In this document: positions 1-51,223 of the stretch, piece after piece
Layout of the letters: each line of letters begins with the position of its first letter
How positions within the stretch are numbered: the stretch's first letter is position 1
NCBI GenBank assembly: GCA_030613055.1
Contig: JAUWMR010000028.1
Span: 1 to 51,223, forward strand
DNA from: Desulfobacteraceae bacterium
Lineage (GTDB): Bacteria; Desulfobacterota; DSM-4660; Desulfatiglandales; Desulfatiglandaceae
DNA length: 51,223 nt
Reading direction: 5' to 3'
Position numbers and translations under genes: made by a program
Notes under the pieces: generated by a model
Told to the model about the DNA's origin: nothing
Databases searched by the model: none
Seen by the model: only the letters and a program-made list of their open reading frames with translations

Positions 1-136
1 TATCTGTACTCAATTGCAACTATTTCAGTCTATTGGATTTCCTCAGCAACGATTATCAATCTGAATCGCTGTTTTTTAACAGTTCATTTTGTTGCCAGAA
101 GAATCATAACTTTAGAAGTAGTTTTTCGACAAACTC

Positions 137-143
137 GTTAGAC
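137..143 (+). repeat. attC right end (R' box, GTTAGAC)
   Basis: The heptamer GTTAGAC fits the integron attC core-site consensus GTTRRRY. It sits 25 bp before the first gene, where the junction with a preceding cassette is expected. It is the exact reverse complement of GTCTAAC at 1413–1419, the left end of the next attC; this pairing is expected of the two ends of one cassette. The rest of this attC would lie in 1–136, but I cannot trace its left core site there. Confidence 0.5.
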
Positions 144-167
144 ATGGCATAGATAACTGGCGGTATC

Positions 168-1418
168 ATGGCTAAAAGTAGATATCCAATTCCAAATCAA
201 GAAATGCCCGGTTTAAACTATGAAGACCATCTAGACGATCTCAGAGAATTTGTTTTATTAGTGGAATCTCTCGGTATCAAAATCTCTGGCACTAGAATAG
301 CGAGATACCAGAGTTATTATCAGGCATTAGTCGAGGGCCTTGATGACGATGAAAAGATATTTCAAGGAATTAGTGGGAAAATATTCGATAATCCCAAAAC
401 TGATATCCAGCTATATGTGCTTAGAGAAGTGCATGAACTTATGTGGATATTAAAGGGACTTAAAAAGCATCTTCCGAAGGGTGTTGAAGAGATATTAAAA
501 CAAGTAGTGGGTGGCAGAGACTTTGCGGCTTTGGATAAAGACTCTTCATCTAGAAACACGCAGTTTGAATTGCGCATTGCAAGCTATTTCTGTCAGGCTG
601 GTTATTCAGTGGATATGTCTAACCTGACTGATATAGTTGCAACTCAAGATCAAACAACTTACTTTGTCGAGTGTAAAAGGGTGACGAGTCCTGGTGCGCT
701 CAGCAGAAGATTAAAAGAAGCAAAGAAACAATTAAAGACTAGACTTAAACGGTTTGCACTAATACCTCGTGAGTTTGGCGTTATAGCCATCGATGTTACA
801 AAGGTTGCATTTAAGCATAATGGACTAACGTTAGGTGTAACTGCTGATAATACCAGAGATATAATACAAGATCAGTTAAAAAAAATAGATGAAGGCCTTA
901 TCAAAAGTGGCTATGCGCTAGAGCAAAAGAATTTGCTACTGACTTGGCTACAGATACACATACCAGCATTAGTTATAAATCCTAATCAGTGTATCACTCG
1001 GTTTTCATCATATTTTGTGAAAAATGAAGAATTACATGGACGTTCTGCAGAGGCTTTCAAAAAGTTACAGCGTGTACTCCATATAGGCGATGTGAGGGAT
1101 AAGAGGGAGATACCGCCTAAAACTCTGAATTTTCGCAAGGAAGTAATTCTTCCCAAAGGAACGCTTTTAGGATGGGATGAAGAAGTGCTTAAGGGGATGC
1201 TTAATTCGTGGCATCTTGAACCGCGGCAGAATAAACACACGGTACTTGAAATAGTAATTGACGGCGAAAAAACTGAGTTCTCTTTTTTTGAACTATACTT
1301 GTTGTTGCCTAACGTGAGCGAAGAGGACAGATTAAAGTATTCAAATAACCATATGCTTGCTAGAGCTGAACTTGCGGCGAGGTTAATATACCAAAGATCG
1401 CCATATGAAAATGTCTAA
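168..1418 (+). CDS. Hypothetical protein with a PD-(D/E)XK nuclease-like core
   Basis: The gene encodes 416 residues and I recognise no named family. Residues about 131–172 look like a PD-(D/E)XK nuclease core: E134 in a helix (QFELRIASYF), D155 in a strand (LTDIVA) and E168-x-K170 in VECKR, followed by a Lys/Arg-rich helix (about 180–195). The first 120 residues are helical and could bind a partner or nucleic acid. There is no signal peptide or membrane segment. The stop codon lies inside the left core site of an attC-like site, as usual for an integron cassette gene. The start ATG follows the previous attC end by only 25 bp and has no strong ribosome binding site. Composition is more AT-rich than the core genes to the right. 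A role in nucleic-acid cleavage or phage defence is inference only. Confidence 0.6.
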   Translation: MAKSRYPIPNQEMPGLNYEDHLDDLREFVLLVESLGIKISGTRIARYQSYYQALVEGLDDDEKIFQGISGKIFDNPKTDIQLYVLREVHELMWILKGLKKHLPKGVEEILKQVVGGRDFAALDKDSSSRNTQFELRIASYFCQAGYSVDMSNLTDIVATQDQTTYFVECKRVTSPGALSRRLKEAKKQLKTRLKRFALIPREFGVIAIDVTKVAFKHNGLTLGVTADNTRDIIQDQLKKIDEGLIKSGYALEQKNLLLTWLQIHIPALVINPNQCITRFSSYFVKNEELHGRSAEAFKKLQRVLHIGDVRDKREIPPKTLNFRKEVILPKGTLLGWDEEVLKGMLNSWHLEPRQNKHTVLEIVIDGEKTEFSFFELYLLLPNVSEEDRLKYSNNHMLARAELAARLIYQRSPYENV

Positions 1419-1468
1419 CAAAATCAATACAGCCGATCACTACGCTCCGGCTGATTTCATCGTTGGCT
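1413..1468 (+). repeat. attC-like cassette recombination site 1
   Basis: The left core site GTCTAAC (1413–1419, RYYYAAC) and the right core site GTTGGCT (1462–1468) flank a 56-bp imperfect palindrome whose central arms are AGCCG (1431–1435) and CGGCT (1448–1452). The left core site overlaps the stop codon of the upstream gene. GTTGGCT is the exact complement of AGCCAAC at 2091, the left end of the next site. Confidence 0.65.
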
Positions 1469-1504
1469 GGCAGTACACTTTAATACATAGGAAAATAGAT
1501 AAAA

Positions 1505-2086
1505 ATGGCAAAAAGAAAAAAAGCATCAAAATCATTATATCAAATAAAAGTAACCCTGACAGGGAGCAAGCCATCAATTTGGAGAAGGTTAATTGTCAAG
1601 GATAACATTAGATTAGATCAGCTACACTCCGTTTTACAGGTTTCCATGGGATGGTTTGATTGTCATCTGCACCAGTATATAGTTGGAGACTCCTATATCG
1701 GAATTCCGGATCCGGATTTTGAGATGGACGTGATTGATGAGCGTAAGATTTATTTATACGACCTTGTTTCCAATCCCAAAGACAATTTTACCTACGAATA
1801 CGATTTTGGAGATGGCTGGAATCATAAGATCGTTCTAGAAAAAACTTTGCCATTAGATTTTTCCGAATCCCCAATAGTAAACAAGGGCAAGAAGGCATGC
1901 CCTCCTGAAGATTGTGGAGGCATTTGGGGATATTCTGATTTTTTAGAGGCTATTCAAAACCCAAAACACGAAGAACACGAATCTATGCTTGAGTGGGTTG
2001 GTGGAAAATTTAATCCTGATGAGTTAGATATTAAGCTTATTAATAGTCATCTGAAAAATTTGAAATTAAGAGATCACTTTACATAA
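1505..2086 (+). CDS. Plasmid pRiA4b ORF-3 family protein
   Basis: This 193-residue protein matches the pRiA4b ORF-3-like family (also described as an IS1096-passenger-like domain). Recognisable landmarks are YQIKVTLTGSKPSIWRR near residue 12, the LDQLHSVLQVSMGWFDCHLH segment, YEYDFGDGWNHKI near residue 98, and CPPEDCGGIWGYSDFLEA near residue 131. The molecular function of the family is unknown, although its members are common on mobile DNA. The gene lies alone between attC-like sites 1 and 2, which makes it a single-gene cassette. An AGGAAAA stretch about 10 bases before the ATG may serve as ribosome binding site. Confidence 0.85.
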   Translation: MAKRKKASKSLYQIKVTLTGSKPSIWRRLIVKDNIRLDQLHSVLQVSMGWFDCHLHQYIVGDSYIGIPDPDFEMDVIDERKIYLYDLVSNPKDNFTYEYDFGDGWNHKIVLEKTLPLDFSESPIVNKGKKACPPEDCGGIWGYSDFLEAIQNPKHEEHESMLEWVGGKFNPDELDIKLINSHLKNLKLRDHFT

Positions 2087-2090
2087 AAAC

Positions 2091-2220
2091 AGCCAACAAG
2101 GCGCTGGAGATGGACTGGGCAAAGCCGTGCCGTTTTTGAAGGCAGTATTTGACCGGCAGTTTTTACCTTTATCATAGTTTTTCGGTTATCGTTGCCCAGC
2201 CACTCAGCTCTACGTTAGCA
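2091..2220 (+). repeat. attC-like cassette recombination site 2 (about 130 bp)
   Basis: The left core site AGCCAAC (2091–2097) and right core site GTTAGCA (2214–2220) enclose an imperfect inverted repeat. The inner arms CTGGGCAA and TTGCCCAG are clear, and the size resembles the long sites of chromosomal integrons. AGCCAAC is the exact complement of the GTTGGCT that opens this cassette at 1462, so 1463–2097 behaves as one cassette. The stretch between the two flanking genes holds nothing else. Confidence 0.75.
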
Positions 2221-2243
2221 TGTGAATAAAACGGTAAAATTTA

Positions 2244-3005
2244 ATGAAACAGTGGTATGAAGAATTATTTGAAAATTATGGAATGAAATATGATAATGAA
2301 AATTTCACTCAAGGAACAATTGGAGAATGCGACTTTATTGAAAAAGAAATCGCATATAACAAAGAAACAAAAATTCTTGATATTGGTTGTGGTACCGGTA
2401 GACATTCTATTGAGTTGTCTAAAAGAGGATATAATGTTGTCGGAATTGATTTGTCAGAATCGCTTTTGAAATGGGCAAAAGAAAAAGCATCTGAACAAAA
2501 TTTGAAAATTCTTTTTCAAAGACATGACGCAAGAAATCTTCCTTTTGTACATGAGTTTGATTTGGTAATCATGTTATGTGAAGGAGCATTCCCTTTAATG
2601 GAAACTGATGAAATGAATTTCCAAATTCTCCAGAATGCCGCCAATGCTTTAAAATTAAAAGGAAAACTAATCTTTACAACTTTAAATGGGTTGTTCCCAT
2701 TGTTTCATTCTATCAAAGATTTTCTCGCTTCAGAGACAAAAGAAGGAAACGCAACATATAGTAATAATTCATTCGATTTAATGACATTTCGTGACCATAA
2801 TACTACGTTTGTTGAAGATGATTTTGGTAACAAGAAAGAATTACAATGCAACGAAAGGTATTATGTGCCATCCGAAATAACTTGGCTCTTAAAAACATTA
2901 CATTTCAGAGATATTAATATTTTCGGTGCGAAGATGGGTGCTTTTACAAGAGATGACAAATTAACAACTGAAGATTTTGAAATGTTGGTAGTAGCGGAAA
3001 AATAA
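2244..3005 (+). CDS. Class I SAM-dependent methyltransferase
   Basis: The 253-residue product has the SAM-binding motif I ILDIGCGTGRHSIEL around residues 46–60, an acidic motif II residue in VVGIDLSESLL, and a motif-IV-like LVIMLCEGAF. This is the Methyltransf_11/25 type of Rossmann fold; the substrate cannot be told. It is cytosolic, with no signal peptide. The gene is markedly AT-rich compared with its surroundings, which suggests recent transfer. It sits between attC-like sites 2 and 3 and so forms a single-gene cassette. Confidence 0.88.
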   Translation: MKQWYEELFENYGMKYDNENFTQGTIGECDFIEKEIAYNKETKILDIGCGTGRHSIELSKRGYNVVGIDLSESLLKWAKEKASEQNLKILFQRHDARNLPFVHEFDLVIMLCEGAFPLMETDEMNFQILQNAANALKLKGKLIFTTLNGLFPLFHSIKDFLASETKEGNATYSNNSFDLMTFRDHNTTFVEDDFGNKKELQCNERYYVPSEITWLLKTLHFRDINIFGAKMGAFTRDDKLTTEDFEMLVVAEK

Positions 3006-3010
3006 TAAAA

Positions 3011-3083
3011 TGCCAACAAATCGCTGCACTTGAATTTCGCTACGCTAGCGCTCCGCGAAATCTAGTGAGCTCAAGCGTTGAGC
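3011..3083 (+). repeat. attC-like cassette recombination site 3
   Basis: The left core site TGCCAAC (3011–3017) and right core site GTTGAGC (3077–3083) bracket a 73-bp palindrome with arms around GAATTTCGC and GCGAAATCT, then a GAGCTCAAGC right arm. The match to the start of its own cassette (GTTAGCA at 2214) has one mismatch. Confidence 0.75.
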
Positions 3084-3138
3084 GAGAAAGATAAAAATTT
3101 GCCTTGCAATAGCATGAAGTCCGTGCTATCATGGATTT

Positions 3139-3432
3139 ATGATTCAATCTTTCAGGAACAAAGGAACAGAAGATATTTTCAACGGCAAGAACACCAAAAA
3201 TGCCCGAAAGACCTGCCCTCAGTCTTTATGGAAGATCTCTTCAAGAAAACTGGATCAAATTGACTCTGTCCAGTTTTTAGAAGAGCTTAGAATTCCACCT
3301 GGCAACAATCTCGAAGCGTTGTCAGGGGATAGAATTGGAGAAGACAGCATTCGCATAAATGATCAGTATCGAATTTGTTTCAAATGGGCAACGAATGGTC
3401 CTTATAAAGTTGAAATTACAGATTATCATTAA
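3139..3432 (+). CDS. higB: HigB-type toxin (RelE superfamily)
   Basis: The 97-residue protein follows the HigB/RelE pattern: MIQSFRNKGTEDIFNG at the start, RKLDQIDSV, LRIPPGNNLEALSGDR, then SIRINDQYRICFKW and a C-terminal VEITDYH. Family members are ribosome-dependent mRNA endonucleases neutralised by the partner HigA. The toxin gene comes first and the antitoxin starts 16 bases later, the inverted order normal for higBA. It lies just downstream of attC-like site 3 in the cassette array, where TA modules are common and are thought to stabilise the array. Confidence 0.9.
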   Translation: MIQSFRNKGTEDIFNGKNTKNARKTCPQSLWKISSRKLDQIDSVQFLEELRIPPGNNLEALSGDRIGEDSIRINDQYRICFKWATNGPYKVEITDYH

Positions 3433-3448
3433 ATAAAGAGGAAAGAAA

Positions 3449-3772
3449 ATGGTCAGAATACCAAGTCATAGAGAGCCAACCCATCCAGGCGAGCTGCTTC
3501 TTGAGGAATTTTTGATTCCTATGGGTATCCCACAGAGAGAACTGGCACATTCCATTCATGTCCCCTATCAGCGTGTTAATGAAATTGTAAACAAAAAGAG
3601 GGGGATAACTCCAAGCACTGCCTTGCGACTTGCCAAGTTTTTCGGCATGTCAGAAGATTTCTGGATAAATCTGCAATTACGGTGGGATCTATATAAGACA
3701 AAAAATAAAGAGTATAACGCACTGAAGGCAATAAAGCCGGCAAGCCTTCAACATGCATCAGCCCAGTTATGA
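3449..3772 (+). CDS. higA: HigA-type antitoxin (XRE helix-turn-helix)
   Basis: The 107-residue protein has the HigA signature HREPTHPGELLLEEFLIPMG followed by a Cro/CI-type helix-turn-helix (about residues 25–60: QRELAHSIHVPYQRVNEIVN) and TPSTALRLAKFFGMSEDFW. It should bind HigB and repress its own promoter. A good ribosome binding site (AAAGAGGAAAG) precedes the ATG. It forms a two-gene operon with the toxin upstream. Confidence 0.92.
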   Translation: MVRIPSHREPTHPGELLLEEFLIPMGIPQRELAHSIHVPYQRVNEIVNKKRGITPSTALRLAKFFGMSEDFWINLQLRWDLYKTKNKEYNALKAIKPASLQHASAQL

Positions 3773-4258
3773 AAAGATGCAGAGATGAGAGATGTAGAGA
3801 TAGAGATGGGGTAAGGCCGCGCTAATTAGCTATAACTATTTAAGAACAAACGTAAAAACACCCTTGTTTTGGGCCGTGGTTTCAAAGATTAAGTGCAACA
3901 TTGGGAGCACTGGCCTTAGGAAGAAAAACCATCGAAACAGGAGAATCCTATAAACTTTGACCCCATTCCAGTCCTTATAGCTCCCATTTTGGGGTCAAAA
4001 AGGGCGATACAGGGCCTGGAAACTCCTATTTTTGGGATGGTAATCTATAGATATCAATAACTTAGCGCGGCCCGACCCCAAGCCACAAGCCACACAAGTG
4101 ATCCTCAACGTTCGCGAGTGGGCAGAACTGAAATAGACTACACCACGTATGGCCAATGATATACCTATGGTGAGTTGCCCGAAAGGTTGTAAACTCGCGC
4201 TTGAATCCATGGCTTAACTATTGTAAAATAAATCAATTTTATCGGGAGGTGATATACG
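3773..4258. other. Gene-free stretch with an inverted-repeat-bounded segment
   Basis: No convincing gene is present. Positions 3808–3825 (GGGGTAAGGCCGCGCTAA) and 4062–4079 (TTAGCGCGGCCCGACCCC) are near-perfect inverted copies bounding a segment of about 270 bp. Inside it, TTTGACCCCA at 3956–3965 pairs with TGGGGTCAAA at 3990–3999. A sequence like the right arm recurs near 25772–25795 beside the second TA patch. No attC-like site separates the HigBA module from the next TA module, so these may once have been separate insertions. Confidence 0.5.
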
Positions 4259-4486
4259 ATGACCATATCTGTGGACGAACTGGCAACAAAGGCTATGTCT
4301 CTGTCCGGCGAAGCAAGAGCTCTGCTGGCTGAAAAACTTGTTGAGAGCCTCGACCAGGAATTGGTTCGAGATATTTGGCTTGCCGAGGCAAAGAAACGTC
4401 GTGACGAAGTGAGAAGCGGTCAAGTGAAACCAATACCTGGTATTGAAGCAATGGAAAGCGTTCGCAGTCTGCTTGACGACAAATGA
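4259..4486 (+). CDS. Addiction module antitoxin component
   Basis: This 75-residue protein matches the small 'putative addiction module component' family: DELATKAMSLSGEARALLAEKLVESLDQE, then WLAEAKKRRDEVRSG and a C-terminal VRSLL. Such proteins pair with RelE/ParE-type toxins. It is preceded by a strong ribosome binding site (GGGAGGTGAT). Its stop overlaps the start of the downstream toxin gene by four bases (ATGA), which indicates translational coupling. Confidence 0.9.
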   Translation: MTISVDELATKAMSLSGEARALLAEKLVESLDQELVRDIWLAEAKKRRDEVRSGQVKPIPGIEAMESVRSLLDDK

Positions 4487-4782
4487 AATATTCATTCCAC
4501 CCAGAGGCACGTGTTGAGTTCAAAGAAGCAACACTTTATTATTCAGAAAAAAGCCGTTCATTGGGGGCAGCGTTTTACTCTGAAGTGGAGTATGCGATCG
4601 AAAAAATAGTTGATAACCCACTCCTATATCGTGTGATTGATGAAGACGTTCGACGTTGCCTCACCAGACGATTTCCTTACGGCATTCTTTATTGCATCGA
4701 GGAGCATTACATTCTGATACTGACCGTCATGCACTGCAGCAGGGAGCCATCGTATTGGAAACATAGGCTTGCCGAGAAATAG
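4483..4782 (+). CDS. RelE/ParE-family toxin
   Basis: The 99-residue protein has the RelE/ParE outline: MKYSFHPEARVEFKEATLYYSEKS at the N-terminus, LGAAFYSEVEYAIEKI, VRRCLTRRFPYGILYCIEE and a terminal VMHCSREPSYWKHR. It is the likely toxin of the pair started by the gene at 4259. Whether it cuts ribosome-bound mRNA or poisons gyrase cannot be decided from sequence; the C-terminal SREPSYW form is typical of members paired with addiction-module components. Confidence 0.9.
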   Translation: MKYSFHPEARVEFKEATLYYSEKSRSLGAAFYSEVEYAIEKIVDNPLLYRVIDEDVRRCLTRRFPYGILYCIEEHYILILTVMHCSREPSYWKHRLAEK

Positions 4783-4785
4783 CGG

Positions 4786-4808
4786 TGCGAACAAGCCGCT
4801 TGAGAGGG
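4786..4808 (+). repeat. Degenerate attC left half (possible)
   Basis: TGCGAACAAG followed by CCGCTTGAGAGGG resembles the left half of an attC site (core site ending in AAC, then AAG and a purine-rich arm). No matching right half follows before the next gene. It may be a decayed cassette junction. Confidence 0.3.
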
Positions 4809-4891
4809 TGAAATGGGGTCGCAAACTTTTGACATTTTTTCTTGACTTGGCCACTTCAATTGACTAATTTATAAAAAAAGGAGGTGGTCAT

Positions 4892-5125
4892 ATGAAGACA
4901 ATGGCCATAAGTGAATTTAAGGCACATGCGTTAAAGGTACTAAACGACGTTGCAAAATCCCAAGAAACCATCCTTATAACGAAAAGAGGCAAGCCCCTTG
5001 CTCAAGTCGTTCCTTATCGCAAATCCGAAATGAAACCCACGCCTGGCAAACTCGCGGATGCTTTTATTTTCGAAAAGGATATAATCACTCCGCTTGGTGA
5101 AGGATTGTGGGAAGCATGTCAATAA
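4892..5125 (+). CDS. Phd/YefM-family antitoxin
   Basis: The 77-residue protein shows the Phd/YefM N-terminal DNA-binding domain (MAISEFKAHALKVLNDVAKS, then ITKRGKPLAQVVPY) and a short C-terminal toxin-binding tail. A strong ribosome binding site (AAGGAGGTGGTC) precedes the ATG. A possible promoter lies just upstream (TTGACT at 4842–4847, TAATTT at 4865–4870, 17-bp gap). It overlaps the start of the PIN-domain toxin gene and should regulate the pair. Confidence 0.92.
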   Translation: MKTMAISEFKAHALKVLNDVAKSQETILITKRGKPLAQVVPYRKSEMKPTPGKLADAFIFEKDIITPLGEGLWEACQ

Positions 5126-5520
5126 AATATCTACTCGATACTCATACCTGGGTTTGGTGGAATATGCGCCCCCAAAATCTGTCGCGGAAAGTCACAAAAC
5201 TGATTGAAAATGAAGACAGATATGATGAGCTTCTTTTATCTGCAATTTCACCTTGGGAATTCAGCAAGCTTTTAGAAAAAGGAAAGGTTGGCATTTCCTG
5301 CAACCCTGAGGAGTGGATTAATACCGCTTTAGAAATGCCAAAACTCAGATTTGTCCATCTTACTCCCATGATATCCTATCAATCAACCGTACTTCCAAAG
5401 CCTTTCCATAACGATCCGGCAGATCAGATAATTGTGGCAACTGCGCGAGAAGAGAATGCCACGATTCTTACAAAAAATAAAAGAATCTTAAATTATCAAT
5501 ATGTTCAAAGTGTTTGGTAA
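5116..5520 (+). CDS. PIN-domain toxin (VapC-like)
   Basis: The product of about 134 residues has the PIN fold: the first acidic residue in YLLDTHTWVWW, the middle acidic residue in SPWEFSKLLEKGK, and NDPADQIIVATAREENATILTKNKRI near the C-terminus, where the usual TxD is TKN. Such toxins are metal-dependent RNases. I place the start at ATG 5116, which has a nearby GGGA; a GTG at 5107 in the same frame is an alternative. Either start overlaps the antitoxin gene. An attC-like site follows 20 bases after the stop. Confidence 0.9.
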   Translation: MSIKYLLDTHTWVWWNMRPQNLSRKVTKLIENEDRYDELLLSAISPWEFSKLLEKGKVGISCNPEEWINTALEMPKLRFVHLTPMISYQSTVLPKPFHNDPADQIIVATAREENATILTKNKRILNYQYVQSVW

Positions 5521-5540
5521 ACTTGAATAGACTCGGCAGG

Positions 5541-5606
5541 ACATCTTTCTGCACCTGACCGGTGCTCCGTGGCGCTCCACACCGTCAGGTGAGAAATGCG
5601 TTGGGG
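5541..5606 (+). repeat. attC-like cassette recombination site 4
   Basis: The right core site GTTGGGG (5600–5606) follows a strong stem made of CACCTGACCGGTG and CACCGTCAGGTG, with outer arms TTTCTG and GAGAAA. The left core site is degenerate. The gene to its right, yoeB, lies on the opposite strand, which occurs for TA cassettes carrying their own promoter. GCCCCAC at 6184–6190 nearly complements the GTTGGGGC at 5600 and may mark the decayed end of the YefM–YoeB cassette. Confidence 0.65.
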
Positions 5607-5619
5607 CTAAAGGAAATGA

Positions 5620-5874
5620 TCAGTAGTGGTAGCGCAACTGGGCGATCTGAATTGCATTTTCAGATACTTTATAAACGAACCTGTGTTCATCAGTGATTCG
5701 GCGGGACCAGTAGCCGGAAAGAGCATGTTTAAGTGGTTCAGGTTTTCCAACACCCTCAAATGGATTTCCTTTCGTTTCTTTGATGAGGGTATTGATACGA
5801 CGAAGAACCTTTTTATCGGTTTTCTGCCAAAAGAGATAATCATCCCAGGCGTGGTCAGAAAAGATGAGCTTCAC
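5620..5874 (-). CDS. yoeB: YoeB toxin (Txe/YoeB family)
   Basis: The 84-residue protein is a full-length YoeB-type toxin: FSDHAWDDYLFWQ at the N-terminus, INTLIKETKGNPFEGVGKPEPLKH, GYWSRRITDEHRFVYKV and the C-terminal LRYHY. The arginine, glutamate and terminal His-Tyr residues used for mRNA cleavage in the A site are present. It overlaps the upstream antitoxin gene by four bases and would be co-translated with it. Confidence 0.94.
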   Translation of the reverse strand: MKLIFSDHAWDDYLFWQKTDKKVLRRINTLIKETKGNPFEGVGKPEPLKHALSGYWSRRITDEHRFVYKVSENAIQIAQLRYHY

Positions 5875-6122
5875 TCTAAAAGTTCCTTTTCAGTACCTTT
5901 GTTGTTTTCAAGTTGGACGATAGATTCAATCAAACGCCTGGTGTTCTTTGGTGACCGTAAGAGATAAGCCGTTTCTTCAAGGGCTTCATAGTCCTCAAGT
6001 GACATAATGACCACAGAGTTAGAGGTTTTACGTGTTACGATTATCGGCGCGCGGTCTTTACATACTTTTTCCATTGTCTTTGCAAGGTTTTGCCTGGCGG
6101 CTGTATAGGTTATAGCTTCCAT
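5871..6122 (-). CDS. yefM: YefM antitoxin
   Basis: This is the partner of YoeB, with the family start MEAITYTAARQNLAKTMEKV and the segment APIIVTRKTSNSVVIMSLEDYEALEETAYLLRS. I set the start at ATG 6122 (83 residues). It is preceded at seven bases by a perfect AGGAGG (complement at 6129–6134), whereas the upstream in-frame codons lie inside the operator. YefM represses its own operon through the two TGTACA boxes just upstream. Confidence 0.93.
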   Translation of the reverse strand: MEAITYTAARQNLAKTMEKVCKDRAPIIVTRKTSNSVVIMSLEDYEALEETAYLLRSPKNTRRLIESIVQLENNKGTEKELLE

Positions 6123-6133
6123 AAAGCACCTCC

Positions 6134-6151
6134 TGTACAGCTTATTGTACA
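6134..6151 (-). promoter_or_regulatory. YefM operator: paired TGTACA boxes
   Basis: Two perfect TGTACA hexamers lie at 6134–6139 and 6146–6151, with centres 12 bp apart, immediately upstream of yefM. The E. coli yefM–yoeB operator is known to use TGTACA-core palindromes at the same spacing. The first box overlaps the ribosome binding site, so binding could also block translation initiation. Confidence 0.75.
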
Positions 6152-6221
6152 TATAAAAATGTTGTTGTCAAACGCATATTTGGAGCCCCACCTGCCTCCT
6201 TAACACCTATGCTCAATGCCT

Positions 6222-7010
6222 TTAGTCACCATCCAGGATATTCCCCAGCCTGCCGAGTACCGATCCTTCCCCCTTGCTGCTCCCGCCGGCCGAAGGTGCA
6301 TGCGCAATAATCCTATCCGCCATTCGGGAGAAAGGCAGGCTCTGCAAAAGTACCAGTCCTGTTCCGCTGAGTGTGGCCAAAAAGAGGCCTTCACCGCCAA
6401 AGAACATGGATTTGAGACTCCCGGCCCGTTCAATATTGTAATCAATCCCCTTGGTAAAGGCCATCAGACAGCCTGTATCAACGCGAAGGACATCGTTATT
6501 TAGCTTCTTCTTAATCACGGTTCCGCCAGCGTGCACAAAGACCATTCCGTCCCCTGTCAGGTGCTGGAGAATAAACCCTTCACCTCCGAAAAAACCTGTC
6601 CCAAGACGTTTGGTAAACGCAATTCCCACCCTGGTTCCGAGTGCCGCCGCCAAAAAGGCGTCTTTCTGGCAGAACAGCTCGCCACCTATCTTTGACATGT
6701 TTACTGGAACTATTTTCCCGGGATACGGCGCTGCAAATGACACGCGCTTTTTTTCCCGGCTCTGGTTGGTAAAGTGGGTCAGGAAAATGGATTCGCCTGT
6801 GAGCACGCGTTTGCCCACATTCAGGAGTTTGCCCATGATTCCCTCTTCTGCCTGTGACCCGTCACCCATCCGCGCTTCATATGTTATTCCGTCTTCCATA
6901 TAGTTCATGGCCCCGGCCTCGGCAATCACGGTTTCATCCGTGTCCAGTTCCACTTCCACGATCTGAATATCATCACCCAGCACTTCATAATCCACTTCAT
7001 GACTTTGCAT
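6222..7010 (-). CDS. AIM24/TIGR00266 family protein
   Basis: The 262-residue protein matches the TIGR00266/AIM24 family of beta-rich proteins of unknown biochemical function. Landmarks include [39 protein letters not shown], repeated [16 protein letters not shown] / [16 protein letters not shown] units and VDTGCLMAF. The C-terminal Gly/Ser-rich tail fits the family. The start is set at ATG 7010, seven bases after AAGGAGG; upstream in-frame codons derive from a dispersed repeat. There is no signal peptide. It stands alone on this strand, with a repeat between it and the kamA-like gene. Confidence 0.9.
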
Positions 7011-7065
7011 AATGTTTCCTCCTTGAAAACCTTTCTGAAATGCTTTCAAAATAATCTTGACGGCT

Positions 7066-7158
7066 TCGTAAAAAGTCGAAAAGTACGTCACTCCCGCGAA
7101 GAGCTTGCCCCAGCGAAGGGAGGGGCGGGTATCCACGCGTAAAAATGACTTTTTACAA
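7066..7158. repeat. Dispersed palindromic repeat (CGTAAAAAGTC family)
   Basis: Arms CGTAAAAAGTC and GACTTTTTAC flank a core with TCACTCCCGCGAAG and GGGCGGGTATCC. The same family recurs at 15103–15232, 15236–15611, 23881–24117, 28040–28145 and 49829–49950, always between genes. Confidence 0.75.
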
Positions 7159-7163
7159 GACTG

Positions 7164-8963
7164 TTAATAATAATACCAGATGGTTTTGTATTGGGAAGTG
7201 TCCTCACCGGCAGCCTTTAATTTTTTCATGTATTCATAAATAGAGACGTCCGTATAGACGTAGGTATCTGCCAGGGAGAGTTTCTTCTCCCAGGGATGAA
7301 ACTCGTAAACCCTGCGGCCGTCGGGCAATATGGAAATGACATCTCTGTGCTGAACAGCGCGGAGATAGTTTTTGCCAAGGCGCGGGACGTTAAAGACGAT
7401 CTCATCGGTGCGAACAGTCCCCGGAAGGAGCCGGGCTTCTTCCTTCTGTTCCTGGAGCAACCTTGAAATCGGCACCCTGAAATCATCGGTCTCTTCCTTG
7501 CCCTTGGTGTTAAAGGTGTAGTATGGGGTGACGCCGATCAAACGGAGATTAAGACGCAAGGCCGCGGCCTCGAATTTTCGGGAGTTATAAAACGTATATA
7601 CGAGCTGGTTGTAAACTTCCATCCCACAGCGGCGGAATTTTTGCACTGCTTCCATACTCTGGGGTGTAATCTCGTATGGGTGTTCATAATGAGTGACCAC
7701 AATAATTTCTCTTTTTCCCGGAATATGGAAACGATTAATGGCACGCACCAATGAATCCGTGATGCGCTGCGGAAGAGTGACCGGTGTGCGGGTTCCGATT
7801 CTGATTCTTTCCACGTGTTTTATGTGGGAAAGCCTGGACACTATTTTTTCAATTCTCCTGTTGGATAGAAGCAAAGGGTCTCCCCCGGTAATCAGCACCT
7901 CATTGACTTCCGGTGTGTTCGCTATCCACTCAAGGGCCTTGTCAAGCTTATCTTTTGATAATACCGCTCCTTTTGCATAAACATCTTCCATCTCCCAGTT
8001 CCGCTGGCAATAAACACAAATCTGCGGGCACGTCAAAATCGGTTTGAGAATCACTATCATCGGGTATCGTCGGGTGATTCCCTCGATAGGAGAAGTATCC
8101 CGTTCGAGCATGAAGTCCATTGAATGCTCTTCACGTTCCCTGAGTTCCTTCATCTTTTCCACATAATGAAGGCTCGGGATAACCTGGGCACGCACCGCAT
8201 AGTCTTTTTCGCGGTTTGACCCGTAATCCATAAGCGCCAGATAATAGGGTGTGATACCGAAAGGAATCCTGTATTTTCGGGCAAGCTTTACCGCCCTGTA
8301 GTCCTCATCTGTCAGTCTGATAAGAGCACTGAGTGTGTCCTCATCTCTGATTATGTGGCTCGCGTGCCATTTCCAGTCTTCCCATTCCAGTTCAGTGGCA
8401 TTGAAATATTCCAGTATTCTTGTCTTGTTTATGCTGCGCTTGCGGATAACGCCTTTATCAAGGCCGCAGGGGTATTTGTCCAGGAATCTCTTCGTCGTCC
8501 TGGCCATCCTTGACAGGTCTGCGGACCTCTGTCTTGCGGCCGTCATCCCTTCATGCTTCAGGAACGCCGGAATCTTTTCCGGATACACCCCTGTCTTTCC
8601 CATAATACCTTTCAACAGGTGATCGATTTCAGCGAAAAAGCCTGAACCGGGTTTTTCAATGCCCGTGAGATTGTCATTATTCAGGAGATCATTGATGTAT
8701 TTAAGGACACTGTGACCGGCAAGTCTTTCGGATCTCCTGGAAAAAATGGTCCTGAATACCCTGCTCGCATCCCGGGTCAACACCCATTCAAGAGGCGGGG
8801 ATTCCGGATTGTCATAAAATGAGGCCGCAAGCGTGTCTGTCAAAAAGTTTTTTATTCTTTTTCTTTTTATTTCCATTGGGTCGGATGAAAGCAAAATTGC
8901 TTTCAGTTCAGGTGAAATATCCAGTATATTAAGAAGCCTTTTCCGGATTTTTTCTTTTTCCAT
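7164..8963 (-). CDS. KamA-family radical SAM protein (lysine 2,3-aminomutase-like), long form
   Basis: The 599-residue protein has the radical SAM cluster motif C312-x3-C316-x2-C319 (TCPQICVYC), preceded by PMIVILKP. Aminomutase-type features include EWEDWKWH near residue 193, EVLITGGDPLLLSN, IRIGTRTPVTLPQRI and VVTHYEHPYEITP. Lysine 2,3-aminomutases are about 415 residues; here the N-terminus is longer by roughly 190 residues with no recognisable domain. The enzyme needs SAM, a 4Fe-4S cluster and PLP. The usual PLP lysine context lies toward the C-terminal part, but I could not pin the residue. The substrate (lysine, glutamate or other) is open. It follows an SDR gene by 51 bases on the same strand and is probably co-transcribed with it. 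No beta-lysine acetyltransferase gene is nearby. Confidence 0.85.
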   Translation of the reverse strand: MEKEKIRKRLLNILDISPELKAILLSSDPMEIKRKRIKNFLTDTLAASFYDNPESPPLEWVLTRDASRVFRTIFSRRSERLAGHSVLKYINDLLNNDNLTGIEKPGSGFFAEIDHLLKGIMGKTGVYPEKIPAFLKHEGMTAARQRSADLSRMARTTKRFLDKYPCGLDKGVIRKRSINKTRILEYFNATELEWEDWKWHASHIIRDEDTLSALIRLTDEDYRAVKLARKYRIPFGITPYYLALMDYGSNREKDYAVRAQVIPSLHYVEKMKELREREEHSMDFMLERDTSPIEGITRRYPMIVILKPILTCPQICVYCQRNWEMEDVYAKGAVLSKDKLDKALEWIANTPEVNEVLITGGDPLLLSNRRIEKIVSRLSHIKHVERIRIGTRTPVTLPQRITDSLVRAINRFHIPGKREIIVVTHYEHPYEITPQSMEAVQKFRRCGMEVYNQLVYTFYNSRKFEAAALRLNLRLIGVTPYYTFNTKGKEETDDFRVPISRLLQEQKEEARLLPGTVRTDEIVFNVPRLGKNYLRAVQHRDVISILPDGRRVYEFHPWEKKLSLADTYVYTDVSIYEYMKKLKAAGEDTSQYKTIWYYY

Positions 8964-9014
8964 AACTCACACTAATTTTCCTGAATTTTTTAATCCTCAT
9001 GAAAAATACGACAA

Positions 9015-9779
9015 TCATGCCATTGAGCCACCGTCCACGGTAATTATCTCTCCGGTAATATAATCTGAAAGATCTGATGCAAGAAAAAGCACTGTTCCAA
9101 CCACGTCGTCCGTTTCCGCTATCCGGCCCATGGGAATCGTTCTGGTAAGCTCTTTTAACATATCCTCATTGCTCCAGAAAGGCTGGCTGAATTTGGTCTT
9201 CACCATGCCCGGAGCAACCGCATTTACGTTTATGTGGTACTGTGAAAGCTCAACAGCCAGGATTTTCGTAAGCATCTCCACGCCCGCCTTGGCCACGCAA
9301 TACACGCCCATGCCCATTGCCGCCTTTCTTGCCGCGATAGAGCTGATGTTAATAATCTTTCCTTTACCACTCTTTTTCATCAATCCAGCGGCGCGGCCTG
9401 AGACCAAAAAAGTCCCCTTCAGATTCGTCTCAATTATCTTATCCCACAGGCCCTCATCAACCTCTGACACGGAAGGTGTCAGGATATTTATGCCGACGTT
9501 GTTTACAAGAATATCCAGCCTTCCGTATTCCTCCTCAACCGCGCGGAATAATTCATCCACTTCCGCGGACTTGCCCACGTTTGCCACCCGTGTCATTACT
9601 TTTAAGCCCTTTTGACCTAATGATTCAGCCGCCTGGTCAAGGTTTTCCTGTTTGCGGCCGCAAATGGCCACATCCGCCCCGTTTCCGGCCATGGCCGTGG
9701 CGATTGCCAGGCCGAGGCCGCGACTTCCACCGGTTATTAATGCCGTCTTTCCCGATAAATCCAGGTTCATTTCACCCAT
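9015..9779 (-). CDS. SDR-family oxidoreductase (FabG/glucose-1-dehydrogenase-like)
   Basis: The 254-residue protein is a classical short-chain dehydrogenase: TGGSRGLG (residues 16–23) binds NAD(P), NNVG is at about 93–96, catalytic Ser lies in INISSIAA, and Y160-x3-K164 in YCVAK is present. The C-terminal region (ASDLSDYITGEIITVDGG) is complete. The substrate is not predictable. The ribosome binding site is AAGGAGGGCG just before the ATG. The radical SAM gene follows at 51 bases, which suggests a two-gene operon, perhaps with linked metabolism of an amino or hydroxy acid (inference). Confidence 0.92.
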   Translation of the reverse strand: MGEMNLDLSGKTALITGGSRGLGLAIATAMAGNGADVAICGRKQENLDQAAESLGQKGLKVMTRVANVGKSAEVDELFRAVEEEYGRLDILVNNVGINILTPSVSEVDEGLWDKIIETNLKGTFLVSGRAAGLMKKSGKGKIINISSIAARKAAMGMGVYCVAKAGVEMLTKILAVELSQYHINVNAVAPGMVKTKFSQPFWSNEDMLKELTRTIPMGRIAETDDVVGTVLFLASDLSDYITGEIITVDGGSMA

Positions 9780-9927
9780 GACGCCCTCCTTATATTTAGA
9801 TTAAGCGATAACATAAAATAGCCTAAAAACCCCTCCGGTATCAAGGTAAAAGGGGTTGCTTTTCTCTACAAAAAAAAATAAGGAATAAAAACAAACAGCT
9901 TTAAAGCGCTAAAGTGTTATGAATTTT

Positions 9928-10352
9928 GTAACTACCCAGGTATTTATTAGACAGGATAACCCCGCGTTCCGCGGGGCAGGCAAATATTAACTTGATTTTT
10001 TTTAAATTCCTGTAAATCCTTAAGATATCCTGATAGACCGTTCCTTGCTTTATGTGTAATTGCTTGGGTTAAACCCTTCTATTATAATCTGGTTTAACCC
10101 GCTCTCCCCATTGATCGGTAGTTATTTTAAATATTCATTTCATATTTAAGAAAGGCGCAAAGAGATTATATTAAATTCTTATTCGGAGTTTATCTGTAAT
10201 GTATATTACCAGGATTTTTTTATTTGATTTACACGATTATTACAATAATGGCTTGTTTGTGACTTAATAAAAATAGATTCCTGTTTATCCATGCCTGCCC
10301 CGCGGAACGCGGGGTTATCCTGTCTAAAAAAAAGAGATGCCTGAATAGTAAC
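9928..10352. mobile_element. MITE-like element, copy 1 (425 bp)
   Basis: Positions 9947–9982 and 10292–10327 are perfect 36-bp inverted repeats (TTAGACAGGATAACCCC… with an internal GCGTTCCGC hairpin). They extend outward as imperfect inverted ends GTAACTACCCAGG and GTTACTATTCAGG (the latter on the complement). No transposase is encoded. The inverted copy at 42098–42498 is nearly identical along its length. It fills most of the gap between the SDR gene and the flavoprotein gene. Next to its left end, about 9900–9919, lies one arm of the 71-bp element described at 27866. Confidence 0.7.
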
Positions 10353-10388
10353 CGAATTTTTATGTAAATTGACAAAAGAGGAGATGCC

Positions 10389-11729
10389 ATGGGTTTTGTT
10401 ATCATTGGAGGAGATGCGGCAGGCATGAGCGCTGCAAGTCGCGCAAAGAGAAACCAGCATGACCTGGATGTCATTGTGTTGGAACAGACAACCGATGTAT
10501 CCTACAGCGCCTGCGGAATGCCGTATAATATTGCCGACGCAGGGCGGGAGATTGAAGACCTTGTAGTCCGTCACGCCGAAGTTTTCAGGGAGAAACAGGG
10601 GATAGACCTCAGGACCGGACACCGGGTGGAATCCATTGACCGCAAGAAAAAAACAGTTGCCGGCAAAAATCTTGAGGGCGAAAATTTTATGATTCCCTAT
10701 GACAGGCTTTTAATCGCGACAGGCGGGTCCCCAATAGTACCTGATCTCCCCGGATTTGACCTGCCGGGGGTCATGGCCTTAAAGAGCCTTGAGGACGGTC
10801 GAAAGATAAAAGAACATATACGCGCAAGGGATGTCAAAAAGGTCGTCATTGTCGGCATGGGGTATATTGCCCTGGAGATGTGCGAGTCACTGCGTGCCAG
10901 GAATATTGATGTGGAAATGGTAAAACCCCGCCCAATATTCCTCCCCTGGATGGCCGGTGAATTAGCATCCGTGGTCAGGGAGGAAATTGAGAGCCATGGC
11001 GTTAAGATTTATGCCGGGCATACAATTGAACGCGTTGAGGCAGTGGAAAATAACCTGAAGGTTATATGTCCGGATCTTGAGCTTCAGGGCCAGATGGTCC
11101 TTGTTGCCATCGGCGTCAGTCCGAACAGCGAACTGGCTGCCAAAGCGGGCCTCGAACTTGGCCCATCCGGCTCCATTGCCGTGGACAGGACCCTGAAGAC
11201 GACTGATGAAAACATCTATTCCGCAGGGGATTGTGCAGACGCCTACCATGTAGTAACCGGCCAAAAGACATGGGTTCCCTTAGCGCTAAGGGCCAACAGG
11301 GCCGGGTGGGCTGTGGCGGACAATGTAACCGGTATAAAGACAGAGCTTGAGGGAATCGCAGGATCGGCTGTATTCAAGGTCTTTGACCTTCAGGTGGCCA
11401 GGACCGGCCTGAGTACGGCCGAGGCGGAAAAATCCGGATTCGATCCGGTGGAGGTGGTGGTCAAGACCCGCTCCCGTGCCCATGCGCATCCTGGATCCAC
11501 GACAATGCATCTCCAGATAGTTGGTGATAAAAAATCAGGCAGGCTTTTAGGGATGCAGATAGTGGGAAAAGAGGGCGCGGTGCACAGGATCAAGGCGCCA
11601 TCGGTGGCCTTGCATTCAAAAATGACCGTTGAGGCATTCAGCCAGTGTGATCTGGCCTATGCACCGCCGTTCAGCCCCACGTGGGACCCCATGCTCACAG
11701 CCGCTAATCAACTTTTGAAAAAGCTGTGA
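10389..11729 (+). CDS. FAD-dependent pyridine nucleotide-disulfide oxidoreductase (CoA-disulfide reductase/NADH oxidase-like)
   Basis: The 446-residue flavoprotein has an N-terminal FAD-binding GGDAAGMSAASRAKR segment, the single redox cysteine of the CoADR/Nox group at C42 (YSACGMPYNIAD), a second Rossmann motif VVIVGMGYIALEMCESL (about residue 157), the FAD-closing motif NIYSAGDCAD, and a C-terminal dimerisation domain (VGKEGAVHRI, then FSQCDLAYAPPFSP). It probably reduces CoA disulfide, polysulfide or oxygen using NAD(P)H; the exact acceptor is not decided by sequence. Ribosome binding site GAGGAG precedes the ATG. A GH13 gene follows 48 bases downstream. Confidence 0.88.
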   Translation: MGFVIIGGDAAGMSAASRAKRNQHDLDVIVLEQTTDVSYSACGMPYNIADAGREIEDLVVRHAEVFREKQGIDLRTGHRVESIDRKKKTVAGKNLEGENFMIPYDRLLIATGGSPIVPDLPGFDLPGVMALKSLEDGRKIKEHIRARDVKKVVIVGMGYIALEMCESLRARNIDVEMVKPRPIFLPWMAGELASVVREEIESHGVKIYAGHTIERVEAVENNLKVICPDLELQGQMVLVAIGVSPNSELAAKAGLELGPSGSIAVDRTLKTTDENIYSAGDCADAYHVVTGQKTWVPLALRANRAGWAVADNVTGIKTELEGIAGSAVFKVFDLQVARTGLSTAEAEKSGFDPVEVVVKTRSRAHAHPGSTTMHLQIVGDKKSGRLLGMQIVGKEGAVHRIKAPSVALHSKMTVEAFSQCDLAYAPPFSPTWDPMLTAANQLLKKL

Positions 11730-11777
11730 TCCGGTTATCCTATCATTTTTATTTATTTTGCCGGAAATATCTACAGA

Positions 11778-13685
11778 ATGGCAGCCGTGAAAGGATCAGC
11801 CCAAAGGGAAATGACAGATAAATCAAATCACAATAAATTATTTAAAGCCACGCATACCGTTCATAATCAGGAACCGGACTATACAAGGTCTCTTATAAAA
11901 ATTTCGTCCGATGACCGTGACCGTATGTTCGACCGGTTGTCCATGCTTTACGGAGAAACCGTAGCAAGGGCCTATATGCCTGAACTTGAACGGATACTCC
12001 AGGTTTATTATGCACATAAACCAAAAAATATGCTTGGCAATTACGCGGGTCTCGATCCCGAAGAACGGTTTACGGAAGCGGACGTCATCCTTATCACCTA
12101 CGGGGATATCTTTCGCGGCGAAGAGTCCTCTCCTCTGGCCGCCCTGGCCAAATTCTGCGACACCTATCTTGAAGGAACCATCAATACCCTGCATATCCTT
12201 CCGTTTTTCCCTTACTCCTCCGATAAAGGGTTTTCCATCATTGACTTTGAAACAGTTGATCCCAGGCTGGGAAACTGGCAGGATATCGAGGACCTGGAAG
12301 GCCGTTACCAGCTAATGTTTGACGGGGTCATCAACCATGTTTCATCCAAGAGCCGGTGGTTTCAGGAATTTCTAAATGGCAATCCCTATTACTGGGATTT
12401 TTTTATCAACTTTACATCTCCCGCCGATCTGACCGCCGCGCAGCGCAGAATGATCTTTCGCCCGCGAACCTCTGATATACTCACTGAATTCCAGTCCATT
12501 AACGGTCCAATCCATGTCTGGACAACCTTTTCAAACGACCAGATCGATCTAAACTATACAAATCCCGACGTTCTGATGCGGGTCATCGAAATCCTGCTCA
12601 TGTATGTGCGACACGGCGCTGATATTATCCGTCTGGATGCCGTGACCTACTTATGGGTTGAACCGGGTACACGGTGTGTGCATCTGGAACAGACCCATGA
12701 AATCGTCAAACTCTTTCGCGATCTTTTAAATGTCGTAGCCCCGGGCGTGGCCTTGATAACTGAAACAAATGTTCCTCATGAAGAAAACATATCCTATTTT
12801 GGAAACGGCTACGATGAAACGCAAATGGTATATAATTTCGCCCTGCCCCCTCTGGTCCTGCATACCTTCTATAAACAGGATGCCACCGCCCTTTCCAGGT
12901 GGGCAGGGAGTGTAAAGGCCCCTTCGAAAACTACTTCTTTTTTCAATTTCTTAGACTCCCACGACGGCATCGGGCTGATGGCCGTAAAAAATATCCTTAA
13001 AAAAGAAGATATTGGCCTAATCATTCAAAAGGCGAAAAAGCATGGTGCATACATTTCTTATAAAACAGGGGAAGACGGCAGAGAAGTGCCTTATGAGATT
13101 AACATAACCTGGTTCAGCGCGCTCAACTACGAGAACAGTGATGAAGATATTGCCTTTCAGGTGAAACGGTTTGTTGCCTCAAGGATCATCGCCCTGGTTC
13201 TTCAGGGGGTTCCGGGAATTTACCTCCACAGCTTAATCGGGACCCGCAATGATATTGAAGCCGTTATGGAGACCAATTCAAAGAGGGATATTAATCGTAC
13301 TATAATTTACGGCAAATCCATAGAAGAGGCCCTGAAAGACCCCTTTTCCAAGATTTCACGTATCGACAGGGAGCTCGGTAGACTTATAGCGCTCCGGACA
13401 AAGCAACGTGCCTTTCATCCCAATGGCGAACAACACATCCTGGAATTATCACCTGATATCTTTTCGGTTTTGAGAATATCACCCGAAGGGGAGCACTATA
13501 TTTTGGCCCTGACTAATGTAACCGACAGGGTCTGCCAGTTGGAGGTCCCCCTTACCGTGCTTCGTACAGACGAAACACACTGGCATGATATTGTTAGCGG
13601 TATGGAGTGGATGGCTGAAAACCAAAAGCTCTATATCACCTTGCAACCCTATGATGTCATCTGGCTTGAGCCTTTCAATAAATAA
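11778..13685 (+). CDS. GH13_18-type sugar phosphorylase (sucrose/glucosylglycerate phosphorylase-like)
   Basis: The 635-residue protein is a GH13 (beta/alpha)8 enzyme of the phosphorylase subfamily: HILPFFPYSSDKGFSIIDF near residue 139, DGVINHVS (H187), IRLDAVTYLW with nucleophile D287, TETN with acid/base E329 and FLDSHDGIG with D396. The C-terminus carries a beta domain. Enzymes of this subfamily reversibly cleave sucrose, sucrose-6-phosphate, glucosylglycerate or glucosylglycerol with phosphate; the acceptor cannot be fixed here, though the overall look is closest to glucosylglycerate-phosphorylase-like members. The start is uncertain: ATG 11778 lacks a clear ribosome binding site, and ATG 11811 is an alternative. 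It is cytosolic. Confidence 0.82.
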   Translation: MAAVKGSAQREMTDKSNHNKLFKATHTVHNQEPDYTRSLIKISSDDRDRMFDRLSMLYGETVARAYMPELERILQVYYAHKPKNMLGNYAGLDPEERFTEADVILITYGDIFRGEESSPLAALAKFCDTYLEGTINTLHILPFFPYSSDKGFSIIDFETVDPRLGNWQDIEDLEGRYQLMFDGVINHVSSKSRWFQEFLNGNPYYWDFFINFTSPADLTAAQRRMIFRPRTSDILTEFQSINGPIHVWTTFSNDQIDLNYTNPDVLMRVIEILLMYVRHGADIIRLDAVTYLWVEPGTRCVHLEQTHEIVKLFRDLLNVVAPGVALITETNVPHEENISYFGNGYDETQMVYNFALPPLVLHTFYKQDATALSRWAGSVKAPSKTTSFFNFLDSHDGIGLMAVKNILKKEDIGLIIQKAKKHGAYISYKTGEDGREVPYEINITWFSALNYENSDEDIAFQVKRFVASRIIALVLQGVPGIYLHSLIGTRNDIEAVMETNSKRDINRTIIYGKSIEEALKDPFSKISRIDRELGRLIALRTKQRAFHPNGEQHILELSPDIFSVLRISPEGEHYILALTNVTDRVCQLEVPLTVLRTDETHWHDIVSGMEWMAENQKLYITLQPYDVIWLEPFNK

Positions 13686-13695
13686 AAGAGGGACA

Positions 13696-14565
13696 TCAAT
13701 TCACGGCGTTGAAAAAACCATAGATTCCATCCCTGGCGTCGTGTAAATACGCCTTTAGATCCTCTAATTCTGCTTCTCCCATTTTCAGGGTCCTGATATC
13801 TTCATGACGAATTTCAGGAGGCACGGGATTCCCTTCCTCTCCGAGGCCAAGTTCTTGAGACAGGGCATCGGCGATTCGAAGCATGGCAATATCACTGGCG
13901 CTTATCCCCTCCGGTATCTCTGTCAGATGATGGGCGTAAATGAGGCTGCTGATCACGTCAGGGAACTTCCATCGTGTTAACAGCATGGCGCCAACTTCAC
14001 CGTGATCAAAGCCGATTACCTTACGTTCGGCCTCATGGAGCCTTGTATTGTCCATACTGTTGACCTCTTCCAATGCCTGCCGGAAAAGCCCTGTGAAAAA
14101 TTGGTCCAGGACAACCTTTCCGATATCGTGGAGAAGACCAACGATAAAAAAATAGTCGCTACCATTCTTTTTACAGGACCTTTCACTCAATTTTTCCATC
14201 ACCGTCGCCACAGCCAGACTGTGTATCCACAGGCCTTCACGTGAAAAATTAGGGGATTTTTTGTCTGACGGCAGGCTGCGGATAACCCCTATGGAGAGTG
14301 CCAGAGATTTGACCATGTTAAACCCTAACAGGCACACGGCCCTTTCCGGATCTGATATCTCTTGTTGAAAGCCATAATATGCGGAATTTGCAACTTTAAG
14401 GATTTTTGATGCAAGCGCGGGATCACGGGAAATCACATCAGCTATGACTGTGGCGTTACTCCTGTTGTCTTCCATTAAACTCAGGAGTTTTGGAAGCACA
14501 ACAGGAAGTGTAGGAAGCTCGTCTATCTTTGAATAGATCTTTGATCTTAGTTCATCCTTTTCCAT
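13696..14565 (-). CDS. HDOD-domain signalling protein
   Basis: The protein of about 289 residues has an HDOD domain: IDELPTLPVVLPKLLSLMED, VISRDPALASKILKVANSAYYGF, CLLGFNMVKSLALSIGV, and an HD-like GLLHDIGKVVLDQF. A second histidine follows in FDHGEVGAMLLTRWKFP. HDOD proteins are regulatory hubs, often without hydrolase activity; target unknown. I place the start at ATG 14565 (MEKDELRSKIYSKI), after GGGAA, because the ORF upstream of it adds residues without homologous appearance. It is convergent with the GH13 gene, whose stop lies only 10 bases away. Confidence 0.9.
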   Translation of the reverse strand: MEKDELRSKIYSKIDELPTLPVVLPKLLSLMEDNRSNATVIADVISRDPALASKILKVANSAYYGFQQEISDPERAVCLLGFNMVKSLALSIGVIRSLPSDKKSPNFSREGLWIHSLAVATVMEKLSERSCKKNGSDYFFIVGLLHDIGKVVLDQFFTGLFRQALEEVNSMDNTRLHEAERKVIGFDHGEVGAMLLTRWKFPDVISSLIYAHHLTEIPEGISASDIAMLRIADALSQELGLGEEGNPVPPEIRHEDIRTLKMGEAELEDLKAYLHDARDGIYGFFNAVN

Positions 14566-14694
14566 AATTCCCACTATTTTTTTCAGATAGCTGCCCCACA
14601 ATTAACCAATGGATAGGGGGGTTATGTTTATAACAATACCCGACTGCTGTCCCTGCCCGCAGTACGGCAGGCGGGCGGCGGCCAGGTCGAATGA

Positions 14695-14835
14695 TAAATT
14701 TCCATGTTTTAAGTGTTTTTCATTGGACATTGGTTATTGATAATTGGAAATTGGATATTTTTGTACTCTGTCTCTTCGTGCCCTTCATGTCCTTCGTGGT
14801 AATAAGTATACCCTCGAAATATTGAGCTGTTACGT
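14695..14835. repeat. Dispersed repeat, inverted copy of 33381–33507
   Basis: The stretch reading TTTTAAGTGTTTTTCATTGG … TTGTACTCTGTCTCTTCGTG … ATTGAGCTGTTACG is the reverse complement of 33381–33507 over most of its length, with small differences. No coding sense. It lies in the 1.1-kb gene-free gap 14566–15690, which is otherwise filled by the repeats listed next. Confidence 0.75.
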
Positions 14836-15102
14836 TTCTTCCTTCGCCCCTTCATTTTACGAATATGGACCCTTGATACCAGCCATGGATAGGAGGGCAT
14901 AAAAAACAACCAGCGCCTATGAAGAGCTTGTGGATGTCACTACCATTATATTTTATCGGCATACTGCCACCTTATGATAAGTATTTTTTTTCATTAGAAA
15001 ATTTTCTGCCTATATGTCTCTCGACAGGCCAGCAGTGCTTTCATCTATCCCTGATTATCATCAGTTCTTGAGTTTCGTTATCTTATCATGTAAGCTTTAA
15101 TG

Positions 15103-15232
15103 AACCCGTAAAAAGTCTCCATGGCCATCACTCCCGCGAAGGCGGAAGTCCACAAGTGGTTGATTTTCCTGGATTCCCGCCTTCGCGGGAATGACGAAAA
15201 CGTGTGATTTTTGACTTTTTACGAGTTTGTAA
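15103..15232. repeat. Dispersed palindromic repeat (CGTAAAAAGTC family), complete copy
   Basis: Arms CGTAAAAAGTC and GACTTTTTACGAG flank TCACTCCCGCGAAGGCGG and the complementary CCCGCCTTCGCGGGAATGAC. The copy can fold into a long hairpin. Confidence 0.8.
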
Positions 15233-15235
15233 GCT

Positions 15236-15611
15236 TTGACGAACTCGTAAAAAGTCGTATTCCGTCAATGTCTCATTTCGATCCCGCCAGCGGCGGGAGA
15301 GAAATCTTATATTTTCAGCATGTTACATTGCAAAGATTTCCCGCGGAGTTTATCCCGCACTTGATGCGGGGCTCGAAATGACAAAAAAATGAGACTTTCA
15401 AATAACTAAATCATAACCTTATGATATAATTGTTAAATTAGCGCAGAGCTTTAGTCACGCGTAGCGCAGGGCTTTAGCCCTGCATAGTCCAAGGCATGGC
15501 TGAAGCCATGCGCTACGTTTGAAAAAAAGGAAATTCCATATATTACCAAGTTATTTTAGGTTGCAGTGCCGCAACGCGGCATCACATAGCTTTTTACGAG
15601 TTCATCAAGAT
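15236..15611. repeat. Composite repeat with a nested GTAGCGC-type palindrome
   Basis: The outer unit starts TGACGAACTCGTAAAAAGTC and ends TTTTTACGAGTTCATCAAG. Its right part (about 15395–15605) is the reverse complement of 23881–23975, except that here a block of about 100 bp is inserted, carrying GTAGCGCAGGGCTTTAGCCC and the related CATGGCTGAAGCCATGCGC palindrome. One repeat family has therefore inserted into another. Confidence 0.7.
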
Positions 15612-15690
15612 TGATTTAGTAAATAGTATTTCTCCCAGATAATTTTTCCATTTAGGGTCGCTTTTCGTCTCAAACAGAAATAAAACCACA

Positions 15691-16524
15691 ATGAGCTTTT
15701 TTATGCCGGTCAAGGGAATTTTCATAGTCTTATTGATTTTTTTTCTGGCTGTCTCGTTTTCCTGCTTTTATCCTCAGATAGAGAATTTTTTTGTCTTTTA
15801 TCCTGTATCCTCTTTTGACAGCTCTCCAGGGGACTGGCGCATGAACGCCGAGGATATTTTTTTTAATTCGGATGACAAAACGAGATTACACGGCTGGTTT
15901 TTTCCCCTAAAAGGTGAAGTTCCTGTGATACTTTTTTGTCACGGCAACGCCGGAAACATATCCCACCGTCTTGACAATATTAAATTTCTTTTAGAACGTG
16001 GCCTTCCGGTTTTCATCTTTGATTACAGGGGGTATGGAAAAAGTGCCGGCAGGCCTTCCGAGACGGGCCTGTACAGGGACGGGTTGGCCGCTTATGACTT
16101 TTTAGTGAATCAAAAGAATATCCCCGCGGACAGAATTGTCCTGTTCGGGCGTTCCCTGGGCGCAGCTATAACCATTGAAATCGCACTTAAAAGAAAAATA
16201 AGGTCTCTCATTATAGAAAGCGCCTTTACATCCTCTAAAGGCATGGCAAAAACCCTGTTTCCTTTTAGCCTCATTTCGTTCTTTTTACCGTCCCACTATA
16301 ACAATCTTGAAAAAATCGCGCGGGTCAAGGTTCCCAAGCTAATAATCCATGGCGAAGAGGATGACATCGTTCCTTTTTACATGGGGCAGGAAATTTACCA
16401 CGTCGCTCAGGATCCCAAATATTTTTTCCCCATAAAAAATGCAGGGCACAATGATACCTATATTGTTGGTGGACGAAAATACTTTGAAGCCCTGTCCTCC
16501 TTCGCAAAAAACTCAAAGATTTGA
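15691..16524 (+). CDS. Membrane-anchored alpha/beta hydrolase
   Basis: The 277-residue protein starts with a hydrophobic segment (about residues 8–25) that should act as an uncleaved membrane anchor or signal peptide. The catalytic domain has an oxyanion segment HGNAGNISHR (about 84–93), nucleophile S155 in GRSLGAA, acid in HGEEDDIVPF and the final histidine in NAGHNDTY. This is the BEM46/YfhR-like group of serine hydrolases; substrate unknown. No other gene is close enough for an operon. Confidence 0.88.
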   Translation: MSFFMPVKGIFIVLLIFFLAVSFSCFYPQIENFFVFYPVSSFDSSPGDWRMNAEDIFFNSDDKTRLHGWFFPLKGEVPVILFCHGNAGNISHRLDNIKFLLERGLPVFIFDYRGYGKSAGRPSETGLYRDGLAAYDFLVNQKNIPADRIVLFGRSLGAAITIEIALKRKIRSLIIESAFTSSKGMAKTLFPFSLISFFLPSHYNNLEKIARVKVPKLIIHGEEDDIVPFYMGQEIYHVAQDPKYFFPIKNAGHNDTYIVGGRKYFEALSSFAKNSKI

Positions 16525-16826
16525 AGTAACAGTTTAGCTCTTACCCCAGCCATTGAGTGCCGCGGCCAATTGATTTAATCAATAATCGGGGTTCGCCCCC
16601 AATACATAATAACCCTCTCGTCATGATTGGGGATATGATACCCTTTGACAATATATTTTTTTTAATATAATTAAGCGTTTTAAAAATTTAGGATCATCTC
16701 CAAATTGGTTGAGGATTCTGAGGCAGGCAGGCTTTCTCCCAACTAATTGGGAGAAGAACCAAAATTTATTACAATTGGCATAAAATCTTTTCAAGACTTT
16801 TCGTTCCTTAAGGTGGTCAAAACAAA
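16525..16826 (+). promoter_or_regulatory. Intergenic region with candidate promoter for the response regulator
   Basis: TTGACA at 16645–16650 and TATAAT at 16666–16671 are both perfect sigma-70 hexamers, but the 15-bp spacing is short. They lie about 155 bases before the next ATG. At 16526–16542 GTAACAGTTTAGCTCTT is one arm of the 71-bp palindromic element seen whole at 27866 and 40111. Nothing else is recognised. Confidence 0.4.
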
Positions 16827-17582
16827 ATGAAAAATGTTCTAATCGTAGACGACGAGAAGGCTTTTATCCATAGCCTCGGCGACAGTCTGGAAAAATATTC
16901 TTCAGAATTCCATGTCCTTACGGCCGAAAACGGCAAGGCGGCTGTAGATATCCTGAACTCCCGGGAAATTGACCTTGTTGTGACCGATCTGAGCATGCCT
17001 CAAATGAATGGGTTTGAACTCCTTGCCTACATAGGCAAGAACTTTCCATCTATTCCTACTATCGTGCTGAGTGTCTATGGTACACCAACCGTAAAGAAAA
17101 AACTGAAGGCTTTAGGTTCCCTCAGGTGCTTCTTGGACAAGCCAGTGGATTTGAATACCCTGGAGGCGGCCATAAAAAATTGTCTGCAGGAGGCTGCCAA
17201 AGGCAGTTTTGTCAAAAGCATATCCATCAGTAGTTTTTTGCAGCTCATCCAAATGGAACAGAAGACATGTATTCTGGAAATCTACCGGCAGGGCAATGTG
17301 CAGAAAGGTTTTTTCAATTTCATAGAGGGTGATCTTTACAATGCGGTCTACGGAGATATGCAGGGAGAAAAGGCGGCACTTGAAATAATGACATGGGATA
17401 ATGTGGAAATCAGATTTAGAGACATCCCCCTGAAAGAACACAAGATCAAAAAGCGAATAAACACAGAGCTTATATCTTTGATAATGGATGCGGCGAGGAT
17501 CAAGGATGAATCACCTAAAAAAAAGAAAGACCTTCATGAGCCTGAACCGAATGACATCATAGAAATTGAAATACTTAAATGA
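16827..17582 (+). CDS. Response regulator: receiver domain plus DUF4388-like domain
   Basis: Residues 1–120 form a receiver domain with the acidic pocket D8/D9, phospho-acceptor D54 (VVTDLSMPQMNG), a serine in the switch position (IVLSVYG) and K105 (FLDKPVD). Residues about 125–220 resemble the DUF4388/PATAN-type domain (ISSFLQLIQMEQKTCILEI … GFFNFIEGDLYNAVYGDMQGEKAALEIMTW), common in deltaproteobacterial and cyanobacterial signalling. The tail is charged and low in complexity. There is no DNA-binding domain, so output is probably by protein contact. No histidine kinase is adjacent. Confidence 0.9.
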   Translation: MKNVLIVDDEKAFIHSLGDSLEKYSSEFHVLTAENGKAAVDILNSREIDLVVTDLSMPQMNGFELLAYIGKNFPSIPTIVLSVYGTPTVKKKLKALGSLRCFLDKPVDLNTLEAAIKNCLQEAAKGSFVKSISISSFLQLIQMEQKTCILEIYRQGNVQKGFFNFIEGDLYNAVYGDMQGEKAALEIMTWDNVEIRFRDIPLKEHKIKKRINTELISLIMDAARIKDESPKKKKDLHEPEPNDIIEIEILK

Positions 17583-17992
17583 TAGCAAATTAAAACATAA
17601 CTATTCTGAGGTGGTCAGGACAAAAGCATCAACAACATATGCTTTCGTCGACATTTGCTCCAAAATTTTCACTTTTCCAATTCTTCATACGTTGGTTTTC
17701 CGGCCATTAAAGACTCCCCCAAAGATAAAATCGCCTCATTATTTCATCCAACACGCCTTTGATGTTTTAAAATCAGAACTCCGTGCGTTTAAGGATACCA
17801 TACCATTTGTTGACTGTTTTACACCCCTAAAACTGAACCCCAATTGCCTTGTTCTTTTCTTTTCCCGAATTCAAGTATTCTGTATAAATATTTAAATTCC
17901 AAATAATTTCAGCATATATAATACAAAAATATTCTGGGATGCGTAAAATATTCGGTTTTTTCAGGGTATCATGACACCCGTTGCTACTTAGC
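17583..17992. other. Intergenic stretch, no gene seen
   Basis: The region is AT-rich and holds no credible ORF with a ribosome binding site. GAGGTGGTCAGGACAAAA at about 17609 echoes GGTGGTCAAAACAAAA just before the response regulator start at 16827, which could mean a lost tandem gene start. I see no terminator that I would defend. Confidence 0.4.
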
Positions 17993-19414
17993 TCATTTAA
18001 GTGCCTGCCGGGCGATTTCAGTGCATGCCTTAAACTCAGATCTCTTAAAAGACGCGACGCACTCTTGTATGGATTCACCTTTCGCCTTCCCTCTCGGTTC
18101 GGGAAATCGTTTAAAGAGTTTCTGTATCATCAAAGCCGCTTCCAATGCATCGGAGCTCTTTTCAGGAGTAGTAATCAAAACGCCTTGGTTCCCTCTATCA
18201 GACCAAAGGGGGATTATGGCCACGTTACTTTTTTCGTCAATGAAGACGTTTCTGTTGTTCCGATCCAGTCTGAATGTGGCATGTGAAAAAGATGGAGAAT
18301 CCGGATCGGCATCCATGACCTTTACGGTACCGGAACCCTCCATAACATCCAGGTTGACCTTTAGCACAAGTATGCCGCTATCCGGCAGGAGCCGGTCGTA
18401 TCCGATGAGTTGGCGGTTTTCCACCAAGTAATAATGGTTCCAGTCGCCGCTCCATCTCCGTTTTAAGGGTATTTTAACGGCCAGAGTTTCGCCCTTTTTT
18501 GAAAGCGGTGACAGAAAAGCGCATTGGGTGCTGCCGGGTTTAACAAGACATACCTGGGCCGGGGATATCCACCCCAATCTGATTTTTGTAAAAGAAGAAA
18601 CACCTTGCGGGGGCTTTGTTTTTTCTATAAAATGGTGAGACATAATGTCCCATGGTCCCATATATATGGCATGATGACCGAAGCTGGGAAGTCTGGAAGC
18701 GTCAGACTGACGCTCAAAGTCGTACAGTCACGGAATAAGCCGTATGTTTTTGTATATCCCCCCGAGGGCATGGAAAAAATCATGGGCAAACATACCCAGA
18801 TGGGCATTTTCGGTCGCCACACAGACGCCGTCCTCGAATATCTTGCCCCCTTCCGACTCCATAGGCACATATCTGATATTTTTTCTCACACCTGAAAGCA
18901 TGCCTGGATTGGCACAATAGCACATCATTCCGTACCCCTTTCCAGGGGTTGTAAAGGCACAGGGTATGACAATTATGTGCTGGTATTGGGAGAAGTTCAC
19001 CTCTTTCTCAACGGCAGTCATAGAGTCCTCGATAAGCTTTTTGACCCTTGTTCTATCAACCTTGAAATTATAAGGGCTAACCTTATATTTTCGAATAGGG
19101 TCGGGAAGCATTACCCACCCTTTAAAGTCGGCCTTCACCCATGTCAGACCATACGATTGCTCTCTTACGTATTTGTTAAGACCCCTGACCACCTTTTTTC
19201 GAATTCGCTTTAGAGGAAACTTCGGTTCTACGTCAGGAAACCGAACCGCCAGTACAAGGACGCGTTGTTCACCTATGGCATGTTTTGATTGCGGCCCCAT
19301 AATATTTTCTTCCCGGGAACCCTCTGCCGGACTTCCCTGCAAACCTGCTAATGCAAAAAATAAAATTGCTATCAGCAAAAAATGATTCCTTATCAGTCTC
19401 AAAACAGGCTTCAT
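17993..19414 (-). CDS. Secreted M6-like metalloprotease homologue with in-frame TGA: candidate selenoprotein (or recent pseudogene)
   Basis: One reading frame runs from ATG 19414 to 17993 (473 residues) broken only by TGA at 18730–18728 (codon 229). The first part has a signal peptide (MKPVLRLIRNHFLLIAILFF…), VLVLAVRFPDVEPKFP and the metal-site-like HDFFHALGG, where HDxxH replaces the usual HExxH. After the TGA the same frame continues with LYDFERQSDA, a Met-turn-like GPWDIMS, and SSFTKIRLGW, the order seen in M6/immune-inhibitor-A-like proteases. M6 proteins usually carry a PDLYD-like segment at the place where IP-TGA-LYD stands here. A perfect 7-bp stem (8 with a G·U pair) and GUC loop follow the TGA at SECIS distance (separate entry). 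The frame stays open for 212 codons upstream of the final stop region, against old decay. An alternative is a nonsense mutation or two separate ORFs (19414–18728 and 18661–17993). Confidence 0.6.
18697..18715 (-). promoter_or_regulatory. Candidate bacterial SECIS hairpin after the in-frame TGA
   Basis: On the minus strand GAGCGTCA (18715–18708), loop GTC (18707–18705) and TGACGCTT (18704–18697) pair as 8 bp including one closing G·U. The loop begins with G and starts 20 bases after the TGA. The published bacterial SECIS model, as I recall it, needs a hairpin of at least four pairs, a G in the first two loop positions and a loop roughly 16–37 bases after the UGA; this meets all three. The E. 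coli fdhF element has a comparable CAGGUCUG apex. Confidence 0.5.
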
Positions 19415-19445
19415 CGTTCCTCCTCCCTTATTTTATTGGTGGTTT

Positions 19446-19519
19446 GTGACTACTCATGTAGTCAGGCTGAAGGTCCCGCGTTCCGCGGGACCTTCAGCCT
19501 AAATAACTTGAGTAGTTAC
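19446..19519. repeat. Palindromic element with 17-bp arms
   Basis: AGGCTGAAGGTCCCGCG (19464–19480) and its perfect complement (19484–19500) face each other across TTC. Outside them TGACTACTCA and TGAGTAGTTAC form imperfect outer arms. The GCGTTCCGC core is shared with the MITE-like elements at 9928 and 42098. It lies between two minus-strand genes; no T-run follows on either strand, so I do not call it a terminator. Confidence 0.7.
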
Positions 19520-19615
19520 GGTGGTTCATAAAAATAAAGATACTCAATTAGGAAAGAACCATAGTAAAGTTGGCCCAGTGTGTCAAGGATAGGAGCAACT
19601 AATTAGTGATCCTCA

Positions 19616-21337
19616 TCAGGTGACAAAGCGTTTTTCACGATCAGGCATGTCCAGGCAGAGGGTCCCTCCCGGATTCATTATGTTGTGCGGATCAAAGTGG
19701 GTCTTTAACGCCCTCAACACATCCATCTGGACCTTTCCCAAATGACCTTCCATCCAGGGCGCAATCATCTTGCCGACACCGTGGTGATGGCTTAATGATC
19801 CACCGTGTTTCTGAATTTGATCAATAATTCCTTCCTGAAATCTCTTATATTCATCCAGGTCATTCATCCTTGCCATGAAGATAAAATAGAGGTTTGTTCC
19901 CTGCGAATAAAAATGAGAGGCATGGGTCATACAGATTGTATTGGGCCTGCTCTTGATATATGTTCTTACACCCTGGTGCAAATGGTGAAGTTTTTCCCAT
20001 GTCACGGCTGACTCCAGGGTGTCGATCATGATGCCGAAATCATTTAAATCCTCCCGCATATAAGGATCAATGTATCTTCCTTGTTCCCATTTCTTTACCG
20101 GATACCCGCTAATATACATGGCACCGTGTTGCCGGCAAATCCTTTTTACCTTTTTCTTTACATTTTTGGTAAAACCCTTTTCACCTTCAGTATGCCCGAT
20201 ACAAAGACAGCGCTCTTTCGGCTTAAGACCTCGCAGGGTAATTATCCTGTCAAGGATAGTCCCTTCAATGCCATAAAGTTTTAAGGCAACATCCGTCTCT
20301 TCCGGATCGGAGATCCTGTACACCGAAGGCATACCGAACTCTGCCTGGGAAATTTCACGAGCGGCATTGACCGCGTTTGCCCAGGTGGGGAATATGAACG
20401 CGAATCTTAACCGGTTTTCCGGCATATATCTAAATATCTTCAGGGTCGCACCGACCAGGACCCCGAAGGCCCCCTCGCTACCCTTTACAATGTCGCTTAC
20501 TTTGGGGCCGGTGGCAGTGGCGGGGTAATCATATGTTTTAAAATAACCCGCAGGTGTTACATATTCCTGGCTAAGTACAATATCGTACATATCGCCATAA
20601 TACGACGATTGCTGGCCTGAGCCAAGGGTGACAATCCAGCCGCCCACCGAGGAATATTCAAAAGACTGGGGAAAATGGCCACAGGTGTAGCGCCTCTTTG
20701 CGTTGAAAATATCAGGCGCGTTATTAAGCATGCCTTCATAGGCAGGACCCATTATGCCGGGTTCAACGGTAATGGTTTGATTGGTTTCATTGAACGAAAG
20801 GACCCGGTTCATATGAGTATTCATAACCAGGGTTATACCGCCCTTAACAGGCCTAAAACCTAAGTTTACAGAAGAACCCCCGCCGTACACATATACGGGA
20901 ATCATTTGTTCATTGCAGTAGGTCACGATCTTTCGAACATCTTCCTTGCTCCGGGGATGAACAACAAGATCCGCCGTTTCCCCGGCAATTCCCCGCCTTA
21001 ACTGCATGGCCTCTTCCATGGTCTTGCCGCTGGCATATTTTGCCCGGGAATAATCATCCAAAGAAACATTTTCACGGCCCACTATTTGAACGAACCGCTC
21101 GACCTGCTGATCCGTCAGCCGGGCCGGCCTGTCCAGTTTTACCTGTTCGTTTCCCTGGTTTTGCTTTGTTTTGAAATCAACATCCGTCATTTGAAATTCT
21201 TTTTTAATCATGGCGTAAAGCCTGTGATTCGGATGCTTGAACCTGTCCGGCGACCCCCACTTGAAAATGGAACGATACGTCCCGCCTGAGGGAGGCTTAT
21301 CTGTCCAATCCGGTTTAAAACCTTTTAGTTTAAACAT
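19616..21337 (-). CDS. FAD-binding oxidase, alkyldihydroxyacetonephosphate synthase-like
   Basis: The protein of about 573 residues has an N-terminal FAD_binding_4 domain (ADLVVHPRSKEDVRKIV, VYVYGGGSSVNLGF, ITVEPGIMGPAYEGML, SVGGWIVTLGSGQQSSYYGDMYD, GSEGAFGVLVGATLKIF) and a C-terminal FAD-linked oxidase domain ending with the alkyl-DHAP-synthase hallmark SLSHHHGVGK and FDPHNIMNPGGTLCL. Alkyl-DHAP synthase exchanges the acyl chain of acyl-DHAP for a fatty alcohol, the first ether-bond step in ether-lipid synthesis. The start is set at ATG 21337 after AGGAGAGGGTGAT; longer in-frame sequence is repeat-derived. The gene is divergent from a GntR–glpD–kinase operon, which fits a glycerol-phosphate/ether-lipid role. 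D-lactate/glycolate-type oxidases are the main alternative. Confidence 0.82.
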   Translation of the reverse strand: MFKLKGFKPDWTDKPPSGGTYRSIFKWGSPDRFKHPNHRLYAMIKKEFQMTDVDFKTKQNQGNEQVKLDRPARLTDQQVERFVQIVGRENVSLDDYSRAKYASGKTMEEAMQLRRGIAGETADLVVHPRSKEDVRKIVTYCNEQMIPVYVYGGGSSVNLGFRPVKGGITLVMNTHMNRVLSFNETNQTITVEPGIMGPAYEGMLNNAPDIFNAKRRYTCGHFPQSFEYSSVGGWIVTLGSGQQSSYYGDMYDIVLSQEYVTPAGYFKTYDYPATATGPKVSDIVKGSEGAFGVLVGATLKIFRYMPENRLRFAFIFPTWANAVNAAREISQAEFGMPSVYRISDPEETDVALKLYGIEGTILDRIITLRGLKPKERCLCIGHTEGEKGFTKNVKKKVKRICRQHGAMYISGYPVKKWEQGRYIDPYMREDLNDFGIMIDTLESAVTWEKLHHLHQGVRTYIKSRPNTICMTHASHFYSQGTNLYFIFMARMNDLDEYKRFQEGIIDQIQKHGGSLSHHHGVGKMIAPWMEGHLGKVQMDVLRALKTHFDPHNIMNPGGTLCLDMPDREKRFVT

Positions 21338-21456
21338 GTTATCACCCTCTCCTCTTAATCCCCTCCCTCCTCCCGCACTATGTGCGGGGATCTTCGACAG
21401 GGGAGGGGAAATGGTATTTTTTACGAGATCATTAACTTTATTATTTAAGATTTTAT

Positions 21457-21497
21457 TTGACAACCTGACAGATAACTGGTATGACCTCTTACCAGTT
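21457..21497 (+). promoter_or_regulatory. Promoter with FadR-like palindromic operator
   Basis: TTGACA (21457–21462) and TATGAC (21480–21485) are spaced by 17 bp. The -10 region is overlapped by AACTGGTA (21474–21481) and TACCAGTT (21490–21497), an 8-bp perfect inverted repeat around TGACCTCT. It also contains TGGTATGACC, which fits the TGGTnnnACC core of FadR-family sites. It lies 40–80 bases before the gene of a FadR-type regulator, so autoregulation is likely. Confidence 0.65.
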
Positions 21498-21537
21498 TTA
21501 GAAAAAAAAGTAAAGGATAAAATAAAAAGTCTCAGCT

Positions 21538-22227
21538 ATGAATTTTAAATCACCACTTCGACCTACCCAGTATGTTGAACAAAAGGTGGTCACTTCAATC
21601 CTGAACGGTACGTATCCGCAGGGATCGGTCTTGCCCAACGAAAGGGTACTTGCCGAAAAGATCGGCGTAACGAGACAGACACTGCGGGAAACCCTGCACC
21701 GTCTTTCAAGGGAAGGATGGGTTACCATACATCATGGGAAACCAACGGTGGTCAACAATTACTGGGAAAAAGGCGGCATGGGCCTGCTCAGTACCATGTC
21801 AAGATATAGTGAGTATTTGCCAAATGGATTTGTTACCAATCTGCTTGAGGTGAGGGCCAACCTGCTGCCCATTATTGCCCGGCGATCCGCCGAAAGTGCT
21901 CCCGGAGTGCTCTTGACGTATCTGTCAAGGGCTAAAAATCTTGAGGATAAGGCCGAGGCATTCAGCCTTTACGACTGGGACCTGCAGCTGTTGATGACAA
22001 GCCACGCAAAAAATCCCATATACAGGCTGATTTTTAACGATTTCTCCTGGATGTTTGAATCATTAGCGCTTCAATACTTCAGCATTAAGAAGGCGCGAAA
22101 GATATCCCGAAGCTATTACATGGACCTGTACGATGCCGTCGACCGGGGAGGAAAAGACGTAGAATCCGTTGTCTATTCGACCATGGAAAAGAGTATTGAA
22201 ATCTGGAAAGGACTTAAAGGGCTATAA
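21538..22227 (+). CDS. GntR-family transcription regulator, FadR-like
   Basis: The 229-residue protein has an N-terminal winged helix (about residues 10–75: VVTSILNGTYPQGSVLPNERVLAEKIGVTRQTLRETLHRLSREGWVTIHHGKPTVVN) and an all-helical C-terminal domain of FadR type (LEVRANLLPIIARRSA, FSLYDWDLQLLMTSHAKNPIYRLIFNDF). FadR binds long-chain acyl-CoA; whether this one does is not shown. It is the first gene of an operon with glpD-like and kinase genes (2-base gap to the next), opposite the AGPS-like gene, and a matching palindrome sits in its promoter. The ribosome binding site is weak. Confidence 0.92.
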   Translation: MNFKSPLRPTQYVEQKVVTSILNGTYPQGSVLPNERVLAEKIGVTRQTLRETLHRLSREGWVTIHHGKPTVVNNYWEKGGMGLLSTMSRYSEYLPNGFVTNLLEVRANLLPIIARRSAESAPGVLLTYLSRAKNLEDKAEAFSLYDWDLQLLMTSHAKNPIYRLIFNDFSWMFESLALQYFSIKKARKISRSYYMDLYDAVDRGGKDVESVVYSTMEKSIEIWKGLKGL

Positions 22228-22229
22228 CC

Positions 22230-23867
22230 ATGAAAGACATTAAGGAAAACTGGGACCTGGTCATTATCGGTGGAGGGATCACCGGCGCAGGCATTTTTCG
22301 GGAAACGGTTCGTATGGACCTCAATGTGCTCCTTGTCGAGCAACAGGATTTTGCCTGGGGAACTTCAAGCCGGTCTTCAAAGCTGGTTCATGGTGGCCTG
22401 CGCTACCTCAAAGAAGGCAGAATTTTTCTTACCAGGGATTCCATAAAGGAGCGTGAGCGTCTCCTGAAGGAAGCTCCCGGGCTTGTTGAACCTTTATGCT
22501 TCATGGTCCCTGTGTACAAGGACCGGGGACCGGGTAAGTGGACCCTTGAAGCGGGCCTGTCCGTCTATGATCTTATTGCAAAAAAACGACAGCACAAGTT
22601 TTATAACGTTCAGGAATTTGTCAAACTGGTGCCCCATATCGATCAGAAAGGCCTAATGGGGGCTTTTCAGTTTTTTGACGCGCAGGTAGACGATGCCCGC
22701 TTAGTTCTGCGCCTGATTACAGAAGCAATTAAGTCCGGGGGCCATGCACTAAATTATACTTCAGTTGAAACAATAAACCGGAATGATCGGGGGGAAGTTA
22801 CCGGTGTGACCATTAAAGATGTGGAAACCTATGAAACAAAAACCCTTTCTACCAGCGCGGTGATCAATGCCACCGGATGCTGGGCAGAGCAACTGCATCC
22901 TTCACCTAAACCGGACCTCCATCTGCGCCCTTTGAGGGGCAGTCATATGATATTTCCTGCCAGGGTTCTTCCCGTGGATCAGGCCGTCAGCTTTTCCCAC
23001 CCTTCAGACAACCGGTCCGTGTTTATGGTCCCCTGGGAAGGGGCAGTCATTGTGGGCACCACGGACCTTGACCATAAAGAGGCCCTGTCCATAGAGCCCG
23101 CCATTACAGAAGAAGAAGTATCATACCTGATAGAAGGGCTGCATACCATATTTCCTTCCCTTGACATTTCGCCAAAAGATTGTCTTTCTACTATTGCCGG
23201 CGTTAGGCCGGTGCTAAGTGAGGGTAAGCTGGACCCGTCGGAAGAATCCCGTGAGCATGTGGTCTGGGTGGATAAGGGCCTTGTAACCATCACCGGCGGA
23301 AAGCTGACCACGTTTCGCAAACTGGCTTTTGATGCCCTTAAAGAGGTCAAACCCTTTTTGCCGTCCGTTAAATTGCCGGATCCTGATGATCCGGGTTTCA
23401 CACAGTCATCCCTTATCCCGGAACAAGACTTCGGCCTGTCGCCGGATACCTGGCGTAATCTCCTTGGTAGGTACGGTGAATCCGCGAATGACCTTATCAG
23501 GACTGCAAAACCGCAAGACCTGGAAACCATACCCGGTACAAGAACGCTGTGGGCGGAACTGCCCTATGTTGCAAAGAATGAAAATGTTAGACACCTGACT
23601 GATCTTCTGTTAAGGCGGGTAAGAATCGGGTTATTGACCCTGCACGGTGGGAAGGAATATATTGGCAGGGTTCGAAAGCTTGTGGGCCCTGTACTCCCCT
23701 GGGACAGGAAACGCTGGAAAAAAGAAATCGGCGACTATCTTGACCAATGTCAGCATGCCCATTCACTTCCGGGCGCTTATCCCGAAATACACGGCAAGAT
23801 AAAAACATTCTATACCAAAATCCGTACCAATATTGAAAATATTTTAATCCCAGAAAATTCCAAATAA
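22230..23867 (+). CDS. glpD: FAD-dependent glycerol-3-phosphate dehydrogenase
   Basis: The 545-residue protein begins DLVIIGGGITGAGIFRETVRMDL (FAD-binding Rossmann motif) and carries TSSRSSKLVHGGLRYL, then LHLRPLRGSHMIFP, MVPWEGAVIVGTTD and TIAGVRPVL…VTITGGKLTTFRKLA, all typical of GlpD/GlpA. A C-terminal DAO_C helical domain is present. It oxidises sn-glycerol-3-phosphate to DHAP at the membrane with quinone as acceptor. It starts 2 bases after the regulator stop, and DHAP is the precursor for the AGPS-like enzyme encoded across the promoter. Confidence 0.93.
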   Translation: MKDIKENWDLVIIGGGITGAGIFRETVRMDLNVLLVEQQDFAWGTSSRSSKLVHGGLRYLKEGRIFLTRDSIKERERLLKEAPGLVEPLCFMVPVYKDRGPGKWTLEAGLSVYDLIAKKRQHKFYNVQEFVKLVPHIDQKGLMGAFQFFDAQVDDARLVLRLITEAIKSGGHALNYTSVETINRNDRGEVTGVTIKDVETYETKTLSTSAVINATGCWAEQLHPSPKPDLHLRPLRGSHMIFPARVLPVDQAVSFSHPSDNRSVFMVPWEGAVIVGTTDLDHKEALSIEPAITEEEVSYLIEGLHTIFPSLDISPKDCLSTIAGVRPVLSEGKLDPSEESREHVVWVDKGLVTITGGKLTTFRKLAFDALKEVKPFLPSVKLPDPDDPGFTQSSLIPEQDFGLSPDTWRNLLGRYGESANDLIRTAKPQDLETIPGTRTLWAELPYVAKNENVRHLTDLLLRRVRIGLLTLHGGKEYIGRVRKLVGPVLPWDRKRWKKEIGDYLDQCQHAHSLPGAYPEIHGKIKTFYTKIRTNIENILIPENSK

Positions 23868-23880
23868 CAAATAGAAATGG

Positions 23881-24117
23881 TCTCGTAAAAAGCTATGTGA
23901 TGCCGCGCTGCGGCACTGTAACCGAAAATAAGTTATCAATTATATCAATAGGTTATGATTTACTTATTTGAAAGTCTCCAAGGCCGTCACTCCCGCGAAG
24001 GCGGGAGTCCAGAAGCGGTTGTTTTTATTGGATTCCCGCCCCTCCCTTCGCTGGGGCAAGCTCTTCGCGGGAATGACGAAAACGGGTCATTTCTGACTTT
24101 TTACAAGTTTTTCAAGT
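23881..24117. repeat. Composite dispersed repeat
   Basis: The left part (CTCGTAAAAAGCTATGTGAT … TTATTTGAAAGTC) is the inverted, uninterrupted version of the unit found around 15395–15605. The right part has ACTCCCGCGAAGGCGGGAGT and GCGGGAATGACGAAAACGGG, ending GACTTTTTACAAG. It fills the gap between glpD and the kinase gene and so may interrupt the operon transcript. Confidence 0.75.
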
Positions 24118-24144
24118 ATTTAGGAACTACAATTACGAGGTATC

Positions 24145-25704
24145 ATGGACAATAAAGACCTGATATTGGCCATTGACAACGGAACACAGAGCCTGAAAGC
24201 ATTAGTCTTTGACCTCGAGGGCCGGCTTCTAATAAAGGAACAGGTGCAGTTTAAACCCTACTATTCTGAACAACCTGGCTGGGCGGAACAGGATCCCGAA
24301 GTCTTCTGGCAGACCCTCTGTTCAGCATGCCAGGGGCTTTGGAAAAACAAGGGGGTAAACAAAGATCGCATTGCAGGCCTGGCTCTGACCACCCAGAGGG
24401 GAACCCTTATCAATGTGGACAGGGACGGCAGGCCGCTTCGTCCGGCCATTCTCTGGCTGGACCAGCGCAAGACCCATGGACTGAAACCGGTTGGAGGGAC
24501 CTGGGGTCTACTGTTTAAAATAGCACGCTTGAGCGATACCATCTCCTATTTTCAGGCAGAGGCCGAAGCAAACTGGCTTTGTACGTATCAGCCGGAAATA
24601 TGGGACAACACCCATAAGTACCTGTTGCTCTCAGGTTACCTGACTCACAAACTGACAGGGGAATTCGTCGACTCCATTGGCTGCCAGGTTGGATACATAC
24701 CCCTGGACTATAAACATTTGCGCTGGGCTCCTGACTGGGATTGGAAATGGCGGTGTCTACCTGTCCGTCGTGATATGCTACCTGATTTAATTCCACCTGG
24801 ACAGATCCTCGGTCAGGTTACAGTGAAAGCGGCCGGCGAAACGGGCATTCCGGCAGGCCTGCCGGTGATTGCCGCAGCAGCGGACAAGGCATGTGAAGTG
24901 ATAGGCTCAGGTAGCCTGGAACCGTCCATAGGCTGTCTCAGTTACGGCACAACTGCCACTATTAACGTAACCCATAAAAAATATATTGAACCAATCCCTT
25001 TGCTCCCGGCCTATCCCTCGGCAGTGCCGGATTATCATACGGTGGAAGTTCAGGTCTATCGTGGATTTTGGATGGTAAACTGGTTTAAACATGAGTTCGG
25101 TCATCCTGAACAGCAGGAGGCCGCTAAACAGGGCCTTGAGCCGGAAGCCCTTTTTGAAAGGCTTTTGGAAAAAATACCCCCGTGCTCCATGGGACTGGTG
25201 CTCCAGCCCTACTGGACACCTGGCCTGAAGTCGCCTGGGCCGGAGGCAAAAGGCGCTATTATCGGTTTCGGGGATGTCCACACCCGTGCGCATGTTTACC
25301 GGTCTATTTTAGAAGGCCTGGCCTATGCGCTCAGAGAGGGCAAGGAACGTATTGAAAAGCGGAGCCGCACACCGATTACAAGTCTTCGCGTATCCGGCGG
25401 AGGATCCCAGAGCAACAACGCGCTTCAATTAACGGCGGATGTCTTCGGGATACCCACGGCCAGACCACACCTTTATGAAACCTCCGGACTCGGTGCGGCC
25501 ATAGATGCCGCTGTAGGGCTTGGACTTCACAAGAATTTTAAATCGGCGATCAAGGAAATGACCCATGTGGGAGAAATCTTTGAGCCGAATCAGACAAACC
25601 ACAGGCTTTATGACGCGCTTTATAATGACGTATATAAGAAGATGTACAAACGCCTCAGGCCATTATATGAAAGGATCAGGGAAATTACCGGCTACCCGGA
25701 GTGA
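24145..25704 (+). CDS. FGGY-family carbohydrate kinase (glycerol kinase-like)
   Basis: The 519-residue protein has the FGGY N-terminal domain ([51 protein letters not shown]) and C-terminal domain with [11 protein letters not shown] and [23 protein letters not shown]. It phosphorylates a polyol or sugar with ATP. Placement after glpD suggests glycerol or dihydroxyacetone, but the sequence departs from bacterial GlpK, so specificity is open. It is separated from glpD by a 277-bp gap holding a repeat; an AATTACGAGGTATC motif precedes the ATG. Confidence 0.87.
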
Positions 25705-25855
25705 CATAAACTCCATTTTTACCCCTAAAAAACTCGATGTAGGGCCTTTTACGGTTGTTCTTTAATAGTTCCAGATAGTTAGCACTGCCCGACCCCCGAC
25801 CCACCACAGCTTGACTTCTTCCTGGTACTCTGACCCCATTTTATTTTATCCTCTG

Positions 25856-26158
25856 CTATGCAACAGCTATATGGCGGACTTCCCTTTTAATCCTCGATGA
25901 GAGAGAATCTTCCGCAACATCAAGATCATAATCCATCTGAAGCCCCAGCCATAATGATGGAGAATTGCCAAAATAGGCAGCAAGACGAAGAGCTGTGCCT
26001 GCGGTTATGCTCCTTTTACCATGGACTATTTCATTGATACGGCGCGGAGAGACTCCAAGATCTCGGCCAAGCTGATTCTGGCTTATGTTCATCGGTTTGA
26101 GAAACTCCTCCAATAGAATCTCGCCAGGATGAATTGGGGGTATTTTCTTTACCTTCAT
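25856..26158 (-). CDS. higA: HigA-family antitoxin without adjacent toxin
   Basis: The 100-residue protein has the HigA pattern PPIHPGEILLEEFLKPMNIS, XRE helix-turn-helix (QNQLGRDLGVSPRRINEIVHGKR) and TAGTALRLAAYFGNSPSLWLGLQ. The ribosome binding site is GAGGTGAC. No HigB-like ORF lies on either side: upstream is hicB and downstream only repeats. It is an orphan antitoxin, possibly left over after toxin loss or acting as a stand-alone repressor. Confidence 0.9.
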   Translation of the reverse strand: MKVKKIPPIHPGEILLEEFLKPMNISQNQLGRDLGVSPRRINEIVHGKRSITAGTALRLAAYFGNSPSLWLGLQMDYDLDVAEDSLSSRIKREVRHIAVA

Positions 26159-26211
26159 TTTGTCACCTCAGTGATAATCAACAATTTCAGTATCCTATGT
26201 ACGCCACAGAG

Positions 26212-26643
26212 TTATGCGGCTTTCCTGATATCAATGACCAGTTCTTTTCCGAGGCATTTTAACGCAAGGGTTAGATGAGAAATGCTGGTATTATGGTCAA
26301 GATCCAAAATACGACGCACTTGACGGCCATCAACACCCATACGTTCACCAAGTGCCCCCTGGGTAATGCCCTGATCGCGCATCTCCTGATAGACGGACAG
26401 CTTCATGGCAACCTGAGGTGGGAGAGGGACAGTTTTTTGTCCGGGTTCAGGTGATGAGGGTGGGGGAATATCTCGACGCTTTTCAATATAACCGGAAAGA
26501 GCAACGACAAGGGCGTCTTGTGCCCATTGAAGAGTATTTGTATTATCTTCCCCAACAGTGAGTGCCTCCGGCACGTCAGGAAATTGTGCAATGACAGTGC
26601 CATTTTCGTCTGGAGTAAGGATAACCGGGTAACTTTGTAACAT
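26212..26643 (-). CDS. hicB: HicB-family antitoxin
   Basis: The 143-residue protein has a HicB partial RNase-H-like domain (YPVILTPDENGTVIAQFPDVPEALTVGEDNTNTL) and a C-terminal helix-turn-helix (QGALGERMGVDGRQVRRILDLDHNTSISHL) for autoregulation. It follows hicA by 13 bases on the same strand and has a CAGGAG ribosome binding site. Confidence 0.93.
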   Translation of the reverse strand: MLQSYPVILTPDENGTVIAQFPDVPEALTVGEDNTNTLQWAQDALVVALSGYIEKRRDIPPPSSPEPGQKTVPLPPQVAMKLSVYQEMRDQGITQGALGERMGVDGRQVRRILDLDHNTSISHLTLALKCLGKELVIDIRKAA

Positions 26644-26656
26644 AGAATACTCCTGA

Positions 26657-26857
26657 TTAAAGGATATCGTTCGGATTGATTCCGAGTTGTTTACAGAGCA
26701 TTTTGATAAACTGAGGACCTAAATCCATATCCCCATAAATAGGTATGGTGGTTTGCTTTCCATTATACTCAGCAAGTTGATGACCACCTTTTCCTCGTCC
26801 CTTGATAATTTCAACACCGTGTTTCTTGAGTTTTTTGATGAGTTGTTTACTCTTCAT
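26657..26857 (-). CDS. hicA: HicA-family mRNA interferase toxin
   Basis: The 66-residue protein is a dsRBD-like HicA toxin: KQLIKKLKKHGVEIIKGRGKGGHQLAEYNGKQTTIP, with the family histidine in GGHQ, and LCKQLGINPNDIL at the end. It is the first gene of the hicAB pair. The 175 bases upstream (26858–27032) hold no gene. Confidence 0.93.
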   Translation of the reverse strand: MKSKQLIKKLKKHGVEIIKGRGKGGHQLAEYNGKQTTIPIYGDMDLGPQFIKMLCKQLGINPNDIL

Positions 26858-27032
26858 TTTTTTAATGATAGGACATTATTGTCCTAATGTCAATACATAA
26901 AAACATCATCAAACACAGCAACGGGGACAGACCTACATATTTCACAACAGGGCATTTTTGTTAAATGTGGGCTTGCCCCTTATATATACACCCTCGCCTT
27001 TTGCGCTATTGGGGGTTTATAGCTCCTATGCT

Positions 27033-27296
27033 CTATTCATATGGCCCCATAAATTTTTCGCCGTTGAAGTGAATTAGATGGTCCGGAATCTCGGACAACC
27101 AGACTTCCGTTTCCCATGCAATTTCGGAGATGTGCCTTTTGAATTCTTGAAAGTTTGGAAATGCGGTCACATAAACACGTCCGGCAGGACATTTTGAAAG
27201 CATCTGCTCAAGCTCATATTGCCGCTTTGGGGATACAGGTCCATGAGAAGTTACCGCTTCAATCAGGAAAAGCCATATTGCTTGGCAAACCGAGCA
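27033..27296 (-). pseudogene. C-terminal remnant of a BsuBI/PstI-type restriction endonuclease
   Basis: Reading the minus strand from 27296 to the TAG at 27035–27033 gives about 87 codons without a stop: [20 protein letters not shown], then [20 protein letters not shown] and [20 protein letters not shown], ending GEKFMGPYE. This is the catalytic C-terminal part of BsuBI/PstI-like type II enzymes. No start or N-terminal half is present; the fragment begins in the same frame directly after the yafQ stop. No cognate methyltransferase is nearby. The DinJ–YafQ module seems to have replaced the 5' portion. Confidence 0.75.
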
Positions 27297-27575
27297 TCAT
27301 AGACCGAATAGATCAGCATGAGAGCCTACCCTTTCAAAGATAATTTCATTGTTAATTATATCCGGTTTGTAGATAAGCACAAAATCAGGCTCAACATGGC
27401 AACATCTCCTGCCCACATAGCTACCAGATAACTTGTGATCCACATATTTTCTTTCGAGCCTTTTCTGGTTGGCCAATTGTTCAATGACCTTACGTAACGC
27501 TTCTATATCCCGACCTCTTTTGATTGCCTTTTTCCAGTCACGTTTGAACTTTGCTGTTCTAATCGGTATTAGCAT
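27297..27575 (-). CDS. yafQ: YafQ-family toxin
   Basis: The 92-residue protein is a YafQ-type RelE-fold RNase: FKRDWKKAIKRGRDIEALRKVIEQL, DHKLSGSYVGRRCCHVEPDFVLIYK and the C-terminal ERVGSHADLF. The histidines and aspartate that YafQ uses for ribosome-dependent mRNA cleavage are visible. It follows its antitoxin by 6 bases. Confidence 0.94.
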   Translation of the reverse strand: MLIPIRTAKFKRDWKKAIKRGRDIEALRKVIEQLANQKRLERKYVDHKLSGSYVGRRCCHVEPDFVLIYKPDIINNEIIFERVGSHADLFGL

Positions 27576-27581
27576 AATGTT

Positions 27582-27839
27582 TTAGCCATCCAGGTCTTCG
27601 AACATATCCTCTAAAGTCTCATATCTAACCAGATTCTTGCCCTCATCAGTATCTCTGAGAACCTGTTCTGTTTCCTCATTTGGGATCAGCACATTAAAAG
27701 GTAATCCTCTTCGCAACCGGACCTGATTATAAAAAAGGTTTATTGCCTCTGTTGGTGTCATTCCCAATTCTTTAAATACACTCTCCACTTTCTCCTTGAG
27801 CCAATCCTCTGTCCTGGCCCGTATTGTGGCGTTTCTCAT
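27582..27839 (-). CDS. dinJ: RelB/DinJ-family antitoxin
   Basis: The protein of about 85 residues has the RelB/DinJ ribbon-helix-helix start MRNATIRARTEDWLKEKVESVFKELGMTPTEAINLFYNQV and the linker RGLPFNVLIPNEET. I use ATG 27839 because GGAACC lies upstream and the four extra residues of the longer form do not match the family. It is paired with yafQ. Confidence 0.92.
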   Translation of the reverse strand: MRNATIRARTEDWLKEKVESVFKELGMTPTEAINLFYNQVRLRRGLPFNVLIPNEETEQVLRDTDEGKNLVRYETLEDMFEDLDG

Positions 27840-27865
27840 GGGAACCTCCATAAATTAAATTTTTC

Positions 27866-27936
27866 GTAACACTTTAGCGCTTTGAAAACAGTACCGGGAC
27901 ATGGAGATCTCTTTTTTAAAAGAGCTAAACTATTAC
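27866..27936. repeat. 71-bp palindromic element, copy 1
   Basis: The ends GTAACACTTTAGCGCTTT and AAAAGAGCTAAACTATTAC are imperfect inverted repeats, with an inner CTCTTTTTTAAAAGAG hairpin. The same 71 bp occurs at 40111–40181 with a handful of substitutions. Single arms are found near 9900–9919 and at 16526–16542. Confidence 0.75.
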
Positions 27937-28039
27937 AATTTTTCATGGTTAAACACGTGATCGTACCCCATATGGGTAACTCATTGTAGCCCAATCAGGC
28001 TGCAATAGTCAAGTGAATTATCCAAAAGAATCAAATATT

Positions 28040-28145
28040 GATGGGCTCGCAAAAAGTCTCCAAGGCCGTCACTCCCGCCCCGCATCAAGTGCGGGGCGGG
28101 AGTGACGAAAACGGGGTGCTTTCTGACTTTTTACGAGTTCATCAA
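28040..28145. repeat. Dispersed palindromic repeat (CGTAAAAAGTC family)
   Basis: GGCTCGCAAAAAGTCTCC and TTCTGACTTTTTACGAGTTC flank CACTCCCGCCCCGCATCAAG and its complement GTGCGGGGCGGGAGTG. It accounts for most of the 27937–28200 gap; no gene is seen there. Confidence 0.8.
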
Positions 28146-28200
28146 TTCTGGCTCCCTGTCTGCCGTGCCTGCACAGGCAGGCTGAATATTTACTGTATCT

Positions 28201-29085
28201 TTACCTTAAAAAACCTCTGAGCTTCGTCAGATTCACCTGATCCCAGTCCTTCTCACCTTTTCCCTTCGGAGTTTCCAGCACCTTCGGAATGCTTTGCAGG
28301 CGGCTGTCGTTCATCAACAGTTTAAAAGCTGTTTCTCCGATAAATCCCTGCCCGATATGTTCATGGCGGTCGATTCGGGTTCCAATTTCACGCTTGGAAT
28401 CATTCACGTGGATCCAGTAAAGATGCTCAAGCCCTATGATAGCGTCAAAGGCTTCGAATGTTTTCCGGTAGGCCGCTTCGGTCCTCAGATCATAGCCGGC
28501 CGCAAAGATATGGCAGGTATCCAGGCAGACCCCTAAGCGATCCCCGCATTCAACTTTCGCCATTATGGCGGCGATTTGCTCAAAGGTGTGCCCAAGTCCC
28601 GTGCCCTGTCCGGCCGTGGTTTCCAGCAGAAGCCGGGTAGGGTTTTCGGGAAGTCCGTCAAATACCCTGTTGACGGCCAACGCAATCCTTCCGATCCCCT
28701 CTTCGGCTCCGCTTTCCATGTGTGAGCCGGGATGTAGTACAACCAGGGGGATTTTAAGCGCCGCACAACGGATAAATTCCTGTTTCAGGGCCTCACAGGA
28801 CATGGCGTACTTTTTCTTTTCAGGGGATGCCAGGTTGATCAAATAGGACGTATGGGATGCAATGTGTTGTATCCCTGTCTTTTCGCGGGCCTCGTCAAAC
28901 AGGCGGATATCTTCACTGGAAAAGGTGCTTTCCTTCCATGTGCTTGCGTTTTTTGTAAATATCTGCACGGCAGCGCAGTCATAGTCTCGGGCCGTAAACA
29001 GGGCGTGATGCAGCCCCTTTGCAATGGAAAAGTGGGCGCCCAGAAGGCAGGAACCCCTTTGATCACCTGTGTTAGGCCGTCCCAT
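28201..29085 (-). CDS. nfo: Deoxyribonuclease IV (endonuclease IV)
   Basis: The 294-residue protein is a full-length AP endonuclease: LLGAHFSIAKGLHHAL, VQIFTKNASTW, LVVLHPGSHM, LLLETTAGQGTGLGHTFEQI, LGVCLDTCHIFAAGYDL, WIHVNDSKREIGTRIDRHEHIGQGFIG. The zinc-binding His, Glu and Asp residues of the three-metal site are present. It cleaves 5' of abasic sites in base-excision repair. The first 12 residues are longer than usual and no clear ribosome binding site precedes the ATG, so the true start could be slightly downstream. Confidence 0.93.
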   Translation of the reverse strand: MGRPNTGDQRGSCLLGAHFSIAKGLHHALFTARDYDCAAVQIFTKNASTWKESTFSSEDIRLFDEAREKTGIQHIASHTSYLINLASPEKKKYAMSCEALKQEFIRCAALKIPLVVLHPGSHMESGAEEGIGRIALAVNRVFDGLPENPTRLLLETTAGQGTGLGHTFEQIAAIMAKVECGDRLGVCLDTCHIFAAGYDLRTEAAYRKTFEAFDAIIGLEHLYWIHVNDSKREIGTRIDRHEHIGQGFIGETAFKLLMNDSRLQSIPKVLETPKGKGEKDWDQVNLTKLRGFLR

Positions 29086-29195
29086 TGTATCCGCGGTGCT
29101 CCCTGATACTAAACCCTCTTAAGAAACTTCAGCGCTTACAATCGGCTGATGTGGTATTTCAAAACCTTGTTGTTTAGCTCTTTTTTACATATTTT

Positions 29196-29260
29196 GTAGC
29201 GCAGGGCTTTAGCCCTGCCCCTAACCCGTGCAATACGGCAGGGCTAAAGCCCTGCGCTAC
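29196..29260. repeat. GTAGCGC-type inverted repeat
   Basis: Positions 29196–29218 and 29238–29260 are perfect 23-bp inverted copies starting GTAGCGCAGGGCTTTAGCCC, around a 19-base spacer. The same arm occurs in the composite repeat at 15236–15611. It lies between mogA and nfo, where it could end or stabilise a transcript. Confidence 0.8.
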
Positions 29261-29279
29261 GCTTTAAGTTACCAAAAGA

Positions 29280-29777
29280 TTATGTTGCGCAGTCCGAGGG
29301 GTCACCGGCCAGCTTTAAAAGGGCGTGATTAAGGGCGGGCAAGACAACAGAAAGGTTGTCCCTGACGCCGCCGGGGCTTCCAGGGAGATTGATGATGAGA
29401 GCAGTGCCTCTGACGCCGACCTTTGCGCGGGAGATCATGGCATGGGGGGTTTTTTTGAGACTGGCGGCGCGCATGGCCTCTGCCATGCCGGGGACTTCAT
29501 AGTCAATAACATCTGCCATGGCCTGCGGCGTAAGGTCTTTTGGGCTCAAGCCGGTCCCGCCGGATGTCACGATAAGGGACAAGCTGTCCCTGTCAACCCA
29601 TTCGCGGAGGGTTTCAGCAATCTTCAGGTGATCATCGGGGATTATCTCTTTTTTTAATACGGCAAACCCTTCGGCTTCAAGAATACTCACGGCGATATTG
29701 CCACTTTCATCTATTCTTTGTCCCCGGGCGCCCTTATCACTGACAGTCAGGACACCGGCTCTGATCTTTTTTTCCAT
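29280..29777 (-). CDS. mogA: MogA/MoaB-family molybdopterin adenylyltransferase
   Basis: The 165-residue protein has the MoCF-biosynthesis fold: RAGVLTVSDKGARGQRIDESG, IPDDHLKIAETLREW, VTSGGTGLSPKDLTPQAM, YEVPGMAEAMRAASL and INLPGSPGGVRDNL. It adenylylates molybdopterin before metal insertion. It begins 6 bases after the EF-G-like gene stop and is likely co-transcribed with it. Confidence 0.92.
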   Translation of the reverse strand: MEKKIRAGVLTVSDKGARGQRIDESGNIAVSILEAEGFAVLKKEIIPDDHLKIAETLREWVDRDSLSLIVTSGGTGLSPKDLTPQAMADVIDYEVPGMAEAMRAASLKKTPHAMISRAKVGVRGTALIINLPGSPGGVRDNLSVVLPALNHALLKLAGDPSDCAT

Positions 29778-29783
29778 CCTGCC

Positions 29784-31862
29784 CTATTCGTTTTCCTTGG
29801 CCGCGGCAATAATCTTTTCAGCTAACTGAGCGGGAACTTCTTCGTAATGGGAGTGTTCCATCTGGAACGTTCCCCGGCCTCCGGTCATGGAATTGAGATC
29901 CAGCGCGTACTGGAGCACTTCCGCCATAGGGGCCTGGGCCATGATTATCTGGTATTTACCCTCGCTGTCCATACCCAGGACCCTCCCGCGCCGGCCGTTC
30001 AGGTCACCCATCACATCACCCATCACGTCTTCGGGCACTGTAATTTCCATTTTCATTATAGGTTCAAGTAAGATAGGATTTGCATCCTGAATAGCCTTTT
30101 TAAGACACATACTGGCTGCTATCTTGAATGCCATTTCCGAAGAGTCCACATCATGAGACTTCCCGTCGAAGAAGCGGACCTTCAGATCCACAACAGGATA
30201 GCCTGCAAGTATCCCGCTCGGAAGAGACTCCTTCAGACCTTTCTCCACTGCAGGTACAAAATTACGGGGAACATTCATGCCTGTTAGTTCTTCAGCGAAC
30301 TCAAATCCCAAATCCCTTTCAAGGGGGGAGACATCAAAATGGACCTCGGCAAACTGTCCTCTGCCGCCTGATTGCTTTTTATGCCGGTAAATGACCTTCT
30401 GAACGGATTTCTTGATTGTTTCCCTGTAAGGGACTTTGACGATGTTCAGATTAACCTCCACACCGAATTTTCGATTCAGTTTTTCACAGGTTGTTTCCAG
30501 ATGTATCTGGCCGGTACCGGAGATGATGATCTCTGATGAGGTTTGATCCCTTTCCAGCCTGAGTGTTGGGTCCTCGTCAAGGAGCTTGGCAAGGGATGTA
30601 AAGACCTTATCTTCACTTCCTTTGACTTTTGCCTCAATTGCATAGGATATGACAGAGGGGAGAGGGTCAGCCGATTTTAAAATAATGGGATCCTTTTCCA
30701 AACAGAGCGTATCACCTGTTGTTGTTTCTTTTAACTTGGCTATGGCAACAATATCCCCGGGCCCCGCCTCTTCCAGTGGTGTCTGCTTTTTTCCTTCCAT
30801 GAGAAGAATTTGACCGAACTTCTCTTTGGCTTCTTTGTTGGCATTATAAATAGTCGAATCCGATTTTACAGTGCCTGAAAATATCCTTAGAAGCGTAAGC
30901 TTCCCTGCAAAAGGGTCAGCAACAGTTTTAAATACAAGGGCAGTAAGGGCTCCATCGATTGCAGGCGGCCTTTCGATTACTTCTTCGCTGTTAGGTTTCG
31001 TCCCTTCCTTGGGCTTTCTTTCAAGCGGGGAAGGAAGTCCTTCAACAACCAGATCCATTAACTGGGGAACACCAATATTTAGAACAGCCGAACCGCAGAC
31101 CACGGGAATTACAATTTGTGATTTTATGCCCTGTATGAGTGTCTTCTGGATTTCCTGATCGGAGAGTTCTTCCCCCTCTAAGTACTTCTCCATGAGTTCA
31201 TCATTGGCTTCAACTACGTTTTCGATCATTTTTTCTCGCCATTCAGCAACAACTTCATTCATATCAGAGGGTATATCCGCACTCTCGAATTTTCCGCTGC
31301 CGTCTTTGCTGTAAAGATATGCCTTCATTTTTATGAGATCAACCAGTCCTGCGAAATTGTCTTCTGCCCCTATGGGAAGAAAAACGGGCGTGGCCTTTGT
31401 CTCGAAAATATTAGAAATTTCCTCAACAATTTTAGAGAAATCAGCCCTTTCTCGATCCATTTTGTTAACAAAGACGATTCTTGGAAGCTGCTCTTTGTCT
31501 GCAAAGGCCCAGACCTTTTCCGTTCCCACCTTTACGCCTGCGGTGGCGTCAATGACCAAAACTGCCTCATCGGCGGCCTGGAGCGAAAATCTGGTATCGG
31601 AAAGGAAATTATCATCTCCCGGCGTATCAATAATGTTTATTATATGCTTTTTCCAGACGCAATGGTGAAAAGAAGTGCTGATCGTAATTCTTCTTTTCGT
31701 CTCTTCCGGTTCAAAATCCAGGTTAGAACTGCCATCATCCACCTTTCCGAGCCTGGTGGTGGCCTTTCCGTTAAAAAGGACGGCCTCAGCAAGGGAGGTT
31801 TTGCCCGAACCTGCATGGGCAATGACGGCAACATTTCTCAATTGTTCAGCTTTTCTTTCCAT
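29784..31862 (-). CDS. EF-G-like translation factor GTPase (EF-G paralogue)
   Basis: The protein of about 692 residues has all EF-G domains. G1 is AHAGSGKTS near residue 16, G3 is DTPGDDNF, G4 is NKMDRE, and domain IV and V follow (GGRGQFAEVHFDV, GDVMGDLNGRRGRVLGMDSEGKY, TGGRGTFQMEHSHYEEVP). The G1 form HAGSGKT and overall features place it in the 'EF-G-like' (FusA2-type) group rather than the str-operon EF-G. Its role (translocation, recycling or stress) is not fixed. I set the start at ATG 31862, seven bases after AAAGGG; a TTG at 31868 is the alternative. Confidence 0.9.
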   Translation of the reverse strand: MERKAEQLRNVAVIAHAGSGKTSLAEAVLFNGKATTRLGKVDDGSSNLDFEPEETKRRITISTSFHHCVWKKHIINIIDTPGDDNFLSDTRFSLQAADEAVLVIDATAGVKVGTEKVWAFADKEQLPRIVFVNKMDRERADFSKIVEEISNIFETKATPVFLPIGAEDNFAGLVDLIKMKAYLYSKDGSGKFESADIPSDMNEVVAEWREKMIENVVEANDELMEKYLEGEELSDQEIQKTLIQGIKSQIVIPVVCGSAVLNIGVPQLMDLVVEGLPSPLERKPKEGTKPNSEEVIERPPAIDGALTALVFKTVADPFAGKLTLLRIFSGTVKSDSTIYNANKEAKEKFGQILLMEGKKQTPLEEAGPGDIVAIAKLKETTTGDTLCLEKDPIILKSADPLPSVISYAIEAKVKGSEDKVFTSLAKLLDEDPTLRLERDQTSSEIIISGTGQIHLETTCEKLNRKFGVEVNLNIVKVPYRETIKKSVQKVIYRHKKQSGGRGQFAEVHFDVSPLERDLGFEFAEELTGMNVPRNFVPAVEKGLKESLPSGILAGYPVVDLKVRFFDGKSHDVDSSEMAFKIAASMCLKKAIQDANPILLEPIMKMEITVPEDVMGDVMGDLNGRRGRVLGMDSEGKYQIIMAQAPMAEVLQYALDLNSMTGGRGTFQMEHSHYEEVPAQLAEKIIAAAKENE

Positions 31863-32070
31863 ATTCAAACCCTTTCTTATAGAATCTTAACGTTTTAATA
31901 TATAAGCAAATGTGATGCTTTTGATGCGATTAGCAATACTTCCAACATCCAGCGTCCCATCCCGTTCCAGACAAACCATTGGGAATGATTATTTTTTTGG
32001 CAAAAAGAGTGGAAAGATCAAAGTGATCATCTTTGCTAAATTCCCGGGGGATCTGTTATGAACCGGACCC

Positions 32071-32150
32071 GCAGGCAAATGCCTGCAAAAAAACCGCGGG
32101 GGCGAGGGATTTCATACCGTGGTTTTTCTTGCGGGATAAAGTCCTGCAAG
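32071..32150 (+). other. Three consecutive hairpins in the EF-G/xerC intergenic region
   Basis: GCAGGCA-AA-TGCCTGC (32071–32086), AACCGCGG/CCGTGGTT (32092–32099 with 32117–32124) and CTTGCGGGA/TCCTGCAAG (32128–32136 with 32142–32150) follow one another within 80 bases. The 405-bp gap 31863–32273 holds no gene. This could be a structured RNA, a decayed repeat or a terminator cluster; TTTTTCTT after the second hairpin is a weak terminator sign on the + strand. Confidence 0.35.
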
Positions 32151-32273
32151 AACCATTAATAAACCTTGAAATTTATATCAATAAATAATTTAAAGTCAAG
32201 GCAAGAATGTGAAAAGGAATTTTTTAATTGCTAAATATAATAAGTATGCTAATATGATAGATTTTCTGAACAG

Positions 32274-33260
32274 ATGTTTGGAGAATTTAACCGAGAAAAG
32301 TTAGGCGGTCTTATTTTGTTGCTTCCCGAACTTATAGGGATATTTATTGAGTACCTCAGGGACCAAAAAGGATACTCTCAACACACGGTCAGGAACTACC
32401 ATATTGATTTGAGGCAATTTTCAGAATTCATATTTTCAATGAAGATATCCTCAAATAAAAAGGGCTTGGGCCCGGATGTAAGGACTATTGATCCTCCGGT
32501 CGTCAGGGAATATCTTGGAAGCCTTTACGGTCGTTTCAGCCGAACGACCATTGCCCGAAAACTCTCTGCTGTTCGGTCATTTTTTCTTTTTTTAGAAAGG
32601 AGGGGTATGATAACGGCGAATCCGGCGGTGGATATCATGACGCCAAAACTTGAAAAGCATATCCCCAACTATCTTCCGGTTGACGACGTTTTCAGGCTTC
32701 TCGAAAGGCCCGACAGGGAAAAGCCTCTTGGACTGAGGGATCTGGCTATCTTAGAAGTGCTTTATTCCTGCGGCATCCGCGTCAGTGAGCTTGAGGCCCT
32801 GAACGTTTCCAGTGTCGATTTTGATGAGCGTCTTGTCAGGGTTATAGGAAAAGGGAATAAAGAGAGGATAGTCCCGATTGGCAGGACTGCTTTACGAGCC
32901 GTCAAAGACTACCTGGAAGCGACACGACCTTTAAGAAAAAATTATAGAGAGGATTTCCGGGGCAGCCCCCTTTTTATCAATTTTCGCGGGGGGCGTCTTT
33001 CAGCGCGAAGTGTTGAAAGGATCCTCAAGCGATATGCTAAAGAATGCGGTTTGAATGCAGAGATCAGCCCACATTCCATGAGGCATACCTTTGCAACACA
33101 CCTCCTGGACGGTGGGGCAGACCTCCGGTCGGTACAGGAACTCCTGGGTCATGTTAGCCTTTCCACCACGCAGAAATACACCCATGTGAGCCTTGACAGG
33201 CTTATGGAAGTCTATGACAAGGCACATCCGAGGAGCGGGAAAGAAGCGAAAACGAGTTGA
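32274..33260 (+). CDS. xerC: Tyrosine recombinase XerC
   Basis: The 328-residue protein has a SAM-like N-terminal core-binding domain (FIEYLRDQKGYSQHTVRNYHIDLRQF) and a catalytic domain with R169 (GIRVSEL), K193, H267-x2-R270 (HSMRHTFATHLL), H293 (LLGHVSLSTTQ) and nucleophile Y302 (YTHVS). It resolves chromosome dimers at dif. Placement immediately before hslV–hslU matches the xerC–hslV–hslU order found in many bacteria. The start is uncertain; ATG 32274 lacks a strong ribosome binding site and the family-like sequence begins near residue 20. Confidence 0.93.
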   Translation: MFGEFNREKLGGLILLLPELIGIFIEYLRDQKGYSQHTVRNYHIDLRQFSEFIFSMKISSNKKGLGPDVRTIDPPVVREYLGSLYGRFSRTTIARKLSAVRSFFLFLERRGMITANPAVDIMTPKLEKHIPNYLPVDDVFRLLERPDREKPLGLRDLAILEVLYSCGIRVSELEALNVSSVDFDERLVRVIGKGNKERIVPIGRTALRAVKDYLEATRPLRKNYREDFRGSPLFINFRGGRLSARSVERILKRYAKECGLNAEISPHSMRHTFATHLLDGGADLRSVQELLGHVSLSTTQKYTHVSLDRLMEVYDKAHPRSGKEAKTS

Positions 33261-33380
33261 GTCGTAACTAGCCGTCTAAATAGGCCAAGATCTTAAATTT
33301 TGAACCGGGTTTTTGGAATCGTCAATTATTGCTGCTTGTTAGCACGTGATATACGCACACAAACTTGTCGGTTTAAGGCT

Positions 33381-33507
33381 AAGCGTAACAGCTCAATATT
33401 TCGGGGTATAATTTTTACCACGAAGAACACGAAGAGACAGAGTACAAAAATATCCAATGTCCAATTATCAATAACCAATGTCCAATGAAAAACACTTAAA
33501 ACTTGGA
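33381..33507. repeat. Dispersed repeat, inverted copy of 14695–14835
   Basis: AAGCGTAACAGCTCAATATT … GAAGAGACAGAGTACAAAAA … AAAACACTTAAAACTTGG matches the complement of 14695–14835. It occupies the centre of the 424-bp gap between xerC and hslV. A 17-codon ORF at 33609–33662 after AGGA is the only other feature there and is too small to call. Confidence 0.75.
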
Positions 33508-33684
33508 AATTGAGCATTAGATATTGGATATTATCTTACGGTCGCATCCGCATTTCTTCGTGACCTTCTTGGTGATCGATTTCCTTTCATTTTAAGTAGG
33601 ACATTGTTATGAAAAGAAAGCCCCTGGTTATTGAGAAGATACGGCTAAGCTTCGTTAAATAAGTAAAAGAAGGGTTACCATACA

Positions 33685-34239
33685 ATGAGTGAGACAAAGA
33701 CAATAAGGGCCACCACAGTTCTTGCCGTCAGGAAAGACGGCAAAACGGTCATGGCGGGTGACGGACAGGTGAGCCTTGGTGAGACGATTATGAAGCACAA
33801 GGCCACAAAGGTTCGTTATATGTATGAGGACAAGGTTCTTGTGGGATTCGCGGGTGCAGCCGCCGATGCCTTTAACCTGTTTGAGAGGTTAGAAGGAAAG
33901 CTGGAAACATACGGTGGAAATCTGACCAGGGCCGCCGTTGAATTAGCCAAGGACTGGAGAACTGACAAGATACTGAGGAGATTAGAGGCATTACTCCTTA
34001 CAATGGACAGGAAGCATATCCTTGTTATTTCCGGCACAGGGGATGTAATTGAGCCGGATGAGTCCATAGCCGCCATCGGATCGGGCGGCCCCTTTGCCCT
34101 TGCCGCTGCCAGGGCACTCGTGGTCCACTCCGATCTTGATGCCAACGCCATTGCTCTGGCGGCCATGAAGATTGCGGCTTCTATGTGTGTCTATACCAAT
34201 GACCAGATCATTATTCATGAGCTTGGCGAGGGGGAGTAG
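33685..34239 (+). CDS. hslV: ATP-dependent protease subunit HslV
   Basis: The 184-residue protein is the proteasome-like peptidase of HslUV. After removal of the leader, the nucleophile threonine is exposed within [13 protein letters not shown]; then [42 protein letters not shown]. It forms a double-hexamer chamber fed by HslU. Ribosome binding site is AGAAGGGTT. The hslU gene follows after about 150 bases. Confidence 0.96.
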
Positions 34240-34392
34240 ATTTCAAACTACTATGCCAGCAGCAGCGATTAACACCTGAGTCGCGCTCTCCGAGGCATAG
34301 TCCCTTACGGGACGGAGTCGATCCGGATGCCAGGGCGGGCCAATATACGGCTAATAACTATGAGAGTAGATAAAGTTAAGGAAAATCACCTT

Positions 34393-35763
34393 ATGAAAGT
34401 TTTAAAACCGAGGGAAATTGTTTCGGAGTTAGACAAATATATTATTGGACAGGATCAGGCCAAGCGATCAGTTGCCATTGCTTTGCGAAACAGATGGCGT
34501 CGTCAACAGGTCTCTCCGGATCTAAGGGATGAGATTGCCCCAAAAAATATCATTATGATCGGCCCTACCGGCGTTGGAAAAACTGAGATTGCCAGGCGTC
34601 TGGCTCGCCTTGCCAATTCGCCCTTTCTCAAAGTGGAAGCCACAAAGTTTACTGAAATAGGATATGTTGGTCGTGATGTGGAATCTATGGTCAGAGATCT
34701 GACGGAACTTGCAGTGAGCATGGCCAAAAAAGGGGAAGAGGAGAGAGTCAAGGTCAAAGCCCGTGAGCTGGCCGAGGAAAGATTACTTGATATACTTCTT
34801 CCTAAAAAGAAGGAGGAGCTTCGAGAAGAAGAAGGGGACAAGGAAAAAATCTTAGAAGTCGTAAAAGTGGAGAAACCTGAAAGTTTTTCAACCCGGGAAA
34901 AACTGCGTCGTATGCTGAGAAACGGAAAGTTAGACGAGCGCAACGTGGAGATAGAGGTGAGCAGCGGCAATGTTCCCATGGTGGAGATCTTTTCCAATGC
35001 AGGACTTGAAGAGATGGAGTTTAATATCAAGGAGGTCTTTGGAAATATCTTTCCGGCAAAGACAAAAAAGAGGCGGGTGAAGATCCCTGAGGCTTCGGAG
35101 GTCCTTTTTCAGGAGGAATCCCAGCGGCTTATTGATATGGACAAGGTAATCGAAGAGGCGATTCAACTGACAGAACAGAACGGTATCATTTTCTTAGATG
35201 AATTGGACAAAATAGGGGTCTCCGAGTCGACTCACGGGCCAGACGTATCGCGCGAGGGAGTCCAGAGAGACCTGCTTCCGATTGTGGAGGGTTCAACGGT
35301 TACAACTAAGTACGGTATGGTAAAATCGGATCACATTCTGTTCATTGCAGCGGGCGCTTTTAATGTGAGCAAACCCTCGGACCTCTTACCCGAGTTACAG
35401 GGCAGGTTTCCGATAAGGGTGGAGCTTGATTCCCTGTCCATGGAAGACTTTATCCGGATTTTAACAGAACCCAAGAACGCCTTAATCATTCAATATAAGG
35501 CGCTGTTATCAACGGAAGGGATCGAGCTGGCTTTTGATGAACAAGCTGTCAGGGAGATCGCCAGTATTGCCAGCGAGGTAAATAAGCGCATGGAGAATAT
35601 CGGGGCACGCCGCCTCCACACGGTCATGGAAAAATTGTTAGACGAGATATCCTTTAATGCGCCGGACATGACAGAAAAAAGTGTTAACATCACCAGAGAA
35701 AATGTTTCGGAAAAACTGAAAGACATATTGGAAGACGAAAATCTAAGCAGGTATATTTTATGA
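34393..35763 (+). CDS. hslU: ATP-dependent protease ATPase subunit HslU
   Basis: The AAA+ unfoldase of HslUV has about 456 residues from ATG 34393. This start gives the family beginning [20 protein letters not shown]; the upstream ORF sequence is unlike HslU. Walker A is [14 protein letters not shown] (about 57–70), Walker B is [12 protein letters not shown], and the C-terminal segment ([17 protein letters not shown], ending DENLSRYIL) is intact, which is needed to insert into HslV. The stop codon overlaps the argB start by four bases (ATGA), tying the protease operon to arginine synthesis. Confidence 0.95.
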
Positions 35764-36641
35764 TCACCCATACACAAAGAGCCAGGGTTCTCATTGAGGC
35801 TCTCCCTTACATACAGCGATTTAATGGTGCGACCATAGTTGTTAAGTACGGCGGTCACGCCATGGTGGATGAGCGGCTCAAGCAGAATTTTGCCCTTGAC
35901 ATCATTTTGATGAAATATGTGGGCATGAATCCTATTGTTGTCCATGGTGGCGGACCCCAGATTGGGGACTTCTTAAAAAGGCTGTCCATGGAACCTGAAT
36001 TTGTGGATGGGATGCGTGTTACCGATAAACAGACCATGGATGTCGTGGAGATGGTCCTGGCGGGGAAAGTAAACAAGGAGATTGTAAATCTCATCAACAG
36101 AAACGGTGGGAATGCTGTCGGATTATCCGGCAAGGACGGGCATCTTATTACCGCCCGGAAAATGAAATATTTGAAAAAGAAGGAGGATAACAGGCCGCCG
36201 GAAATTATTGATATTGGCATGGTGGGCGAAATTACTTCCGTGGACAATTGTGTGCTGTTGAGCCTTATTGAAAGCGGGTTTATTCCGGTTATTGCGCCGG
36301 TGGGTGCCGGAAAGAACGGTGAAACTTACAATATCAATGCCGATCTTGTGGCCGGTCACATTGCCGTCTCCCTGAAAGCCAGAAAATTAATCCTGCTTAC
36401 AGATACTGAAGGCATACTTGATGGCGAAATGAACCTGATTTCAACCGTCAAAGTAGAAGAAGCTCACCAGTTGATTGGTGATGGAGTCATCAAAGATGGC
36501 ATGATACCAAAGGCGAATTGCTGTCTAAAGGCATTAGAGGGCGGTATTGGAAAGGCACATATTATTGACGGGCGCGCGGAACATGCCATATTATTAGAAA
36601 TTTTCTCTAAAACCGGTATTGGTACGGAAATAGTGCGTTAA
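35760..36641 (+). CDS. argB: Acetylglutamate kinase
   Basis: The 293-residue protein has the N-acetylglutamate kinase pattern: [74 protein letters not shown] and [16 protein letters not shown]. It phosphorylates N-acetyl-L-glutamate in arginine synthesis. The N-terminal helix before the kinase core is the type often seen in arginine-inhibited hexameric enzymes, which is suggestive only. It is translationally coupled to hslU. Confidence 0.96.
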
Positions 36642-36690
36642 CCCTAACTGCGCGGATATCCGCTAAAAAATGAAGTAAGGATTTAGTACA

Positions 36691-37887
36691 ATGAATGATC
36701 AGATTGAGAAAACCGTTGATCTGGCTGATAAATACATGTTTCACACCTATGGCAGGTTCCCTGTTACGCTCGTCCGGGGAGAGGGATGCCGGGTCTGGGA
36801 TGAAGAAGGCAGGGAATATCTTGACTTTGTCGGAGGCATTGCCGTCTGTGCGCTTGGCCACTGTTCACCACTCGTCACAGAGGCGCTTGACGAGCAGTCC
36901 AGGAAATTGGTTCATGTATCAAACCTGTATTACACAAAACCTCAGACTGAATTGGCACGGCTTTTGGTTGAGCATTCTTTTGCGGACAGGGTATTTTTCT
37001 GTAACAGCGGGGCTGAGGCCAATGAAGCTGCCATCAAGCTTGCTCGCAGGTATGCTAAGGAAAAGTATGGCCGGAAAAAAAATGTGTTTATCTCCATGGA
37101 GGATTCTTTTCATGGCCGGACAATGGCTACTCTTTCGGCCACAGGTCAGGCCAGGATACAGGCCGGTTATGATCCCCTGTTAGAGGGGTTCAAATTTGTG
37201 CCTTTTAATGACATTGACAGGCTCAATGCTGCCTTAGATGAGTCGGTATGTGCCGTTATACTTGAACCGATACAGGGAGAAGGGGGTGTTGTATGTCCTG
37301 ATCCGGATTATCTGAAACTGGTGAAAGAGGCATGCAGGGCTAAAGAAGCACTCCTGATATTTGATGAGGTCCAGGTGGGTATGGGGAGGACAGGCAGGCT
37401 TTTTGCCCATGAGCACTACGGCGTTACCCCTGATATTATGACCCTGGCCAAGGCATTGGGGAATGGTTTACCCATTGGTGCCATGCTGTCAACGGAGGAA
37501 TTAAGCTCCGCTTTTGGACCTGGAAGCCATGCCACCACTTTCGGAGGAACACCTCTTGTAACCGCAGTATCTAAGGCCGTGCTTAAGAGTATTTTAGAAG
37601 ATGGATGGATAGACAACAGCAGGGTTATGGGTGAATACCTCAAAGAGAAATTGGGGGATCTTGCCCTGACACACAATATGATCAAAGAAGTCAGGGGGCT
37701 GGGACTCATCGTAGGCATGGAAATGGATATATCCGGTGCCCCGGTAGTGGATGCGTGTATTGAAAAGGGTTTTCTGATTAACTGCGCTCAGGAAAAGGTA
37801 ATCCGTCTTGTACCTCCTCTCATTGTGGGAAAGGACGAGATTGACCTTTTGGTTGATGCGCTTGATGAAATATTGAGTGGTCTGTAA
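36691..37887 (+). CDS. argD: Acetylornithine aminotransferase
   Basis: The 398-residue class-III PLP aminotransferase has FCNSGAEANEAAIKLARRYA, DSFHGRTMATLSATGQ, ILEPIQGEGGV, IFDEVQVGMGRTG and the PLP lysine in TLAKALGNGLPIGAML. It converts N-acetylglutamate semialdehyde to N-acetylornithine, and family members often also serve in lysine synthesis, though this locus carries its own dapL. The argF ATG follows its TAA directly. Confidence 0.95.
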   Translation: MNDQIEKTVDLADKYMFHTYGRFPVTLVRGEGCRVWDEEGREYLDFVGGIAVCALGHCSPLVTEALDEQSRKLVHVSNLYYTKPQTELARLLVEHSFADRVFFCNSGAEANEAAIKLARRYAKEKYGRKKNVFISMEDSFHGRTMATLSATGQARIQAGYDPLLEGFKFVPFNDIDRLNAALDESVCAVILEPIQGEGGVVCPDPDYLKLVKEACRAKEALLIFDEVQVGMGRTGRLFAHEHYGVTPDIMTLAKALGNGLPIGAMLSTEELSSAFGPGSHATTFGGTPLVTAVSKAVLKSILEDGWIDNSRVMGEYLKEKLGDLALTHNMIKEVRGLGLIVGMEMDISGAPVVDACIEKGFLINCAQEKVIRLVPPLIVGKDEIDLLVDALDEILSGL

Positions 37888-38787
37888 ATGAAAAAGGACC
37901 TGTTGACCATACGTGATTTAGACAGGGACGAGATTTCAGGCCTTATTGACAGGGGCCTTGAAATAAAAAGGGATGGAAGAAGCACCCAAAGGCCCCTTAG
38001 CGGTTATAGCCTGGGACTCATGTTCGACAAGACCTCGACAAGGACCCGGGTCTCCTTTGAAGCGGCCATGGGGCGGCTCGGGGGGCAGACCCTCTTTTTG
38101 AGCAGAGGCGACACCCAGATGTCCCGGGACGAGACGGTCAAAGACACCGCTATGGTTCTGTCCCGTTATCTGGACGTCCTTGCAATGAGGACCTATTCGC
38201 AGGAAACTGTTGAGGAGATGGCGCAGTGGGCTGCGATACCGGTCATTAATGCCCTGACCGACCAATATCACCCGTGCCAGATCTTGAGTGATCTTGTGAC
38301 CATCAAGGAAAAGAAGGGGACTCTGAACGATTTAAAGATGGCATGGATCGGAGATGGGAATAATGTTGCCCATTCATGGATCAATGCGGCTAAGGTTCTT
38401 AAATTCGAGTTGGTACTGGCCTGCCCGGCAGGCTATTATCCTTTGCCGGAGGTGCTTAAAGGATCGGGCGAAAACATAAAATTAGTGGAAGATCCTGCCG
38501 AGGCCGCCCGTGATGCCCATGTGATTAATACAGACGTCTGGATCAGTATGGGGCAGGATGCCGAGAAGAAGCAGAGGCTTCTGGATTTTCAAGGATTTCA
38601 GGTGAATGAATCACTGGTGGCACTCGGCAGGCCCGATGTCATTGTTATGCATTGTCTTCCGGCCCATCGCGGAGAAGAAATTTCGGCTGAAGTCATTGAC
38701 GGGCCTCATTCCGTGGTTTTTGATCAGGCTGAAAACAAGATGCACCTCCATCAGGCGCTTCTGGAAAAGCTGCTGATTAAAGGATAA
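37888..38787 (+). CDS. argF: Ornithine carbamoyltransferase
   Basis: The 299-residue protein has the carbamoyl-phosphate motif STRTRVSFE, FLSRGDTQMSRDETVKDTA, the DQYHPCQILSDLVTI segment, WIGDGNNVAHSW and the ornithine-loop HCLPAHRGEEISAEV. It makes citrulline from ornithine and carbamoyl phosphate. The start abuts the argD stop with no gap. Argininosuccinate synthase follows after about 100 bases. Confidence 0.96.
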   Translation: MKKDLLTIRDLDRDEISGLIDRGLEIKRDGRSTQRPLSGYSLGLMFDKTSTRTRVSFEAAMGRLGGQTLFLSRGDTQMSRDETVKDTAMVLSRYLDVLAMRTYSQETVEEMAQWAAIPVINALTDQYHPCQILSDLVTIKEKKGTLNDLKMAWIGDGNNVAHSWINAAKVLKFELVLACPAGYYPLPEVLKGSGENIKLVEDPAEAARDAHVINTDVWISMGQDAEKKQRLLDFQGFQVNESLVALGRPDVIVMHCLPAHRGEEISAEVIDGPHSVVFDQAENKMHLHQALLEKLLIKG

Positions 38788-38886
38788 CATCATTTTTGGA
38801 CGCAGATTGTCAGGATAGTAAGTAAAAGGATTTGTTTTCTGCGGGCATCGGAGAAAATCTGCATCCTAATTAGGGGAGAATATAGG

Positions 38887-40107
38887 TTGAGCGAAAGACC
38901 AAAGAAGATTGTCCTTGCCTATTCAGGAGGACTCGACACATCCGTCATCCTGACCTGGCTCAAGGAGACATACAACTGCCCGATTGTGGCCTATGCCGCT
39001 GACGTCGGGCAGGGAGATGAGATTGACGGGATCAGGGAAAAAGCCAAAAAGACAGGCGCGGATGAGGTGATCATAGATGATTTAAGGGAGGAGTTTGTTC
39101 GGGATTTTGTATGGCCCGCCCTGAGGGCAAACGCCGTTTACGAATCAACTTACCTGTTAGGGACTTCACTTGCAAGGCCGATCATCGCAAGAGGGCAGGT
39201 GGAAGCTGCCCGGAAGACCGGCGCGGACAGTGTCTGTCATGGTTCCACGGGAAAAGGGAATGACCAGGTGAGGTTTGAACTGGCCTACATGGCATTAGAA
39301 CCAAGTCTTACGATTATTGCCCCCTGGCGAATCTGGCAGTTCAGAGGCAGGGAAGATCTCATGGAATATGCGCGCTCAAAGGATATTCCGGTGCCCGTGA
39401 GCAAAGAAAAGCCCTATTCGAGTGATCGTAATCTGTTGCATATAAGCTTTGAAGGCGGAATTCTTGAAGAAACCTGGAACGAACCCCCTGAGGACATGTT
39501 TGTGCTTTCGGTATCACCTGAAAAGGCACCCGACCGGGCCACGTATATGGAAATTAAATTCAAAGAGGGAGATCCTGTTTCAGTGGATGGACAGGAAATG
39601 TCACCGGCAGAACTGCTGGCACACCTGAACGAAGTCGGGGGAAAAAACGGCATCGGCCGCGTGGACATGGTTGAAAACAGGTACGTGGGCATGAAATCAA
39701 GAGGCGTTTATGAAACACCCGGGGGAACTATTCTCAGGATCGCACACATGGCCATGGAATCCATCACCGTTGACAGGGAAGTATTGCATATACGGGACGG
39801 ACTCGTGCCAAAGTATGCGGAGATGGTCTATTATGGCTACTGGTTTTCTCCTGAGCGGGAAATGCTTCAGGCCATGATTGACAAGGCCCAGAAGACCGTT
39901 AACGGTCTTGTTAGATTAAAGCTCTATAAGGGTAATTGCATTGTAGTCGGGAGAAAGTCAGAATCATCATTGTACCACCCTGGTTTTGCAACATTTGAAG
40001 AAGACGCGGTGTACAATCAAAAGGATGCGGAGGGATTTATACGTTTAAGCGGACTGCGTCTCAAAATAGCGCGGCTGCTGGAGCAAAGCCGCAAGTCGCG
40101 TGAATGA
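38887..40107 (+). CDS. argG: Argininosuccinate synthase (TTG start)
   Basis: The 406-residue protein begins (M)[20 protein letters not shown] with the ATP-pyrophosphatase P-loop AYSGGLDTS, and has [22 protein letters not shown] and [12 protein letters not shown]. It joins citrulline and aspartate. The only fitting start is TTG 38887, seven bases after AGGGGAGAA. The 99-base gap after argF shows no obvious promoter. Confidence 0.96.
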
Positions 40108-40110
40108 TTT

Positions 40111-40181
40111 GAAATAGTTTAGCGCTTTGAAAACAGTACCTGGACATGGGGATCTCTTTTTTAAAAGAGCTAAACCGTTAC
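40111..40181. repeat. 71-bp palindromic element, copy 2
   Basis: Same length and nearly the same sequence as 27866–27936, including TTTAGCGCTTTGAAAACAGT and the CTCTTTTTTAAAAGAG hairpin. It begins 3 bases after the argG stop and lies between argG and argH, so it should be in the operon transcript as a hairpin. Confidence 0.75.
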
Positions 40182-40226
40182 GATGATTTTAATATTGACG
40201 ATTGAAAATCAAAAAAGGACTAAAGT

Positions 40227-41606
40227 ATGTCTCAAAAGGTTTGGGGAGGTCGTTTTAAAGAGGAAACGGATGCCCTGGTAAGCAGATTTAATGCCTCTAT
40301 CGGCTTTGATCGCCGGCTGTATGCCCAGGATATTGAAGGGAGTATGGCACACTGCCGGATGTTAGCGAAACAGGAGATCATAACCGGTGATGAAGCGGCC
40401 CTGATCCTTGAGGCACTTGGGGAGATAAAGCGAGAAATTGACCGGGATGACTCTGCATTTGATAATGACTATGAGGATATCCACAGCCTTGTGGAAAAGG
40501 TGTTAGTTGAAAAGATAGGCCCGGCAGGTGAAAAGCTTCACACGGGAAGGAGTAGAAATGACCAGGTGGCCCTTGATGTTCGGCTGTATGTAAGGGATAC
40601 TATACATGTTGTGATTGATTTAATAAAGGAAGCACAACTGGCGCTTGTCAAACTTGCGGAAAAAAATTTCGCCCTGATAATGCCCGGTTATACCCATTTG
40701 CAACGCGCCCAGCCAGTGCTCCTGGCGCATCACTTGCTTGCATATTATGAGATGTTTAAAAGAGATGTGGAACGTTTCCAGGAGACGCTCAAAAGAACAA
40801 ACGTGATGCCCCTGGGCAGTGCCGCGCTTGCCGGTTCCACGTTTGAACTGAACCGGAAAATGGTAGCTAAAGAACTGGGTTTTGAAACCATCAGTGAGAA
40901 CAGCATTGATGCCGTAAGCGACAGGGATTTTGTCTTAGAGTTTCTTTTTAACGTCTCTGTGTTGATGATGCATCTTAGCAGGCTGAGCGAAGAACTTGTG
41001 ATCTGGTCAAGCCAGGAGTTTGGTTTTGTCACAATTTCGGATGCATTCAGTACAGGCAGCAGCATCATGCCTCAGAAAAAGAATCCTGATCTGCCGGAAT
41101 TGATCAGGGGAAAAACAGGCCGTGCCTACGGGCACCTGATTTCTCTTTTAACGACCATGAAGGGCCTTCCGCTTGCCTACAATAAGGATATGCAGGAGGA
41201 TAAGGAGGCCCTGTTTGACGCGACGGATACGGCAAAAATATGTCTCGAAGTTATGAGCAGGCTATTAGGTGAGATTTCTTTCAATAGTGAAAGGCTTAAG
41301 GCGGCCACTGAATGCGGGTTTTTAGTGGCAACTGATTTTGCTGATTATTTAGTGCGGAAAGGTATAACCTTTAGAGAATCACATGAGATTGTGGGTAGGA
41401 TTGTCCTTTTTGCAGTTGATCAGGAAAAAGAACTTCATGAGCTCACCCTGGATGAGATGAAGGGGTTTGAAAGGCGAATTGATAAAGATGTCTATGAATG
41501 GCTTGATCCGGCATTATCTCTTAAGAGAAGGAATATTCCTGGCGGAACAGGGCCGGACATGGTGAAAAAATGTTTGATTAAAGCAAAGCGGGAGTTGAAG
41601 ATTTGA
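40227..41606 (+). CDS. argH: Argininosuccinate lyase
   Basis: The 459-residue fumarase-superfamily enzyme has WGGRFKEETDALVSRFNAS, LHTGRSRNDQVALDVRLY, GYTHLQRAQPVLLAHHLLAY and the signature GSSIMPQKKNPDLPEL. It splits argininosuccinate to arginine and fumarate, completing the pathway. Its stop overlaps the TTG start of the downstream lipoprotein gene. Confidence 0.96.
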   Translation: MSQKVWGGRFKEETDALVSRFNASIGFDRRLYAQDIEGSMAHCRMLAKQEIITGDEAALILEALGEIKREIDRDDSAFDNDYEDIHSLVEKVLVEKIGPAGEKLHTGRSRNDQVALDVRLYVRDTIHVVIDLIKEAQLALVKLAEKNFALIMPGYTHLQRAQPVLLAHHLLAYYEMFKRDVERFQETLKRTNVMPLGSAALAGSTFELNRKMVAKELGFETISENSIDAVSDRDFVLEFLFNVSVLMMHLSRLSEELVIWSSQEFGFVTISDAFSTGSSIMPQKKNPDLPELIRGKTGRAYGHLISLLTTMKGLPLAYNKDMQEDKEALFDATDTAKICLEVMSRLLGEISFNSERLKAATECGFLVATDFADYLVRKGITFRESHEIVGRIVLFAVDQEKELHELTLDEMKGFERRIDKDVYEWLDPALSLKRRNIPGGTGPDMVKKCLIKAKRELKI

Positions 41607-42052
41607 AACACAAGCAGAGTCTATTTCTTGTTATTTTAATGCTTATTCTCCTGGTCCTGCCGGCATGTGGCAAAAAAGGGCGGCCGTTTGTGCCAGAGAG
41701 AAGAGTTTTATTAGAGGTCAAGGACTTGAGCGTGGAATGTGAAAACGGGACCGTTTTTCTGAGCGGAAAAGCCGTGGCCGTTCCGGGCCAATCAAAGTCC
41801 GGATCGGATATTATTGGCTGTAGGGTATATCATTGTTGGTATACATTTAATAAGCCGCCCTGCGAAGGTTGTCCCATTGATTATTCTGGGTACAAGGAAA
41901 TCAAAAGGAAGGTCCTTGCGGGGAAAAATTTTTCCTGCCATGTCTCTATCGACAGAAAAAAGGGTATCCACTTCTTTGAGGTGCGGCTGCTTGGCCGAAA
42001 GGGAGCCGTCGGGCCGCCCTCTAATCGGGTGAAATTAACTATTGAAAATTGA
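41603..42052 (+). CDS. Small lipoprotein, LptM-like N-terminus (TTG start)
   Basis: The 149-residue protein has a type-II signal peptide (MKHKQSLFLVILMLILLVLPAC) with lipobox LPAC and then GKKGRPFVP, the short motif of the LptM/YifL family that in many proteobacteria is encoded just before lysA or dapF. Here it is longer: residues about 40–149 look like a fibronectin-III-type beta domain (VFLSGKAVAVPGQ, VYHCWYTFNKPPCEGCP, FFEVRLLGRKGAVGPPSN). It overlaps argH by four bases. The function beyond outer-membrane anchoring is unknown. Confidence 0.75.
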   Translation: MKHKQSLFLVILMLILLVLPACGKKGRPFVPERRVLLEVKDLSVECENGTVFLSGKAVAVPGQSKSGSDIIGCRVYHCWYTFNKPPCEGCPIDYSGYKEIKRKVLAGKNFSCHVSIDRKKGIHFFEVRLLGRKGAVGPPSNRVKLTIEN

Positions 42053-42097
42053 TAATTTAATGTCTCGGAGTGTCTATGAAATAATCAATTATAAATC

Positions 42098-42498
42098 GTT
42101 ACTATTTAGGTATCTCTTTTTTTTGACAGGATAACCCCGCGTTCCGCGGGGCAGGCAAAGATAAACAAGAATCTATTTTTACTAAGTCACAAACAGGCCC
42201 TTATTGTAATAATCCTGTAACTCAAATAAAAAATCCTGGTAATATATCTTACAGATAAACCCCGAATAAGTAATTTAATATAATCTCTTTGCGCCTTTCT
42301 TAAATATGAAATGAATATTTAAAATAACTACCGATCAATAGGGAGAGCGGGTTAAACCAGATTATAATAGAAGGGTTTAACCCAGGCAATTACACATAAA
42401 GCAAGGAACGGTCTATCAGGATATTTTAAGGATTTACAGGAATACAAAAAAATCAAGTTAATCCTGTTATCCTGTCTAATAAATACCTGTGTAGTTAC
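42098..42498. mobile_element. MITE-like element, copy 2 (401 bp, inverted relative to copy 1)
   Basis: It runs from GTTACTATTTAGG (42098) to TGTGTAGTTAC (42498) and matches the complement of 9928–10352 almost throughout. The end near 42460–42475 reads AATCCTGTTATCCTGTC and lacks the 24-bp GCGTTCCGC hairpin tract present in copy 1. The copy separates the lipoprotein gene from lysA; nothing else is seen in 42053–42536. Confidence 0.7.
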
Positions 42499-42536
42499 CT
42501 TAAATCTTCAATTTTCAATCTTCAATCCATAAACAA

Positions 42537-43793
42537 ATGCACCATTTTCATTATATAGATAACGAGCTATACTGCGAAGAAGTTCCTGTGCCCGAAATAA
42601 TTCGCAAAATGGGAACCCCCTGCTACATTTATTCCCATGCCACCTTGCGACAACACTTCAGGACCTTTGATGATGCCTTTAACGGGATCAGGCACCTGAC
42701 CTGCTTCTCTATGAAATCCAATTCCAACCTGGCGATCCTGAGGCTCTTTGCCTTAGAGGGGGGCGGTGTGGACATTGTTTCCGGAGGAGAGCTGTACCGG
42801 GCACTAAAGGCGGAAGTCGAACCGGGGAAAATTGTCTATTCCGGTGTAGGCAAACAGGTTGAAGATCTTGAGTATGCCCTTAAATCAGACATTCTCATGT
42901 TCAACGTTGAGTCAACACAGGAGATCGTGAAGTTAAATGATGTGGCAGCAAGGCTTAACAAGAAAGCGAGGATAGCTATCCGGATCAATCCAGATGTGGA
43001 CCCCGAGACACATCCCTATGTTTCCACCGGTCTTAAAGAAAACAAATTCGGAATTGATATCAGCATTGCACCGGAGCAATACACTACCGCGGCAGGCATG
43101 AAAAATCTGGAAGTATCAGGGGTCTCCTGCCATATTGGATCGCAGCTTACTCAGGTTAGCCCTTTTGTGGACGCGCTTAGGAAATTGAAGCAGATGATCA
43201 AGGATGTGGAAAGAACAGGGATAAAGATTGATTATCTGGATCTCGGCGGGGGACTGGGCATTACTTATAACAGGGAAGAGCCTCCTCATCCTGAGGAGTA
43301 TGCCGGGGCTATCAAAAAAGAACTCGGAACAACGGACCTGACCCTGATTTTAGAGCCGGGCCGGGTGATTATGGGAAATGCAGGGATTTTAGTGACAAAG
43401 GTCCTCTATACAAAGTCAACAATAGAAAAGACCTTTATCATTGTGGATGCGGCAATGAATGACCTGCTGCGACCGAGCCTGTATGATTCATATCACGGCA
43501 TCCAGCCAGTTAAAAAATCGGGACGGGGGACGGTTACGGCAGATATTGTCGGTCCTATCTGTGAGTCCGGGGATTTTTTTGCCAGGGGAAGGGAAGTTGA
43601 ATCCCTTAAGCCCGGGGAGTTGATGGCGGTTATGAGTGCCGGGGCCTATGGTTTCAGCATGTCTTCTAATTATAATTCGAGGCCCCGGGTGTGTGAGGTG
43701 ATGGTTAAAGGAGATCGGTTTTATACTATAAGGACCAGAGAAACCTTCGAAGACCTGGTAAGGGGAGAGAAAATCCCTGATTTTTTGGCTTAA
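42537..43793 (+). CDS. lysA: Diaminopimelate decarboxylase
   Basis: The 418-residue fold-III PLP enzyme has the PLP lysine in CFSMKSNSNLAIL, VDIVSGGELYRALKAEV, VSCHIGSQLTQV, LDLGGGLGITY, LEPGRVIMGNAG and the C-terminal GPICESGDFFARGRE … MSAGAYGFSMSSNYNSRPR. It decarboxylates meso-diaminopimelate to lysine. There is no clear ribosome binding site. It begins the lysine gene block after the MITE-like insertion. Confidence 0.96.
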   Translation: MHHFHYIDNELYCEEVPVPEIIRKMGTPCYIYSHATLRQHFRTFDDAFNGIRHLTCFSMKSNSNLAILRLFALEGGGVDIVSGGELYRALKAEVEPGKIVYSGVGKQVEDLEYALKSDILMFNVESTQEIVKLNDVAARLNKKARIAIRINPDVDPETHPYVSTGLKENKFGIDISIAPEQYTTAAGMKNLEVSGVSCHIGSQLTQVSPFVDALRKLKQMIKDVERTGIKIDYLDLGGGLGITYNREEPPHPEEYAGAIKKELGTTDLTLILEPGRVIMGNAGILVTKVLYTKSTIEKTFIIVDAAMNDLLRPSLYDSYHGIQPVKKSGRGTVTADIVGPICESGDFFARGREVESLKPGELMAVMSAGAYGFSMSSNYNSRPRVCEVMVKGDRFYTIRTRETFEDLVRGEKIPDFLA

Positions 43794-43874
43794 AAAGCAC
43801 GTCTGGACACAGATGAACGCTGATTTTCAGGATTTTTTAAACCCGAGTTTATCTGCGTCCCCAGAGAAATTTAA

Positions 43875-44696
43875 ATGAAAGACATTGAATTCTGGAAAAT
43901 GAGCGGCAGCGGCAACGATTTCATCCTGATCGATAACAGAAACGGACAAATAAAGGATGACAAGATGGGCCGTCTCGTGGAAAGGGCGTGCAGGCGCAGA
44001 GAATCGGTAGGCGCCGATGGTGTGATCTTTGTGGTTTCATCGGATAGATATGATTTCGGATGGCATTATTACAATGCCGATGGAGGAGAGGTGGAAATGT
44101 GCGGAAACGGAGGGCGATGCGTCTCCCGTTTCGCGTTCTTAAAGGGTATCGCGGGTCCGAAAATGACCTTTGAGACCTTATCCGGGCCCGTGTCAGCAGA
44201 AGTTAACGGAAGGATAGTAAAGCTCCTTATGCCCACACCCACGGATCTTATAATGGATATAGACATAGCACGCCAGCAGGACTGGAAAAGTGTTGACTTT
44301 ATCAATACCGGCGTTCCCCACGTGGTGATAGGCGTTGAGAATCTTTCGGATCATCCCGTCAGGAAACAGGGCAGCGCAATCAGGTATCATACACGTTTCT
44401 CCCCGGAAGGAACCAATGCCAATTTCATGAAGGTAATCGGCCCTGGTCAATTAGAGATCAGGACCTATGAGAGGGGCGTTGAAGATGAGACCTTAGCGTG
44501 CGGGACCGGTTCCATTGCCAGTGCCCTTGTGGCTTCGGTACGGGGAATGGTGAATTCGCCGGTGAAAGTAAAAACCAGGGGAGAAGAAATCCTGACCATT
44601 TATTTTCGGAGGCGGGATGATTCCTTTGAGCAGGTCTGGCTTGAAGGGAGCACATCAATCATTTACAAGGCCAGTCTGCATGATGAAGCACTGTAA
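43875..44696 (+). CDS. dapF: Diaminopimelate epimerase
   Basis: The 273-residue protein has both catalytic cysteines: YNADGGEVEMCGNGGRC and TLACGTGSIASAL. It starts with FWKMSGSGNDFILIDNRNG, which is typical of the family. It converts LL- to meso-diaminopimelate and is needed here because DapL makes the LL form. It lies 81 bases after lysA and 15 bases before dapA. Confidence 0.96.
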   Translation: MKDIEFWKMSGSGNDFILIDNRNGQIKDDKMGRLVERACRRRESVGADGVIFVVSSDRYDFGWHYYNADGGEVEMCGNGGRCVSRFAFLKGIAGPKMTFETLSGPVSAEVNGRIVKLLMPTPTDLIMDIDIARQQDWKSVDFINTGVPHVVIGVENLSDHPVRKQGSAIRYHTRFSPEGTNANFMKVIGPGQLEIRTYERGVEDETLACGTGSIASALVASVRGMVNSPVKVKTRGEEILTIYFRRRDDSFEQVWLEGSTSIIYKASLHDEAL

Positions 44697-44711
44697 ATAA
44701 AGGAGGTTGTC

Positions 44712-45584
44712 ATGCTTAAAGGATCTATCGTTGCTATTGTAACCCCGTTCAGGGAAGGGAAAGTTGATGAGGAAGCCTATCGTGAATTGATCGAGATTCA
44801 GATCGAAAACGGTACCAGTGCTATTGTACCCTGTGGTACAACCGGTGAATCGGCTACTCTGAATATGGAAGAACATAACAGGGTTATTGATATTGCCGTG
44901 GAGGCCGTTAATAAAAGGGTACCGGTTATTGCCGGAACGGGTGGCAACAGCACTAATGAGGCCATTGAACTCACTGAGCACGCAAAAAGATCAGGCGCCG
45001 ATGCTTCACTCCAGGTGACGCCCTATTATAATAAGCCGACCCAGGAGGGCCTTTACCAGCATTTCAGTGCCATTGCCAGGGCTGTACCCCTGCCACAAGT
45101 TCTTTATAATGTGCCGGGCAGGACCAGCGTTAATATGCTGCCTGAAACCGTAGCCCGTTTAGCCGAACTCACGGAGGTGGTTGCCATAAAAGAGGCGTCA
45201 GGTAACTTAGGGCAGATGGCAGAGATCGTCAGGCTCGCCGGGGACAAAATCACATTGCTGTCCGGTGACGACAATGTGACGCTTCCGGTTCTTTCGCTCG
45301 GTGGGAAAGGCGTCGTGTCTGTGGTCGCGAATATCGTCCCAAAAGATACGGCAGATATGGTGAGCGCCTGGGAGGAAGGGGATATTGAAAAGGCCAGAGC
45401 GCTTTTCTATAAGCTCTTTCCCCTTTGCCAGGCCATGTTTTACGAGACCAACCCCATCCCGGTAAAAACATCCCTGGCGCTTATGGGCAAGATCCAGGAG
45501 GAATTGCGGCTCCCGCTGGTCCCCATGGCCTCGGCAAATCTTGAAAAGCTGAGGAAAGCTCTTCAGGATTATAGACTTTTATAA
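44712..45584 (+). CDS. dapA: 4-hydroxy-tetrahydrodipicolinate synthase
   Basis: The 290-residue TIM-barrel enzyme has TPFREGKVDEEAYRELI, PCGTTGESATLNMEEH, VTPYYNKPTQEGLYQHF, YNVPGRTSVNM and the Schiff-base lysine in VAIKEASGNLGQM. It condenses pyruvate with aspartate semialdehyde. A strong ribosome binding site (AAAGGAGGTTG) precedes the ATG. Confidence 0.97.
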   Translation: MLKGSIVAIVTPFREGKVDEEAYRELIEIQIENGTSAIVPCGTTGESATLNMEEHNRVIDIAVEAVNKRVPVIAGTGGNSTNEAIELTEHAKRSGADASLQVTPYYNKPTQEGLYQHFSAIARAVPLPQVLYNVPGRTSVNMLPETVARLAELTEVVAIKEASGNLGQMAEIVRLAGDKITLLSGDDNVTLPVLSLGGKGVVSVVANIVPKDTADMVSAWEEGDIEKARALFYKLFPLCQAMFYETNPIPVKTSLALMGKIQEELRLPLVPMASANLEKLRKALQDYRLL

Positions 45585-45634
45585 CTAAATTCATGCAGCG
45601 TGTGCCCGCATAGAAGGCTAAAGGAGAAATGATC

Positions 45635-46438
45635 ATGATTAAGGCGATCGTTGCCGGTGCTGCCGGTCGTATGGGAAAACGCATCATTTCCATGATCCAT
45701 CAGAATGAAGAAATTTCACTGGCAGGCGCATTTGAACGGCCGGATCATCCTGACGTGAATAAGGATGCAGGCCATGTGGCGGGGCTCGGCGAACTGGGTG
45801 TCAAAATCGTTGGTTCATTAGAAGATACGATTGATAAAGGTGATGTTTTGATCGACTTTACCAGCCCCCAGGCTACCCTCGAGAATATACGGCTTGCTTC
45901 ATCTATGGGATTAGCCATGGTTATCGGCACGACCGGGATAACAGGGGAGATGTTTAACGAAGTTGAAACCCTCGGGAAAAAAATCAGATGTGTCTTCGCC
46001 CCAAACATGAGCGTGGGTGTTAACGTGATGTTCAAGATTGTCGGTGAGATGGCTCAAATCCTGGGCCAGGATTATGATATGGAGATCCTTGAAGCCCATC
46101 ACAGGATGAAAAAGGATGCGCCGAGCGGGACGGCCATGCATCTTGCCCGGATATTAGCCGGAGCCGTGGGACGGGATCTGGAAAAAGTAGGGGTTTACGA
46201 ACGAAAGGGCATTATCGGCAAGAGGACCGATGAGGAGATCGGCATCCAGACATGGCGGGCAGGGGATATTGCCGGTGAGCATACGGTGATGTTTGGTGGT
46301 ATTGGCGAGAGACTGGAACTGACACACCGGGCACACAACAGGGATAATTTTGCCAGAGGGGCGGTCAGGGCGGCCATGTGGGTTGTGAGGCAGCCTGATG
46401 GCCTTTACGACATGCAGGATGTGCTGGGATTGAGATGA
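45635..46438 (+). CDS. dapB: 4-hydroxy-tetrahydrodipicolinate reductase
   Basis: The protein of about 267 residues has the NAD(P) motif VAGAAGRMGKRII, DVLIDFTSPQATLENI, VIGTTGITGEM, APNMSVGVNVMFKI, EILEAHHRMKKDAPSGTAM and RAGDIAGEHTVMFGG. I choose ATG 45635 because AAGGAG is then 8 bases upstream; ATG 45629 would leave only 2. Confidence 0.97.
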   Translation: MIKAIVAGAAGRMGKRIISMIHQNEEISLAGAFERPDHPDVNKDAGHVAGLGELGVKIVGSLEDTIDKGDVLIDFTSPQATLENIRLASSMGLAMVIGTTGITGEMFNEVETLGKKIRCVFAPNMSVGVNVMFKIVGEMAQILGQDYDMEILEAHHRMKKDAPSGTAMHLARILAGAVGRDLEKVGVYERKGIIGKRTDEEIGIQTWRAGDIAGEHTVMFGGIGERLELTHRAHNRDNFARGAVRAAMWVVRQPDGLYDMQDVLGLR

Positions 46439-46440
46439 AG

Positions 46441-46562
46441 TGAACTAAAGTGCCTAAAGTGGCTAAAGTGAGCTAAAGTTAATGATGTTCAATAGTAAAG
46501 ATTTGTGTTTTTTCTAATAATTTTAGGCATTTTATCTTATTTTAGATCACTTTAGGCATTTG
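46441..46562. repeat. CTAAAGTG short repeats between dapB and dapL
   Basis: Four tandem-like CTAAAGTG/CTAAAGTT units lie at 46444–46480, and the complementary TTTTAGGCATTTT and TCACTTTAGGCATTTG lie at about 46520–46562. The stretch can fold on itself and separates two lysine-pathway genes. Confidence 0.6.
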
Positions 46563-46577
46563 ATTTATGAGGTTTAT

Positions 46578-47747
46578 ATGAACATTTTTGATAAAGCAGA
46601 CAGATTAAAGAAACTTCCACCATATCTTTTCAAAGAGATTGACCGGAAAAAGGCCGAGGTTAAGGCCAGGGGTATTGATATTATCGACCTGGGAGTAGGC
46701 GACCCGGACCTTCCCACGCCTCCCCATATTATTGAGGCCCTTATAAAGGCCGTGGCAAACCCTGAAAATCACAGGTATCCCTCCTATTCGGGGATGGGCG
46801 ATTTCAAAGAGGTTGTGGCACACTGGTACAAGGATCGATTTGGCGTAAAACTGGATCCGGAGACCGAGGTGGTTTCTCTGATCGGGAGCAAAGAGGGCCT
46901 TGCACATTTTCCACTTGCTTTTATAAACCCGGGTGATGTGGCGCTGGTGCCTACTCCGGCATATCCCGTTTACCATATCGGCACCCTTTTTGCCGGTGGG
47001 GAATCCTTCTTTATGCCGCTCGTAAGCCGGAATAATTTCTTACCCAATCTTGACGCTGTTCCCGATGAGATTGCATCCCGTGCACGGATCATGTTCATCA
47101 ACTATCCAAATAATCCAACATCCGCGGTTGCCGGCCTGGAATTTTTCAGCCGTGTAGTGGAATTCGCAAAGAATAATAGTATCCTGGTATGCCATGACGC
47201 GGCATACACAGAGATGGCCTTTGACGGCTTTCGCCCTCACAGTTTTTTAGAAGCCGAAGGGGCCAAAGAAGTGGGTGTCGAATTTCATTCCCTTTCCAAG
47301 ACCTACAATATGACCGGCTGGCGAATCGGTTTTGCAGTGGGAAACCCAAAGGCCATGGAGGGGCTTGGTGCCGTTAAAAGCAATATTGATTCCGGTGTCT
47401 TCCAGGCCGTTCAGATGGCCGGCATAGAGGCTGTAAGAGGAGATCAATCATGCGTCCGGGAGATGGTCAGGGTGTATACGAGACGCAGGGACCTGATGGT
47501 AAAAGGGCTCAGGGATGCAGGATTTGAGGTTGAATCACCAAAAGCGACGTTTTACCTGTGGGTAAGGGTTCCGGAAGGTCATTCATCCTCAGGGATTGCG
47601 ACACGCCTGTTAGAGGATGCCGGGCTGGTAGTGACGCCCGGTAATGGTTTTGGAGAACCCGGAGAAGGCTACTTCCGCATCGCGTTGACCCAGAAAATGG
47701 AAAGACTGGCAGAGGCCATTGATAGAATCAAGGCCATCAACCTTTAA
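46578..47747 (+). CDS. dapL: LL-diaminopimelate aminotransferase
   Basis: The 389-residue class-I/II aminotransferase has DLGVGDPDLPTPPHIIEAL, the YPSYSGMGDFKEVVAHWY segment, YPNNPTSAVA, CHDAAYTEMAFDG and the PLP lysine motif HSLSKTYNMTGWRIGFAVGN. These match LL-DAP aminotransferase, which converts tetrahydrodipicolinate to LL-DAP in one step, bypassing the succinyl/acetyl branch; no dapD or dapE is present here. The start is ATG 46578 after TATGAGG. Other MalY/AspC-like enzymes are less likely given the dap neighbours. Confidence 0.9.
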   Translation: MNIFDKADRLKKLPPYLFKEIDRKKAEVKARGIDIIDLGVGDPDLPTPPHIIEALIKAVANPENHRYPSYSGMGDFKEVVAHWYKDRFGVKLDPETEVVSLIGSKEGLAHFPLAFINPGDVALVPTPAYPVYHIGTLFAGGESFFMPLVSRNNFLPNLDAVPDEIASRARIMFINYPNNPTSAVAGLEFFSRVVEFAKNNSILVCHDAAYTEMAFDGFRPHSFLEAEGAKEVGVEFHSLSKTYNMTGWRIGFAVGNPKAMEGLGAVKSNIDSGVFQAVQMAGIEAVRGDQSCVREMVRVYTRRRDLMVKGLRDAGFEVESPKATFYLWVRVPEGHSSSGIATRLLEDAGLVVTPGNGFGEPGEGYFRIALTQKMERLAEAIDRIKAINL

Positions 47748-47758
47748 ATTATCTGAAC

Positions 47759-48253
47759 ATGAAAACCGCATACATCGGCATAGGATCCAACCTCGGAGAT
47801 AAACTGAAAAACTGCCTTAAAGCCATAGATCTGACTGACAGGATACCGGGTTGCAGGGTAAAGTCGAAATCCTCTTTTTACCGGACTGAGCCGGTAGGCG
47901 TTCAGGGTCAGGACTGGTACATAAATGGCGTGATTTCTTTACTGGCGGATATTACGGCACAAGACTTATTAAAAGACCTTTTGGAAATTGAGACAAGCAT
48001 GGGAAGACAGAGAAAAGGAAAATGGGAACCGCGGCCAATTGATCTTGATATTCTCCTGTTTGGACAGGATATAATTGATGAAAAAGGAATGACCATTCCG
48101 CATACCCTTATGCACTTGAGAAGATTTGTCTTAGTGCCCTTGGTACAATTGGCCCCTGATTTGATTCATCCTGTTCTGGGAATGACCATGGCTGAGCTGC
48201 TCGATGGTTTTTCAGAGGAGGGTCAGGCGGTAATCGCTCTGGCGGAGACGTAA
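47759..48253 (+). CDS. folK: 2-amino-4-hydroxy-6-hydroxymethyldihydropteridine pyrophosphokinase
   Basis: The 164-residue protein shows the HPPK pattern: TAYIGIGSNLGDKLKN, SSFYRTEPVGVQGQDWYINGV, LLEIETSMGRQRKGKWEPRPIDLDILLFGQ and HTLMHLRRFVLVPLVQLAPDLIHP. It transfers pyrophosphate from ATP in folate synthesis. It follows dapL by 11 bases, and the next gene starts right after its stop. Confidence 0.95.
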   Translation: MKTAYIGIGSNLGDKLKNCLKAIDLTDRIPGCRVKSKSSFYRTEPVGVQGQDWYINGVISLLADITAQDLLKDLLEIETSMGRQRKGKWEPRPIDLDILLFGQDIIDEKGMTIPHTLMHLRRFVLVPLVQLAPDLIHPVLGMTMAELLDGFSEEGQAVIALAET

Positions 48254-48499
48254 ATGCGGCTTATTATTCTCGCTTTTCTCATCTACTTGCTCTATCGTCT
48301 TTTCCGTGGATTTTTTGGCCCAGGTAAAAGGCTCGAAAGAAGCGAGAACGGCGGGGTAATTGATGAAATGGTGCAGGACCCTTTCTGCAAGACCTATATC
48401 CCCTTAAGAGATGCCAGGCGAAAGGTCATTGACGGAAGGGAATATTTCTTTTGTTCCAATGAGTGCGCTGATAAATTCAAAAAGGAAATCTCGCAATAA
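48254..48499 (+). CDS. Small membrane-anchored protein with YHS/TRASH-like cysteine motif
   Basis: The 81-residue protein has an N-terminal transmembrane helix (LIILAFLIYLLYRLFRGFFG) and a soluble part with QDPFCKTYIPLRDA … GREYFFCSNECADKFKKE. The cysteines at about 45, 68 and 72 resemble the metal-binding YHS/TRASH or PP0621-like small proteins. Metal binding is inference. It is directly joined to folK and likely co-translated with it. Confidence 0.75.
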   Translation: MRLIILAFLIYLLYRLFRGFFGPGKRLERSENGGVIDEMVQDPFCKTYIPLRDARRKVIDGREYFFCSNECADKFKKEISQ

Positions 48500-48567
48500 G
48501 ACAGGCAAAAAAAATAGCTGAATCCAAAATCTGAAACCTAAAATCCAAAATTGAACAAGGGGGGGCT

Positions 48568-49209
48568 ATGAAGTTTTTTATTGATACGGCAAATATAGAG
48601 GAGATTAAGAAAGCCACCGCACTGGGTATGGTTGACGGCGTTACGACTAATCCGAGTCTGGTTTCTAAAGAGGGCCGGGAATTCAATGAACTCATCAAAG
48701 AGATATGTGGTATTGTGGATGGCCCGGTGAGTGCCGAAGCAGTCAGCCTGGACACAGGGGGCATGGTCAGGGAGGCTAAAGACCTGGCAAAGATAGCTGA
48801 CAATATTGTGGTCAAAATACCTCTCATAGAAGAGGGGCTAAAGGCCGTCAAGATATTAGCCAAGGAGGGGATAAAGACCAATGTGACCCTTTGTTTTTCT
48901 CCTGTTCAGGCCTTAATGGCAGCGAAAGCCGGGGCTGCCTACATCAGCCCGTTTGTGGGGAGACTGGACGATATTAGCCACAGGGGTATGGAATTAGCAG
49001 AACAGATTGTCACTATTTATGATAATTACGGGTTTGAAACTGAAATAATCGTTGCAAGTATTCGAAACCCTATCCATGTACTTGATGCCGCTCTAATGGG
49101 TGCGGATATCGCGACTATTCCATACAAGGTCATTACCCAGTTGATCAAACACCCACTAACGGATATCGGCCTTGAGAAATTCCTTGCCGACTGGGAAAAG
49201 CAGGGGTAG
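48568..49209 (+). CDS. fsa: Fructose-6-phosphate aldolase/transaldolase (TalC type)
   Basis: The 213-residue protein has [29 protein letters not shown], Schiff-base K83 in [27 protein letters not shown] and the [11 protein letters not shown] segment. The short form is either fructose-6-phosphate aldolase or a TalC transaldolase; sequence alone does not separate them. Ribosome binding site is AAGGGGGGGC. The lytic transglycosylase gene follows 2 bases later. Confidence 0.92.
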
Positions 49210-49211
49210 GC

Positions 49212-49796
49212 ATGTCTTGCATAAAAATAATCCGGGCTGGCTCCATGGGTCTGGCGTTCTTATTGCTTTTCAGTATCCCGGTATGGTCTGATGTTTACCG
49301 TTATGTTGACAAGAATGGTGTCTGGCATTTTACAAACATAAAAAACGACGGGCGATACAGGATATACATACGAACGGCCAAAAAGACCCCGAAACAATAT
49401 ATTGAAGAATATGGTGACATAATCAGGCAGGCATCAAAAAGATTCGGAATGGATCCATACCTCATTAAGGCGGTAATAAAGTCCGAGTCTAACTTTAATC
49501 ACAAGGCGGTCTCCCGTAAAGGAGCTCAAGGGCTTATGCAGTTGATGCCGCATACGGCGGATTCAATGGACGTGGGGAACCCCTTTAACCCGGAGGAAAA
49601 TATTTTTGGTGGCACCCGATACCTGAGTCTCTTACTCAAGCGTTTTAATAACGACAAGAGGCTGGCTCTGGCAGCATATAATGCCGGGCCTGAAAATATT
49701 GAATCCTACAAAGGTATCCCACCGTTTGCCGAGACAAAGACCTTTGTGAAAAAAGTTCTGGGTTATTACAATATCTACAATGCCAGGGCTAAATAA
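49212..49796 (+). CDS. Lytic transglycosylase with DUF4124-like N-terminus
   Basis: The 194-residue protein has a signal peptide (about residues 1–26), a short DUF4124-like segment (DVYRYVDKNGVWHFTNI) and an SLT domain: catalytic E92 in KSESNFNHKAVSRKGAQGLMQLMP, GTRYLSLLLKRFNNDKRLALAAYNAGPENIES. It should cut murein glycan strands in the periplasm to 1,6-anhydro products. Confidence 0.93.
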   Translation: MSCIKIIRAGSMGLAFLLLFSIPVWSDVYRYVDKNGVWHFTNIKNDGRYRIYIRTAKKTPKQYIEEYGDIIRQASKRFGMDPYLIKAVIKSESNFNHKAVSRKGAQGLMQLMPHTADSMDVGNPFNPEENIFGGTRYLSLLLKRFNNDKRLALAAYNAGPENIESYKGIPPFAETKTFVKKVLGYYNIYNARAK

Positions 49797-49828
49797 ATGT
49801 ATTGGAATCCTTCAGCCTCTAACTTTGA

Positions 49829-49950
49829 TAAACTCGTAAAAATTCTTTATCTGTCTTTTTTGTCATTCCCGCGGAGGCGGGAATCCAGTCATTTCAGGCA
49901 GTTTTGGACTCCCGCCCCGCCTGCCATCCGGCGGGCAGGCATCATTCCAT
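49829..49950. repeat. Dispersed palindromic repeat, divergent copy
   Basis: AAACTCGTAAAAATTC leads into GTCATTCCCGCGGAGGCGGG and later CCCGCCTGCCATCCGGCGGG, in the same style as the other copies. The GACTTTTTACGAG right arm is not seen. It lies between the transglycosylase gene and pgsA. Confidence 0.65.
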
Positions 49951-50042
49951 TATCCAAATTGTGGAGTGGAGCTAAGCCCCGATGTATTTTATTATGCTCA
50001 AAATGGAAGTCCAAATTTTGATACTGCCTTAAGAGGGTTTAT

Positions 50043-50621
50043 ATGGAGAAAGATCGTTGGGAAACAATATCGAATCTGCCTAATACACTGTCTTTCATCA
50101 GGTTGGGCTGCATCCCCCTTGTCCTGTTATGTCTTAATTTCCCCGGCAGGTGGGGCAGTTTTTTAGCCGCGTTGTTTTTTGTCATGGCTTCTATAACTGA
50201 TATCTTAGATGGTTTTTACGCGAGGAAATACGGCGCTGTAACTGTATTAGGCAAGTTTCTTGATCCTTTGGCAGACAAGCTTCTTGTTTCTATGGCAATG
50301 ATCATGCTCATCCCCTTGCAGCGGATTCCTGTTTGGGTAGTGATTGTTATTATTGCCAGGGAGATGACCTTAACAGGCCTGAGGGCAGTTGCCGTCAATG
50401 AGGGAATAGTGATACAGGCAAGCACCCTGGGGAAGTACAAAACAATTTTTCAATCGGTTTCCATTGCGGCTCTTTGCCTCCACTACTCTTATTTTGAAAT
50501 TAATTTCCACGTGGTGGGGATGACGTTTTTGTGGGGGGCATTGGTCCTCACCCTGTGGTCAGGATGGGAGTATTTTCGCCAGTTTATCCGGATTTTTTTC
50601 GCCCCTATCCAGCCAAAATAA
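50043..50621 (+). CDS. pgsA: CDP-diacylglycerol–glycerol-3-phosphate 3-phosphatidyltransferase
   Basis: The 192-residue membrane protein has the CDP-alcohol phosphotransferase signature D56-G-x2-A-R-x8-G-x3-D74-x3-D78 (ILDGFYARKYG … GKFLDPLADKL) and four or more hydrophobic helices. It makes phosphatidylglycerol phosphate, the committed step to PG. Ribosome binding site is AGAGGG. Confidence 0.94.
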   Translation: MEKDRWETISNLPNTLSFIRLGCIPLVLLCLNFPGRWGSFLAALFFVMASITDILDGFYARKYGAVTVLGKFLDPLADKLLVSMAMIMLIPLQRIPVWVVIVIIAREMTLTGLRAVAVNEGIVIQASTLGKYKTIFQSVSIAALCLHYSYFEINFHVVGMTFLWGALVLTLWSGWEYFRQFIRIFFAPIQPK

Positions 50622-50692
50622 AAAACCCCCTGAACAAATACAGATTTTTCATTGACAAAGAATCATTGTATTGTAAAATACATTGGAAATCA

Positions 50693-50768
50693 GCGGGAAT
50701 AGCTCAGCTGGTAGAGCCTCACGTTGCCAACGTGATTGTCGCGGGTTCAAGTCCCGTTTCCCGCTCCA
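50693..50768 (+). tRNA. tRNA-Gly (GCC)
   Basis: The cloverleaf is complete: acceptor GCGGGAA with TTCCCGC, D arm AGCTCAGCTGGTAGAGC, anticodon stem TCACG/CGTGA around loop TTGCCAA (anticodon GCC at 50726–50728), T arm GCGGGTTCAAGTCCCGT and encoded CCA. Confidence 0.96.
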
Positions 50769-50784
50769 CAACAAGAAGTAATAA

Positions 50785-50860
50785 GGCGGCATAGCCAAGA
50801 GGCTAAGGCAGCGGTCTGCAAAACCGTTATTCACCGGTTCGACTCCGGTTGCCGCCTCCA
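50785..50860 (+). tRNA. tRNA-Cys (GCA)
   Basis: The acceptor GGCGGCA pairs with TGCCGCC. The D arm includes GCCAAGAGGCTAAGGC, the anticodon is GCA (50818–50820) in loop CTGCAAA, and the T arm is ACCGGTTCGACTCCGGT with encoded CCA. It is 16 bases after tRNA-Gly and likely in the same transcript. Confidence 0.96.
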
Positions 50861-50871
50861 AGAAATATCAA

Positions 50872-50901
50872 GGGGTTAACTGACATGGTTAATCCCTTTT
50901 T
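50872..50901 (+). terminator. Rho-independent terminator after the tRNAs
   Basis: GGGGTTAA pairs with TTAATCCC (one G·U) across a nine-base loop, followed by TTTTT. It is in the right place to end the tRNA transcript. Confidence 0.75.
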
Positions 50902-51006
50902 CATTTACTGCTACCATTTTGCTACTATCTTCCCCAAAAACTTCCCTTTTATTTGCACCTTTTTCCTATGATTTCCGCACCTTATTCACCTCCGCCCCTA
51001 ATAATA

Positions 51007-51223
51007 TCAATATCTTATACCATCTGCCCCCCTATACTGGCAGATGATGGATTTATAGCGGTTCTGGAATAACTGGCCATGGCGTTTGTATTTACGGTTA
51101 AACGTTACGGCATATCCAGTAAGCAGTCTTCTCATTACCTGTGATATTCCAGATTCACCGCTTCTGAATAGAAAATGGGCGTGGTTGCTCAGTAAAGCCC
51201 AGGCATAACAAGATGTATTAGTT
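51007..51223 (-). pseudogene. REP-associated Y1 transposase, truncated C-terminus, cut by window edge
   Basis: Reading the minus strand from the window edge gives CYAWALLSNHAHFLFRSG with the HUH motif NHAHF, then SQVMRRLLTGYAVTFNRKYK and HGQLFQNRYKSIICQ, typical of the Y1/REP-type (IS200-like) transposases common in Desulfobacterota. After YKSIICQ the usual long conserved tail is missing and a TGA follows within about ten codons (51009–51007), so the gene is truncated or frameshifted. The N-terminus lies beyond the window. Confidence 0.75.

Follow-up and report, generated by a model that had tools for sequence, protein, structure and literature searches.

A candidate selenoprotein family with an M6 metalloprotease-like fold and selenocysteine at the predicted third metal-ligand position

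Introduction

The closest described relatives of the protein reported here are immune inhibitor A and the other M6 peptidases (PDB 4YU5 and 4YU6), which we take to be the family named thuringilysins. M6 has been placed among the Met-zincins (PMC3890501). Metzincins carry the zinc-binding motif HExxHxxGxxH/D, in which the third ligand is an Asp in the snapalysins and thuringilysins (PMC12237041).

Known bacterial selenoprotein families combine a UGA codon and a bacterial SECIS (bSECIS) hairpin with Cys homologues, and occur in Desulfobacterota-type hosts with full selenocysteine (Sec) machinery (PMC13188914, Table 1). The M6-like protein shares these features. However, the 119 prokaryotic selenoprotein families and subfamilies catalogued in that May 2026 review are mostly redox proteins, and no M6 protein, protease or other zincin is listed among them (PMC13188914). 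An M6-like selenoprotein is also missing from the nine families of deep-Sep (PMC12013277).

In formate dehydrogenase (Mo/W) and [NiFeSe] hydrogenase, Sec ligates the active-site metal, as we infer for the M6-like protein. Both are redox enzymes, whereas the M6-like protein has a zincin-type hydrolase scaffold. A comparable site is found in peptide deformylase, where the metal is held by the two His of an HExxH motif and one Cys. Peptide deformylase differs in having another fold, a Cys that comes from elsewhere in the chain, a retained Glu, and Cys rather than Sec.

We analysed a 51,223-nucleotide stretch of DNA, hereafter the window, from an uncultured Desulfobacteraceae bacterium that is a relative of sulfate reducers. 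An initial annotation of the window, made from the sequence alone, had proposed a new selenoprotein: a secreted M6-like metalloprotease homologue with an in-frame TGA next to its active site.

Results

Gene and reading frame

When TGA is read as Sec (U), the minus-strand frame from the ATG at 19414 down to 17993 is interrupted only once before its final stop, by the TGA at codon 229 (Table 1). The initial annotation had located this otherwise open frame correctly but had left its strand unstated. The predicted product is homologous to proteins of other genomes along its whole length, and its motifs follow in the order HDFFHALGG...IP-U-LYDFERQ...GPWDIMS...FTKIRLGW. In addition to the likely signal peptide, a lipobox-like Cys was seen by eye at the N terminus of several relatives in the family alignment. 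Consequently, the Sec of the window protein is probably exposed outside the cytoplasm.

The genes on either side are unrelated to the M6-like gene, and no conserved operon partner was found across 27 loci, where the other common frames are antisense or alternative frames of the gene itself. A GC-rich inverted repeat (ggtcccgcg...cgcgggacc, window 19470-19500) lies between the M6-like gene and an upstream FAD oxidase gene and is a possible terminator.

Table 1 Features of the M6-like gene in the window
Feature	Position	Strand	Remarks
Predicted M6-like selenoprotein CDS	17993..19414	minus	473 codons including Sec229; stop TGA 17993-17995; open frame with TGA=U
In-frame TGA, predicted Sec codon 229	18730-18728	minus	homologous codon elsewhere: TGA in 14 more non-redundant copies, Cys codon in 11, Asp codon in 3
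Predicted bacterial SECIS hairpin	18697..18715	minus	8 pairs, loop GUC 18707-18705; -10.4 kcal/mol; hairpin codons synonymously frozen
HDFFH, residues 211-215	18770..18784	minus	two His predicted to bind metal; catalytic Glu replaced by Asp
Tyr231, possible 'tyrosine switch'	18722..18724	minus	invariant, two residues after Sec
GPWDIMS, residues 253-259, likely Met-turn	18638..18658	minus	G253, W255, D256 and M258 invariant
N-terminal hydrophobic segment, likely signal peptide	19331..19414	minus	inspection of the sequence and family alignment
Shine-Dalgarno GGGAGGAG	19420..19427	minus	5 nt before the ATG; read from the sequence
Promoter-like TTGACA-17-TATGGT, putative	19558..19586	minus	consensus scan only

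Residue 229 among relatives

Relatives came first from 85 genomes of the order, searched by protein, and from a scan covering one genome for each species. More were added by a profile run against 395 genomes from the phylum and from two other groups. After repeats of the same record had been removed, codon 229 was TGA in 15 non-redundant genes, the window gene and the distant L045 included, TGC or TGT in 11 and an Asp codon in three. The proteins encoded by the 14 further TGA copies share 35–89% identity with that of the window. Neither Trp nor TAA or TAG was found at this residue among these relatives. The initial annotation had named Cys or TGA in homologues as the sign to look for, and Asp, Trp or other residues alone as evidence against Sec; Asp does occur, but alongside numerous TGA and Cys forms, and Trp is never seen. 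In the ordinary M6 proteins L048-L062 the alignment column of residue 229 holds the Asp of PDLY, replaced once by Glu.

Within one genus, two sister species separated by about 0.13 changes per site differ at this codon, which is TGA in L045 and TGT in L088. A tree built without site 229, in which many forks are weak, requires the residue to have switched between Sec, Cys and Asp at least nine times. No viral relatives were confirmed. Genome G045 holds a near-identical gene copy (L013/L022) with a frame break at about residue 190, upstream of the TGA (L022 1-1172), which is either an assembly error or real; an N-terminal piece of the gene is also found on another contig of this genome (L018).

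Selection on both sides of the TGA

Comparing the window gene with four relatives, we found dN and dS to be similar before and after the TGA. Against L026, for example, the dN/dS values are 0.114/0.805 before the TGA and 0.109/0.642 after it. Such likeness on both sides indicates that the downstream part is translated as a continuation of the same protein. The conservation exceeds chance: many independent genomes share this TGA and hairpin and show purifying selection of equal strength before and after the codon. These comparisons indicate that UGA 229 is translated, and as Sec.

The hairpin downstream of the TGA

The hairpin reported in the initial annotation is present, with its first pair 12 nt after the TGA and 20 nt between TGA and loop. 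This spacing, together with the loop, stem and folding energy given in Table 1, agrees with the published bSECIS model (PMC13188914). Taken alone, the hairpin is weak evidence for Sec insertion. The 81-nt fold around it has a z of -1.35, a perfect stem of at least 7 pairs with a G starting the loop follows about 6% of the TGAs across the window, and when the peptide is recoded synonymously, 7 or more pairs arise in 3.7% of cases. We therefore rested the case on conservation. Of the merged window frames that run for about 70 codons or more both before and after a TGA, only this one has a stem of 8.

The hairpin codons do not vary across 13 Sec genes. All 13 use CGT for Arg235, CAG for Gln and GAC for Asp, and the 10 that carry the Glu all use GAG. 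Of the Arg codons in this gene set CGT is used least (35 of 476), yet Arg235 always has it. Synonymous variation is lower in the hairpin stretch than in any other of 194 five-codon windows, and 20,000 same-amino-acid resamples never reached so low a value, a result drawn from small codon pools and related genes. Two pairs are altered on both sides; the hairpin varies so little that compensatory changes are few.

The initial annotation had counted the lack of a conserved hairpin in relatives with TGA as evidence against Sec; the TGA forms do conserve it, and the Cys forms have mostly lost it. L045 (Sec) has a different hairpin, again with a GUC loop, and in L028 and L025 the core hairpin is possible, but isolated 42-nt folds favour another structure. 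In the Cys forms L027 and L036 it has disappeared through synonymous or near-synonymous changes. Such a pattern is consistent with Sec having been lost and gained. One Cys form, L023, retains an intact SECIS hairpin (L023:1503-1538) and looks like a very recent change from Sec to Cys.

Selenocysteine machinery

The sel genes that the initial annotation had suggested looking for (selA, selB, selD and selC) are all in the genome of the window, its tRNA-Sec having a UCA anticodon and scoring 71.7 bits. There are two separate selD genes (L089 and L090; G000:C87 and C68), each with an in-frame Sec TGA in the sequence GSGUASK, the usual Sec position of SelD. Among ten genomes with Sec forms that were searched, selB was found in all ten and tRNA-Sec in eight; the two lacking tRNA-Sec are fragmented assemblies. 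Most genomes with Cys forms also encode Sec machinery.

Fold and metal site

Sequence searches alone gave no convincing solved relatives; these were found by fold. An AlphaFold model of the window protein (pLDDT 90.7) matched immune inhibitor A2 (InhA2) best, over 333 residues of 4yu5_B (Z 26.1, rmsd 2.8), and Foldseek gave 4yu6_B at an E value of 2e-14. The next family, at a Z of about 10, lies far below InhA2. By predicted structure, the M6 homology proposed in the initial annotation thus stands, whereas 'protease' remains putative since HDxxH replaces HExxH.

The export signal, the two metal-binding His, the Met-turn and an invariant Tyr after the third-ligand position are all common to the window protein and M6. 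His211 and His215 are invariant in the family alignment and D212 nearly so, and an analogous Tyr has been described in metzincins (PMC12237041). The new family is unlike M6 in having Sec or Cys for the third-ligand Asp, HDxxH for HExxH and an insert of about 8 residues, and in scoring below the curated M6 cut-offs of Pfam (PF05547, 16.2 bits against 22) and NCBIfam (TIGR03296, 65.9 against 110.8). The HExxHxxGxxD motif with its catalytic Glu is absent from the window protein, which has HDxxHxxG, the insert (between Gly219 and Pro228, before the third-ligand position) and U. Asp replaces the catalytic Glu in all Sec and Cys forms. Because of this replacement and the insert, geometry and activity may differ from those of M6 peptidases. 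A literature search of incomplete coverage found no metallopeptidase work on HDxxH. His261 (18632-18634), just past the Met-turn, shows almost no variation within the HDxxH family and is absent from the archaeal HExxH relative L032; it is a possible extra ligand or catalytic residue.

Discussion

Sequence comparison indicates that the M6-like protein represents a new selenoprotein family, and the initial annotation was correct in every main point. As the initial annotation had supposed, it does not belong to a described one: the 119-family catalogue lacks it, and NCBIfam 20.0 has no model covering it as a selenoprotein. Literature searches of incomplete coverage, which may have missed a report, found nothing pairing M6 or immune inhibitor A with selenoproteins, and nothing linking selenocysteine, metalloprotease, selenoprotein and Deltaproteobacteria together.

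The TGA does interrupt the frame, and one gene copy has a frame break besides, so codon 229 might be thought a true stop, a pseudogene lesion or a sequencing error, with no recoding at all. We consider this extremely improbable and rejected it on conservation and dN/dS: TGA recurs at codon 229 in many separately assembled genomes, selection is alike before and after it, sister species have Cys counterparts, and the hairpin codons are frozen. The initial annotation had likewise judged old decay unlikely. Recoding as Trp was ruled out by the lack of Trp at the site and the presence of a tRNA-Sec with a UCA anticodon.

We regard it as probable that the protein is an exported one with an M6 fold, in which SECIS-directed Sec229 serves as third metal ligand, most likely in a metal-dependent hydrolase or peptidase-like site. 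In this model, the hairpin just downstream together with SelB and tRNA-Sec would direct Sec insertion at UGA 229, HExxHxxGxxD would have become HDxxH...U, and His211, His215 and Sec229 would together hold the metal, giving a predicted active site tuned by a selenolate ligand. The initial annotation had put Sec next to the active site; the present analysis agrees on the metal site and refines the place to the third zinc-ligand position itself. That role is supported by the alignment of residue 229 with the PDLY Asp of ordinary M6 proteins, Asp being the third zinc ligand of the family (PMC12237041). Most bacterial selenoproteins are redox proteins (PMC13188914) and a CYC motif is conserved in the main Sec clade, so that Sec could instead be a redox centre, forming for instance a selenenylsulfide with Cys165 or Cys167 of CYCANPGM. 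We find this improbable. Sec, Cys and Asp can all hold a metal, while Asp is incapable of redox chemistry, and 229 is a metal-ligand position by homology. Moreover, the Cys pair does not co-vary with site 229: the motif reads CLA in L045 (Sec) and GLC in the L016 group (Cys), and stays CYC in L030 (Asp). Judging from these alignments, a metal-ligand role is favoured over a redox role.

A metal ligand need not imply catalysis, and HDxxH...U might be an inactivated protease scaffold that binds metal for sensing, storage or detoxification without hydrolysis. The change of Glu to Asp in every Sec and Cys form fits such a scaffold, NCBIfam recognises a category of inactivated M6-like proteins (NF052323) that weakly matches the window protein, and Sec has been proposed as a metal ligand in some other selenoproteins (PMC13188914). 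We nevertheless think it rather unlikely, as the invariance of the likely Tyr switch and Met-turn and the very high conservation of the whole site fit catalysis, and the gene has no conserved metal-resistance or transport genes next to it. More tentatively, and at a little short of an even chance, the interchange of Sec, Cys and Asp may mark a zincin-type metallohydrolase with Sec as a ligand of the catalytic metal, that is, a hydrolytic rather than a redox use of Sec.

Most known selenoproteins are redox proteins; here Sec would sit where a zinc protease holds its metal. The natural Sec, Cys and Asp versions, two of them (L045 and L088) in sister species, may allow selenium to be compared with sulfur and oxygen at a metal site. 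Because annotation truncates them at the UGA, selenoproteins can go unnoticed in zinc-enzyme families.
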